Shown here in pieces: positions 1 to 45,850 of a DNA stretch of 45,850 nt (position 1 is the stretch's first letter; each line of letters opens with the position of its first letter). The notes below the pieces were generated by a model. It made no database searches, was not told the DNA's origin, and worked only from the letters and a program-made list of their open reading frames with translations. Made by a program: the position numbers and the translations under genes. Source of the stretch: a virus; IMG/VR virus record IMGVR_UViG_3300020411_002605, positions 1-45,850 of that record. One strand, 5' to 3'.

Positions 1-811
1 GCTTATCTACTGCATAGAGAGTGCCGTAGCTGATCCTAGGACGGTAGTCGTAACGACTATCATCATCATGGGCCTTGCCCTTGGTGTATTGCTTCCGATT
101 GCTTTCGCCCCTGTATTTCTCAATATCAAAGAGCTTCTCACCGTTAGCGTTAAGGAAAAGATCCCAAGTATCTTCGGATAGCTCGCTGACCTTACGCTTG
201 TTAGTTACTTGAGCAAGCTGTGCTGATGCTTTTTCAGCTTGGTTCTCTAGGTAGATCTCATCTGATCTCGCAAAGAGCTCTTCCACTGAATCCCAGCCTA
301 CATAACCAACGTGCTTCGTCTGCACAAGGTGAAGATCAGTAGGATCAATTTCTGGGCGTTCACCGACCTCTCGGTTTAGCCTTTCACCGATACAAACTTG
401 CTTCTCCGTGTACTCAGGTACATCTGGATCATCCCAATAATCTGAATCTATTTCAACAGTTTGGGTTTCGTACACGCCCACAGTTTTAATCTGTGCATCG
501 CCTATATAAATCATCCAGATGGATCCCTTCTTAGGAGCCGTCTCTCTCCATCCACCTTGGTCGTACACAAAGTTGATTTCTTGTCTGCCGTTCTCATCAA
601 GGACTGGAACTTTTTTCCCGTCCTCATCCCTGATTTCATTACCGTCCTCATCTTTCTCCCAAACTTTCCGAGAGTATGAATTAGGTGTTAGAACAGCTTC
701 CATTGCATCAAGCGTCATGTAGTATCCATTAGCGTAATTGCTCCATAAGCGACTACTCTTGGATGTGACCCTGTAGATAGTGTTAGCTTTTATTTCTTTA
801 AATGATGCCAT
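1..811 (-). CDS. Early protein of unknown function (partial at window edge)
   Basis: Open from ATG at 811 to the window edge without a stop (270 codons). The SD GAGGAGG lies 6-7 bases before the ATG, in the loop of the hairpin at 808-826. The protein is hydrophilic and acidic, starting MASFKEIKANTIYRV, with a short repeated acidic stretch (KDEDGNEIRDEDGKK) near residues 53-67. I recognise no domain. If base 1 is joined to base 45850 the frame continues CAC TCA TAG, giving a 272-aa product whose stop is followed at once by AGGAGG and the start of the gene at 45831. This is the main evidence that the window is a closed circle. It is downstream of several small genes in the same minus-strand series. 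Confidence 0.8.
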   Translation of the reverse strand, partial: MASFKEIKANTIYRVTSKSSRLWSNYANGYYMTLDAMEAVLTPNSYSRKVWEKDEDGNEIRDEDGKKVPVLDENGRQEINFVYDQGGWRETAPKKGSIWMIYIGDAQIKTVGVYETQTVEIDSDYWDDPDVPEYTEKQVCIGERLNREVGERPEIDPTDLHLVQTKHVGYVGWDSVEELFARSDEIYLENQAEKASAQLAQVTNKRKVSELSEDTWDLFLNANGEKLFDIEKYRGESNRKQYTKGKAHDDDSRYDYRPRISYGTLYAVDK

Positions 812-826
812 GATTCCTCCTCATGG
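808..826 (-). promoter_or_regulatory. SD-in-loop hairpin at start of gene 811
   Basis: On the minus strand CCATGA pairs with TCATGG around a 7-nt loop GGAGGAA. The SD is in the loop and the start codon ATG is in the 3' strand of the stem. It belongs to a set of eight such start-site hairpins in the early arm. Confidence 0.7.
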
Positions 827-833
827 TGTTATG

Positions 834-899
834 TCAGGGACAGTTCCCTGATCGTGCCCTGCCGGATCGTGAATCCGGTGCCGACTAATCGGACAGGGC
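834..899 (-). promoter_or_regulatory. tRNA-like intergenic RNA element 1
   Basis: Minus strand. GCCCTG (899-894) pairs with CAGGGC (861-856). The T-arm-like hairpin CCGGA-TTCACGA-TCCGG stacks on it, giving 11 bp in all with a 7-nt loop. A side hairpin CCGA-TTAG-TCGG sits in the junction. The invariant CACGATC follows, then hairpin TCAGGGA-ACTG-TCCCTGA (851-834). It starts 7 nt after the stop codon of the upstream gene (906-1130). Confidence 0.7.
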
Positions 900-905
900 G
901 ACCCA

Positions 906-1130
906 TTAAGACAGGTCGTACAAGCTACTTAGAGCTTGCGTGATGTAGTTCTCAAGGTGGAGCTTGTCTTTCTCGCTACCCTTGAAATCAACTACTGATT
1001 GATGAACATCGCCACACTCAAGTGTCTCTAACCACTCGGTGTATTCTTCTTCATCTGAAGCTCCTAGAGCTTCTGATTGAGCTTCATCAATGTTCTCAAT
1101 GATCTCTTCTAGTGTTAATGGTATTCCCAT
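906..1130 (-). CDS. Small acidic early protein, unknown function
   Basis: 74 aa with ATG at 1130 and SD GGAGGA six bases upstream in a hairpin loop. It is strongly acidic: residues 8-36 are rich in Glu/Asp (LEEIIENIDEAQ, SDEEEYTEW), with few basic residues until the middle. No signal peptide or membrane segment is visible. I recognise no family. Small acidic early phage proteins can act as DNA mimics against host nucleases, but nothing specific in this sequence proves that. Intergenic RNA elements lie on both sides, so it appears to be one unit of a repeated leader-plus-gene series. Confidence 0.75.
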   Translation of the reverse strand: MGIPLTLEEIIENIDEAQSEALGASDEEEYTEWLETLECGDVHQSVVDFKGSEKDKLHLENYITQALSSLYDLS

Positions 1131-1145
1131 GGATCCTCCTCCATG
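1128..1145 (-). promoter_or_regulatory. SD-in-loop hairpin at start of gene 1130
   Basis: Minus strand CATGGA pairs with TCCATG around the loop GGAGGA, with the start ATG in the 3' stem strand. The stem differs from that at 808-826 but pairs equally well. Confidence 0.7.
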
Positions 1146-1151
1146 TCTATG

Positions 1152-1220
1152 TCAGGGGCTGTTCCCTGATCGTGCTCTGCCCAGTCGTGAACTAGGAGCC
1201 GGTCGTTAACCGGTCAGAGC
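1152..1220 (-). promoter_or_regulatory. tRNA-like intergenic RNA element 2
   Basis: Minus strand. GCTCTG (1220-1215) pairs with CAGAGC (1179-1174). T-arm-like CCTAG-TTCACGA-CTGGG has 5 bp with one G-U pair. The junction hairpin is CCGG-TTAACGA-CCGG. Then CACGATC and hairpin TCAGGGA-ACAG-CCCCTGA. It begins about 7 nt after the upstream stop. Confidence 0.7.
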
Positions 1221-1226
1221 TTTGCA

Positions 1227-1445
1227 TCAGACGATGCGAGCCATTGAAGAGAAGTTACTCCCTAGTTGCTCGGTCAGATGCTCGCCGTCCTCAAAGAAAG
1301 CTTTGACATCAGCGATGAGCGCTTGCCTAGGTGTCTGGTCCATCGTTGGCTCTACTCGGTGGTAATCAATCCACTCTTTCGCTTCAACTTCAATGGTCAG
1401 CGTTACCTTAACGGCTACGGTATTTATTTCTTGTTTCTTTACCAT
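1227..1445 (-). CDS. Small early protein, unknown function
   Basis: 72 aa with ATG at 1445 preceded by AGGAGGAAC, where the SD lies in a hairpin loop. The N-terminus is basic (MVKKQE), followed by an alternating hydrophobic stretch (VAVKVTLTIEVEA, residues 10-22) that looks like a beta strand pair, then an acidic helical half. No Cys motifs, signal peptide or known domain are visible. It is flanked by two tRNA-like intergenic elements (1152-1220 and 1468-1527) and is read in the same direction as its neighbours, so it is probably co-transcribed with them. Confidence 0.72.
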   Translation of the reverse strand: MVKKQEINTVAVKVTLTIEVEAKEWIDYHRVEPTMDQTPRQALIADVKAFFEDGEHLTEQLGSNFSSMARIV

Positions 1446-1460
1446 GGTTCCTCCTCATGG
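1442..1460 (-). promoter_or_regulatory. SD-in-loop hairpin at start of gene 1445
   Basis: Minus strand CCATG pairs with CATGG around loop AGGAGGAAC, with the start codon in the 3' stem strand. Confidence 0.65.
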
Positions 1461-1467
1461 TGTCATG

Positions 1468-1527
1468 TCGGGACTGTTCCCGATCGTGAGTGCTGGGGGC
1501 TCGAACCCCAGTGCCTGCCAGTCACCC
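1468..1527 (-). promoter_or_regulatory. tRNA-like intergenic RNA element 3
   Basis: Minus strand. GGGTG (1527-1523) pairs with CACTC (1492-1488, one G-U). CTGGGG-TTCGAGC-CCCCAG stacks on it, 11 bp in total. The loop TTCGAGC is a canonical tRNA T-loop sequence. The junction holds 11 nt with only a weak side helix. Then CACGATC and hairpin TCGGGA-ACAG-TCCCGA. Confidence 0.7.
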
Positions 1528-1534
1528 GTTGAGA

Positions 1535-1906
1535 TTAGAAAGTAATCTCGGCTACCTCGGCGAAGATAACATCGGCACCAAGATAGTCCATGTCTTCATC
1601 ATATTTGGTTATGGAGTAATCGTCGTTTTCATCCTTGTGGACGTAGCCAGCTGTAAATCCATCAGTTGGGTCTCCTATGATATGACCGTGCACTCGTAAG
1701 CGCCTTAGGACATTCTCAAAATCAACATACCGTAGATCACAGATTCCATAATCATCCCCAACTACTTTGTAGATGTCTGTTGAATTGAACATGTAGTCCC
1801 AGAGATCATCTGTACTAGTTGGTGTTGTTGAAGCTCTTAGTCTGTCAATCATGAGTCGTGCAATCTTGTCGTGATTGAAATACTTGTCTTTAATTGTTAA
1901 TTTCAT
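1535..1906 (-). CDS. Early protein of unknown function
   Basis: 123 aa, ATG at 1906 with GGAGGA six bases upstream in the loop of a hairpin. The N-terminal half is helical and contains DKIARLMIDRLRAS. The middle, VDFENVLRRLRVHGHIIGDP (residues 62-81), resembles the end of a winged helix, which is only a suggestion. The C-terminus is acidic with several Tyr and Asp residues. No recognised motif gives a function. The stop codon lies 7 nt before tRNA-like element 3. Confidence 0.78.
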   Translation of the reverse strand: MKLTIKDKYFNHDKIARLMIDRLRASTTPTSTDDLWDYMFNSTDIYKVVGDDYGICDLRYVDFENVLRRLRVHGHIIGDPTDGFTAGYVHKDENDDYSITKYDEDMDYLGADVIFAEVAEITF

Positions 1907-1921
1907 GGATCCTCCTCCATG
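1904..1921 (-). promoter_or_regulatory. SD-in-loop hairpin at start of gene 1906
   Basis: Minus strand CATGGA pairs with TCCATG around loop GGAGGA, with the start ATG in the 3' stem strand. Confidence 0.7.
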
Positions 1922-1929
1922 GGTTATTG

Positions 1930-1988
1930 TCGGCAGTGTTGCCGATCGTGAGCTGGGGGGAATTGAACCCCCCTACAACCATTAGCCC
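1930..1988 (-). promoter_or_regulatory. tRNA-like intergenic RNA element 4
   Basis: Minus strand. GGGCT (1988-1984, overlapping the stop codon region of gene 1982-2374) pairs with AGCTC. GGGGGG-TTCAATT-CCCCCC stacks on it, 11 bp in total, and TTCAATT is a canonical T-loop sequence. The side-arm sequence AATGGTTGTA is unpaired or weak. Then CACGATC and hairpin TCGGCA-ACAC-TGCCGA. Confidence 0.7.
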
Positions 1989-2374
1989 TTTGCTAAGAAA
2001 CTTCTCAGCACAAAATCACGTCGCTTATCGCCTAAGCTAGCCCATTTCTTCAACGTGCTAGTCGGTACTGGTTTCAGTCCCATGCGCTCGTTGCGAGTTT
2101 GGTATTTCCACTTGAGATTACGGAGTATTTCTGCTTCGTGATCTGCCATGATTGCTCTTGCCCTTGCTCGTTCGTCAGCGGTCAATGTTGGTCGCTTACG
2201 AGGAGTGTTGTAGGCAATATCTCTTGCTTGGTGAAAAGCTGACCAGAATGGTTCAGCTTCATTGGCACAAGCAATTCCGAGCTCAATAGCTTTAGCCTGA
2301 ACTTGGGCAGTGCCTGCCATGTTTTCGCCTAGCTTGGTGCCTTCAGCGATAAGTGTTTCTAGTGTGAGTTCCAT
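1982..2374 (-). CDS. Early protein of unknown function, basic C-terminal half
   Basis: 130 aa, ATG at 2374 with AGGAGGACA upstream. The N-terminal half is predicted helical and neutral. From about residue 58 (PRKRPTLTADERARARAIMADHE) it becomes basic and helical, which would fit nucleic-acid contact, but no helix-turn-helix or zinc site is clear. The gene ends GGC TAA, and these bases form the 5' strand of the closing helix of tRNA-like element 4, so a ribosome finishing this gene would sit on that structure. Confidence 0.78.
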   Translation of the reverse strand: MELTLETLIAEGTKLGENMAGTAQVQAKAIELGIACANEAEPFWSAFHQARDIAYNTPRKRPTLTADERARARAIMADHEAEILRNLKWKYQTRNERMGLKPVPTSTLKKWASLGDKRRDFVLRSFLAKG

Positions 2375-2389
2375 GTGTCCTCCTCATGG
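2371..2389 (-). promoter_or_regulatory. SD-in-loop hairpin at start of gene 2374
   Basis: Minus strand CCATG pairs with CATGG around loop AGGAGGACA, with the start codon in the 3' stem strand. Confidence 0.65.
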
Positions 2390-2396
2390 ATCATGC

Positions 2397-2463
2397 CTAG
2401 GGCGATTCCCTAGATCGTGGACTGGGGAGTCACGAGCTCCCCTGTCGGTCTTACCGAAAGTCC
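2397..2463 (-). promoter_or_regulatory. tRNA-like intergenic RNA element 5
   Basis: Minus strand. GGACT (2463-2459) pairs with AGTCC (2423-2419). GGGGAG-CTCGTGA-CTCCCC stacks on it, again 11 bp with a 7-nt loop, though the loop is the reverse complement of the TCACGAG type. Side hairpin TCGG-TAAGA-CCGA carries the stop codon of the upstream gene in its loop. Then CACGATC and hairpin CTAGGG-AATCG-CCCTAG. Confidence 0.65.
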
Positions 2464-2636
2464 TTGGTGCCCAGCCTCTTGCCAAAGTGCTCGGCATACT
2501 CTTTGTCCAGTTTGCGGAGCTCAAGCTCTCGCTTGATCTTTGACAAGTTGCTCCAACCATGGCGATCCTCCCAAGCTAGAATCATCCAGCCTAGGTTGAT
2601 GCCGATCAGTGCATACAGTGTGATTGTTAGTGCCAT
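2451..2636 (-). CDS. Small single-pass membrane protein
   Basis: 61 aa from ATG at 2636, preceded by AGGAGGACAGC. An in-frame ATG at 2651 lies upstream of the SD and is rejected as the start. Residues 2-21 (LTITLYALIGINLGWMILAW after the first residues) form one hydrophobic segment, followed by a charged, Lys/Glu-rich cytoplasmic helix (IKRELELRKLDKEYAEHFGK). It may be an inner-membrane early protein. The function is unknown. It is the first gene after the large structured RNA. Confidence 0.78.
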   Translation of the reverse strand: MALTITLYALIGINLGWMILAWEDRHGWSNLSKIKRELELRKLDKEYAEHFGKRLGTKDFR

Positions 2637-2652
2637 GCTGTCCTCCTGCATG
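2634..2652 (-). promoter_or_regulatory. SD-in-loop hairpin at start of gene 2636
   Basis: Minus strand CATGC pairs with GCATG around loop AGGAGGACA. Both strands differ from the CCATG/CATGG type in a matching way (covariation). Confidence 0.7.
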
Positions 2653-2654
2653 AG

Positions 2655-3284
2655 TTTCTTGAGCCCCAGAGTGGGACTCTCATCAGTGTGTTAATTCACA
2701 GACTCAGTGACGACGGTGGATGCGATGTGAAGTCGCATGAGGTGAGGAATGCCAACGCCGTATGGGTGTCACCGGAATGATCTCAGATCCGATCTCAGTC
2801 TACTCTTGCTCTGTGCATACATCTGTGCGATTGACAATGACCTTCTCGGCTACCTACTCACCTCTTCACTGTGATGTCTTGGATGGGCTGGTTTAGCATT
2901 TCTGCCAAGTGCCTCTAGATCCTAAGATCGCCTTTGCCCAACATCACAGCGAGTCAACAGCTTTCGCTCACTCGCCTGCGCCGGATACTGACCAACCCCA
3001 TCAGGGGTAAACTTTCTCCGACTCTCCCATTGTCCTCCGTTGCCCACGGATGAGAGTAATTCGCCTGATCCTTGAACTTTCGCCGTTGGTATTAATTCCT
3101 GCTCCCTTCGCCGACCGCCTCGCCTTACCTCAGCAATCTCCAGAAGCCCTTGGGCTACTCGTCCGATCTTCACGGATCAAACTCCACTAGTTGAGAACCG
3201 GTGACTCGGTGCCCAGTCTGTCGGGCGAGCTGTCCTCCTAGCCATCGGAATCAGGGACCTATGTGCGGTTTGAATTTCCGATCT
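2655..3284 (-). ncRNA. Large structured noncoding RNA (GOLLD/ROOL-like candidate)
   Basis: About 630 nt without a convincing gene, directly behind a strong promoter. Minus-strand helices visible by eye, in transcript order: ATCGGAA with TTCCGAT near the 5' end; GCCC with GGGC; AGCCC-AA-GGGCT; ACTCTC with GAGAGT enclosing TCCGT-GGGCA-ACGGA; ACCCC-TGAT-GGGGT; GCGAGT with ACTCGC enclosing AGC-GAAA-GCT; CTGTGATGT (2949-2941) with ACATCACAG (2877-2869), a 9-bp long-range helix enclosing a domain with TTGGCA-GAAA-TGCTAA; and ATGCGA with TCGCAT. The two GAAA (GNRA) tetraloops occur only in minus orientation. Size, phage context and multi-branched fold resemble the giant phage RNAs GOLLD and ROOL, but I cannot assign the class from memory. 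It may also be the 5' leader of the early transcript. Confidence 0.7.
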
Positions 3285-3290
3285 GTAAGT

Positions 3291-3319
3291 AGATTAGAAC
3301 ATGGGTGGGACAGTGTCAA
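3291..3319 (-). promoter_or_regulatory. Sigma70/SigA-type promoter for the ncRNA and early arm
   Basis: Minus strand TTGACA (3319-3314, perfect -35), a 17-nt spacer, then TAATCT (3296-3291), which fits the TAnnnT form of actinobacterial -10 elements. Predicted start is near 3284, immediately before the first helix of the ncRNA. All early genes lie downstream in the same orientation. Confidence 0.75.
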
Positions 3320-3652
3320 GGATTATTTTGAAAAGATTTCATCAGGCTCTTGTCACACCCCAACGAGGGGGATGCCATGCACCGACCCACACCCCCCTCA
3401 GAGACGACGATTTCTTGCGCCCTGACGACCGTGCCCGTGCCGTCGGTTTTGTCGTCGGGAGCTGTCTGCCGGAGCCCGATCGGGGCACCGCTGGGGCTGT
3501 ACTGGTGAACAAGTCGGACGTGCCGTGACGGGCGAATGGGGGTCCATAAGATCGGCGAGCGGATGTCAGGGGAAACCCTTCACAGGATGTGGGTGACAAT
3601 CTTACACGGTCAGATTTCGGCCGGATAAGAGTCATCTTATCTTAGATTAAGA

Positions 3653-3669
3653 CCAGCGCTTTGCGCTGG
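3653..3669 (-). terminator. Possible terminator hairpin (minus transcripts)
   Basis: CCAGCGC-AAA-GCGCTGG, 7 perfect GC-rich pairs on the minus strand, followed by TCTTAATCT. The T tract is weak, so termination is uncertain. It could end a transcript starting near 3888. Confidence 0.35.
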
Positions 3670-3717
3670 GATCTCTCCGGGCCCCTTGGGGGTTCGTTTT
3701 CTTGCATAGTACTGATA

Positions 3718-3741
3718 CCGGTTAGCGAAAAACCGGCTTTT
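3718..3741 (+). terminator. Possible plus-strand terminator or structured site
   Basis: CCGGTT-(7 nt)-AACCGG followed by CTTTTG on the plus strand. The form is that of a short intrinsic terminator, yet no gene precedes it on this strand. It could protect the late region from read-through at circular closure or be part of a structured RNA. Confidence 0.3.
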
Positions 3742-3892
3742 GTCACAATGACGGATGTGTCTGAGTATGGTACTGACGGGAGCGCCTTCGGTGGGGTTCC
3801 ACCCCAGTCCTATCCAGAAGCTTTGCTTCTACCGGCGTATATCGCTCCGGCGCTAATCCCCCGATTTCACAAGGTCTCAGATTGTACAAGAT

Positions 3893-3922
3893 ATTCTATA
3901 CCATACACCCGTACTGTGTCCA
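3893..3922 (-). promoter_or_regulatory. Second candidate minus-strand promoter
   Basis: Minus strand TGGACA (3922-3917), an 18-nt spacer, then TAGAAT (3898-3893, 5 of 6 to TATAAT). Transcription would start near 3886 and run through the hairpin-rich spacer toward the ncRNA. Confidence 0.45.
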
Positions 3923-3943
3923 CAGTTAGGGTAATATATTGAC

Positions 3944-5827
3944 ATGAATAAAAAGTACGAAAAGTGGTCCAAAGCACGACGCTTTGAAGCTGCCGTTGCT
4001 AAAGTGTTAGACGAGGGCTGGACCCAAACTGAAGCCGCTGAAATTTTCGGCGTTTCACGCCAGCACCTAAACAAAAAAGTAAAGGAAGCCAGACATGAAC
4101 AAAGTGAACGAGTTGAGTCCATTAAACAGGAGGCCATTAAAGCCGGTCCGCTTGACAAACAAGAAAGAAGGGTCGGGACTTTTACTGAGTTTTGCGATAC
4201 TTACTTTCAAAACTGGATATGCCCTGACTGCGGCGTTCACCACGAAACTCCGAGTTTTCATCAGGACATGGCTGAAGCGATTACTGGCGATTACCGCAGG
4301 GTTGTAATTAATTGTCCCCCGTATCATTCTAAATCCACACTTGTCACGGTATGGCACACTGTATACGACATTTGCCGTAACCCTAACCTAAGAACCCTAC
4401 TGGTATCCAAGTCCTTGCCCTTCGCAAGGACGTTTATGCACAGCATCACTGAGATGCTGACAAACCCCGAATTATATGGGGATGGGCCTAGTTTGATTGA
4501 GGACTGGGGTCCTTTTAAGCCTGAGGGCCAGTCAACTTGGTCTTCTGAGCAGATTTACGTTTCTAATCGTACTGGTGCTGAGAAAGACCCGACTGTCGCT
4601 GTTTTGGGTGTCGGCCAGCAAATATATGGTCGTCGTGCCGATGTCATTAAGTTTGACGACGTTGCCACGCTAGATAATCAAAGAAACCCTGACAGGGTTG
4701 CGGCCATGCTTGAATGGTTTGATAAAGAAGCCCTGTCTCGTATTGGGCGATCTGGTAAGGCCATTTGGATCGGTACTCGTGTCCAACCCGGTGATGTGTA
4801 TTCTACGCTGGCCATGAGACAAAATTACAAGGTTTTGAAGTACCCGTGTATTCACGATGAGACCACGGAGCTTACTCTGTGGCCTGAGCACTTTCCTTAT
4901 GAGCAAGCGCTTATTCACAAGAGTGAGATGAGGCCTGCCGACTTTCAGCTGATTTATCAGCAGATTGACATTCCGGGTGCAGGTGCTTCGTTTACTGAAG
5001 AGATGATTGATGCCTCTAAAGACACTAGTCGTGTAGCAGGACACTATGACACTGGTTGGCGTTTGATAGCTGGCCTTGACCCTGCCGGTGGCAATAAGGG
5101 ATCTGGGTTCACAGCTTTTACCTTGTTGGGCGTTGACCTTGCTACTCAGAAACGGTATTTGATTGATTCTATTGCCGTTAAGCAAATGAAAGCCCCTCAG
5201 ATGAAGCAACAGATTTTAGAATGGACTGACAGGTACCCGATTTATGAATGGCGTGTAGAGTCCAATGGTGTTCAATCTCAAATCATTCAATATGATGTTG
5301 AGCTTGTGCAAGAGCTGGCCAAGAGAGGCGTTCGTGTAGTTCCCCATCAGACACATGGTAATAAGTGGGATCCACAGTTTGGTGTGGAGTCCATGGCCCC
5401 TTTGATGGAAACTGGTTTGTTTTCTATGCCTTGGGGCAATCAGCCGACAACGGCAGTGTTTCAGCCGTTAATTGACGAGCTCATTGCGTTCCCTATGGGA
5501 ACTGTATCCGACAGGGTGATGTCTTTGTGGTTTGCTGATTTGGGTGTCCGTGATTTGGTTAAAAGAGCTCATTTGCCTATGTTCCATGAAAGAATGCACG
5601 TCCCTAATCGCATTAAGCGCAAGCGACGTGTGGTAGACTTTCATAATCGTGAGATAAGAGGTATTAGGTTGCAGGATCAACGACCGGGGCATATGTCTCG
5701 TGCGGCCAGTGGTTATAGGCGGCAAACTGTTGGTAATGCTATGGATCACAGTGCTGTTGAAGAATACAACATAGAGGATGGTCCGCAACCGATGAACATT
5801 GATCCACAGATATGGAGCGAAGAATGA
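3944..5827 (+). CDS. terL: Terminase large subunit
   Basis: 627-aa DNA-packaging motor that translocates and cuts the phage genome at the portal. Seen: a helix-turn-helix at residues 25-48 (TQTEAAEIFGVSRQHLNKKV), unusual as an N-terminal part and like a small-terminase DNA-binding domain; CPDCGVHH at 93-100; a Walker A-like loop NCPPYHSKST at 123-132; a Walker B VIKFDD at 234-239; and an RNase H-like nuclease start AGLDPAGG with Asp379. No separate small terminase gene was found, so the fused helix-turn-helix may do that job. ATG at 3944 has only a weak SD but is the first in-frame start after the spacer. It begins the late region; the downstream genes overlap or abut. Confidence 0.93.
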   Translation: MNKKYEKWSKARRFEAAVAKVLDEGWTQTEAAEIFGVSRQHLNKKVKEARHEQSERVESIKQEAIKAGPLDKQERRVGTFTEFCDTYFQNWICPDCGVHHETPSFHQDMAEAITGDYRRVVINCPPYHSKSTLVTVWHTVYDICRNPNLRTLLVSKSLPFARTFMHSITEMLTNPELYGDGPSLIEDWGPFKPEGQSTWSSEQIYVSNRTGAEKDPTVAVLGVGQQIYGRRADVIKFDDVATLDNQRNPDRVAAMLEWFDKEALSRIGRSGKAIWIGTRVQPGDVYSTLAMRQNYKVLKYPCIHDETTELTLWPEHFPYEQALIHKSEMRPADFQLIYQQIDIPGAGASFTEEMIDASKDTSRVAGHYDTGWRLIAGLDPAGGNKGSGFTAFTLLGVDLATQKRYLIDSIAVKQMKAPQMKQQILEWTDRYPIYEWRVESNGVQSQIIQYDVELVQELAKRGVRVVPHQTHGNKWDPQFGVESMAPLMETGLFSMPWGNQPTTAVFQPLIDELIAFPMGTVSDRVMSLWFADLGVRDLVKRAHLPMFHERMHVPNRIKRKRRVVDFHNREIRGIRLQDQRPGHMSRAASGYRRQTVGNAMDHSAVEEYNIEDGPQPMNIDPQIWSEE

Positions 5828-6006
5828 AACACCAAGTACACATCCACCAGCAAAGGCTAAGAAAAGGCCTTCCTGCTATTATTCACAGAACTTATAAGGG
5901 CTCTGAGTATCATAAAGAATTTGAAATCCCTAAGGGGGCTAAAGTAATTCAGCCAGAAAAACCTTTAAGTTGTGGGGCCCGTGCTTGGATTGAGTGGCAA
6001 GATTGA
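5824..6006 (+). CDS. Small basic protein, unknown function
   Basis: 60 aa, starting at the ATG at 5824 that overlaps the terminase stop (ATGA), with GGAGCGA upstream. An in-frame ATG at 5812 lies at the SD and is rejected. The product is basic (MKHQVHIHQQRLRKG) with no known domain. Its place between terminase and portal suggests a head-assembly or packaging accessory, by position only. Confidence 0.65.
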   Translation: MKHQVHIHQQRLRKGLPAIIHRTYKGSEYHKEFEIPKGAKVIQPEKPLSCGARAWIEWQD

Positions 6007-6045
6007 CAAAAGGAGACACTTGTCGGGTTTTGTCTGAGGAGAAGT

Positions 6046-6282
6046 ATGTTTAAAAAAGTCCTCAATAGGAAAGCATACCGTGATGCTTCAGAAAAACTTA
6101 AAGAGAATGAAATGCTTTGTGGCACTATGTCTGGTGATAAGCCTGTGTATTTTGCTATGGCGAAAGATGCCACTGACGATGAAATCAGGGAAAAAGCATT
6201 TGAGATTCGTGAAGGCCGTAAAATGAGCAAAGTTGAAAGATCGTTATTGAGTATCGCTGAGAGGGCTAAATATGCCTCTTGA
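6046..6282 (+). CDS. Small charged protein, unknown function
   Basis: 78 aa, with GGAGAAG before ATG 6046. It is highly charged and mostly helical (KAYRDASEKLKENEM, DDEIREKAFEIREGRKM). The 3' end overlaps the portal start by 11 nt, so the two are translationally linked. No motif gives a function. Confidence 0.72.
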   Translation: MFKKVLNRKAYRDASEKLKENEMLCGTMSGDKPVYFAMAKDATDDEIREKAFEIREGRKMSKVERSLLSIAERAKYAS

Positions 6283-8068
6283 TACCGATCGTCTTGCCAG
6301 TATGTACGCTGCGTGGAGAGCACGCTATGAAGAACGTGATGTCAGGATTGACACGATTGATCGTGTCATTAAAGGCGAGTTTGATGTCTTTGACCCAGAC
6401 GAAGAGGGTATAGATTCTAAGTCACCTAACCTTATACAGGTCGCTTTAGAGGACACGGCAGAGGCAGCTAGCCTTGTGCCCACTATTCGTGTGCAGCCAA
6501 GCACTAACTCTAAAGAAGCTCGTAAGGTTTCTAAAAAAATGGAACGTGTAGCCGCTAGCTACATGGATGCCAATGGTATTGACTTGTTAATTCCCCGTGC
6601 TGTTATGGATATGGCAGCTTATGGGTTTAGCGTTTGGACGTTGACACCTGACTTTGAGCAGAAGATACCTTTAATTGAACGACGTGATCCTAGGCATTGC
6701 TACCCTGAACCGGGTTTCAAACCGGGTGATGAGGTCAGAAGGTGCATGTTTGCTCGTGAAGTGTACTATACGCAGCTTCCTACCGAATATCAGGTAGCTA
6801 TTGCCGAATTTAGTGGTCAAAGGACAGATATTCAGAATCCTGACGAAAATACTCGTGTTGTTATTGTTGAGTACTTTTCTGACGAAGAATACATACTTTC
6901 TGCCCTATATCAGGGTTCAACAGAGGGTTTTAACCGTTATGGGTCTAATACAGACATACCTTACCCTATTGTTTTGGAAAGAATTGAGAACGAAACAGGG
7001 GTTTGCCCTGTAGTTATTGGGTCTCGGATTACCCTTGATGGGGAAATGAGGGGCCAATTTGACCAAGTGGTAGGGCTTTTGGAAGCCCATATACGACTTA
7101 TGGGCCTTGTACTGGACTTTGCCGACCAATCAGTGTATTCAGACATCTGGGTCCGTGATCTTATAGGCGAAATGCCTTATGGCGGTGGGTCATTTATTGA
7201 ATTAGGCCCATCCGGTGCTATTGGTCGTGTGCCACCAGCTGTTAGCAGCTTTAACATACAAGCCGATTTGACTAACCTTATGGAGGGAATCCATATAGGT
7301 GGCCGTTGGCCTAAGGCCAGACCGGGTGAAGTGGATCAATCTATTGCGTCTGCTAAGTTTATTGAAGCTTCGGCAGGCATGATGAACACTGCCATTAGGA
7401 CATACCATCAAATACTTCAAAGGAAACTTGAACGTGTGTTAAGACTAGGTTTTGCTATTGACAAGCAATTCTTCAATTCTCATAAGACTGTTTCTGGCAT
7501 TTTGAGGAATCAGAACTACATAGAGGAATATCAACCCTCTAGGGATATTGATTTAAGTCACCGTTTAAGAGTTGAATATGGTCTTGGTTTGGGCCGTGAT
7601 CCAGCGCAAAGCGCTGTTTTGCACATCCAATACTCTCAAGCAGAGTTTGTATCTAAGGAATTTGTGCAGGAAAACATTGATGGTTTGACTGATGTTGGCC
7701 GTGAAAGGTCACGCTTAGACGTTGAGAAGTTCAGGGGCATGGCCCTTTCTAAGCTTTTGCAAGGCCTTGAGGCAGGTCTAATACCCGAAGAGGCCCTTAT
7801 TGAAATGGCCCGTGCCCGTGAAAAGGGCGAAGAGTTGTTTGACTTGTACGATAAGTACATTGTTAAACCTAAACAAGAGCAAGAAGCGCAGCTAATGGAG
7901 ACCGGAATGGGAGCACCATTGGCACCGGGTCCTATGGGACCACCACCTGATCAAGCCGGAGCAATGCCACCGCCCCCACCACCAGCGCCTGAAGGCGCAG
8001 ACCTGCTGGCCAGTATTGGAATACCAGCAGGCCCCGGTGGTGAGATAGGAGCACAGGTGCAAACATGA
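6272..8068 (+). CDS. Portal protein
   Basis: 598 aa. The dodecameric portal forms the unique capsid vertex for packaging and ejection. The call rests on position (two small genes after terminase), size, an alpha/beta body with a long helical region around residues 360-400 (AKFIEASAGMMNTAIRTYHQ), and phrases typical of portals such as LIERRDPRHCYPEPG followed by a strand-rich wing. The C-terminal 50 residues are a Pro/Gly-rich tail (PPPPPPAPEG), probably disordered. The start overlaps the upstream gene. It resembles portals of actinobacterial podo- and siphoviruses; I cannot name the Pfam family with certainty. Confidence 0.85.
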   Translation: MPLDTDRLASMYAAWRARYEERDVRIDTIDRVIKGEFDVFDPDEEGIDSKSPNLIQVALEDTAEAASLVPTIRVQPSTNSKEARKVSKKMERVAASYMDANGIDLLIPRAVMDMAAYGFSVWTLTPDFEQKIPLIERRDPRHCYPEPGFKPGDEVRRCMFAREVYYTQLPTEYQVAIAEFSGQRTDIQNPDENTRVVIVEYFSDEEYILSALYQGSTEGFNRYGSNTDIPYPIVLERIENETGVCPVVIGSRITLDGEMRGQFDQVVGLLEAHIRLMGLVLDFADQSVYSDIWVRDLIGEMPYGGGSFIELGPSGAIGRVPPAVSSFNIQADLTNLMEGIHIGGRWPKARPGEVDQSIASAKFIEASAGMMNTAIRTYHQILQRKLERVLRLGFAIDKQFFNSHKTVSGILRNQNYIEEYQPSRDIDLSHRLRVEYGLGLGRDPAQSAVLHIQYSQAEFVSKEFVQENIDGLTDVGRERSRLDVEKFRGMALSKLLQGLEAGLIPEEALIEMARAREKGEELFDLYDKYIVKPKQEQEAQLMETGMGAPLAPGPMGPPPDQAGAMPPPPPPAPEGADLLASIGIPAGPGGEIGAQVQT

Positions 8069-8214
8069 CGGATATAACTGATGGATACACAAGTGGAGAG
8101 TGGGCACCTTATTGGGATGACACTGCTAAGCTCGGTGAGCGCCCTGATTTGGATGAAGTCATTGAAGCTCAATGTGATTTGGAAAACCCAGAGGTGTGTG
8201 AGTCATGCCAGTAA
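8065..8214 (+). CDS. Short acidic peptide after portal
   Basis: 49 aa: the ATG at 8065 overlaps the portal stop (ATGA), and its own stop lies beyond the ATG of the next gene at 8205. Acidic, with a CxxC end (CESCQ). Tight overlaps on both sides and an SD-like GAGATAGGAGCA upstream support real coding. Function unknown. Confidence 0.6.
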   Translation: MTDITDGYTSGEWAPYWDDTAKLGERPDLDEVIEAQCDLENPEVCESCQ

Positions 8215-8636
8215 GTGAAGAAATAGAGAAAACCCCCACTGGTAATACTTCTGTTAGTGAACCTGAATCTGGAACATATGGGGAAAAGGCTGAATTAAAT
8301 AATTTGAAGAAGCAGCTGCCTAGCTCTGGACAGCAACCACAACAATCAACTATGCCAACTTCCCCTGCTCCCAATGGCAGTGCGCCTGCGACCATGGGCC
8401 GTCCGGCATCGGGCCCTTCTAAGTTGCCCAATGCAATGATGGCCCCTCAGGAAGGAAGCGTTAATCCTAACGTTCCCTTAACTCAGGCACAGCAAATGCC
8501 GCCCAGACCACCGGCAGCTGATCAGCAAAGGCTTGCAATTTTGGACGCTCTTTCAACTCACCCTGAAGTTTCTGAGGAAACTAGGGAATGGGCAACACTA
8601 GTAAGGGATTATCTAATTGCCGGAAGAACAATTTAA
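8205..8636 (+). CDS. Pro/Gln/Ser-rich late protein
   Basis: 143 aa. Residues 35-110 are low-complexity (QQPQQS, PTSPAPNGSAP, AQQMPPRPPAA) and probably disordered. A short helical end (residues 108-140, QQRLAILDALSTHPEVSEE) could bind a partner. It overlaps both neighbours. Portal-adjacent position suggests a head-assembly or minor virion role, without direct evidence. Confidence 0.72.
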   Translation: MPVSEEIEKTPTGNTSVSEPESGTYGEKAELNNLKKQLPSSGQQPQQSTMPTSPAPNGSAPATMGRPASGPSKLPNAMMAPQEGSVNPNVPLTQAQQMPPRPPAADQQRLAILDALSTHPEVSEETREWATLVRDYLIAGRTI

Positions 8637-11600
8637 CGAAGAAGAGAACGAACAGTTCTCTATTCTTGATCCAGTTAAACAACAAGGAATTGTGAAAGGT
8701 GGCCTTAATCTTGCCACGAGTTTGATTCCGGGTAGTGCAGCAGGGATGGCATCAGCTACAGATAGTTTTTCCCTTGGTAGCGTATTCGGTGGACTCGGAG
8801 GTATTGCCACAGAGGCCGCATATTATTTGCCCGTAGTGGGCAGCCTTCTCGGAATGGACGATAGTAAGAGGCTGATGGATCAAGGCACTGATTGGTCCAC
8901 AAGGGCGCTCGGAGCCGTTGGGTTCTATGCCCCGTTTTTAGATCTTCCTACTACAGCTGCCATGGGAACTGTGGGCGTTATGGCCTCCAGAAGAGCCACT
9001 CAAGCAATGAGGCAATTAGACGGAACGCCATTGATGGTAGGGCACAATAGGCAAAACGTTTTAACTGAGCTGACCGGAGTAATTGATACCCAGATTAAAC
9101 GTGCTTCTTTCTTCCCTACTATGACCGACAGAAGAAAAAAGATAATGAACAACATTGTCGGTATGGGCACAGAAGATGGGATTTCTCCTGATGATGCAAT
9201 GGCCGGTATAGCAAAGGCCGTTGCCGGTAAAGAAGCTGAGGACATGGGCCCTGTCGTTGAGTTCCTTTCGGGCTTGGCAGATATGTATGTATCTGAAGCC
9301 GAACGAATGGGGAACATGCCAGACGTTGGAGTTAACCCTGATACGTTCAGGGTGGCATTGCTGGCACACGAGCTTGCCAAACTTGATACTGCATTAACTA
9401 CTAAGAATCTGTTAAACCTTCAAGGTGAATTTAAAGGCTTTGACAAATTGTTTGAAAAAGCATTAACGGGCAAATCATTGACTCAAGTTCAAAAAGCAAA
9501 ACTAATTCAAGGGCTTCAAGAGTTCTCAACATTAACTCAGGATTTTTCTCATCCTGAATTAGTTCTATTAAACGATCCAAGGTTTAGTGTGCACGAAATC
9601 AGTTTAAGGGACGCTACTGAAAAAAGAGATGGGAGTTCTATCACTCTTAAGATTCTTCCATTTGAGACAGTCGCCAAGGGAAGCATTAGCAATGCCGAGG
9701 CAAGTGTGCGTGCTCAGATGATGTGGAAAAATAATGAAGCTGCAATGGTTCATTTAACTGCTCAAAACATTATTGACTTTTATGAAACAAAAGTTGCAGG
9801 CAGAGAAGATGTTGCCCATTCGGCCATGACCATTAATCCTGTAACGGGCGAGCGCTCCATGGACCATGGGCGTGATTGGTATAAAAATGCCCGTGAACAA
9901 TTTAAAGAATTTGCAGAGATGCACGGCATACCATTAGATGAAATGATCGCAGTTAATGCCCTTGCATCTGCGACGGAGAAATGGGAAACTAACATTCGCA
10001 ACGGTGTGGGCCTTGCGCTTTGGATTAAGGCCAACAAGGCAAGATTCTTGACGGGCGATCCCAAGGAGCTTGAAGCCGAAATAAAGTCAGAGGGCATGAT
10101 GTCTCCTTTGCAGGGATCTACTGATAGGCCTTTGAAAATATCGGCAGAACAAGTTGCCTCTTTGCAAAAGCTGTATAAGCACATTGAAGACGGTGGATCG
10201 TTTGACAGTTACTTTGCAGGCAAGATGGGTGATTTCAGAGCGCAAACAAGGTTAAAAGTTGCGTCTTTTTATGAATCCATTAGTAAGTCAAACCCCAATG
10301 ATATTGCGAGGCGCAATGCTATTTTGTACGGATTGATGACAGGTCAAATTGATTTTGAAGATGTCTCGGTTCACGGTTCCTCTTCTGTGAGGAATGCTTT
10401 TGCAATGGAATATCCCTTGGTAATGGACCGTCATGCTTTTGCCATTGCCCATGGGTTTTCTTTTGAACCTGATTCTTCTTTGACTAATAGGGCACCGTAC
10501 GAGGGACTTAAAACAGCTTATGCTATTGCCGCAGAGGCTCTCGGCGTGCAAGAAGATTTAGGCCGTGCTCTTGATGGTAATGAGTTGCAAGCATTGACAT
10601 GGATTATTTGGCGTGAAGAAAGAGGAACGTCAACTAACTTTATTGGCAATTCTCAGTTCCCTGCCACTGAACAATCCGGCAGGGGCCCTACTTACGTCTA
10701 TAAAAACCGTGAAGGTAAGTCTCCTATCCTTGATTTGATAGAGGGCGACATACCTGCTTTTGGTAGGCACGCACGTCGGCCTAGGCACGACAACAGAGTC
10801 AGGTTAGTTCCAATGGAACGCTTTGGCGCAAGTGCGCCTTTAAGGGACCGTGACAGAGTTGAGCACACTGGCAGTTTTGCAAATGCAGAAAAAGACGGTG
10901 TGATTATGACAAGGATGAGCGCAGACGGAGTTGAGTTTGTAACGGGAGAAGCTCATCTTGCAGGTATTAATTCTGACGCATGGTTCTATCCGGCTGAGGG
11001 CAAAACCTCTGAGGGTTGGAGGATCATGAGACCTCGTTACCCAAGGCCAGTCAGAGATGTTAAGAAGTGGGCAGCTGAACTTATGACAAGTTATGCAGAG
11101 GGCCTTTCGGGTATAAGGATCTACAACGCAAATCATAAAATAGCTGGGTTTATAACTGATTTGGGAGGGTTGCATCAAAACGGTATACACATAGTAATTT
11201 CTCTTCCAGAAAAGAAAAAGGACCGTCTTCCTGCTGATGTTATCCTTAGAGGATTATCAGAAGATCTTTCTAATAATAATGAGATAGGCGTTGGCATTGA
11301 ACATGAATACTACATTCAGGTTCCTCATGAGGGTCAGGCAACTGTTTACGAAGCAGAGGGCCAGATCTTTTGGTCGTTAGACGACGCAAGAGAAGCTGGG
11401 TATCCGAATCCAATGGTCAAAGTAGATCCCGTCCCAGAAATTCGCAGAGAACTAATTTTATCTTTTAAGACGGTTGAGGACATGCAAGAGGCATGGACAC
11501 AACTGCACACACCAATGGCAATAAGCTCTGGGCTTGCCCATGTAGGGGCCAATAGTAGGGACGCAGCTCTCGGAGCTGCTCGCTATGTTCACAGATTTGG

Positions 11601-14600
11601 TAAAAAATATGGTCTTGATACCCCTAAAGTAATCTTTCATCGCAAGGAAGATGGCACTGGTTACACGCCTAATCTTCCAGAAGAAATTTATGAAAAAATA
11701 GCAAAACTGTATGAAAATGCCAAGGGAGGTAGGGCACCTTTAAAGAGTAGCAAAGTAAGGAAGGCATGGGAAGCTCTTAGAAGAGAGGTCTATGAACAAT
11801 ACCAGTTCTTAACTAACGAACTGGGAATTAAAGTTATTATCGGGGGCGATGATCACATTGACTACAGTAGTCCTGCCGAAATGTTAAAAGACATTAATGA
11901 AAATGGCGTGCTAAGGATCAGGCCATCTCGTTATGATTCGCCCCATCCTTTCTTTACCGATAGGGAAAATGACATGTTCCGTGCTGTTCATGATTTCTTT
12001 GGACATGCCGGTCAAGGAAACAACTTTACCCGTGAAGGGGAATGGATTGCCCTTGCAAAGCACGCACCCATGTTTTCTAAATTGGCCCAAGGTGCTTTGG
12101 CATGGGACCTTTTGGGTAACACTTCTTGGCTTGTGGCAAGCTGGGATAACAAACACAAGTTTAGAAAACACTTAGAAGAAATGTTCCCTCATCTGAAACA
12201 TTTTCCTTTCAGGGTAGGCGGCGCTGGTGAGGTGAGCATGGAAGGCGTTGTCTACGCACAGGAAGGTTTTACTGATGGCTCGCTTTTCCTTGGCGCTGGT
12301 AATTCTAGGATCACCCTAAAGGGCAGAAATGCTGATTCTCCTGAAGGGCTGGATTTTGAACTGGTGCCAATGGAATTTTTTGATAATGTGATTAAGGGTT
12401 ATTATAGAACTCCCGAAATTGAAGAGGCCATGCTGGCCGGTACAGTATCACAATATAAGCAGGGTCGCTATAATCCTGTTGAAAGAAGATATGTTCGTGA
12501 ACTGGCCACGAGCATTGAGACGAATGGTTTTATAGAGCCTATTCCGATTAATTACTGGTATAACAGTGGAAAGATTGTAGTGGGCGAAGGTAACCACAGG
12601 TTTGAAGCAGCTGTTGAATTGGGCTTAACTCATATCCCTGTTAAATTCCTTAGGCAGGGCGGCGATGCCCCTGCTCATGCTGTTAGCTTAAGCAATACGG
12701 AAAAATTGAAATGGAAAGATGGCTTTGGGAATGATCCTAATTGGGACGGTTACAGGATTAACGGCGAATACGTTAATCCTACTTTTAATCCTCATATGAT
12801 TTTGAACATAGAGCCTTCTGTCGTGACGGTTCCTTATGGCGTTACACTAGGAGCAATCGGCAAGAGGGTCACTAGCTACATAGGCCCTGCGTTTAGTTTA
12901 AAGGGCCAAGCCAGACGTGCAAAGGATCAGCCTACTAGTGAGACCTTTCCCTTGGATAGGGATTCTCATTTGTTGTTAGATGAAAAGGGTATTCCAAGGG
13001 CGATTACCATAGGGACTATTCTTGAAGACGTTAGGACAGTTAATGCTGGTGGCGATCACCCTGCTCAGTCTAGAATTAGGACAGCCGTATTGGGCACGGT
13101 CGTTCAACACACATCTGGTTCTGGTATTCTTCATAATATCCCTACTAATTTTAGGCGAATTATTCCCGTGAGGGAAGGCAGGATGCTCATGGACGTTGAA
13201 ACGGGCAGGGAGTTCCTTGGCGCAAAGTATGCCGCAATGGCAGATGCTACTGGAAGTCCAGTGACCTCTTTGAACGGTATGCCAATGGCATCGTATTTGG
13301 CATGGGGAGATGTGAGGCTCGGTGATAGTCTTATTGAGCCTCCTCAGAGTATAAGGAAAGGTGCCCCTACTGCTGCTTTGTTAGACAAAAGCCTAGTAGA
13401 GAAAATTGAGAAGATCACTAGTGAGCCCATTGATCCAAATGAGAAACTTCAAATTAATAGAAGGACTGTTTTGGCAAGGAAGCCTGAGTGGTGGCACTAC
13501 AGATTGGCAGACGATGATTATGATCTTGAAGAATTGATAGAGGCATACCCTGAATTGGAAGATGAACTGCGTAATAATGCTGGTCCAATGACTATAGATG
13601 AGGACGGTGAATTGGTTGCATTTGATGCGTGGGAAATGGAACCAGTTGACTTGCTTGATCTAATGACAGAAGAGCGGTACATTCCAATAGATTTGGTCAA
13701 CAACGGCACTGAGCTTATGCTACCGCATCAGCTTCAGGGGGATAATTTTGACAATGTTTTGCAAAATCTATTTGACTGGTATTTTTACAGGAACGGAGTG
13801 GCCCTTAACGAGCTCGTTGAAATGTTTGAAGTAGAGACTTTTGGCCATCACTTTGATGAGAAAGACTGGTTGCGAGATGTCAATACTCAGAGCTACCCTT
13901 CTGATATTGGTGATGCTTTTGACGCAGTTGCAGAGGCAATGATGTCTATTTCAAGACCGGAAAAGAACATTACAGTATGGAGGGGTGGGGAAACTCTTGG
14001 TCAGGGAAGGTTAATGTCAACGTCTAAGGATCAGAGTACAGCTGAGTTCTTTGGCAGGGAATGGGGATTTGGTCGTATATCGTCTTTTGAGTTGTTCCCT
14101 GAAGATGTCATTTATGACATTGAGGCAATTCTCGGTAGGAAATGGAAGCATGTATCAGGCATTTGGCATTGGGATAGGCAGGACCAAAAATGGACTGTGA
14201 CCATTAAGGACGACGATGGTAAGAAATTTAGAAGACACGATGATCCTGCCGATGCCGAATTTGCAGGAGAGAAAGAGGTCGGTGTGTACGGTGGGTTGTT
14301 AGCGCACCGTAGAACTGATGAGGCACCTTACACTGCTTTGATAAGAGAGGCCAACAAAGTGTACGAAGAGCACTTGGCCATAGTGAAAAGTGAAGCAGAG
14401 GCCGGTAGGGACCAAGTGGTAATAATGACCATTGAACCAAGTGGTGAAGGTATAAAGTTTGTTCCAGCGTTAGAGGATAGAAAGCCTTTTTGGAATTACG
14501 ATAACGATACAGATTTTACTATAACTATTACTGAAGAAATAGCAAAAGAATATGATATACCCGATGCCTATATAGGGCAGAAAACACATGAGTCTAGTGC

Positions 14601-15555
14601 GATGAAGCTGTGGCACGAGATGCAACAAAGCGGAATTGCCCCTCCACACGAAACACTTTACACTCCCATACCCGAAACGTTTGAACCCACTTATGCAAAT
14701 AGGACCCTTCAAGGGTTAGAATTTCAAGGTGATTTTGCCCCTGAACAAAGCTTGGGCGTGTTGCCAGATGAATACATTCCTACTAACAGGAATGACGTGT
14801 ATCAATCGGGTCGTGCACAGGGAAGGCTGATAGATACATTGCAAGAAGATGTGCCGGATATTCGTGCCATTGCCCCTGAGGGCAAGGGCCCCGGTGGGAC
14901 TAAGGAAGTTTTTGAACATTATGCAACTGATAATATGGGCAATATGTCGGTTCACAACTCTACTCAGGGCTCTGCTGCTGATCCGCATACCAGAGTGGTT
15001 CACATTGGTCAGGGCGAAGGCACTTTGGATGAGTATGTTAAGGGTGAGACTCCTTTGTATGAGACTCAAAGACCAGATGCTTCTAAAGCACCTGCACGTT
15101 TCGGCGAAGCAGGTGGTGAAATGCAAGGCGTGCGTAAGCCTCATTGGATTGTGGACAATAACTTTGTTGCCCATGGTCAACTAGTAATCAATCCCCTGAC
15201 AGCGGTTAAGATTACTAATGCTGCTGAGGCGCAACATATTTTTGATTACGAAATAGGTAAAGAAACCGTAAAACAAATAGCAATGTATGTCCCTGAACAG
15301 GCCACTAAAGAAGTGCCAATGATTGATTTTAATACTGACAGTCTAGGAGTTGACCCCAAAAGGGAAGTGGTTATTTATAAGCAGGGACCAACAGGTGCCC
15401 CACAGGCAGGGCGAGCCAATATAGGAACTCTCATTGTGGAGGTCAACTACCCAGAGGGCGCAAAGATTCCTGATGAACTTATTAACACTGTCATTAATTC
15501 TTTAAGAGCGTCCGGTGTTGCTTTCCGTGAATACAAAGTTAGGGCTAAGGGATGA
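8617..15555 (+). CDS. Giant polyvalent virion protein with ParB-like and ADP-ribosyltransferase-like domains
   Basis: 2312 aa. TTG at 8617 after AGGG is the likely start; it overlaps the upstream gene. Segments seen: a hydrophobic Gly-rich N-terminus (residues 25-130); a helical domain around 545-680 with KVASFYESIS, VMDRHAFAIAHG and QALTWIIWREERG, a pattern I know from other phage polyproteins; a conserved phage motif DMFRAVHDFFGHA (1119-1131, His1125 and His1130); a ParB-like fold at about 1275-1350 (GEGNHRFEAAVELG); and an ADP-ribosyltransferase-like segment with VWRGG (Arg1789), LMSTS (1799-1803) and EKE (1885-1887). Such proteins in other podoviruses are packed in the capsid and injected. 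ADP-ribosylation of a host target early in infection, as T4 Alt does, is inference. Confidence 0.8.
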   Translation: MPEEQFNEEENEQFSILDPVKQQGIVKGGLNLATSLIPGSAAGMASATDSFSLGSVFGGLGGIATEAAYYLPVVGSLLGMDDSKRLMDQGTDWSTRALGAVGFYAPFLDLPTTAAMGTVGVMASRRATQAMRQLDGTPLMVGHNRQNVLTELTGVIDTQIKRASFFPTMTDRRKKIMNNIVGMGTEDGISPDDAMAGIAKAVAGKEAEDMGPVVEFLSGLADMYVSEAERMGNMPDVGVNPDTFRVALLAHELAKLDTALTTKNLLNLQGEFKGFDKLFEKALTGKSLTQVQKAKLIQGLQEFSTLTQDFSHPELVLLNDPRFSVHEISLRDATEKRDGSSITLKILPFETVAKGSISNAEASVRAQMMWKNNEAAMVHLTAQNIIDFYETKVAGREDVAHSAMTINPVTGERSMDHGRDWYKNAREQFKEFAEMHGIPLDEMIAVNALASATEKWETNIRNGVGLALWIKANKARFLTGDPKELEAEIKSEGMMSPLQGSTDRPLKISAEQVASLQKLYKHIEDGGSFDSYFAGKMGDFRAQTRLKVASFYESISKSNPNDIARRNAILYGLMTGQIDFEDVSVHGSSSVRNAFAMEYPLVMDRHAFAIAHGFSFEPDSSLTNRAPYEGLKTAYAIAAEALGVQEDLGRALDGNELQALTWIIWREERGTSTNFIGNSQFPATEQSGRGPTYVYKNREGKSPILDLIEGDIPAFGRHARRPRHDNRVRLVPMERFGASAPLRDRDRVEHTGSFANAEKDGVIMTRMSADGVEFVTGEAHLAGINSDAWFYPAEGKTSEGWRIMRPRYPRPVRDVKKWAAELMTSYAEGLSGIRIYNANHKIAGFITDLGGLHQNGIHIVISLPEKKKDRLPADVILRGLSEDLSNNNEIGVGIEHEYYIQVPHEGQATVYEAEGQIFWSLDDAREAGYPNPMVKVDPVPEIRRELILSFKTVEDMQEAWTQLHTPMAISSGLAHVGANSRDAALGAARYVHRFGKKYGLDTPKVIFHRKEDGTGYTPNLPEEIYEKIAKLYENAKGGRAPLKSSKVRKAWEALRREVYEQYQFLTNELGIKVIIGGDDHIDYSSPAEMLKDINENGVLRIRPSRYDSPHPFFTDRENDMFRAVHDFFGHAGQGNNFTREGEWIALAKHAPMFSKLAQGALAWDLLGNTSWLVASWDNKHKFRKHLEEMFPHLKHFPFRVGGAGEVSMEGVVYAQEGFTDGSLFLGAGNSRITLKGRNADSPEGLDFELVPMEFFDNVIKGYYRTPEIEEAMLAGTVSQYKQGRYNPVERRYVRELATSIETNGFIEPIPINYWYNSGKIVVGEGNHRFEAAVELGLTHIPVKFLRQGGDAPAHAVSLSNTEKLKWKDGFGNDPNWDGYRINGEYVNPTFNPHMILNIEPSVVTVPYGVTLGAIGKRVTSYIGPAFSLKGQARRAKDQPTSETFPLDRDSHLLLDEKGIPRAITIGTILEDVRTVNAGGDHPAQSRIRTAVLGTVVQHTSGSGILHNIPTNFRRIIPVREGRMLMDVETGREFLGAKYAAMADATGSPVTSLNGMPMASYLAWGDVRLGDSLIEPPQSIRKGAPTAALLDKSLVEKIEKITSEPIDPNEKLQINRRTVLARKPEWWHYRLADDDYDLEELIEAYPELEDELRNNAGPMTIDEDGELVAFDAWEMEPVDLLDLMTEERYIPIDLVNNGTELMLPHQLQGDNFDNVLQNLFDWYFYRNGVALNELVEMFEVETFGHHFDEKDWLRDVNTQSYPSDIGDAFDAVAEAMMSISRPEKNITVWRGGETLGQGRLMSTSKDQSTAEFFGREWGFGRISSFELFPEDVIYDIEAILGRKWKHVSGIWHWDRQDQKWTVTIKDDDGKKFRRHDDPADAEFAGEKEVGVYGGLLAHRRTDEAPYTALIREANKVYEEHLAIVKSEAEAGRDQVVIMTIEPSGEGIKFVPALEDRKPFWNYDNDTDFTITITEEIAKEYDIPDAYIGQKTHESSAMKLWHEMQQSGIAPPHETLYTPIPETFEPTYANRTLQGLEFQGDFAPEQSLGVLPDEYIPTNRNDVYQSGRAQGRLIDTLQEDVPDIRAIAPEGKGPGGTKEVFEHYATDNMGNMSVHNSTQGSAADPHTRVVHIGQGEGTLDEYVKGETPLYETQRPDASKAPARFGEAGGEMQGVRKPHWIVDNNFVAHGQLVINPLTAVKITNAAEAQHIFDYEIGKETVKQIAMYVPEQATKEVPMIDFNTDSLGVDPKREVVIYKQGPTGAPQAGRANIGTLIVEVNYPEGAKIPDELINTVINSLRASGVAFREYKVRAKG

Positions 15556-18500
15556 TGGATGTACCTAGCATAGATAGAAATTTACAGGCATTAAAAGCCG
15601 TTGAGCGCTCTTGGGGCCTTCCTGCTATGCCGGACATGGTCAAGCTAGATATAGCGGCATTGTCGGGCATGGAAGCGCCGGACATTCAAAGGTTTGCAGG
15701 CGGTCTGGCAGAGGATATTGAAAGCGCTAATAGAAAGCCCACTCCTATTGTTAACTTAACTGTCGGTGGCAACATTGAACTTACTAGTTCAAGTGAGCCG
15801 GTTGACCAGAAGAAGGGCTATTCTATTCAGCAGAATACTCAAAGATACCTTGCCGCTATCAGTGGAGCTGATAGGCCAACTCAACTGAGCTCTAATGCAG
15901 TGAGTGCTTGGAAACAGAGAGCGGTTCAACTGGGTTACCTGCCTTCTGATACTCCTATTGATAATTCTTGGACACCTGCTTATAACACTATTATGGGCGA
16001 AATGCGACGAGATGATTTTGGTCGCAGGTTCGCAGGGGATAACTTGGTTTCTGTTCCTATTCGTGCAGGTGATGATGGCGGCGCAGGCGTACTTGAACTT
16101 ATGGACGAATGGCTGTCGCCAACGGGTCTTTTTAAGGCAGCAGTGCAATTAGACTTTTTGCCTGATTTTAAAAAGTGGGGTTCTGATCTTAAGAAAATTA
16201 GCTGGAACCCTGTTTCTTGGTGGAAGGCCGTTGACGATGCCATTTTCCCTGTCCTTAATGTTGGCCTTATGCTGACCGGCGTAGGGGAAGTCGCCCTTAT
16301 AGGCCGTGGCCTTTTGGCCAGTAAGGGCCTTACGGGAATGAAAGCCATTAAGGGCATTGATTCCATGACTGAAACTAGCAGAGTGGCAAGAATTTTGGGA
16401 AGGAGCGCTTCCCCTGAGCACGCCCTTGCAGGCGTGAGGCGACAAGGCCTATTGGCCAGTAGGTTTGGTCAATCGGAAAGGGCCACTCTTAATAGTCTTG
16501 GTAAGGGAATGGACGCTTGGAGGAATTTGGCCCCTGTATCAATGGCAAAGGGAGTAACCCAGCAAACTATGAGGCTCGGACTAGCGCAAAAGACCGAAGA
16601 CTTTATAGGTTTTGAGGGATGGGAAGCGGCCTCGCTTGATGCAATACCCGGAATTAGTACCTTTGCAGAAGGGGTTCACGAAAATCTTTTAACTGCTGTT
16701 GCGGCCGATATGGCACTGACACCAGTGACCGTGTTTAATCCCGGTCAGTTTGGTGCGCTTAGTCCTTTTAATGTTGTAAGGAAATTTGCTAACGTCGGTA
16801 ATCACGCAGTGGTCGGTGAAGAGCTTACTTCTGCAATGTTGGCCTCTCTTATGAAACTGGAAGCTGATGGAGTTGAGGGAGCTGCTGATAAGGTCGTTAG
16901 GTTTAAGAAGACTAAAAAGAGATACGGTAATAAGGCCGCACTGGCAGAGGAGCTGTTTGATGCGGATCCGAGTCAGCCATTGCCGGAAATTATAGAGAGC
17001 AAGATCGGTGCTTGGGCCACTTATGTGGCCACATCTGCCGCTCTTGATGCAGCTGCATATGCTCGCCACTCTGAAGTCATTAAAGTCTCTCAGACAGATG
17101 TCGCAGGAGAGGGAAGATTTTCTCAAAGGTTCCATACTATTAGGAACAACTTAATTAACCAGCTCAGGTACATTGATCCTGATGATGCTGAGAGTATGCT
17201 CGTTGCACACATTTGGAGTGCGGCCAAAGATGCCGAAGAAGCAAGCAGGATGATGGAAGCCATGTTGCCTAAGCTCCAAGAAAATATGTTCTTTGGAGTT
17301 AAGTTGAGCTCAAAGCAATTCAGGGCAATGATGGCCGATTATGCTAATGCTCACAATGCTAAAAGGCAGGAACTATTTGAGCAACTATTAGAACAACACC
17401 TTAAACCCGGAATCTTGGAAGAGTATTTCCTGAGACACCTTGGAGATTACGGGCACGGATGGGATGACTTCATAGACGTTTCCTACAAGATAGATGAGAG
17501 CTGGGATTTGTCTGGCGCACAAATAGCTCAGGCAGTTGACGGAGAGATAGGTGCTCAGGGGACAAGGCTTAATCCTTTAGACATGATAGGCGATGGGTCT
17601 TCTGGTCCCTTGACTTATACTGTTGGCATTGAGGACCTTGTCAAGGACCCTGAGTTTTTGAACTTTGCCAATAGTAAAGCAGGCGTGTTCAGACCGTTGT
17701 TAAAAGGCACAACTGATAAAGGGCGTTTTACTATCATGAGAAAAGATGGTAAAACAAAGCAAGATTACCTTCGTGAAATTGCTTCTATTAGGAGGCTAAT
17801 GTTCTTGCACGATAAAGTGGGTGAGATCAAAGCACTTACGAGCAAGCACGGCGGTGTTCAACTCAAGAAACAACTTGAGAGAATTTTAACCAACAAAGTG
17901 TTAATAAGGAATATAGGCATTGCCAATGGTGGAGAGTTGCAACAGGCCTTGAAAGCGGCTGGGTATAAACCCGGTGGTGATGAGTTCCGTCGGATTAAGA
18001 GAGTCGTTCAATGGGCAAGGAATCAGGATATTGATTATAAGAGTTGGGACGAAATAGAGTCCGCTCTTGCTAAAAGGTTGAACGATGTTGATAGGCACGA
18101 TAGCTGGTTGAGGGATTGGAAGATTGATCCAGATCTTCCTTTGGCCGATAAGGTAAAGCACCTGCAAACTAAATCTAACTTCACTGCATCTGGTATAGAT
18201 CCTGCGAGCCTTCCAGAAGAAGTCGTTGAACAGTTAGACAGGGCAGGTTATAAGCTTGTGCACGGTGTTGAGTACATGACACCTAAGGACGTGTTGCATT
18301 TTGATGTTGAAATAGCTGACCTTGTTGATAAGACTAAGGACATTGAGAGCCTTGGACTTTCCAGCAGGTTCCAAAGGCACTTGCAGGAAACGGGCATGAG
18401 GTATGCCCGTAAGTATGGTCAAACATTTTTGCGCCATGAACCGGACCATGTAAAAAGACTGTATCGTAGGCAGCTTAAAGATAGGCTTAAATACTATTTC

Positions 18501-20786
18501 CCAGATGCTGAAGAGGCCGAATTAGTGGGCATGATTGATGGGCCATTGAGTAAGGTCGTGAGTATTATTTCTACGAGTATGGGTGATATTCAAGCAAGAA
18601 AAATATATGACACCGCCATTCAAAAGGGTTATACGAATTTGAAGTCTAGCTGGGCCCCTACTGTTCCTACTGACCTTGTCAGAAATAGGAACGTTTGGAA
18701 AGAAGCCGAACACCTTTTAAGGACGGGTAAGTATGCTAAAGAAGGCAGGAAATTCAGTAAAAAAGAAATCAACAATCTTTACCATGCCCTTAAGGAGGCC
18801 AAGGTAGTAGGCCCTCAGCACCGTGGTAGAATTACTAACTGGCTGGATAAAGTGCAGGCAACTCCTAACTTGACTAATACAATGAGATTGTTGGGCAGGG
18901 TTGATACTGGCAGTGCGCCCAAGTCAGTGGGCGTGTTTGCCACTAGGGCCGCCGGTGCTATCGCCGGTGGGTATGCATATGGCCATTATATGGCCGGTGA
19001 TAATTCCCGTTATAATCCTAATAGCGAAGACAGTTCTATTTGGGATTCTCTTGGTGCTTTCATAGGCACGGCAACTGCTGCTGCAACTGGTCGTGCCGGT
19101 GCGACAAGAGCACTGGTCGGATCTCAAAAGAAATTCCTTAAAGGTGCTGACTTGCAAAACAGTTTTCAAAAGTTCTTTAATGCTAGGCTTTACACTTCTG
19201 ATACGGCAGGCAAATTGTCACCGATGAAAAGACTAAGCGCAGCTGCTAATAGGATTGATTCTTACAGCATGAGCGAGAGAAGCCTTTTGAAGCACTGGTC
19301 TTACACTGGTGATGCAGCTGCTAGCCTTCGGGATTACATGAGGTTTTCGTTGTCCCCTATTTTTGACGCTTCACGTTATTCAGAGGGAACGATATTGAGC
19401 CAAATAGCAATTCCAGAGGAAGTGCAAATGGCAGGCGGTGTCAGGATGAACATGTCTCCGAGCAAATGGAGAAAGCAAGTAGCGACCAAGCGTGCCAAAG
19501 AAGTTGGTGGTAATTGGAAGGATCATGAAGATTTTGCAATGGATGCTTGGAGGGAAATAAGAAGCAGGTACATTGATGCACAGAGCGTGTTCGGTGACTT
19601 TGACTATAATGCCCTTGAAGCGGCCACTGCTAGATTCCAGCAGATAGGCATTCTTGGGTTTAATACCCATGAATGGGAAACGTCCATGTTCGCTGACCTT
19701 GTTCTATTGCACGGCATGGACGATATAGAAGCGTATAAGCTGTCTAAGAAAGTATTTACTTATGGTGTGAATCCTAGGTCGGCAGCTGAAATGAACGTCA
19801 ATGCTATCTTTTTCCCGTTTAGCTTTACAAAGAAAACACTGGGACACGCAGCACAATTCGCAATGCAGGACTGGTCAAGGACTGTCATGATACACAATCA
19901 GTTGAGGTTGTACGATGTCCTTGACGAGAAGTATGACATTAGGGGAATCATGGAAGATAGGCTTCCATTGCTAGACAAGTTGCAAAGGCTAAATCTTTTG
20001 GCCAATGGTATCGCCCCCGGTCAATTCGGTGGTGCTAACAGGCCTTTCCTTGACGTGTTTGAGGCAACGCCTGTGGGTTCTGGTTTGATAGACCCTGTTA
20101 AGAATCTCTTTGCCCCTCAATTTGTTACTATGAATAACAATAAGGATTTGAACGACATGATTGACACCATGACAAGAGTGTTGCCTGCTTTCAATGACGT
20201 TCGTGCTCTGAGTGAGGACCTTCAGCAACAGGGTCACGTTATATTCAGTAGTCCTACGCACAGGACTCAAGATGCGGAAAACCGTGTCGCTCGTGCAGAG
20301 TCCCTTGCAATGAAAGAAACCCTTGATGCTCACCTGAAGAGCATGGGCATAGAGGACGGCTTTAAGGCAATTAACAGGAAGGGCTTTGAAAATATCAGGA
20401 TGTGGTGGGAGAACTTCCAGCTAGGACTGGACGAAAGGTATCCGGGTTATAAGGAATCTAGGTTTAGTTCTGCTGGTTATGCACAGGCAAGGACTCAGGA
20501 TAGAAAAGAATATATTGCCCATATGGAGATTGCGAAGGAATCTGGTCAGAGCTCAGATGAGTGGAGTTCTAAGGCCAAGGTCGGTTGGTTGATAACGTAT
20601 GCAGAGGCCCTTACTAGGGCATATGGCGGTAATGCGCTTGATCCTACTGCTTTTGTGCCTGCTGTTTACACTGATGACCTTATAAGAAGAGCCATTTCTT
20701 GGGCTGAAGATGACCCAGAAGTTGCACTGGGGTGGATTAAGCACCTTAAGCGCAACTGGGGCCCTATTGAGGAAGTTATGTACTAA
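15552..20786 (+). CDS. Giant internal virion (ejection) protein
   Basis: 1744 aa, ATG 15552 overlapping the stop of the 2312-aa gene (ATGATG). Mostly helical. Two Gly/Ala-rich hydrophobic stretches could enter membranes: about 231-260 (LNVGLMLTGVGEVALIG) and about 1126-1195 (AAGAIAGGYAYGHYMAG and SLGAFIGTATAAATG). A late segment, NAIFFPFSFTKKTLGHAAQF, is a pattern I associate with other phage giant proteins. By analogy with T7 gp16-type proteins it may be expelled and span the cell envelope to carry DNA. No catalytic motif seen. It starts a run of four coupled virion genes. Confidence 0.75.
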   Translation: MMDVPSIDRNLQALKAVERSWGLPAMPDMVKLDIAALSGMEAPDIQRFAGGLAEDIESANRKPTPIVNLTVGGNIELTSSSEPVDQKKGYSIQQNTQRYLAAISGADRPTQLSSNAVSAWKQRAVQLGYLPSDTPIDNSWTPAYNTIMGEMRRDDFGRRFAGDNLVSVPIRAGDDGGAGVLELMDEWLSPTGLFKAAVQLDFLPDFKKWGSDLKKISWNPVSWWKAVDDAIFPVLNVGLMLTGVGEVALIGRGLLASKGLTGMKAIKGIDSMTETSRVARILGRSASPEHALAGVRRQGLLASRFGQSERATLNSLGKGMDAWRNLAPVSMAKGVTQQTMRLGLAQKTEDFIGFEGWEAASLDAIPGISTFAEGVHENLLTAVAADMALTPVTVFNPGQFGALSPFNVVRKFANVGNHAVVGEELTSAMLASLMKLEADGVEGAADKVVRFKKTKKRYGNKAALAEELFDADPSQPLPEIIESKIGAWATYVATSAALDAAAYARHSEVIKVSQTDVAGEGRFSQRFHTIRNNLINQLRYIDPDDAESMLVAHIWSAAKDAEEASRMMEAMLPKLQENMFFGVKLSSKQFRAMMADYANAHNAKRQELFEQLLEQHLKPGILEEYFLRHLGDYGHGWDDFIDVSYKIDESWDLSGAQIAQAVDGEIGAQGTRLNPLDMIGDGSSGPLTYTVGIEDLVKDPEFLNFANSKAGVFRPLLKGTTDKGRFTIMRKDGKTKQDYLREIASIRRLMFLHDKVGEIKALTSKHGGVQLKKQLERILTNKVLIRNIGIANGGELQQALKAAGYKPGGDEFRRIKRVVQWARNQDIDYKSWDEIESALAKRLNDVDRHDSWLRDWKIDPDLPLADKVKHLQTKSNFTASGIDPASLPEEVVEQLDRAGYKLVHGVEYMTPKDVLHFDVEIADLVDKTKDIESLGLSSRFQRHLQETGMRYARKYGQTFLRHEPDHVKRLYRRQLKDRLKYYFPDAEEAELVGMIDGPLSKVVSIISTSMGDIQARKIYDTAIQKGYTNLKSSWAPTVPTDLVRNRNVWKEAEHLLRTGKYAKEGRKFSKKEINNLYHALKEAKVVGPQHRGRITNWLDKVQATPNLTNTMRLLGRVDTGSAPKSVGVFATRAAGAIAGGYAYGHYMAGDNSRYNPNSEDSSIWDSLGAFIGTATAAATGRAGATRALVGSQKKFLKGADLQNSFQKFFNARLYTSDTAGKLSPMKRLSAAANRIDSYSMSERSLLKHWSYTGDAAASLRDYMRFSLSPIFDASRYSEGTILSQIAIPEEVQMAGGVRMNMSPSKWRKQVATKRAKEVGGNWKDHEDFAMDAWREIRSRYIDAQSVFGDFDYNALEAATARFQQIGILGFNTHEWETSMFADLVLLHGMDDIEAYKLSKKVFTYGVNPRSAAEMNVNAIFFPFSFTKKTLGHAAQFAMQDWSRTVMIHNQLRLYDVLDEKYDIRGIMEDRLPLLDKLQRLNLLANGIAPGQFGGANRPFLDVFEATPVGSGLIDPVKNLFAPQFVTMNNNKDLNDMIDTMTRVLPAFNDVRALSEDLQQQGHVIFSSPTHRTQDAENRVARAESLAMKETLDAHLKSMGIEDGFKAINRKGFENIRMWWENFQLGLDERYPGYKESRFSSAGYAQARTQDRKEYIAHMEIAKESGQSSDEWSSKAKVGWLITYAEALTRAYGGNALDPTAFVPAVYTDDLIRRAISWAEDDPEVALGWIKHLKRNWGPIEEVMY

Positions 20787-22693
20787 TGTCAGACACTTTA
20801 AATTCTACAGATTTTCAAAATGCTAAAGAGTTTATTAAGCAGTACCTTCTTGAGGCCGGTTTTCCTGATACGGAGTACTGGAATCAGGTCATAGATGATC
20901 GCATTTTAGAACTCAATCAAGATGGCACGTTAAATGGTTTCATTAACACTGCCGGAGGCAGGGAAGATCTTGCCGGTTTGTTTGACATTCATTTCTTTAT
21001 GGAGCAAAGAAACCTTAGTGGGCAGGGTATTTCATGGTTGGATATGTCAATAGACAATGCACCAGAGGGCGAAGCAGAGTTTGAAATAGATAAATCTATG
21101 GCATTTGACAAGTCAAGCATGCCAGCTACGGCTTCTGTGCCAGCTTACGAAGCGGTCAAAGAGTTAAAGAGGATAGCTGAGGAAGAGGGCAAGTCGGCAG
21201 CTGCAACTGATCAGGCAAGAGATGTTCAGGTAAATCAACAAGCAGAGAAAGGCGTTCTCGCTATTCCTAAAGTTTTCGGAATGACTCTCACTGAAGGTGA
21301 TCTGGCCATATTGGAAGAAGCTGGCGTTATTGAAAAGAGAACTACTTCTGAGCAACTCGGAGAAATTGATCCAGATGCGGAGATACCTCCTCTTGAAGGT
21401 GGACCTCAGGGTTATGATGGTTACAAGTTCACTGAAATGGCCAAAGAAAGAATTAAGGCCTTTATGCAGGAACGGGGGATAGATATTAATCTTCCGTACA
21501 CTGAGCAATGGGCCAAAGCGCAAGAGGGCGCTGATCGTAATTTCTTAGTCAATGTAATGCCGAGCATTATAGCGCCGGAATTATTTGAAACAACATATTA
21601 TGACTGGGGCAACGGAGTTCCATTTAGAGAGATTGAAAGCGTAAAGCAAAGCATGGCCCTTACCACTCCTCAGATTAAGGCCATTGTTGATAGTGCTGCT
21701 CAGTCAGGTGTGCCTTGGCAGTTGGTCGCACAGGCAGCTTTTCAAAAGAAAGAATTTTTTCAAGATGCTCCTGAGGATACGAGTGCCATGACTCCTGAGC
21801 AGGTTGCCGATAATTTAATGGGCGGCACCATGCCAATACCCAGTGCGGATCCTAGGGGATGGACCGAGGCAAGTGCGTATGAAGTTATTCAAGAGACTGT
21901 TGATCAGATTGCCGACGGGGCACAAATGTACGGTGGGTCATACGAACTGGCCTACATACACAGCATTGATCCTAAGCTCGCTGACAAGATCTACAATGAC
22001 CACGATGCACTGACTGACTCTGAGGTAGCTGCAAAGAATGCGTACATAAATCACTTAGAGGTATATGCTGCCAATAATCCTAGGAGCGATCTTGCTACGA
22101 GTGTTAATACTAGAGGAACTAATTTTAATTTCATTAAAGGACTGCAAGCAGGTGCAACTGATAAGACGGTATTTGAGGATCCTAGTCTTAAGGACAGTAC
22201 GAGGAATAGTTACAAAGTTATCTATGAATCCAAGTTTCTTAGGGAACCCACAGAAAGGGAGCTTGATAATTTTATTAGGTTCTTTGTGGGTAAGGAGGCC
22301 GAATATCAAAAAGCTGCACGTTCTTGGAATCCTTTGAAGGACGGGGAGTCGCCGTTTGTTTTGACTGGCAGTGATGGCCAGCAATTAAGGGCAACTGCAT
22401 CTATTGATGAGTGGTTGAAGAGCGGTGAGAACCCTGAGTATGCTTTGTTGTACGGGAAGAAACCAGAGGGCGTTACCGACGATCAGTATCTTTCTTCGTT
22501 TGAGCAGCAAGCTGCTAAGTTGTATGGTTCTGCTCAAGCTGCTCAGATGGTTAACCTTAGGAGGCTCGGTATGCAATCCGGTGACCTTAATGTGGTGGGC
22601 CAGCAGGGCATAGTGTCCGGTGAGGGCTATGATAGTTCTGCTTTCCAGCAAAGACTTGCAGGGTTTAGAAGTGTGTTTAGGAGTACAACATGA
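20786..22693 (+). CDS. Large late protein, probable internal virion component
   Basis: 635 aa, start overlapping the previous stop (TAATG). Acidic and helical, without Cys motifs or membrane segments. Residues near 495-515 read LREPTERELDNFIRFFVGKE. The following two genes have related-looking helical modules, suggesting a set of interacting internal or tail proteins. No enzyme motif recognised; the virion assignment is by position between the giant ejection protein and the lysozyme gene. Confidence 0.72.
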   Translation: MSDTLNSTDFQNAKEFIKQYLLEAGFPDTEYWNQVIDDRILELNQDGTLNGFINTAGGREDLAGLFDIHFFMEQRNLSGQGISWLDMSIDNAPEGEAEFEIDKSMAFDKSSMPATASVPAYEAVKELKRIAEEEGKSAAATDQARDVQVNQQAEKGVLAIPKVFGMTLTEGDLAILEEAGVIEKRTTSEQLGEIDPDAEIPPLEGGPQGYDGYKFTEMAKERIKAFMQERGIDINLPYTEQWAKAQEGADRNFLVNVMPSIIAPELFETTYYDWGNGVPFREIESVKQSMALTTPQIKAIVDSAAQSGVPWQLVAQAAFQKKEFFQDAPEDTSAMTPEQVADNLMGGTMPIPSADPRGWTEASAYEVIQETVDQIADGAQMYGGSYELAYIHSIDPKLADKIYNDHDALTDSEVAAKNAYINHLEVYAANNPRSDLATSVNTRGTNFNFIKGLQAGATDKTVFEDPSLKDSTRNSYKVIYESKFLREPTERELDNFIRFFVGKEAEYQKAARSWNPLKDGESPFVLTGSDGQQLRATASIDEWLKSGENPEYALLYGKKPEGVTDDQYLSSFEQQAAKLYGSAQAAQMVNLRRLGMQSGDLNVVGQQGIVSGEGYDSSAFQQRLAGFRSVFRSTT

Positions 22694-24342
22694 GTAATGG
22701 GATTCCCCCAGTAGCTTCTGGAGCGGAGAATAGTCGTATCAACTTTGCTTTGGGTATTTTGTCGTATGCAGGTTGGCCTGTAACTGAGGGTAATCTCAGG
22801 GCACTTGTGTGTTGGATGCAGAAAGAAAACACCGGTGCTGGTTATAATCCTTTGGCAACTACTCAGCCAATGCCCGGAGCAGGGTTTTGGAATTATATCG
22901 GTGAGGGCAAGAACTATGGTGTAAGGAATTACACTAGTTTTGAGCAGGGTGTTCAGGCCACAGTGCAGACACTTCTCAATGGTAATTATCCTAATATAGT
23001 CGCAGGGCTTCAGGCCGGTTTAAGTGGCCCTGAGGGCCTTGACCTTGGTGACCTTGCCGTGTGGGGAACTGGTGACAGGGCCAACGCAGGGCAATACACA
23101 GTGGCAGACAAAGGATATTTCCCTAACCATCCAGATTATCAAGTTGGTACTACTCAGGGCAACTTTGATGGCTCTGCTACTGGCATAGCCACTACACTCC
23201 CATCAGGGGGTCAAGGGTATGTGGTGGACGGAGTCCAATACGTTGCCTATGAGATCCTACCCGGTTCAGGTGCATGGATATATTTCAAGCACGCAGGGAG
23301 CATAGCTGGTTCATCTCAAATGACGACAAGCCAATGGGAGGGCACTACTACCAACTGGGTCAATGGGGGCGCTACCACTGAAGGCCTTTTCGTTGATCCC
23401 ATTGCATCGGGCAATCGCTCATGGGACGACATTATGGAAACGTTCCTCATGGAGGCCGGTATATACGGTACCGATGCACTAGAGGACGCAGAAGTTCTCG
23501 GTGTCGTTGCAGAGTTTATTGCACGGCCCGATATGACACCAGAGGAAGTTCAAGCAAGGCTTGAAGAAACCGAATGGTGGAATAGTAGGACAACTGGCCA
23601 GCTTGAATGGAATGATCTTTCTGATGCCGAAAAGGACCTGAGGCTTAAAGAAGAGGCCCTGAAGCTCGTTACTCTTTGGAAAACGTATACCGGTGAGACC
23701 ATTAGTTGGGCCGATTACGGTGATGAGAATGGTAATGTGAGCTGGCAAAGCGTAATGGATAACAATCCTGAGCTGGCTCAATGGGCAGAGAACGTTGCAT
23801 CTGGTTCGCATACTCAGATAGAGGCAGTTCATCAGTGGATTTACCCAGAGGCAGAGGCCATTGAGAACTCTCCTGTTAATAGGGAAAGAGATGAAGAGGA
23901 AATAGCTCAGAATACTAAAGACTATGAGATTTCTAACAATAGAAGGGCAGTCATTGAGGAGTATGAAAGGTGGGGAGTTGAGATTTCTGATCAGCAGGCC
24001 GACCAAATGGCCGAACAGTTATACATGAGGGAAAGGTCCATGGCAGATGTGATGGCCACGGCCGAAGCTGTGTCTGCTGCTAAGTGGGTGCACAAACCAG
24101 AGGGAGTGGATTTTGATACTTGGGCCCAGCCATATGCCACTCAGTACGGTGCCCTTATGGAGAAGTCTTCTCCTACGTTTAGGGACAGTGCTTTTAGCAA
24201 TATGTTAATGGGCGAAAACCTTACGATGCATGATTTTAAGAAACAAATTAAACAAACAGAAGAATGGAAGAACACTGGCAATGCTCAGGACGAGTATTCT
24301 AAGGCCTTTGGCACCATAGGAAGATTGATGGGATTTGGATAA
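22690..24342 (+). CDS. Virion-associated lysozyme-like protein
   Basis: 550 aa, ATGA overlap with the previous gene. Residues 15-125 match a pattern common in actinobacterial phage tail and lysis proteins: WMQKENTGAGYNPLATT, then NYTSFEQGVQATVQTLLNG and a closing GL..L..WGTG. The Glu in QKEN is the likely catalytic acid of a lysozyme/transglycosylase-like fold. The rest is helical and acidic. It would locally open peptidoglycan during DNA entry, distinct from the endolysin at 42082. Family membership is from memory of the pattern. Confidence 0.72.
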   Translation: MSNGIPPVASGAENSRINFALGILSYAGWPVTEGNLRALVCWMQKENTGAGYNPLATTQPMPGAGFWNYIGEGKNYGVRNYTSFEQGVQATVQTLLNGNYPNIVAGLQAGLSGPEGLDLGDLAVWGTGDRANAGQYTVADKGYFPNHPDYQVGTTQGNFDGSATGIATTLPSGGQGYVVDGVQYVAYEILPGSGAWIYFKHAGSIAGSSQMTTSQWEGTTTNWVNGGATTEGLFVDPIASGNRSWDDIMETFLMEAGIYGTDALEDAEVLGVVAEFIARPDMTPEEVQARLEETEWWNSRTTGQLEWNDLSDAEKDLRLKEEALKLVTLWKTYTGETISWADYGDENGNVSWQSVMDNNPELAQWAENVASGSHTQIEAVHQWIYPEAEAIENSPVNRERDEEEIAQNTKDYEISNNRRAVIEEYERWGVEISDQQADQMAEQLYMRERSMADVMATAEAVSAAKWVHKPEGVDFDTWAQPYATQYGALMEKSSPTFRDSAFSNMLMGENLTMHDFKKQIKQTEEWKNTGNAQDEYSKAFGTIGRLMGFG

Positions 24343-25389
24343 ATGGCAACAGCAGTAGATGAAGTACTCAGTTTATATCCTTGGGCGGCAGAGATAGGTC
24401 TCGTTGACCTTATCACTCAGGGTGTTATTGACGGTGATTCTTCTGAGGAAATGGTGGCAAGGATCCGTGAAAGTGCTCCTTATAAAGAGCGCTTTCCTGC
24501 AATGGATTTCGGTGTCTTTAGGAACGAACGTGAATACTTGGACAGGGAAAATGATTACAGGACTGTGTTAATTGAGAGCGGATTTTATGATGCGGCCACT
24601 GATAATCCTATGGATTATGCTGGTTTCATTGAGCAGGGCGTTACCCCTGATGTGCTCCGTGAGAGAACTACTGTGTATAGGAATTTAGAGGCAGGTAGTC
24701 AGGAGCTGCGTGATGCTTTCTATGTGTACGCAGGTCTTGATGTGTCTGTTGATGATTTGTTTCAGGCAGTAGTTGATAAGCAATACGGTCAGAGGTTGGC
24801 ACAATCTTATAATGATGCTGTGGCAACTGGATCACTGGACAGTCCAACGTATTACAAGAGGATCGCAGAGACAACTATTAAAAATGCTGTTAATAGTCTG
24901 AGCGGTAGCGAGGACTTTAAAGACGATGTCCAGAGTATTATGAATACTGATATTAATCAGGCAACTGAGTTAGTGGCAGCACTTGATATGGGCACTACTG
25001 AAACTTTGACCTTTAGTGAGTTGTCATATGCCTTTCAATATGCCTTGTTGGGATCTGCTGCAACTGAGCAAGGGCTCATTGCACCTGATAAGGAGATGGC
25101 AGAGAGGTTGCGACAGGCCGGAGTTGACCGTGCCAAGGCATCTGCTGTTTATGGAACGTTTGCGAGTAACAGGGGGGCTATTCAAGGAGCTGTTCAGCGT
25201 GCCACTCAGGGAGCGGTTCAGGAATTTAGTCAAAGAGACTTTGAAGAAGGGGCCTTGTTGGGCCAAAGAGAAGAGCTTGATCTCCTCCAGAGAGCTCAGG
25301 CAATGGAACAGGCGTACTCTAGAAGGGGTGGCTTTGCCACCCAGCAAGAGGGAAAACGGTTCACTCAGAGGGGTAGAACCGGCTATTAG
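24343..25389 (+). CDS. Late protein, probable virion component
   Basis: 348 aa, starting directly after the stop of the lysozyme-like gene. Helical, with APYKERFPAMDF and NEREYLDRENDYRTVLIESGFYD near residues 45-80, a pattern I recall from other actinophage structural genes. The C-terminus is Arg/Gln-rich (RRGGFATQQEGKRFTQRGRTGY). Function unknown; last of the coupled series before the scaffold and capsid genes. Confidence 0.7.
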   Translation: MATAVDEVLSLYPWAAEIGLVDLITQGVIDGDSSEEMVARIRESAPYKERFPAMDFGVFRNEREYLDRENDYRTVLIESGFYDAATDNPMDYAGFIEQGVTPDVLRERTTVYRNLEAGSQELRDAFYVYAGLDVSVDDLFQAVVDKQYGQRLAQSYNDAVATGSLDSPTYYKRIAETTIKNAVNSLSGSEDFKDDVQSIMNTDINQATELVAALDMGTTETLTFSELSYAFQYALLGSAATEQGLIAPDKEMAERLRQAGVDRAKASAVYGTFASNRGAIQGAVQRATQGAVQEFSQRDFEEGALLGQREELDLLQRAQAMEQAYSRRGGFATQQEGKRFTQRGRTGY

Positions 25390-25475
25390 TACACACTCTA
25401 TGGGGTGCTTATAGATCCTTGTTTTGTTTCCCCCAGCACAACAAGCGTACAACTATTGGGGCGTAGGAGAAGAGC

Positions 25476-25946
25476 ATGAGTATTTACGACGAAGACGACG
25501 GTCAACAAGTAGAGGAATCTGGCTCAAGCCTCAGGCAAAAGCTTGAGGATACCTTAAAAGAAAAGAATGAGTTAGCAAGGGAATTATCCGGCCTTAAAGC
25601 AGACGCTATCATTAAGGAGCTCGGACTCTCATTGGTTAAACCAGAAGATCTTAAAGGTGTAAAACTTAGCGAAATGACCGAAACGGCTCAAACGCTCCAC
25701 AGTGAGCGCCAAGCCCAACAGGTTGAATTAGCTAGGGAAATGCTTAGTCGCAAAGGCTTTGAAGGCGAAGAACTTGACAGAGAAGTAGAAGCTTTTCTAG
25801 ATGTTCCAGCTGGCCCAGATGTAGCAGCCCATGCAAGGGTAAAGGAAGCTTCACAGGTAGGCGGTACCACTGCTCCTGTTAAAGATCCTAGATCTTTGTT
25901 TGGCCTTGACTCCATTGAAGCAGCACTAGCCAAAAAGACTAAGTAG
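25476..25946 (+). CDS. Capsid scaffolding protein
   Basis: 156 aa, with GGAGAAGAG before ATG 25476. A predicted coiled coil in residues 20-60 (LRQKLEDTLKEKNELARELSGLK) is followed by acidic helices and a short basic C-terminus (ALAKKTK), the usual design of phage scaffolds, which guide shell assembly and bind the coat through a basic end. It lies directly before the major capsid gene. No protease motif is visible. Confidence 0.75.
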   Translation: MSIYDEDDGQQVEESGSSLRQKLEDTLKEKNELARELSGLKADAIIKELGLSLVKPEDLKGVKLSEMTETAQTLHSERQAQQVELAREMLSRKGFEGEELDREVEAFLDVPAGPDVAAHARVKEASQVGGTTAPVKDPRSLFGLDSIEAALAKKTK

Positions 25947-25982
25947 TAACTATCAATCCTACAATACAATGAGGTAATTATT

Positions 25983-26924
25983 ATGGCTTCAGGGAGCCTT
26001 TCACTCCTTGAGTCTGCCAAGTACGGTAACGATCAGCTAGCTGCTGGGGTTGTTGAGACTCTTATTCAAGAATCACCAATTTTAGAAATGCTACCTTTCA
26101 CTGCCATACAAGGTAACGCACTCAAGGTCAACGTTGAAGATACTCTTCCAGCGCCTGCCTTCCGTAATGTAAACGAAAACTATAGCCGGACCTTTGGTAC
26201 GGATACAGAACGTTTCTTCGGATGTAGCATTCTCGGTGGAGAGGTCTTCATAGACAACTACATTGTTCGTGTACAAGCGAACCAAATCAGTGCCAAAGCA
26301 CGTCAATATGCGAAATTTGCTAAAGCAATGTCTCGTACTTTTGACAAGTACTTCTTTGACGGTACTGGAACAGCTAAAGACTTTAAGGGTATCAATGCTC
26401 TTATTGACGAAGGTCTGGGCCAGAAAGTCATCCAAGCTTCTGGTGGAGGCACACTAACACTAGCCAAGATGGACGAGGCAATGGATACCGTAAGGAACCA
26501 GTCATCTCCAGATGCATTGCTAATGAATCGTACGCTACGTCGTAAGATCACAAGCCTTGCTCGCAACACCAGTGGGTACTTCACCCTTCTGGACGTTGGA
26601 GAAGATATGCTCGGCCGTCAGGTATCAACCTACAACGGTGTTCCAATCCGAATCATCGGTGATGACAAAGATGGCTCAGCTATCCTTGGCTTTGACGAAG
26701 ATCCCGGAGATGGAACTTCAGATACTTCAAGTATCTACTCAATAGCTTTCGGAACCGATGAAAACGTTTACGGTATTCTCGGTCTCGGTGGAAGCTTTGA
26801 CGTTGTAGACTTCGGAGAAACAGAAGCTAGCCCCGGTCACTTGGGACGAGTTGAATGTTACCCCGGAGTTGTCGTAGCCAATTCATTTAGTGTCGTACGT
26901 CATTACGGCATCCATGACGCTTAA
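25983..26924 (+). CDS. Major capsid protein (HK97 fold)
   Basis: 313 aa, ATG 25983 after GAGGTAA. The N-terminal part (LLESAKYGNDQLAAGVVETL, SPILEMLPF) and FRNVNENYSRTFGT then an E-loop-like segment, a long spine helix region (AKARQYAKFAKAMSRTFDKYFFDG) and the A-domain phrase ALLMNRTLRRKI are typical of HK97-type coats that keep no cleaved N-terminal delta domain. It builds the icosahedral shell. Codons and the spacing to its neighbours fit a highly expressed late gene. The capsid gene lies about 20 kb downstream of the portal, after the giant proteins. Confidence 0.9.
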   Translation: MASGSLSLLESAKYGNDQLAAGVVETLIQESPILEMLPFTAIQGNALKVNVEDTLPAPAFRNVNENYSRTFGTDTERFFGCSILGGEVFIDNYIVRVQANQISAKARQYAKFAKAMSRTFDKYFFDGTGTAKDFKGINALIDEGLGQKVIQASGGGTLTLAKMDEAMDTVRNQSSPDALLMNRTLRRKITSLARNTSGYFTLLDVGEDMLGRQVSTYNGVPIRIIGDDKDGSAILGFDEDPGDGTSDTSSIYSIAFGTDENVYGILGLGGSFDVVDFGETEASPGHLGRVECYPGVVVANSFSVVRHYGIHDA

Positions 26925-26933
26925 GGAGTAAAC

Positions 26934-27350
26934 ATGGCACAAGCAACAAGAACACCCGGTCCGGGTACAACTATTGAAGATGCAAATGCAGTTGAACTGA
27001 TTGATGCAGCAAGCACCAAATCAGCTAGCGTCACTGCATCTTGGAAACAAGTTGATCGGCCCGGTCACGTCGTAGTGGTAACTACACTTGGAGCAATCGG
27101 TGGCAGCGTCACCGGCTTTGACATTGAAATACTTGGAGCTGATGATTCATCAGGAACCAACCCTGTTTCATATGGTTACTTTGACAAAATTGCCGCAGCC
27201 GATGCAAATGAGACACGGTACCTAGAGATGGTTGCTCACAAACCATACATGGCAGCCGTTGCTACATATGCCGGTTCAGGGTCAGTTGTGGTCGGAGTTA
27301 AAGTCCATGCGATAGCTCACAAGGCTCGCAGCGAAACACGCACAGCCTAA
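26934..27350 (+). CDS. Possible capsid decoration or head fibre protein
   Basis: 138 aa, with AAGGAGTAAAC before ATG 26934, only 9 nt after the capsid stop. Beta-rich, Thr/Ala/Gly-rich (TASWKQVDRPGHVVVVTTLG, GSGSVVVGVKVHAIAH). Its position right after the coat gene and its beta character suggest a shell-decorating protein. A strong hairpin follows. No family recognised. Confidence 0.65.
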   Translation: MAQATRTPGPGTTIEDANAVELIDAASTKSASVTASWKQVDRPGHVVVVTTLGAIGGSVTGFDIEILGADDSSGTNPVSYGYFDKIAAADANETRYLEMVAHKPYMAAVATYAGSGSVVVGVKVHAIAHKARSETRTA

Positions 27351-27365
27351 GGTTGTGCTCTATTG

Positions 27366-27389
27366 GTGGAGGGGCTTCGGCCCCTCCAC
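27366..27389 (+). terminator. Strong UUCG hairpin after capsid operon
   Basis: GTGGAGGGGC-TTCG-GCCCCTCCAC: 10 perfect pairs closed by the extra-stable UUCG tetraloop. No T tract follows (TACAATG), so partial termination or 3'-end protection of the capsid mRNA is as likely as full termination. Confidence 0.6.
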
Positions 27390-27403
27390 TACAATGAGGT
27401 ACT

Positions 27404-27898
27404 ATGCAAGATACTATTGATTCAAAAACATGGAACGTATTAGCCACTTGTGAAAAGTGGAACAAAACTGAGGACTATAAGTCCGGCAGTTCACCCGATG
27501 AAGTTCTTGAAGTGGAGAACAATCTCCTTCTTAATGAGGGTATAACTGCTCTTCTTAATCTTCTTATCGGTGCTACTGAAACAGCTTTTAATAACGCCAA
27601 TTCATATATTGGTGTTGGTGATAGCGCAACGTCAGCAGCTGCTGCACAGACAGGCCTTCAGGCTAGTTCTAACAAAGACTATCAGGGCATGGAGTCGGGC
27701 TTTCCGTCTGTCTCTGGCCAGACTGTTACATTTAAATCTGAGTGGGGTTCCTCTGAGGGTAACTTTGCTTGGAATGAATGGACGATAGCGAGTGGAAACA
27801 GCGATTCAGCTGATAACCTTAATAGGAAAGTGGCTTCCCTTGGAACTAAAACCTCAGGATCCACTTGGACCTTAACAGTAACTATTACAATTTCTTAG
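27404..27898 (+). CDS. Late structural protein, conserved phage pattern
   Basis: 164 aa, with AATGAGGTACT before ATG 27404. The pattern LLLNEGITALLNLLIGATETAFNNANSYIGVGDS, then MESGFPSVSGQTVTFKS and FAWNEWTIAS, is a widespread phage virion motif usually near tail or fibre genes. Beta-rich C-terminal half. The exact role is unknown; I would expect a tail or baseplate attachment protein. Confidence 0.68.
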   Translation: MQDTIDSKTWNVLATCEKWNKTEDYKSGSSPDEVLEVENNLLLNEGITALLNLLIGATETAFNNANSYIGVGDSATSAAAAQTGLQASSNKDYQGMESGFPSVSGQTVTFKSEWGSSEGNFAWNEWTIASGNSDSADNLNRKVASLGTKTSGSTWTLTVTITIS

Positions 27899-27899
27899 T

Positions 27900-28058
27900 A
27901 TGCAAAAATCTCAGATAGAAATTCAAGATATTTTTAACAAGCTCAGTCCTCAGGGCAAGCTTGAATGGGAGAATGCTGCTTTGAAAGCCCAGATTGAAGT
28001 TCTAACTGAGAGAATAGCTGAGTTGGAGCAACAAGATGGCAACGAACTTTCCGAGTAG
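27900..28058 (+). CDS. Short coiled-coil protein
   Basis: 52 aa, ATG at 27900 overlapping the previous stop region (TAGTATG). Heptad-like C-terminal helix (ENAALKAQIEVLTERIAELEQQ). Its 3' end overlaps the start of the fibre gene at 28036, so the two are coupled. It could trimerise or cap the fibre; that is inference. Confidence 0.6.
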   Translation: MQKSQIEIQDIFNKLSPQGKLEWENAALKAQIEVLTERIAELEQQDGNELSE

Positions 28059-29523
28059 TTTAGACACTTCCACACAACAACCTACTATTTCGTCTACTGA
28101 TGAGATGGATGATTCTGGTAAGGAACATGATGTTGTTCATACCAACCATTCTGGTGCGATCATTGCTCTGGAGACTAAGTTAGGTACTGGTGATTCTAAT
28201 GCCACAGCTAATGCTGTGCTTATGGGTACTGGTTCTGGCACGTCTGGGTGGGATACGTCACCGACCTTTAAAGGTACGGTGACTGTTGGTGAAGATGATA
28301 CTGGTCATGACGTTAAGTTTTTTGGCGCTACTTCTGGCAAGTACTGGGAATGGGATGAATCTAACAACCAGATGCACGTTGCAGGTAATATCTTAGTTGG
28401 TGAGGACGAGACTCAAAGTATTACTTTTAGGACTGGGGCAGCAGGAACTGAAGGTTTATTAAAATGGGTATTTAATCAAACAGACGGAACAACATATGCG
28501 ACTATGGGTATTACTTATGATGATAGGGCTACTCATGGTTTCTATTTAGACTCTGCTTATCCGATAACTCTTGATGGTACTACTAATATCAATTTTGAAA
28601 TTGCTGGCACTAAGTATGGTTTCTTGGAGGCCGATGGAGATTGGTATTTTGGAACTTCAGCACAGCAAGTAAGAGTTGATTACGATAGCTCTGATAAATT
28701 AAAATTGGTGGGCGACACTGGTAGTGATCGGCCTTACATTTCTATTTGGAACAGGGATGCTTCTGGAAACCTTGATCGTAAGGGCTACATAGGCTACCCT
28801 CATGCAGCCGACAATGCTTCTCGTATTTATGTACGAGCAGACCAAGGCTATTTAGATCTTGGGGGAAATCCGGGTGTCTATATTAATGGCAGTATGTATA
28901 TTAACTCTACTGTGGGTCCGATCCTTGGAAGTGGTTCTGGTGATACGTTACGAATAACTAATGACCATGGTTATATTGATATTGGCCCTATGAATGATGG
29001 CGCAGAACACATTTATGCTTCGGCATCAACTCTTTGGCTAGGTTCAGGTGGTTCTGCTAGGCTTGCGATAACGAGCAGCACTGTTTATCCTAATGGTAAT
29101 GGGACTATAGATTTAGGTAAGTCAGGGAAGCCTTGGGAACATTTGTGGTTGGCTCAGGCCAATACGTTCTCATCAGGTGGATACTATACCTTGCGTTCAA
29201 GGGACTCTGACCGTCAGGTCATGGAGTTGACATCTAGTGAGCGCTTTAAAAAAGATATTGTTGATTTGCCTTTGGAAGAGGCGTATCAAATTCTGGATGC
29301 TAGGCCTATCAAGTACAGGGGCGTTGAGGATGATGAGACTGTTCCTCTTGAAGCAGGTCTATCTGCCGAGAGTTTGCACGATGCAGGCTATGAGTATGCT
29401 GTTCGTTATGATGAGGGCCATTGGGGTGAAACCCCAAGGTCAATTTATTATGAATACTTAACAGCTCCTTTGATCAAGATCGTTAAGGATCTTAAGGAAC
29501 GTATAGAAGCTCTGGAGGGCTAG
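28036..29523 (+). CDS. Tail fibre/spike with S74 intramolecular chaperone
   Basis: 495 aa. A repetitive beta-rich shaft is followed by a C-terminal Peptidase_S74 domain from about residue 395: SSERFKKDI (Ser400/Ser401 with Lys405/Lys406 as the Ser-Lys autocleavage dyad), LDARPIKYRG, EAGLSAESL, then a helix IVKDLKERIEALE. In the family this domain trimerises the fibre and cuts itself off after folding. The product binds the host surface and sets host range. It is read after the short coiled-coil gene, with overlap. Confidence 0.85.
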   Translation: MATNFPSSLDTSTQQPTISSTDEMDDSGKEHDVVHTNHSGAIIALETKLGTGDSNATANAVLMGTGSGTSGWDTSPTFKGTVTVGEDDTGHDVKFFGATSGKYWEWDESNNQMHVAGNILVGEDETQSITFRTGAAGTEGLLKWVFNQTDGTTYATMGITYDDRATHGFYLDSAYPITLDGTTNINFEIAGTKYGFLEADGDWYFGTSAQQVRVDYDSSDKLKLVGDTGSDRPYISIWNRDASGNLDRKGYIGYPHAADNASRIYVRADQGYLDLGGNPGVYINGSMYINSTVGPILGSGSGDTLRITNDHGYIDIGPMNDGAEHIYASASTLWLGSGGSARLAITSSTVYPNGNGTIDLGKSGKPWEHLWLAQANTFSSGGYYTLRSRDSDRQVMELTSSERFKKDIVDLPLEEAYQILDARPIKYRGVEDDETVPLEAGLSAESLHDAGYEYAVRYDEGHWGETPRSIYYEYLTAPLIKIVKDLKERIEALEG

Positions 29524-29524
29524 C

Positions 29525-30286
29525 ATGGGTGTCGCTTATCGTGCGGTAGCGACAGACTATAGGTCGTCACTCCTCTACAGGCCAACACTAGTTGCTAAGA
29601 CTGATTCTGATACTGGGTCGGGTGCTGATGCTGCCACACTGGCAGCTGTATTGTCATCGTCTGACACAGGGTCGGGAGCTGATGCGAGCACACTTGTTGT
29701 GGTCTTATCCTCTACTGATACAGGGTCTGGGGCCGATGCAGGTAGCGTAGCAGCTGTCCTAACTTCCTCTGATACAGGCTCAGGAGCCGATCTAAGCGCC
29801 CTCATAGCCCTTCTAACGAGTTCTGATACAGGTTCTGGTGCTGACGCAGGGTCTCTTATCGCTCTTCTGAGTGGATCTGACACCGGTTCAGGGGCAGAAG
29901 GTGGGCCTTTCATTGATTTATCGTCCTCAGATACAGGCTCAGGTGCTGATGCTGGCAGTGTCGCAGCTCTTTTAAGCAGCTCTGATACAGGATCTGGGGC
30001 TGAAGCACAGATATTATCCCTTGCGATAGTTGATACTGATAGTGGTTCTGGCAGTGACGCAGGCAGTATCATAGCTGTTTTGACAGCTTCTGATACTGGT
30101 ACTGGCGTGGATGTCACGACTGTTAGCGATAGGGATTTCCTCTTTACAGAGGATGTCAACATTGCTGTGATCAATATAGGGCCTTATGGTGTGGATGATT
30201 CAGCATTTTCACACAAGGTCAACGAAAGGTACAGGCTTGGCAAGGCAACTACTAGGATGAAAGGCCGGAGAGGGTACTCAAGATGA
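29525..30286 (+). CDS. Tandem-repeat fibre protein (DTGSGAD repeats)
   Basis: 253 aa, with GGAGGG before ATG 29525. Residues 25-200 consist of about ten copies of an approximately 18-residue repeat: SDTGSGADA followed by a hydrophobic (A/S)xLxxLLxS part. The alternating Asp/Gly pattern recalls calcium-binding beta-roll repeats but does not match the RTX nonapeptide, so the fold is uncertain. A basic C-terminal end (LGKATTRMKGRRGYSR) may anchor it. Probably an elongated virion fibre. Copy number may vary between related phages. Confidence 0.7.
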   Translation: MGVAYRAVATDYRSSLLYRPTLVAKTDSDTGSGADAATLAAVLSSSDTGSGADASTLVVVLSSTDTGSGADAGSVAAVLTSSDTGSGADLSALIALLTSSDTGSGADAGSLIALLSGSDTGSGAEGGPFIDLSSSDTGSGADAGSVAALLSSSDTGSGAEAQILSLAIVDTDSGSGSDAGSIIAVLTASDTGTGVDVTTVSDRDFLFTEDVNIAVINIGPYGVDDSAFSHKVNERYRLGKATTRMKGRRGYSR

Positions 30287-30310
30287 GACATATTAGGGGT
30301 AGTTACTGAG

Positions 30311-31231
30311 ATGGCTACTACAACGAGTAAGACACTAAAAGAATTAATTGAAGATACTCTTTCTATTCTGTATAGGAATAGTGAGCGTCCTTTTCAGGTA
30401 ACTACTGGCTCTACTGCTTTAACGGCTAGCGCTACTGACACTACCTGTACCCTAGGTTCTGGTGATTCGTCTGTTTCGGCCACAGATATTCTTGAAAATG
30501 GGCAGGAACTTATGCTAGTAACTGGTAAGGGCAACGAGTCTACTCCTGTTTTCACGGTCGCTCGTGCTTATGCGAACACTAACGTAGAGGCGAGCAGCAC
30601 GGGAGATACTCTTTTGATTAACCCTTCCTTTGCTAGGAGGGACATCTCAGTATACATACAGCGATGCTTTAAATCCTTGATGAATACGCATCTCCCTGCG
30701 ATCTCATCTGGTTCATACACCAGAACCAGCAAGAAGCAATACATTGAAATGCCAGCCACCACTATCAGGGTTTTATCCGTCCGGCACATGGTCACATCTA
30801 CTGGTCGCATTGTTGATGTCGGTGGTTGGCAGTTTGAAGAGGACCTTCCGACTGGTCTTATTTCAACTGGGAAGGCCTTGCGTCTTCCCTCTACTGTGGA
30901 CGATGATGATGATATGATAGTTACTTACCAAGCTCCTTATGCTTGGTCTGATACTACTCCTGTTGAAACATCTACGATCTCTATACCAACTGGGGCTGAG
31001 GATATTCCTGCCCTTTGGGCAGCTGCTTATGCTGTTTCTCGTCGTGAGGTTACTCGTGGTGACCTTGACAAGATTGAGGAATGGAATCAGGAAGCTGCTA
31101 TGCGTCAAGGCGTGAACTTGCGTTGGGCTAGAGAGCTTTGGGGCGAGGTGTATCGCCGTGTTGATGATGCCAAGCGTCTTCAGTATGTTCCAAAGTATCG
31201 CACGTTCCGTAAGATCCCCCACATTTTATAA
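30311..31231 (+). CDS. Putative head-to-tail connector protein
   Basis: 306 aa, ATG 30311. The N-terminal helix (TLKELIEDTLSILYR), the beta segment with VFTVARAY, and PALWAAAYAVSRREV followed by a charged helical end resemble neck or adaptor proteins that join the portal to a short tail. Its position among tail and fibre genes agrees. I cannot name the exact family; a tail tubular protein is the alternative. Confidence 0.6.
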   Translation: MATTTSKTLKELIEDTLSILYRNSERPFQVTTGSTALTASATDTTCTLGSGDSSVSATDILENGQELMLVTGKGNESTPVFTVARAYANTNVEASSTGDTLLINPSFARRDISVYIQRCFKSLMNTHLPAISSGSYTRTSKKQYIEMPATTIRVLSVRHMVTSTGRIVDVGGWQFEEDLPTGLISTGKALRLPSTVDDDDDMIVTYQAPYAWSDTTPVETSTISIPTGAEDIPALWAAAYAVSRREVTRGDLDKIEEWNQEAAMRQGVNLRWARELWGEVYRRVDDAKRLQYVPKYRTFRKIPHIL

Positions 31232-31240
31232 GGTAATAAT

Positions 31241-32101
31241 ATGGCATATAAATATACTAATTTCGTAGAAGGAGTTTTAGACGCTAGTGCCAGTGGTATT
31301 AGTGATACTGATACAACTATTGATGTTGATTTTGCTACTAACTCTGTTATCCCTACAGGCCTGAGTGATTCTAATTACATGATGTTTGTAATTGATCCTG
31401 AAGGAGCTGAACATCCTCCTGAGGTAGTTAAGGCAACTAATATAACTGGTTCTTCTAATCCGTACACGTTGACCGTTACTCGTAATCAGGAGAGTTCTGG
31501 TGCTAAGGCTTTTGATCAGGGGCGTAAGATTGTTGGGGCTGTTACAGCTGGACAACTAACTAACTTTGCCACTAAAGATGCCACTGTTTTTACTGGTGAT
31601 GTCACTATCCCTGATGGGGATTTGATCCTTGGTTCTACAGCTGTTACTTCAACAGCTGCTGAGTTGAACAAACTTGATGGAGCTACGGTTACTACAGCCG
31701 AACTTAACTATCTTGATAACGATGATTTGGTTGCTGCTGACATTACTAAGCTAGCTGCTATCACGGCTGATGCTAATGAAATTAATGTTCTTGATGGTGT
31801 TACAGGCGGTACTGTTACCGCTTCTAAAGCACTGGTAGTGGACGGCAACAAAGACCTAGCAAGTTTACGCAACGTTACACTGACTGGAACTTTGACCGTA
31901 GACAGCGTAGGAGTCACTGCTATACAAATATCTAGCGAAAGCTTCGCTAACAACAACACTAGCCTTATGACCAGTGCTGCAATAGAGGACAAGATCTTGT
32001 CGTATGGTTACACAACTAACACTGGCAATACTACGATACACTTTGGTTCTGGTGCACCCAGTGCTGGTGGTGCCAATGAACTTTGGATAAAGACGAGCTG
32101 A
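31241..32101 (+). CDS. Tail fibre protein with TAELNxLD repeats
   Basis: 286 aa, ATG 31241. Residues 125-190 hold repeats of the type TAAELNKLDGATVTTAELNYLD and DANEINVLDG, a well-known phage fibre repeat. The N-terminal 100 residues are beta-rich and may attach to the tail. The Ser/Thr/Gly-rich C-terminus ends FGSGAPSAGGANELWIK. No chaperone domain. Follows the connector gene closely. Confidence 0.72.
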   Translation: MAYKYTNFVEGVLDASASGISDTDTTIDVDFATNSVIPTGLSDSNYMMFVIDPEGAEHPPEVVKATNITGSSNPYTLTVTRNQESSGAKAFDQGRKIVGAVTAGQLTNFATKDATVFTGDVTIPDGDLILGSTAVTSTAAELNKLDGATVTTAELNYLDNDDLVAADITKLAAITADANEINVLDGVTGGTVTASKALVVDGNKDLASLRNVTLTGTLTVDSVGVTAIQISSESFANNNTSLMTSAAIEDKILSYGYTTNTGNTTIHFGSGAPSAGGANELWIKTS

Positions 32102-32102
32102 T

Positions 32103-32927
32103 ATGTCTAAGATCTACAGGTCCACTGGTGAGGGAACTGGGGCTTGGACTCTAGTTCCTGATGGCACTGACATATCAAGGTCCACTGGGTCAGGGAATAG
32201 CTGGACCAACCCAGTTTCTATTTGGCGTTCCACTGGTTCGGGTACAGATAATTGGACTAAAGTGTGGTCTAAGTCTGATCCTGTTAAGTACACGTTTGTG
32301 GCTAACAGGTCTAAACACTTTAGGCACACTACTGGGAGTTGGGGCAGTAGTCCTAGCGCTGCTTCTTTAAGAACTGGGGCGTGGAATGTTGACGGTGGTG
32401 GGGGAACGTACTCTAACTCAACTTATGTTGGTGTATTTGGTTTTAGCACAGAGTCTGGAGGGCAGACATTAGCTCAAGTTCTTGCAGAAAGACCTTATGT
32501 TACTAGTGCTGCGCCTACTGCTGGAGGTTCTGCTGAAAACTCTATAAAGTTAAGAAGGCAAACCCCAACGTACACAGGGTATGGGAGTGCATACGGCACA
32601 TGGTATCTTGGTAAATACACAGGGGATACTACAGACGGATCTCCTGATGCTGATGATTGCAACCAAACTGGGAAAATATCTAAAACACTTGCTTCAGGAT
32701 CTCCTATAACTGCTGGAGGGTACTTAACGTACACTCCATCTGTGTCGGAAATGCAAGTGTTGGCAGATCACATGGACACCAACCCACTGTGGATTACAAA
32801 CAAAAACAGTATAGCTAACATAAAAGCTAATGGGGGCTTTATTAACACGGAGTACCTTGTTTTTTACGGAACAGGGGAAACAACACCTCCGACTCTTACG
32901 CTAACTTTAGATTATGTGGCCCCATGA
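32103..32927 (+). CDS. Tail/fibre protein with RSTG repeats
   Basis: 274 aa, ATG 32103, 1 nt after the previous stop. The first 60 residues contain three short repeats of the form (R)STGxGxxxWTxV, giving a Trp-rich adhesive-looking surface. The remainder is beta-rich. No enzyme motif. Overlaps the next gene (ATGA). Probable distal tail component. Confidence 0.65.
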   Translation: MSKIYRSTGEGTGAWTLVPDGTDISRSTGSGNSWTNPVSIWRSTGSGTDNWTKVWSKSDPVKYTFVANRSKHFRHTTGSWGSSPSAASLRTGAWNVDGGGGTYSNSTYVGVFGFSTESGGQTLAQVLAERPYVTSAAPTAGGSAENSIKLRRQTPTYTGYGSAYGTWYLGKYTGDTTDGSPDADDCNQTGKISKTLASGSPITAGGYLTYTPSVSEMQVLADHMDTNPLWITNKNSIANIKANGGFINTEYLVFYGTGETTPPTLTLTLDYVAP

Positions 32928-33643
32928 CGAATTTATCAAACGCAACCATGCGTATAGGTGGAAACTCAATAGGGGTAAACGGTGTGGCCGGTAGGCCTAT
33001 ACACGATTCACCCACTGTTACCAGTGTCTCGGCATCCGTTGACCAAAACAGTGAGTCCAATAGCACTGTGACATGGACGTTTGGGCAAGATCAGGGAGAT
33101 ACTCAACATGCTTTCCGTGTCCGTGCACAGAACAGTGACGGTTCAACTGTTTATTATGACTCTGGCTACCAGTACAACACTGACGCTACTTTTGTAGTTG
33201 ACACTGACGAAGAGGGTATTCCTGCTAGGAACAATCAAGCTGTCCACTGGAGAGTTGATGTGCGATCAGATGAGTACAGCTCTCATGCTGTTACCGACAG
33301 GTATGAGGCTTTCAGTACTGGTAGTGCTACTTACAACTGGGGCGATGCTCCTTGCACAGTTACTACTCTTGACGATGGAGGTGGTGCTGACCCAATTACA
33401 GGTGGTGCCATTACGATCACTAAAGCTACCGGCCATAGAGTCGCATGGACTTTAGGAGGAGGAGATACACAGCAAGAGTACAGGGTCATGGTGAAAGAGT
33501 TTGCCACTGATAATGTGTTGAGCGACTCTGGATGGGTCGTGAGCTCTAATGCATATTACGATATACCTTATACGTTTAGTAGTGGTTCAAAGTATAAGCT
33601 TTCAGTTCAGCTGAAAAATACCTTCGGTATAAGGAGCCACTAG
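32924..33643 (+). CDS. Virion protein with fibronectin/Ig-like segments
   Basis: 239 aa, ATG overlapping the previous stop. Two similar beta segments: TVTWTFGQDQGDTQHAFRVRAQ..DSGYQ and HRVAWTLGGGDTQQEYRVMVKEF..DSGWV, which looks like an internal duplication of a fibronectin-III-like domain. Such domains are common in phage tails and help contact cell-surface sugars. Overlaps the next gene. Confidence 0.65.
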   Translation: MTNLSNATMRIGGNSIGVNGVAGRPIHDSPTVTSVSASVDQNSESNSTVTWTFGQDQGDTQHAFRVRAQNSDGSTVYYDSGYQYNTDATFVVDTDEEGIPARNNQAVHWRVDVRSDEYSSHAVTDRYEAFSTGSATYNWGDAPCTVTTLDDGGGADPITGGAITITKATGHRVAWTLGGGDTQQEYRVMVKEFATDNVLSDSGWVVSSNAYYDIPYTFSSGSKYKLSVQLKNTFGIRSH

Positions 33644-35568
33644 TGACTACGCCAGCAGAGGACATTGTAGTAATAGACGTAGACATTGATGATGTATTTG
33701 ATTACGATGACCTTGAATCTGTTGGTAACATTTATCAGGTGGGGATCAATGGCGTAGGTTACATGCTCGCTGACTCTCCTCAGGAGCCTGCCTATAGAAA
33801 GCAATCTGTCCCTCTTGATCCACAAAGGCTTGCCACCACTAACACTCCTTTTTCTGAGGCCATAGAACGATACAGCTTTGCGTCTTTGTCAGACGCTACC
33901 GGTGGTGCAGGCCAACGATGGCTTAATCGCACTACGAGTGATGGCACCATGTTTTACTCTTCTGAAGGGATTGATCCGTTTACTACTAAGGGTGAAATAA
34001 CGTTACTGAATACAGCTTCCACCGAAGAGATAGATAATACCTATGCTTCTGCTAGGTCTACTGTTGTGGGCACTGTACTGTACACTCAAACAGGTGCATC
34101 GGCATTGAAGCATGTGAGCACCCCCGGAGGAACTGAAACTGCTCTGAGTATCACTGATGGTTCTGGTGCAGTCACTATTACGGACCTTACTTCTGATGGT
34201 CAGTACTGGTATGCGGCCACAGGCTCTGCCGTACTAAGAGGGACCACATCTGATCCGGCGGCCAACTGGTCTACGGTTGATTGTTACAAAGTTAAATGGG
34301 CTGGAGGTAGAATCTGTGCAGCTGCAAAGAGCTCAGGTTCTACGCCCAACGTGTTTACCACACTTAATCAGACAGGTGGGGAGGAAAGAACTAATGGTCA
34401 CATTACTTTCCCAGTCGGTTCAACAGTTCACCTAGGCGGTGAAGCTGCTGGCTTTATTTATTTCGGAGTTGAGTCCGGCTCTGACGGAGCTATCTGGGGC
34501 TGGGACATGAGTCTTAATGACTCAGGTGGCCAAAGGTATCCTTTCCAAGCTCTTGAATTACCGTCGGGTTTGGTGCCCACTGCTGTTGGGACAGCAGGAG
34601 GGTTCGTTTTTGTTCGTGCGTACAGGCCAGAGGGAGCCAGCAAGGGACAAACACTGCTATTGCAGTGCGCCCCTAACCAGAACGGAGCTCTTGTGGCCAC
34701 TGTCGTGGCCGAGCTGGCACCTGTAGGGACATCTGCTAATCATAAGGTAGGTGGTTTTGCCACATCTGGTGACTTCCTATACTTTTCTTGGAAAACTATG
34801 TCTAACTCTAAGGCAGGAGTCGGTGCCGTGTACCTACCCACTGGTGGGTATGCCAAATGGTATGAGACAGGGGCCGATGGAGACATAGAAACAATTAACA
34901 TATGGCAGGGCCTACCTGTCATGACAGTTCAGGGTCAGGGCGTGTACCGTGTGGACACGTCATCTTATGTTACCTCTGGCAACATAATTACTTCTATAGC
35001 CGACGGTGCTAGCGCACTGGATAAAGTCTTTGATGAGGCAGTTGTAGTGGCCGACCCTATCCCTACTAACGGTTCAATTCAGGTTCATTATTCTCTTGAT
35101 AATCAGGGTTCATGGACGGATGCAGGCACATTAAACTCTGCTGGTGTTAAGAGCAAGACGTTTGACATAGCCAAGACAGGTAAAACCATAGCACTGAAAG
35201 CTACGTTGGCTTTATCATCTGGCTCAACAGCTCCTAAGATGTCTATCTTGCACGCTATGTACCATCCCATAGGCCTTAAAGACGAGATCGTTCAGTTTGT
35301 TGTAGATTGTGGCGATCAGTTAACTGGATTAAACGGTGCACCTTTACCAGAGAATGGAAACGGTGCAGGGGCTACTAGGGCAAGGACGTTGAGGAACTTG
35401 GTTCAGCAACGTGTAAAGTTTCAAGATATTGACTGGCACCTTATAGGTGGCAGTTCTGTTTACGACTGCGAATCAGTTGAGATAGGAGCAAACATGATAT
35501 ACAGTTCTTCTACCAGCACACAACAACTGAGACTTTTAGCTACCGTAACATTGAGAAAGGCGAGCTAA
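33643..35568 (+). CDS. Large beta-rich tail protein
   Basis: 641 aa from GTG at 33643, which overlaps the upstream TAG stop. Almost entirely beta with recurring blades (e.g. GEITLLNTAS, AVTITDLTSDGQYWYAATG, VGGFATSGDFLYFSWKT), compatible with a propeller-like fold. The C-terminal 150 residues contain SGSTAPKMSILHAMYHPIG, a form I associate with phage tail genes. Probably a minor tail protein; no catalytic site seen. Confidence 0.68.
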   Translation: MTTPAEDIVVIDVDIDDVFDYDDLESVGNIYQVGINGVGYMLADSPQEPAYRKQSVPLDPQRLATTNTPFSEAIERYSFASLSDATGGAGQRWLNRTTSDGTMFYSSEGIDPFTTKGEITLLNTASTEEIDNTYASARSTVVGTVLYTQTGASALKHVSTPGGTETALSITDGSGAVTITDLTSDGQYWYAATGSAVLRGTTSDPAANWSTVDCYKVKWAGGRICAAAKSSGSTPNVFTTLNQTGGEERTNGHITFPVGSTVHLGGEAAGFIYFGVESGSDGAIWGWDMSLNDSGGQRYPFQALELPSGLVPTAVGTAGGFVFVRAYRPEGASKGQTLLLQCAPNQNGALVATVVAELAPVGTSANHKVGGFATSGDFLYFSWKTMSNSKAGVGAVYLPTGGYAKWYETGADGDIETINIWQGLPVMTVQGQGVYRVDTSSYVTSGNIITSIADGASALDKVFDEAVVVADPIPTNGSIQVHYSLDNQGSWTDAGTLNSAGVKSKTFDIAKTGKTIALKATLALSSGSTAPKMSILHAMYHPIGLKDEIVQFVVDCGDQLTGLNGAPLPENGNGAGATRARTLRNLVQQRVKFQDIDWHLIGGSSVYDCESVEIGANMIYSSSTSTQQLRLLATVTLRKAS

Positions 35569-35825
35569 TGGGTGACGGTGTTATCGCTGCGATTGTTACA
35601 GGGGGCTTTGCCTTACTGGGAACAATCATTACAGCAGTGGTGGCACAGATTCGTGGGAGCCGGACAAGGCTCGGAAAGATCTTAGGAGAGATAGCTGACC
35701 TTAGGGAAGAGAACAGTATGCAACATGGTGTTACTGAGGTTAAACTAGATAACCTAGGTGAAAGTGCAGAGCGCATTGAAACAAGATTAGATGGCCACAT
35801 TGAGTGGCACATGGAGAACAAATGA
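35568..35825 (+). CDS. Membrane protein with coiled coil (DUF2746-like, holin candidate)
   Basis: 85 aa, TAATG overlap with the tail gene. One hydrophobic segment (AAIVTGGFALLGTIITAVVAQI, residues 6-28), then a charged helix (KILGEIADLREENS) ending GHIEWHMENK. Layout resembles actinophage DUF2746 proteins next to holins. Probably helps lysis timing or anchors at the membrane. Confidence 0.62.
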   Translation: MGDGVIAAIVTGGFALLGTIITAVVAQIRGSRTRLGKILGEIADLREENSMQHGVTEVKLDNLGESAERIETRLDGHIEWHMENK

Positions 35826-36028
35826 CAACATTAATTAAAGCAAAGGAAATACTATGGGTGAACGTGTTAGAACGTGCTGTTGCCACGACTCTACAGAGCT
35901 TTCTTGCTGTGTGGATGGTAACGGATTGCTCAACTCTTCGTGCTGCTGCCGTGTCGGCAGTTGCGTCGGGCCTGTCAGTGCTGAAGAATGCAGTTGCTGA
36001 ATGGAATAGTAAATTGGAAAAACTATAG
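35822..36028 (+). CDS. Holin (r1t-like)
   Basis: 68 aa from ATG 35822, which overlaps the previous stop. LWVNVLERAVATTLQSFLAVWMV then AAAVSAVASGLSVLKNAVAEW: two hydrophobic helices with the ER(A)..T..Q phrase of r1t-type holins. It would form the membrane lesion that releases the endolysin. The endolysin itself is far away on the other strand (42082-42810). An in-frame ATG at 35804 is upstream of any sensible SD. Confidence 0.7.
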   Translation: MTTLIKAKEILWVNVLERAVATTLQSFLAVWMVTDCSTLRAAAVSAVASGLSVLKNAVAEWNSKLEKL

Positions 36029-36102
36029 TGCCATCCGGTAAAGGTACTTACGGTCGCAAGAGGGGCCGTCCACCTAAAAAGAAAAAGAAAAAGAAGTACT
36101 AG
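36028..36102 (+). CDS. 24-aa Lys-rich peptide with AT-hook-like core
   Basis: GTG at 36028 overlaps the holin TAG stop. The peptide ends KRGRPP followed by seven Lys and Tyr. RGRP is the AT-hook core that sits in the minor groove of AT-rich DNA. Too short to be found by length-based gene calling. The matching layout of the next tiny gene supports it. Perhaps a DNA-condensing virion peptide; function not shown. Confidence 0.6.
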   Translation: MPSGKGTYGRKRGRPPKKKKKKKY

Positions 36103-36182
36103 TGCCTGAGGGTAACGTACCTCTTACCTCTTCTTATGGTAGTGTTACTACTCGTAAGGTAAAGAGGAAGAAGAAGAAATGA
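36102..36182 (+). CDS. 26-aa Lys-rich peptide
   Basis: GTG at 36102 overlaps the stop of the preceding tiny gene, and its TGA overlaps the ATG at 36179. Sequence begins MPEGNVPLTSS and ends KVKRKKKK. The same GTG-in-TAG coupling as its neighbour makes chance unlikely. Likely a companion nucleic-acid-binding peptide. Confidence 0.55.
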   Translation: MPEGNVPLTSSYGSVTTRKVKRKKKK

Positions 36183-36403
36183 AATTCTGTACTCACTGCA
36201 ATTTAGAGAGCGATGGTAATATCTGGTGCCCTATTTGTAGTAAAGCTTACGACGTTAAGGAAGCCCGTGAGACTCTTGAGTCTCTAAGGTGGAAAGGTTT
36301 TACCGGTGAGCACTCTACTAATCCTAAGATGGAGGAGTTCGCTCAGACAGGTGATCCTTCTGTGTTTGCTAAAAAGGGTGCACTGGATTACTCAGGTAAG
36401 TAA
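36179..36403 (+). CDS. Zinc-ribbon protein at the end of the late region
   Basis: 74 aa, coupled to the preceding peptide. N-terminal CTHC (residues 4-7) and CPIC (17-20) form a four-Cys zinc ribbon, followed by a helical tail. Its 3' end overlaps the 3' end of the convergent minus-strand gene at 36388 by 16 nt. Function unknown; nucleic acid or protein binding. Confidence 0.7.
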   Translation: MKFCTHCNLESDGNIWCPICSKAYDVKEARETLESLRWKGFTGEHSTNPKMEEFAQTGDPSVFAKKGALDYSGK

Positions 36404-36675
36404 TCATCGTCGTCGTATAGGCCTGCCAATAGGCCACCGACGTGCTCTTCCTCATAGTAAACCTTACTCAATGGGAAGTGTTGGGCTATCGTGACAGGGA
36501 TGTCGTCCATTCTTATGACGACTAGAGCAGGCCCACACATGCACGATGCTTCCATGTCGCAATCATGAGTGAATTGCTCTACCGGAACCCTGTGCAGTGA
36601 TGTGTGGCCCACCTCACTAGAAATAAAGTGTTGCCATACAACCGCTTCGGGTTGCTGTGAGCTCATCCCAGTCAT
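36388..36675 (-). CDS. Small early protein with Cys cluster, unknown function
   Basis: 95 aa, last gene of the minus-strand arm. The start ATGA overlaps the upstream stop. Central phrase HDCDMEASCMCGP may bind metal and is reminiscent of small actinophage proteins. Acidic C-terminus (YDDDDYLPE). Ends inside the 3' end of the convergent late gene. Confidence 0.68.
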   Translation of the reverse strand: MTGMSSQQPEAVVWQHFISSEVGHTSLHRVPVEQFTHDCDMEASCMCGPALVVIRMDDIPVTIAQHFPLSKVYYEEEHVGGLLAGLYDDDDYLPE

Positions 36676-36920
36676 GACGTGTACTTATCAAGCCTACGAC
36701 CGTCGTTCCTTGGTCTCCCTGCGAACATGGTATCTATTTCAGATACGTTTAAATATGAACCAGTGGGCTGAAGTAGTCCAGTGGCAATCTTTTTGTGATA
36801 GTAATCATCAACGGAGCTACCGTTTCTCATTTGCCCTAGGTGATAGTAGCAATAGTTGTGGCCTTGGTGGCTTGGCTGTACGCACCTGCCCCATTTAGTT
36901 ATTGTGTCGCAACAGCTCAT
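36672..36920 (-). CDS. Small Cys/His-rich protein
   Basis: 82 aa. N-terminal MSCCDTITKWGRCVQPSHQGHNYCYYH contains four Cys and three His in 26 residues, probably a zinc-binding unit. The rest is Tyr/Asp/Arg-rich. The start lies inside the end of the sigma-like gene, so it is coupled. Function unknown. Confidence 0.65.
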   Translation of the reverse strand: MSCCDTITKWGRCVQPSHQGHNYCYYHLGQMRNGSSVDDYYHKKIATGLLQPTGSYLNVSEIDTMFAGRPRNDGRRLDKYTS

Positions 36921-37164
36921 GCTTCATACTCTCCTTAGCACTTCTCCATATCTTGTGAACATATGAACGAGAGCATCCGAGCTTTTTTGCAACGTCTACT
37001 TTAGTCATTTGGCCCCACACTATGAGCTCTACTACGTCTCTTTGTTTCTGTGGGAGGCCTTCAACTAGTGATATTAATCGTTCACGTTCAGGATGAGATT
37101 CTTCTTCAACGCTTGCAAAAACAGAATTAATTATGTCTGGGCTAACTGCTATTTCTCTCATCAA
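36895..37164 (-). CDS. Sigma-70 region 4-like helix-turn-helix protein
   Basis: 89 aa. LPQKQRDVVELIVWGQMTKVDVAKKLGCSRSYVHKIWRSAKESMKHEL (residues 38-84, split here only by role: dimer helix, then HTH at 52-75) matches the region 4 fold that contacts the -35 box. No region 2 is present, so it is not a full sigma factor. It may be a regulator or appropriator of late transcription. Start overlaps the dNMP kinase end. Confidence 0.75.
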   Translation of the reverse strand: MMREIAVSPDIINSVFASVEEESHPERERLISLVEGLPQKQRDVVELIVWGQMTKVDVAKKLGCSRSYVHKIWRSAKESMKHELLRHNN

Positions 37165-37681
37165 TGATTGCCCTAACTCTGTCCACTAGGTATGGAATGG
37201 TGAAATTGTTTTCAACCACCGCATCCCAGTCGGCATCGTCAAGGCTATCTTCACTAGGGTGAGATAGCTTGGGAGCTGATTCACGGTCAATGCGGATCAT
37301 AATCCCCCCAAGCTTTTTAATAGCTTTAAATTCGTTAGGGTATCGCACGTCTGTGACTGCGATGCCCTTTACGGTCTTGTCCTTCTGGAGCTCTTTAATT
37401 TTAGTTGTTACTATTTTTAGCCAGACATCTTCTCCGATGACTAGCCGAGCTCCTTGGCCTAGGTTTTGCAGGAACTGCCTAACCTCAGCTGTTTGCTTGG
37501 CTGTTTCCCAGCCTTGCACGTTAACGAAATCACTGAGTGGCATGCCACCACCGATGATGGGGTTGGCCTTTAGGGCCAGCTCCCTTACGCCGTCTGCAAA
37601 GGCCACCTTAGAATAAAACAAGTTATCCGCTAGGGTATCCTTACCTACCTGCGCCCTTGATCCTAGTCCTATGATAGTCAT
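37142..37681 (-). CDS. Deoxynucleoside monophosphate kinase
   Basis: 179 aa. Residues 7-16 GSRAQVGKDT are a P-loop of the NMP-kinase type (GxxxxGKDT). KVAFADGVRELA and AVTDVRYPNEF are the substrate and lid-side motifs found in T4 gp1-like phage dNMP kinases. It converts dNMPs to dNDPs for phage DNA synthesis in the cytoplasm. Overlaps both neighbours in the replication gene run. Confidence 0.85.
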   Translation of the reverse strand: MTIIGLGSRAQVGKDTLADNLFYSKVAFADGVRELALKANPIIGGGMPLSDFVNVQGWETAKQTAEVRQFLQNLGQGARLVIGEDVWLKIVTTKIKELQKDKTVKGIAVTDVRYPNEFKAIKKLGGIMIRIDRESAPKLSHPSEDSLDDADWDAVVENNFTIPYLVDRVRAIIDERNSS

Positions 37682-38220
37682 ACGTTTTTAACTCCTTCTC
37701 CTAGGCACTCACTGTTTAGCCATGGGGTACTTACCATAGCATGATCACAGTATTCTTGTGCGTCTTTCTCATGGGCCAGACGAGTGCACATGGTCAGGTC
37801 AATGATCCACTTGCCTTTCTTGTGGCCCGTGTTCCCTTCCCTGTTAACTCTCTTCTTGGGAAGAGTTATCATCTCCCATATGGGGACGATGAATACCCGT
37901 GGGTTTTCCTTGTCTACGTTATCCCTTAGTAGGAAGAACACTTGAGGGTAGTGCCTCATCGCTCTCCTAATGGAGAGCTCGTCCACTATGAAAGCGTTGC
38001 GCTCTTCACATCCCTCTGGGATGGGCCATCTTGCTGTCATCTTGGAATGCTTTTCCTTGATTTCAATGTACCAACCCGGACTGTAGATGTCTAGGTCATC
38101 TTTAGCATTGAATCTTGTTAGCAATGGGCGTGTGATTTGGGACGACACAAAGTGTTCGTACCCTTCGCTCCTTTGCTTATCAAGCTTCCGTTGTTGTGCT
38201 GTTCTCTGGTATGTTGCCAT
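37678..38220 (-). CDS. PD-(D/E)XK-like nuclease
   Basis: 180 aa from ATG 38220, preceded by AAGGAGAAAT; the longer frame to 38241 lacks an SD. Asp44 in DDLDIYSPGW and Glu53-x-Lys55 in YIEIKEKHS make a PD-(D/E)XK active site. Basic overall. Family unclear: could be a single-strand or restriction-like nuclease. It lies between a resolvase-like gene and the dNMP kinase, so recombination or host-DNA breakdown is plausible. Confidence 0.65.
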   Translation of the reverse strand: MATYQRTAQQRKLDKQRSEGYEHFVSSQITRPLLTRFNAKDDLDIYSPGWYIEIKEKHSKMTARWPIPEGCEERNAFIVDELSIRRAMRHYPQVFFLLRDNVDKENPRVFIVPIWEMITLPKKRVNREGNTGHKKGKWIIDLTMCTRLAHEKDAQEYCDHAMVSTPWLNSECLGEGVKNV

Positions 38221-38536
38221 ATTTCTCCTTGAGTAGTTCAATGCCGAAATCTAGGGGCAACACCATTATTGTTGGTGGCGCAGTGGCAGCTCTTCTGTCC
38301 CCAGCAGCTGCGACCAAGGCCCAGCGACCATCATCGGATACCTCCTGTAGTGCCCTGCACCATGCCGGTATGCTCCAGCTCTTTCTGTGCTTGGCCTCTA
38401 CAGGAAATGGCACACCGTGAAAGTCGTTGGACTTGTTGTTTGCCTTAGCTCTGTCGGCTTCTGCCCAAACCAGACGTAGCTTAAGTAGAAGTTCGTTCTC
38501 AAACTTCGTTCCTTTAGCTTTGCTCGGATTGGCCAT
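38180..38536 (-). CDS. Holliday-junction-resolvase-like nuclease
   Basis: 118 aa. KGTKFENEL (Glu14), NDFHGVPFPVEAKHRKSWSIPAW (Asp38, Glu47, Lys49) follow the archaeal Hjc/phage resolvase order G..E / ND / (V)ExK / l..W. It would resolve branched DNA before packaging. The 3' end overlaps the next nuclease gene by about 40 nt, an unusually long overlap. Confidence 0.72.
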   Translation of the reverse strand: MANPSKAKGTKFENELLLKLRLVWAEADRAKANNKSNDFHGVPFPVEAKHRKSWSIPAWCRALQEVSDDGRWALVAAAGDRRAATAPPTIMVLPLDFGIELLKEKYGNIPENSTTTEA

Positions 38537-38545
38537 GCCTTTATT

Positions 38546-39448
38546 TTAGCACAAAGGTTCCCATCCCAGTGCCATTGCCTCTGCCACACGGCCTTCTGGT
38601 ATGTCTAAACGTTGCACAAAGTTAGGCCCTAGTCCGTCTTTGATTCTTTCACAGGCCTTATTCCCTGCGTCGTCGTTGTCAAGGAGCAAGACAATGTGGG
38701 GCGATGACTCTACTTCTCTTGCCCATTCCTCTCTCCACATGCCTGCGCCTGAGGGGAGACTGAGCACGTTGCTACCGACAGCATCGTTTTGGTCAATCCA
38801 TTTCTGTATGCACCATAGATCTGACTCTCCTTCGCAGATGAACAGTGTCTCTGCCATGGGGTGAGTCTCTCGGACCCTGTACAATCTCTTACTATAGTTT
38901 GATCCGTCCACTGAGTACTTACTGCCGGTCGGGATGGTCCTTATCTTAATGCCCCTAATGATTCCCTCTTCGTCTGTGTGCGGTGCCCACAGGGAGGTAG
39001 GGGTCAGCCTAACTCCATAGGAGAGAATGTCATCAAGTGTTAGCGTTGGCCATTTGTTATTGATGAGCTCGTTGGCCATTTGGCGAGCTCTTTCGTCTGG
39101 CACTGGTTGTTCTTTAAAGATCTTTCCAAGGTCTTTAAAGGTCTCTTCCCTCTTCCTTTTGAATTGGCGTGGGGAGAATTGTATGCCACGTCCTAGTATG
39201 TCCATGGCCCTACCAAAGCTGACGTTCATTGCATCCATAACGAACTTGATTACATCTCCTCCCTGTCCAGTGGCATAACAGTAGTAGTGCTCATCGTAGA
39301 CATGCAGGGATGGAGTGTGCTCTTGCTGGTTGTAGATGCTGTGTATTTTATTGTTTCGGTTGGGTTGTTCCCATCCTATGAGATCTATGGCCTCTCTCAT
39401 TGAGACTGTGGCCTTGATGTGATCCCTTAGTCTTGTGTCAAATTTCAT
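38546..39448 (-). CDS. DNA primase with degenerate zinc finger
   Basis: 300 aa from ATG 39448 (GGAGGACACA upstream). The N-terminal part keeps the shape of the DnaG CHC2 finger (HTPSLHVYDEHYYCYATGQGGDVIKFV, residues 44-70) but lacks most Cys ligands, with only Cys57 left. A Toprim domain follows: Glu206 in ICEGESD and Asp257-x-Asp259 in LLLDNDDAG. It makes RNA primers at the fork with the helicase encoded next to it. No phage DNA polymerase was found. ATTG/CAAT flank the SD, a weaker version of the start hairpins. Confidence 0.85.
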   Translation of the reverse strand: MKFDTRLRDHIKATVSMREAIDLIGWEQPNRNNKIHSIYNQQEHTPSLHVYDEHYYCYATGQGGDVIKFVMDAMNVSFGRAMDILGRGIQFSPRQFKRKREETFKDLGKIFKEQPVPDERARQMANELINNKWPTLTLDDILSYGVRLTPTSLWAPHTDEEGIIRGIKIRTIPTGSKYSVDGSNYSKRLYRVRETHPMAETLFICEGESDLWCIQKWIDQNDAVGSNVLSLPSGAGMWREEWAREVESSPHIVLLLDNDDAGNKACERIKDGLGPNFVQRLDIPEGRVAEAMALGWEPLC

Positions 39449-39485
39449 TGTGTCCTCCAATATGATTTTTGTGACAACAGCCTGT

Positions 39486-40331
39486 TTAGAATACTATATC
39501 ACTAATTTTTCCGGTGTCGCTATTCCAGTAGTGTTGTTTGCCTTCTGGGTGTATGCCCCCACCGGTTCTTGTCTTGAGAAACTGCAATCTAATGTCATTC
39601 TCTAGCCTGTCCCTATAGTCCTGATCTATCAAGGGGTTCATGGACGGCCTGTACATGCCCAACACAAAGTCGGCTGACTCCTCAGAGCCAAATTTACCAT
39701 CCGTAAGGTCTAATGGTTTGTGCCCTGCGTTTGCATCTCCTCTCTTAACCTGATGAAGAACGACAACAGCAACGTCAAACTCCCTACTGAATACCTTAAG
39801 AGCACGAGCGAGCTCTTGGACCTTGGCCATCTGGCTATCGGTAAAAGCTCTTATCAGCTCAAGGTAGTCAATCAAAATGAGTCTCGGTGGTTGGCCGAAC
39901 CTATCATTGTAATCCTCAATGACACGCTCAAAATCACCGACAGTTAGATCTGGGTCATCCTCTATCATTAGCATGGGATAATCACGGACAGTCGTGTCAA
40001 GCGCATTGGATCGCTTACCGGCACGGAGATCTGTCTCTATCTGCTTTGTGGGTGTATTAGTGTGCACCGATGCGAGTCGCTCCATGATGTAGCGACCGTG
40101 CATCTCTAAAGAAAATAATATCGTTGGGACGTGTGGAACATTGCAAGCAATGTTTACCAATAACCAAGTCTTACCGACCCCTGTCCTTGCAAGGCAGAAC
40201 ATCAGCTGACCCGGCGCAATCCCCCCGTTCGTACGGTCATCAAAAAAACTAAAGCCAGTGGGGATGCGGACGTGATCCGACACCGCCCACTGGCTGAGTT
40301 CCTTAGAGACCTCTTTGAGGCCTCTGAGCAT
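39486..40331 (-). CDS. DnaB-type replicative helicase
   Basis: 281 aa: a RecA-like DnaB_C core without the usual N-terminal domain. Walker A ARTGVGKTW (residues 48-56), ILFSLEMHGRYIMERL (DnaB motif 1a), Walker B RLILIDYLELI (150-160), VVVLHQVKRG (motif 3) and FLKTRTG near the end. It unwinds DNA at the fork. The start overlaps the upstream stop (TAATG). Adjacent to primase. Confidence 0.88.
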   Translation of the reverse strand: MLRGLKEVSKELSQWAVSDHVRIPTGFSFFDDRTNGGIAPGQLMFCLARTGVGKTWLLVNIACNVPHVPTILFSLEMHGRYIMERLASVHTNTPTKQIETDLRAGKRSNALDTTVRDYPMLMIEDDPDLTVGDFERVIEDYNDRFGQPPRLILIDYLELIRAFTDSQMAKVQELARALKVFSREFDVAVVVLHQVKRGDANAGHKPLDLTDGKFGSEESADFVLGMYRPSMNPLIDQDYRDRLENDIRLQFLKTRTGGGIHPEGKQHYWNSDTGKISDIVF

Positions 40332-40900
40332 TAACCAAGCACCTTACCCTGTGCTAGGTTTTGGGCAAATTCAGCTTGTAAACCGAGCCCTTCCCAGACC
40401 CATCTAGGAGCTGATTTCTCTGGACCGTAGTTAGAGATAAGCCAGAAACCCACTTTGTTGCCATCATCTTTGAGGGCATTCTCGTGAGTCACGTCTGGTG
40501 ATCTACCACCATTGTGTGATGACTTCTCTGACCTCCACACTTTCCAGTCTTGTGGATTGTGGAACACTGCGTCTTCCCATTTATCAATGTCTTTACTGTA
40601 GCCATTGATGGGCTTTGGCGGTGCAGGGGTATGGGATGCTGATTGTGCCTCAGTAGCATTCGGGAATGATTGCTTTATACTGGCCACAGCATCCACAGCA
40701 GGAGCTAATTGTTCCTGCGTTACTGGTGTTATGGGTGTTACAGTTGCCATTGCATCAGCATCAGCGACACGTTCCTGTAGGTCAGGGAGTATCGCATTGA
40801 GAGCTGTTTCATAGCCCTGCAAGTCACCGGTTCCAGAGTACAAGGTACTAGCAACTTTCGCCGCTACTTGTACTAGTATTGCATTTTGTTTGTCAGGCAT
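40331..40900 (-). CDS. Possible single-strand DNA-binding or replication accessory protein
   Basis: 189 aa, AGGAGG before ATG 40900. Residues 1-60 are helical; 65-100 are Pro/Ala/Thr-rich and likely disordered; the C-terminal half reads KWEDAVFHNPQDWKVWRSEK, GRSPDVTHEN, GFWLISNYGPEKSAPRWVWEGLG. This Trp-rich pattern recurs in small phage replication genes in my memory and would suit ssDNA contact. Unproven. Coupled to the helicase gene. Confidence 0.6.
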   Translation of the reverse strand: MPDKQNAILVQVAAKVASTLYSGTGDLQGYETALNAILPDLQERVADADAMATVTPITPVTQEQLAPAVDAVASIKQSFPNATEAQSASHTPAPPKPINGYSKDIDKWEDAVFHNPQDWKVWRSEKSSHNGGRSPDVTHENALKDDGNKVGFWLISNYGPEKSAPRWVWEGLGLQAEFAQNLAQGKVLG

Positions 40901-40904
40901 TTAA

Positions 40905-40918
40905 AACCTCCTAAGGTT
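40905..40918 (-). promoter_or_regulatory. SD-covering hairpin upstream of gene 40900
   Basis: Minus strand AACCT-TAGG-AGGTT: the 3' strand and loop contain TAGGAGG, so the SD itself is partly paired. Confidence 0.45.
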
Positions 40919-40932
40919 GCCTTCTCTATATT

Positions 40933-41799
40933 TTAGAGACTTATTGCGTATGTCTTACCGTATTCACATTCGTTAAAGTAGTCGCAGAAATTCTTGCTAC
41001 ACCACCATCCATCTGTGTTCGGTACATATGCGTCCTTTTCCATTAGGTCACCAACTATATTAGCATGCTTTAGCGAGGCATGCACCTGTTCTGGGGTACG
41101 AGTTTCATTAAATCTCTCAAACCTTGCAGTTGGGTCTATTGTTTTGCCCCTTCCAGCTTTTCTTGGGGCCCAGCTGAGTACATCAAAATAGAATTGTATC
41201 CCGTCCAAAGGGACACCTAGGATCACTGACGTGGCCCAAGTGTAATACGATGCCTGTATGCTGTTCTTCTGTGTGTACTTTGATTTAGTCACAAACTCTT
41301 TTGAGGTCTTGTGATCGGCGCAAACTATATTGCCCCTTGGGTCCTTCATCATGAGGTCCATGGTCCCATGGGCCTGATGGGTACTGTCTGGTAAAGGAAT
41401 TGTGAATGTTTCTTCAACGCCTAGGATCTCCCAGTCTAGTGGGTAGTACCATTTCTGGTCGTGGTACATCTTTACGAGCTCCGTGATCCATTTAATGCTC
41501 TGCTCCCTGTCAAGGATGACCTCGTCTTTGTACTTAGTCTGAGCTTGGAATTGCCAGTCCATCTGTTCAGATTTCTCAACCTCGTCGTCTAGCTCTGCTA
41601 TTGCACCGTCAACGAACACGTTGGACGTGCTTATCTGCCGTCCTTCCTTGCGCTCTAAATAATATATTTCATGGGCCTTGTGCACAGCTGTGCCGAGTAC
41701 TCGCACTATTGATGTGCGGTAGCCGTATTGACGGCCGAGCTTGATCTTGTAGCTACACTTGCCCCATGATCCTACTGTTGATTGTCTGACTGTTGCCAT
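40933..41799 (-). CDS. Cas4/RecB-like exonuclease with 4Fe-4S cluster
   Basis: 288 aa. PD-(D/E)XK nuclease of the RecB/Cas4 family: His40 (GTAVH), Asp148 (HGTMDLMM), Asp162-His-Lys164 (ADHKTS) and QASYY at 182-186. Cys15 plus Cys267, Cys272 and Cys278 are spaced as in AddB/Cas4 proteins that bind a 4Fe-4S cluster. Likely a recombination exonuclease in this replication block. No Cas1/Cas2 or repeats are nearby, so it is not a CRISPR component here. Confidence 0.82.
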   Translation of the reverse strand: MATVRQSTVGSWGKCSYKIKLGRQYGYRTSIVRVLGTAVHKAHEIYYLERKEGRQISTSNVFVDGAIAELDDEVEKSEQMDWQFQAQTKYKDEVILDREQSIKWITELVKMYHDQKWYYPLDWEILGVEETFTIPLPDSTHQAHGTMDLMMKDPRGNIVCADHKTSKEFVTKSKYTQKNSIQASYYTWATSVILGVPLDGIQFYFDVLSWAPRKAGRGKTIDPTARFERFNETRTPEQVHASLKHANIVGDLMEKDAYVPNTDGWWCSKNFCDYFNECEYGKTYAISL

Positions 41800-42080
41800 T
41801 CTTTGATCCTCCTGATCTGTCTTCTAACTTGATAGTAGCTCGCCCCTGTGACACTTTGTATCTCTCGGATACTTAGCTCCTTGTTGTGGAGCTCCAAAAT
41901 CTTTGTCTTTTGCTTAGTGCTCAAGGGATTCGGCCATTTGGGATTCCTAGGAATCGCCATGCCATGCTCCTTGAGCACCTTGTAAACGAGCGGACGGCTA
42001 CAGCCCACTAAACCTGCAATCTCGGAGGGGATAAACCCCTCCTGTGCGTATGCTCTTATTTTCTCATGACGTGATTGCAT
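41772..42080 (-). CDS. Protein with two helix-turn-helix motifs
   Basis: 102 aa. First HTH at residues 18-40 (PSEIAGLVGCSRPLVYKVLKE), second at 69-93 (SIREIQSVTGASYYQVRRQI). Basic. Resolvase/transposase-type HTH arrangement without a catalytic domain: a regulator, or a small DNA-binding packaging partner. The start follows the endolysin stop (TAATATG); no clear SD, so translation is probably coupled. Confidence 0.72.
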   Translation of the reverse strand: MQSRHEKIRAYAQEGFIPSEIAGLVGCSRPLVYKVLKEHGMAIPRNPKWPNPLSTKQKTKILELHNKELSIREIQSVTGASYYQVRRQIRRIKEWQQSDNQQ

Positions 42081-42081
42081 A

Positions 42082-42810
42082 TTATTTTCGTGACAATAGC
42101 CCCTCGGTCCACTCTACATAGTTCCAAGTGGCTTCGTTGCAAGTTCCAAGATTTTTTCCCAGCAATGGGAAAAGGTCTTTCTGTATACGAACAAGGCGAC
42201 GCTCTGTCTTAGGACCGAAATCCCCGTCAACTGCTATCTTCCTCAGGGCTTTCTGTAGGCGCTTAACTTCTACTCCCTTGCTCCCCTTGCTGAGTACCTC
42301 GTACTTCACTGGGGCTACATCAGGAGCGACTCTGGGCTCTAGCTTACCCTGCTCAATAAGGTTCTGGAGCTCTGCCCCCGGACACCTAGTGGCCTTCTTA
42401 AGCTCCCTGTGGCCCTTGAGCTTAGTCGCATGAGGGTAATGGGCCCTGATCATGCCTATGACCTTCTTAAGCCCTTCTATGAGCTCTGGTGTGACGCTAT
42501 TGGATGGGCCCATGATCGCACAAACTGCAATGTATTGCCTATTGAGGAAGATGCCTCCATTGGCACCGTTCTCTATGGTCATGCCTCTGCCCTCAAAGAT
42601 CTGCCCATTAAGGTCCACACCGAAATTGTAAGCGAGATCGTAGTAACCCATCGTATTGAGATGGTACCTCTGGTAGCTACGCCATGTAGCTTCACCGTTC
42701 TTAGGAGCTTTGACACCGCCCCAGTGGATACAGATACCCTTAACAGCTTTGGGCTTCAAAGGGACTCTTCTCTTTGGTGGTAGTGCTTTCCATTGTTCTC
42801 TTGTTTTCAT
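42082..42810 (-). CDS. Endolysin: amidase plus peptidoglycan-binding domain
   Basis: 242 aa. Amidase_2/PGRP-like fold: His29 (CIHWGG), His134 (GHRELKKATRCPG) and Cys143 are the zinc ligands; cuts the MurNAc-L-Ala bond. A PG_binding_1 domain at 173-213 (LSKGSKGVEVKRLQKAL, DGDFGPKTE) anchors it to the wall. No signal peptide, so it needs the holin at 35822. AAGGAGAAAA precedes ATG 42810. It is an isolated lysis gene inside the presumed early arm, behind a structured leader. Confidence 0.88.
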   Translation of the reverse strand: MKTREQWKALPPKRRVPLKPKAVKGICIHWGGVKAPKNGEATWRSYQRYHLNTMGYYDLAYNFGVDLNGQIFEGRGMTIENGANGGIFLNRQYIAVCAIMGPSNSVTPELIEGLKKVIGMIRAHYPHATKLKGHRELKKATRCPGAELQNLIEQGKLEPRVAPDVAPVKYEVLSKGSKGVEVKRLQKALRKIAVDGDFGPKTERRLVRIQKDLFPLLGKNLGTCNEATWNYVEWTEGLLSRK

Positions 42811-42835
42811 TTTTTCTCCTTAACTAGCGAATGGA

Positions 42836-42914
42836 AGCCCGACGGAGCACGTTTAAAAAGGGTGGGCAATTTTAAACGATGGGAGGAGGACAACCTCATT
42901 ACCTCCGTCGGGCT
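42836..42914 (-). promoter_or_regulatory. Structured leader of the endolysin gene
   Basis: Minus strand AGCCCGACGGAG pairs with CTCCGTCGGGCT (12 perfect bp) around an inner helix CGTTTAAAA/TTTTAAACG (9 bp). The outer helix ends 26 nt before the endolysin ATG. The space between helices contains a CCTCCTCCC tract that could pair with SD sequences. Candidate control element or delayed terminator. Confidence 0.6.
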
Positions 42915-42934
42915 AGACCGTGTGATCGGGGGGA

Positions 42935-43135
42935 TCATCTGGTCACAAACATCATAACACCCTTTACGAGTGCCTGTGCTTCATTTGTGCGAAAATATAA
43001 AGTATTGCCTTCGTTGTCGGCAATGACCCACCTGACAGTATCATCGTCAGGGTTTTTAGCTTGGTGAAAGCCCTTAATAACTTTCTTCTCAAGCATGATC
43101 GTTAGTCCTTCTATTAGTTCTTCTTTGTTACTCAA
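42935..43135 (-). CDS. Small early protein, unknown function
   Basis: 66 aa from TTG 43135, which overlaps the upstream TGA stop. Helical N-terminus (KEELIEGLTIMLEKKVIKG), then a strand pair (VRWVIADNEGNTLYFRTN). A later ATG (codon 14) is possible. No family recognised. Confidence 0.62.
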   Translation of the reverse strand: MSNKEELIEGLTIMLEKKVIKGFHQAKNPDDDTVRWVIADNEGNTLYFRTNEAQALVKGVMMFVTR

Positions 43136-43341
43136 AATAAACGTCCTTGGTCGTGGTCAATGGTGGAGCATGATGAGCATAGCACCCTGCCAGTGGGAAT
43201 AATCTTAACCACACTCCTAGGTTTTCCGTGTACGTCAAACATCCTCCACCCCTTGACCTCTTGTGAGCTAGATGCCTGCATGGGTCTAACAGCCCTATGG
43301 CACCTCTCGCACAAACCTGCTATGGGCTCGTGCTTATCCAT
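43132..43341 (-). CDS. Zinc-ribbon early protein
   Basis: 69 aa. CERC (residues 11-14) and CSSC (55-58) form a four-Cys zinc ribbon. ATG 43341 overlaps the previous stop. Function unknown. Confidence 0.68.
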   Translation of the reverse strand: MDKHEPIAGLCERCHRAVRPMQASSSQEVKGWRMFDVHGKPRSVVKIIPTGRVLCSSCSTIDHDQGRLF

Positions 43342-43519
43342 CTCTTGTGCTCACCTTAAGCTGATCAGCCATTCTCATAGCTTCTGCTTTGAACCGGTAG
43401 ACGGCAACGGTTTTATCCCGATGCCGTACTACCCATCCACCGCCAAATAGCCCTTCTACGACGTAGTCGTCTAAAAGCTCAGGCTGTTGTTTCTCTTCCA
43501 TAAGATTATTGTAGCCCAT
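43334..43519 (-). CDS. Small early protein, unknown function
   Basis: 61 aa from ATG 43519 or 55 aa from ATG 43501; neither has a strong SD. Contains DYVVEGLFGGGWVVRHRDKTVAVYRFKAEAMRMADQL, a small strand-strand-helix unit of the kind seen in many tiny phage proteins. Follows WhiB with 3 nt between. Confidence 0.6.
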   Translation of the reverse strand: MGYNNLMEEKQQPELLDDYVVEGLFGGGWVVRHRDKTVAVYRFKAEAMRMADQLKVSTRDG

Positions 43520-43522
43520 ATT

Positions 43523-43780
43523 TCAGGCTACCGTCACGATCTTATGGTTTTTCCCACGGTTGGTCTTTCTGAACCAATGACCGCCCCAGATGCCTTCCTC
43601 ATTGTTGTCAATAGCGCTTTGTAAGCACTCCGCTTGCACGGGACAACGTTGACACATCTGCATGGCACGCCTCATTTTGGTTCTATTCGGAGCACCGCCC
43701 TTTGCCGTGGGAGGATGGGGAAACCAGAAAGAGGTTTCCTCATGCCTACAAAGAGCTTTCTCCCTCCATTGCTCACTCAT
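43523..43780 (-). CDS. WhiB-family transcription factor
   Basis: 85 aa from ATG 43780, which overlaps the upstream stop (GATGAGTGA). Cys11, Cys43-x2-Cys46-x5-Cys52 bind the 4Fe-4S cluster; GIWGG at 63-67 and a basic tail (RKTNRGKNHK) bind DNA. WhiB proteins partner with actinobacterial SigA and exist in many actinophages, where one (TM4 WhiBTM4) represses host whiB2. It marks the host as actinobacterial and may redirect host RNA polymerase. Confidence 0.92.
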   Translation of the reverse strand: MSEQWREKALCRHEETSFWFPHPPTAKGGAPNRTKMRRAMQMCQRCPVQAECLQSAIDNNEEGIWGGHWFRKTNRGKNHKIVTVA

Positions 43781-44054
43781 CGTCATCACCCCCAAAGGTA
43801 ACTTTCCAGCAAGGATCACACATAAAGTAGTTGATCATCTTGTTGTGCTGACGTTGAGAGTTTAGGATAAGTTCCCTCTGAGGAGCTGTCCATATTGCTG
43901 GGTCAAATACCTCTACGATGTCTCTCGTGTTGTCTTTGTACCGATCCCAAAGCACCGTTGGCACTTCAAGCTCAATGTACTCAGGACATGCTCGGCATTG
44001 TTGACCTAACAAAGTGGTTTCCACCTCTTTGGGCATATCAAACAATTTACTCAT
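43773..44054 (-). CDS. Zinc-ribbon early protein
   Basis: 93 aa from ATG 44054 with AGAGGAGG upstream; the longer frame from 44198 overlaps the Mom-like gene and lacks an SD. CRAC (near residue 20) and CDPC (near residue 79) are likely zinc ligands. Acidic end GGDDDE. Function unknown; coupled to WhiB. Confidence 0.7.
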   Translation of the reverse strand: MSKLFDMPKEVETTLLGQQCRACPEYIELEVPTVLWDRYKDNTRDIVEVFDPAIWTAPQRELILNSQRQHNKMINYFMCDPCWKVTFGGDDDE

Positions 44055-44075
44055 ATTATCCTCCTCTTGGATAAT
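44055..44075 (-). promoter_or_regulatory. SD hairpin upstream of gene 44054
   Basis: Minus strand ATTATCC-AAGAGGA-GGATAAT, 7 perfect pairs ending at the start codon. Half of the AGAGGAGG SD is in the loop and half in the stem. Confidence 0.5.
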
Positions 44076-44685
44076 CTTTAATGGGATACCGGAAATCTTC
44101 CAGCACCTGTTTCTTCCATTTCTTATCGCCATGGAAAAAAACGTAGCGATGCTTACGAGGTCGTGGAACGACCTTGACAGCATCGCCATACTTTTCACGC
44201 ATTAACTGCGCTCTGTTTGGCTGACCTCGGAACTCGTCTACCACAGATTGACTGTGTAGATGTTCCTTGCCCTCCACTACCATGTCTGTACGCTTAGCGC
44301 TAAGCCCAGAGTACAGAAAGTTAGTAGCCTGATACACAACACCAAGGTGATCCTGTGCCGTATCGGCATAGGACACGATGATCTTGTTCTTGGGTAATTG
44401 TCTAAGGCTCTTACCCACGAGCCTACTCGCTTCGTTAGGGCGATTGTACTTCAGCACAAGCCTGTTGAGCTCCAGTACGTCAAGCTCGTATCCTTCGCCA
44501 CAGATACCCTTCCTCAATGTTGATGAGAAAGGAGTACCGTAGGTGACGACACCAACGAGCTCTTCGTCGTGGAACAAACCAAACCGGTAGCTGACGCTTG
44601 GGAACCTCTTGGCATAGTGGATCTCAAGGATGAACGGTTCACAGTCAGACCGGCTAACCGGTCTGACTGTGTATCCGCTACTCAT
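44056..44685 (-). CDS. Mom-like DNA modification protein
   Basis: 209 aa from ATG 44685 (GGGGGA upstream; overlaps the previous stop). ELNRLVLKYNRPNEASRLVGKSLR, IIVSYADTAQDHLGVVYQATNFLYSG and the basic end RKHRYVFFHG follow the pattern of the Mom family, GNAT-like enzymes that turn adenine into N6-carbamoylmethyladenine and shield phage DNA from restriction. Family link is from pattern memory. In phage Mu, mom is tightly controlled; here a 14-bp inverted repeat lies at codons 5-16. Confidence 0.78.
   Translation of the reverse strand: MSSGYTVRPVSRSDCEPFILEIHYAKRFPSVSYRFGLFHDEELVGVVTYGTPFSSTLRKGICGEGYELDVLELNRLVLKYNRPNEASRLVGKSLRQLPKNKIIVSYADTAQDHLGVVYQATNFLYSGLSAKRTDMVVEGKEHLHSQSVVDEFRGQPNRAQLMREKYGDAVKVVPRPRKHRYVFFHGDKKWKKQVLEDFRYPIKDYPRGG
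44640..44671 (-). promoter_or_regulatory. 14-bp perfect inverted repeat inside Mom-like gene start
   Basis: CACAGTCAGACCGG-TTAG-CCGGTCTGACTGTG (minus strand), 14 pairs with a 4-nt loop, 15-46 nt after the ATG. Strong enough to stall or bind a regulator. The loop part CCGG-TTAG-CCGG echoes the side hairpins of the tRNA-like elements. Confidence 0.65.
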
Positions 44686-44956
44686 CTCTGAGTCCCCCGA
44701 CAAGTTGAAGAGCGAAGTGTATCTCGTCAGTGTCGTTCATCAAGACATTGATGTCCATGTCTCGCTCAAAGCTTCCCTTGTAGCCAAACAAGTGTTGCCA
44801 GCCTCTTTCGTATCTCCATACAGATCCAGATTTCATGTTTCGGTTAATGGTTGCTTTGTACAATCCATTGCCTCCTGCATGATACGAAAAGATACATGTA
44901 ACTATCTCTCCATATTCAAAATCCGTAAAGCTAACTTTGTAGTCTACATTGTTCAT
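44678..44956 (-). CDS. Early protein of unknown function
   Basis: 92 aa. Beta-rich (DYKVSFTDFEYGEIVTCIFSY, LYKATINRNMKSGSVWRY). ATG overlaps the upstream stop (TGATG). No domain recognised. Confidence 0.68.
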   Translation of the reverse strand: MNNVDYKVSFTDFEYGEIVTCIFSYHAGGNGLYKATINRNMKSGSVWRYERGWQHLFGYKGSFERDMDINVLMNDTDEIHFALQLVGGLRDE

Positions 44957-45120
44957 CAGAAACTTGTCCCTTCTAATTCAGGATACTCTGCTGTCCACTT
45001 GTCGTAACAAGGGTGGCACATGTCACCGGGTTCAACAGCGATCATTTCTGACCGAGGTCGCACCTTGTAACAATACCAGCAGTGATCCGTTTCGGATGGT
45101 ATGTACCATTTGAATGTCAT
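44956..45120 (-). CDS. 54-aa zinc-ribbon protein
   Basis: ATG 45120 preceded by GAGGAGGAAATC in a start hairpin; TGA overlaps the next ATG. HCWYC (residues 13-17) and CHPC (near 37-40) make a compact four-ligand zinc site, Trp/Tyr-rich. One of four small zinc-ribbon genes in the phage. Function unknown. Confidence 0.72.
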   Translation of the reverse strand: MTFKWYIPSETDHCWYCYKVRPRSEMIAVEPGDMCHPCYDKWTAEYPELEGTSF

Positions 45121-45136
45121 GATTTCCTCCTCATGA
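45117..45136 (-). promoter_or_regulatory. SD-in-loop hairpin at start of gene 45120
   Basis: Minus strand TCATGA pairs with TCATGA around loop GGAGGAAA, with the start ATG in the 3' stem strand. Confidence 0.7.
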
Positions 45137-45144
45137 TATTATGC

Positions 45145-45213
45145 CGTGCCATTGTGACACGATCGTGGACTGCCGGATCGTGAATCCGGTGCCGGTCGTT
45201 AGCCGGTCAGTCC
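45145..45213 (-). promoter_or_regulatory. tRNA-like intergenic RNA element 6
   Basis: Minus strand. GGACTG (45213-45208) pairs with CAGTCC (45172-45167). T-arm-like CCGGA-TTCACGA-TCCGG stacks on it (11 bp in total). Side hairpin CCGG-CTAACGA-CCGG. Then CACGATC and hairpin CGTGTC-ACAAT-GGCACG. It starts about 6 nt after the stop of the metallohydrolase gene. Same plan as the elements at 834-2463 but at the other end of the window. Confidence 0.7.
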
Positions 45214-45219
45214 TTTGGC

Positions 45220-45831
45220 TCATGTGTACCATGTCCTATCTGGTTTCGGATCCCAAGGGCACTGGTTCTTCGCACCCTGAGGACGTAGGTATCTAACGTT
45301 GTTGTCCTTGAATGCTTGTCGCAATGCTTTCTTGGCATCAGCTCCCAGAGCCATGCCCACAAGATTAAGATAGATGGCACAGAATTGCCATCCGTGACCT
45401 TGGTGCCACATATAGTCTGGGCTACCATTCTCACTGTAATCAACAGTATGAGCCAGCTCGTGCAAGACAACGTACTTCTGTCTTGCCCATTTGGATAAGC
45501 TGATCTCTTCACGGTTGGCGCATCCACCGTTTGCTCGTGGGGTGAACTTGATCCCCATTGATCGTCCGGTTTCAAGGCTATAACCTTGAACGTAAACATG
45601 TCTGCCATAAGGCGTGTACCTTTGTGGTTTCATCTTCACTGATCCTTGACGACGATGGAGCCTAGGGTACTTCTTCGCAAACGATTGCCTGCGTGTCAGT
45701 CTGGTAACGAACTCCCAAACGTCCTCTAGGTCGCCTAGGATTTCCTTCCCACCAAAAGCACCCCAGTCCACACTCCGCTCTGCGGTGTAGACCATCTGCT
45801 GTTGATTGTCATAATTTGTTTTACCTCTCAT
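45220..45831 (-). CDS. TIGR04338-like zinc metallohydrolase
   Basis: 203 aa, ATG 45831 with AGGAGGACA upstream. VYTAERSVDWG near the N-terminus and HELAH (124-128) with a third ligand candidate at His146 (QGHGWQF) match the SprT/WLM-like zinc protease pattern of the TIGR04338 family, typical of actinobacteria and their phages. Substrate unknown. If the genome is circular it directly follows the gene at 1-811. Confidence 0.75.
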   Translation of the reverse strand: MRGKTNYDNQQQMVYTAERSVDWGAFGGKEILGDLEDVWEFVTRLTRRQSFAKKYPRLHRRQGSVKMKPQRYTPYGRHVYVQGYSLETGRSMGIKFTPRANGGCANREEISLSKWARQKYVVLHELAHTVDYSENGSPDYMWHQGHGWQFCAIYLNLVGMALGADAKKALRQAFKDNNVRYLRPQGAKNQCPWDPKPDRTWYT

Positions 45832-45849
45832 AGTGTCCTCCTCTATGAG
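45827..45849 (-). promoter_or_regulatory. SD-in-loop hairpin at start of gene 45831
   Basis: Minus strand CTCATAG pairs with CTATGAG (7 bp) around loop AGGAGGACA. The start ATG is in the 3' strand; the TAG in the 5' strand would be the stop of the leftmost gene on circular closure. The only case not built on CATG, and the stem still pairs. Confidence 0.75.
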
Positions 45850-45850
45850 T

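Follow-up and report, generated by a model that had tools for sequence, protein, structure and literature searches.

tRNA acceptor/T-arm-like RNA elements in the early gene gaps of a DNA phage, and their exchange with hammerhead ribozymes in its relatives

Why would a phage carry one RNA architecture, written in different letters, in gap after gap between its early genes? The question is raised by the minus strand of a 45,850-nucleotide stretch of viral DNA (IMG/VR record IMGVR_UViG_3300020411_002605, positions 1 to 45,850; hereafter the window), in which an initial annotation had described six elements with an 11-bp two-part helix and a 7-nt loop, taken for mimics of the tRNA acceptor and T-arm. 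Parsing of the window located all six on this strand, each between early genes, with helix and loop present in every one. The helix is divided as 6+5 bp in elements 4, 5 and 6 and as 5+6 bp in elements 1, 2 and 3, the sum being 11 throughout, and the loops read as annotated: TTCACGA three times, and TTCGAGC, TTCAATT and CTCGTGA. The other described features were likewise recovered. CACGATC and then a hairpin follow in all six, a 4-bp side hairpin occurs in four of the six, and the upstream stop codon ends 6 to 7 nt ahead of four elements and falls within the remaining two.

Element 1 (2396-2463) follows early gene 1 (2451-2636, 61 amino acids), the first cistron of the putatively punctuated operon. 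Its helix P1 (GGACT/AGTCC) encloses a side hairpin, TCGG-TAAGA-CCGA, and a T-arm-like GGGGAG-CTCGTGA-CTCCCC, after which come ACGA and a hairpin; the upstream TAA lies inside the D-loop. Element 2 (1930-1988), which overlaps the TAA of early gene 2 (1982-2374, 130 amino acids), has no side hairpin, and combines P1 GGGCT/AGCTC with a stemless D-loop-like AATGGTTGTA, GGGGGG-TTCAATT-CCCCCC, ACGA and a hairpin. The side hairpin is also missing from element 3 (1468-1527), downstream of early gene 3 (1535-1906, 123 amino acids), where P1 GGGTG/CACTC and CTGGGG-TTCGAGC-CCCCAG are again followed by ACGA and a hairpin. The same suffix ends element 4 (1152-1220; P1 GCTCTG/CAGAGC, side hairpin CCGG-TTAACGA-CCGG, CCTAG-TTCACGA-CTGGG), element 5 (834-899; P1 GCCCTG/CAGGGC, side hairpin CCGA-TTAG-TCGG, CCGGA-TTCACGA-TCCGG) and element 6 (45144-45213; P1 GGACTG/CAGTCC, side hairpin CCGG-CTAACGA-CCGG, CCGGA-TTCACGA-TCCGG), which lie downstream of early gene 4 (1227-1445, 72 amino acids), early gene 5 (906-1130, 74 amino acids) and a further early gene of 203 amino acids (45220-45831), respectively. 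All of these genes are on the minus strand, and none has a PHROG match. The ends of the window interrupt the early region, and a relative, L011, shows two more elements at the window's end-to-end junction. Across this group of uncultured marine phages, early gaps with few exceptions contain a single module, spanning from the stop codon to just ahead of the Shine-Dalgarno sequence, and the distance from stop codon to element is usually 4 to 9 nt in the relatives and the window. A second hairpin stands between the element core and the Shine-Dalgarno sequence.

Is it the fold or the sequence that recurs? A descriptor combining an 11-12 bp coaxial helix, the loop xxCRxxx and NCGA matched six sites on the window's early strand, none on its opposite strand and none in three shuffles. 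Because a nucleotide search of INPHARED with the window gave no match, relatives were gathered via terminase and element patterns; seven distant records (L109, L110, L111, L112, L114, L117 and L118) gave no convincing match to the window profile, several of them starting just upstream of the terminase and lacking the early region. With a pattern of CACGATC, Shine-Dalgarno sequence and start codon, blind to pairing, the window and four relatives yielded 32 elements, and all 11 pairs form as parsed in 30 of them; of the remaining two, one carries a side arm of unusual length and is fully paired on inspection. Hits of a separate pattern search are bimodal, with either 11 of 11 pairs or 1 to 6. 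Among 51 distinct elements the helix is exactly 11 bp in 50, and a twelfth pair is avoided, since position -1 holds A or C in 50 elements and the discriminator is A in 50; the first pair is G1-C in 43.

For covariation analysis the variable arm was padded with N, because MAFFT on the raw elements shifted the 5' strand of P1 out of register, and the alignment left aside irregular side-arm elements, one element with a P1 mismatch, and redundant and over-long-hairpin elements. The 22 pairs are 100% paired, with 138 double-changed cells versus 37 in shuffles, and a second, independent element set gave 69 versus 19. The helices thus change on both strands together while the fold is kept, as had been proposed, and homologous elements of related phages covary strongly. 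Single-sequence folding z-scores are modest (-3.0 to +0.6), and the support for the fold is comparative. Pairing of the T-like loop with CACGATC was dropped as an idea because the loop is often identical to this linker, not complementary to it. The anatomy also speaks against integron attC sites, REP/BIME repeats, intrinsic terminators and riboswitches, all of which were rejected: the elements have no U-run, always run in the direction of the genes, and keep an 11-bp ruler and a tRNA elbow.

An AT-rich sister lineage shows the tRNA elbow consensus AAYGGUU plus G-UUCRAUU-C; 16 aligned members have little or no variation at A14, R15, G18, G19 and G53-UUCRAUU-C61. A D-loop GG together with a T-loop G53-UUCRANY-C61 occurs in the AT-rich relatives and in window element 2. 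The other five window elements fit in part, keeping loop positions 56 and 57, with position 58 often C or U; throughout the window clade this position is mostly C or U, versus the A of a canonical T-loop. The anatomy of an RNase P substrate is also present (11-bp stack, T-loop, and A or C at -1 opposite an unpaired A), one pair below tRNA. A comparable early gap of L103 contains a tmRNA tRNA-like domain scoring 61.6 bits against an Rfam cut-off of 47, a gap of L102 contains one just below the cut-off, and element 2 itself gives a weak Rfam tmRNA match at 1949-1989 (16.5 bits, under the cut-off). Taken with the elbow letters of the sister lineage and the DUF2693-FD matches described below, the L103 domain bears out the initial annotation, and from sequence comparison the identification of the elements as mimics of the tRNA acceptor/T-arm is well supported.

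They are not tRNAs. ARAGORN found no tRNA gene with a cloverleaf and anticodon arm in the window, and neither tRNA nor tmRNA at the elements; Rfam gave no tRNA match in the window. A 3' CCA after the discriminator is absent from the window's six, which all read ACGATC, and ACCA occurs in no gap read among the relatives. ACGA is the rule across relatives, with ACTA and ACGC in a few gaps, although the 51-element descriptor had CGA fixed and its own ACGA count is therefore not independent. The elements share with tmRNA and tRNA (RF00023, RF00005) the acceptor/T-arm stack, the T-loop UUCRANY, the stemless D-loop GG and the discriminator A, but are one pair shorter, lack an anticodon arm or mRNA-like domain, and carry CGA in place of CCA with a hairpin directly 3'.

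Of the Rfam families, DUF2693-FD (RF02926) comes closest, with the same coaxial P1 and T-arm-like stem, a side arm with CGG...CCGGCA and, as in window relatives, the loop AGCGAGA. Its Rfam model, unlike our elements, has 12 bp and is bound to sequence; the elements have 11 bp in 50 of 51 cases, and the AGCGAGA loop, absent from the window, is found in five distinct elements among the relatives. None of the six window elements matched the family at E <= 1 (gathering score 44.5 bits), and L090, L011 and L014 scored under the cut-off (33.6, 33.4 and 31.2 bits). Only two remote phages, L130 and L132, passed it, at 59.6 bits, as bona fide members, and these continue into ACGA like the window elements. 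A profile built from our elements, in turn, retrieves remote contigs with bona fide members of DUF2693-FD. In the literature searched we found no description of a one-per-gap arrangement or of a hammerhead link for this family.

What else fills these gaps? Equivalent early gaps of seven related records contain the Rfam family Hammerhead_II; none was found in the window's close relatives, where several mimics stand instead, and the window has no Hammerhead_II match, its six elements lacking the core CUGANGA / GAAA / UH. A probable type III hammerhead lies at 2649-2708 on the minus strand, in the leader just 5' of the Shine-Dalgarno sequence of early gene 1; it scores 26.9 bits, under the Rfam gathering score of 48.5, and its leader homologues in L102, L100, L095 and L146 look intact in the core. 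A third gap module of the relatives is a pseudoknotted motif C, which may be a new ribozyme. Modules are swapped at orthologous genes: a mimic in L102 corresponds to a hammerhead in L103, a mimic in L115 to motif C in L090 and L092, and a tRNA-like element in L092 to a hammerhead in L115 and L099. Tandem hammerheads are established to cut phage-like polycistronic RNA (PMC3088659); the swapping of mimic, hammerhead and motif C at orthologous genes is a new finding here. Type II hammerheads (RF02276; PMC3088659) occupy early gaps from stop codon to Shine-Dalgarno sequence in sister phages, as the mimics do, but they self-cleave and fold differently, and no catalysis by the mimics is on record.

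Among the roles first suggested, intercistronic mRNA processing is favored because hammerheads and motif C replace mimics at orthologous genes. The fold, its covariation, the elbow, the placement and the interchange with a self-cleaving class are observed, whereas cleavage of the mimics, the enzyme responsible and the position of the cut are inferred; that the mimics are intercistronic processing signals for host tRNA-processing nucleases has, on our analysis, an even chance of being right. The proposed class would consist of an 11-bp acceptor/T-arm stack with a T-loop, often with a D-loop-like strand or D-hairpin, ending in an unpaired A and then CGA (rarely CTA or CGC) where tRNA has CCA. 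Once the ribosome departs from the stop codon, the mimic would fold and its elbow would be read by these nucleases. RNase P senses the T-arm/acceptor stack through the elbow, while for 3' trimming by RNase Z the CCA acts as an anti-determinant (PMC4919913). With CCA replaced, this anti-determinant would be absent, and the cut at the mimic edge would most likely fall on the 3' side, past the unpaired A, in an RNase Z-like manner; alternatively, RNase P could cut 5' of those elements that leave the stop codon outside. Cleavage would part neighboring cistrons, giving the upstream messenger a folded 3' end and the downstream one a 5' hairpin, and the stability and translation of the messenger could then differ for each early gene. 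Type II hammerheads would fill an equal role at equal sites in sister phages through self-cleavage. Against the processing reading stand the helix of 11 bp where tRNA has 12, the C or U at loop position 58 in most of the window clade, the absence of CCA, which aids bacterial RNase P, and the conservation of CGA, for which neither RNase P nor RNase Z gives an account. A wider RNA punctuation code, in which type II hammerheads, tRNA mimics cut by host tRNA nucleases, tmRNA-like domains and motif C would serve as interchangeable cleavage modules, one in each early gap, and yield single-gene messengers, is a more tentative proposal that we think somewhat less likely to hold than to fail.

Must the cut be 5' everywhere? 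If host RNase P cleaved 5' of P1 in each gap, in the mitochondrial style, the downstream messenger would start with the mimic, as the elbow and T-loop mimicry, the common G1-C pair (43/51) and the unpaired A or C at -1 would allow. The enzyme does have non-tRNA substrates, cutting tmRNA precursors, phage M3 and C4 RNAs and some mRNAs (PMC11143913). This simple 5' punctuation, also among the first suggestions, is nevertheless weakened and now unlikely, because 9 of 44 elements, window elements 1 and 2 among them, would in this way cost the upstream gene its stop codon, and because the elements lack CCA (RCCA); they also have 11 bp versus 12. A role that involves no cleavage is improbable: a stable fold, mostly 4-9 nt behind the stop codon and with an extra hairpin ahead of the Shine-Dalgarno sequence, could block exonucleases, insulate translation, lessen polarity or act on RNA polymerase as put RNA does, but this leaves the elbow identity and the replacement by hammerheads unexplained. 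Put-like antitermination gained no support; put sites number one or two per phage, not one per gene. That the ACGA linker, loop and side arm form the catalytic core of an unrecognized self-cleaving ribozyme would suit the gaps shared with hammerheads, the ACGA beside a hairpin and the exact 11-bp geometry. We nonetheless regard it as quite improbable: beyond ACGA, which a few members replace by ACTA or ACGC, the invariants are those of the tRNA elbow with no further conserved unpaired core, and the elements intergrade with tmRNA and tRNA-like forms having the same 3' suffix. Least probable is that the elements are mainly linkers, shared intergenic sequence for shuffling early-gene cassettes, for although relatives differ in gene content, two L044 elements with an identical core have unlike hairpins with the breakpoint at ACGATC, and L044 and L079 share a hairpin but not a core ahead of one gene, shuffling wants sequence identity and the helix letters vary freely with pairing kept.

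A tRNA or tRNA-like fold within a longer transcript marks cleavage sites in mitochondrial tRNA punctuation, in the phage M3 and C4 RNAs and in MALAT1-mascRNA. There the fold is a genuine tRNA or a solitary element, whereas here, judging from the sequence, a DNA phage has a separate mimic in each early gap, and one that as written, without CCA, would not be chargeable. T4 PeSL and the ESAS of cluster K mycobacteriophages are repeated intergenic stem-loops ahead of small early genes, and both the PeSL cassettes and the cluster K start-associated repeats have been proposed as aids to cassette shuffling. These conserve sequence (PeSL with promoters), unlike our elements, which conserve the fold. 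We know of no earlier DNA phage with tRNA mimicry as systematic mRNA punctuation, and of no earlier case in which tRNA mimics and self-cleaving ribozymes are interchanged at identical genes. If the processing reading is true, this would be the first DNA phage known to us to punctuate its mRNA systematically by tRNA mimicry, and the orphan family DUF2693-FD would gain a testable function. With an 11-bp arm and no CCA, the elements are natural candidate substrates of RNase P and RNase Z, and screening operon gaps that lack known ribozymes may bring further cleavage modules to light, motif C being an example. Visual inspection of the RNase P RNA from the MAG that contains a related terminase contig, in search of an L15 change able to pair with CGA, showed nothing unusual. 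The putative host group, from one MAG contig, is Acidimicrobiaceae.

All six elements proposed in the initial annotation were recovered at their original positions on the minus strand, one per gap in the early operon (elements 1 to 6: 2396..2463, 1930..1988, 1468..1527, 1152..1220, 834..899 and 45144..45213). As described there, the helix always has 11 bp (5+6 or 6+5), a 4-bp side hairpin is present in four of the six, and (C)ACGATC and then a hairpin lie on the 3' side; GAGGAGG and a start codon come next. The 3' strand of the helix is unbroken, and the side arm interrupts the 5' strand only. A descriptor in which any base may precede CGA matched six sites on the early strand of the window, and none on the opposite strand or in shuffles. 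Single-sequence folding departs only moderately from expectation, so the case for these elements rests on comparison.

With CACGATC, a spacer length and a Shine-Dalgarno sequence plus start codon as its sole fixed features, a pattern scan identified four related contigs with five to nine element copies each (L011, L014, L044 and L079). Terminases of L011 and L014, the comparable ones among these contigs, are >95% identical to that of the window. Together with the window, the four contigs yield 32 distinct elements, and by parse the 11-bp stack is mismatch-free in 30 of them. An N-padded alignment of 24 of the 32 has 22 pairs that are 100% paired, a slightly flattering figure because a few irregular elements were left out. 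Double changes occur at 18 pairs (138 double-changed cells versus a shuffled mean of 37), and sliding the partner columns by one reduced pairing to <50%. A covariance model built from the elements, the check suggested at the outset, found matches in more distant relatives (L102, L103, L115 and L090), a group with terminases 74-77% identical to that of the window. Element core and 3' hairpin recombine at ACGATC: at L044 ~11,740-12,040, and before the MATFKEIKAN gene in L044/L079, identical cores carry different hairpins and the reverse, and upstream gene content differs.

We scanned for AATGGTTNT-N7-TTCRANT-N11-ACGA with the helices left free. Of 13 distinct stretches, nine pair at 11/11 positions and four at 1-6. 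Several lineages contribute to the nine, among them an AT-rich sister lineage within this phage group (L095/L155, L144, L148, L152 and L154; terminase 69-78% identical where present), in which nearly every inspected early gap holds one elbow-type element. Ungapped alignment shows AA-GGUU, G, UUCRAUU, C and ACGA to be invariant or nearly so, although most loop letters were fixed by the scan in the founder hits, later members having come via a pairing descriptor. The conserved letters match A14, R15, G18, G19, G53, U54, U55, C56, R57, A58 and C61 of the tRNA elbow, and the 11 pairs contain 69 double-changed cells versus 19 in shuffles. Element 2 of the window belongs to this subtype.

A comparable gap in L103 contains a tmRNA tRNA-like domain (790-891, minus strand; 61.6 bits versus the Rfam cut-off of 47), and L102 has another just below that cut-off (4360-4440, minus strand; 44.5 bits). 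Both lie between phage early genes, end in ACGA, not ACCA, and have acceptor GGGGCAG/CTGCTCC and a P2-like stem without the mRNA-like part. L090 carries a degenerate tRNA with a GCGA end. Elbow letters and the L103 domain support the earlier reading of the elements as tRNA mimics. Across 51 distinct elements, the helix is exactly 11 bp in 50, an unpaired A follows it in 50 and A or C precedes it in 50, a combination that avoids a twelfth pair. Almost all elements have the suffix CGA, with CTA or CGC in occasional cases; no CCA was seen among the suffixes in the window and its relatives.

The closest Rfam family, DUF2693-FD RNA (RF02926), shares this layout. Only L130 and L132 (59.6 bits) pass the family cut-off of 44.5 bits; scores for close relatives of the window are 29-33 bits, under the cut-off, and the model does not match the window elements. 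The window-derived model matches L130/L132 (E ~5e-7). We regard the window elements and DUF2693-FD RNAs as one wider class, with the former outside the family as curated. DUF2693-FD RNA was reportedly described in a 2017 paper. No earlier description of these module arrays was found in a search of mainly open-access literature.

In six relatives (L102, L103, L090, L115, L092 and L099), Rfam type II hammerhead ribozymes, most of them scoring over the cut-off, occupy many of the other early gaps; L100 has one match as well, and L094 gaps read likewise. Rfam searches found no type II hammerhead in the window or its near relatives, which have several mimics instead, up to 11. Most remaining early gaps of relatives are occupied by a third motif, motif C (L090, L092, L099, L110, L111, L115 and L103), consisting of xxCAGCG, a central hairpin, and a further hairpin with a loop that base-pairs to nucleotides at the stop codon upstream. 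This pseudoknot covaries by inspection (TGAT/ATCA, CGGATA/TATCCG, CTGAA/TTCAG), has no Rfam match at E <= 1 (L090, L115), and is possibly a new ribozyme or regulatory pseudoknot. Each gap contains about one module, extending from the stop codon to before the Shine-Dalgarno, and orthologous genes in different phages have different modules upstream: mimic in L102 versus hammerhead in L103, mimic in L115 versus motif C in L090 and L092, tRNA-like in L092 versus hammerhead in L115 and L099, and mimic in L102/L103 versus motif C in L092/L099.

Hammerheads cut RNA, and phage-like polycistronic transcripts are among their known targets (PMC3088659). Because the mimics replace these cutters at the same genes, the simplest reading is that they too would lead to cutting of the early transcript. 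RNase P and RNase Z both measure from the tRNA elbow (PMC4919913, PMC11143913), and an elbow mimic would be natural bait for either. Among 44 elements for which an upstream ORF was identified, 9 enclose its stop codon, so a 5' cut there would give nonstop messengers; a 3' cut never would. CCA is a known anti-determinant for RNase Z (PMC4919913), and its replacement would both remove that block and prevent charging. Given the internal stop codons and the replaced CCA, we lean to a cut on the 3' side; RNase P may act at elements that leave the stop codon outside.

The window spans an entire virus record of IMG/VR (45,850 bases) and carries a phage gene set. Genes for terminase, portal and major head protein are on the plus strand; the minus strand has genes for replication, a Mom-like DNA modification protein (44056-44685; PHROG 1384, E 3.5e-55) and endolysin. 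All records compared are metagenomic; a related terminase was found in one MAG labelled Acidimicrobiaceae, from which the host assignment is uncertain. Starting at ~2.7 kb, the minus-strand early operon reaches base 1 and resumes at base 45,850, both record ends lying inside it. At the junction of these ends, L011 has two further elements and genes, so the window lacks a short stretch of the genome.

A consensus-like promoter read by eye (TTGACA, 17 nt, TAATCT; 3291-3319, minus strand) is separated from the first early gene by a noncoding leader of ~600 nt. In the lineages examined, a type III hammerhead-like fold precedes this gene; in the window it is a sub-threshold Rfam match (2649-2708, minus strand) in the leader, immediately 5' of the Shine-Dalgarno. 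In several relatives, the Shine-Dalgarno itself is paired within stem III (CCTCCTCG with CGAGGAGG). The Shine-Dalgarno CGAGGAG forms one strand of stem III in L090, L092, L102 and L115, where cleavage of the fold could free it.
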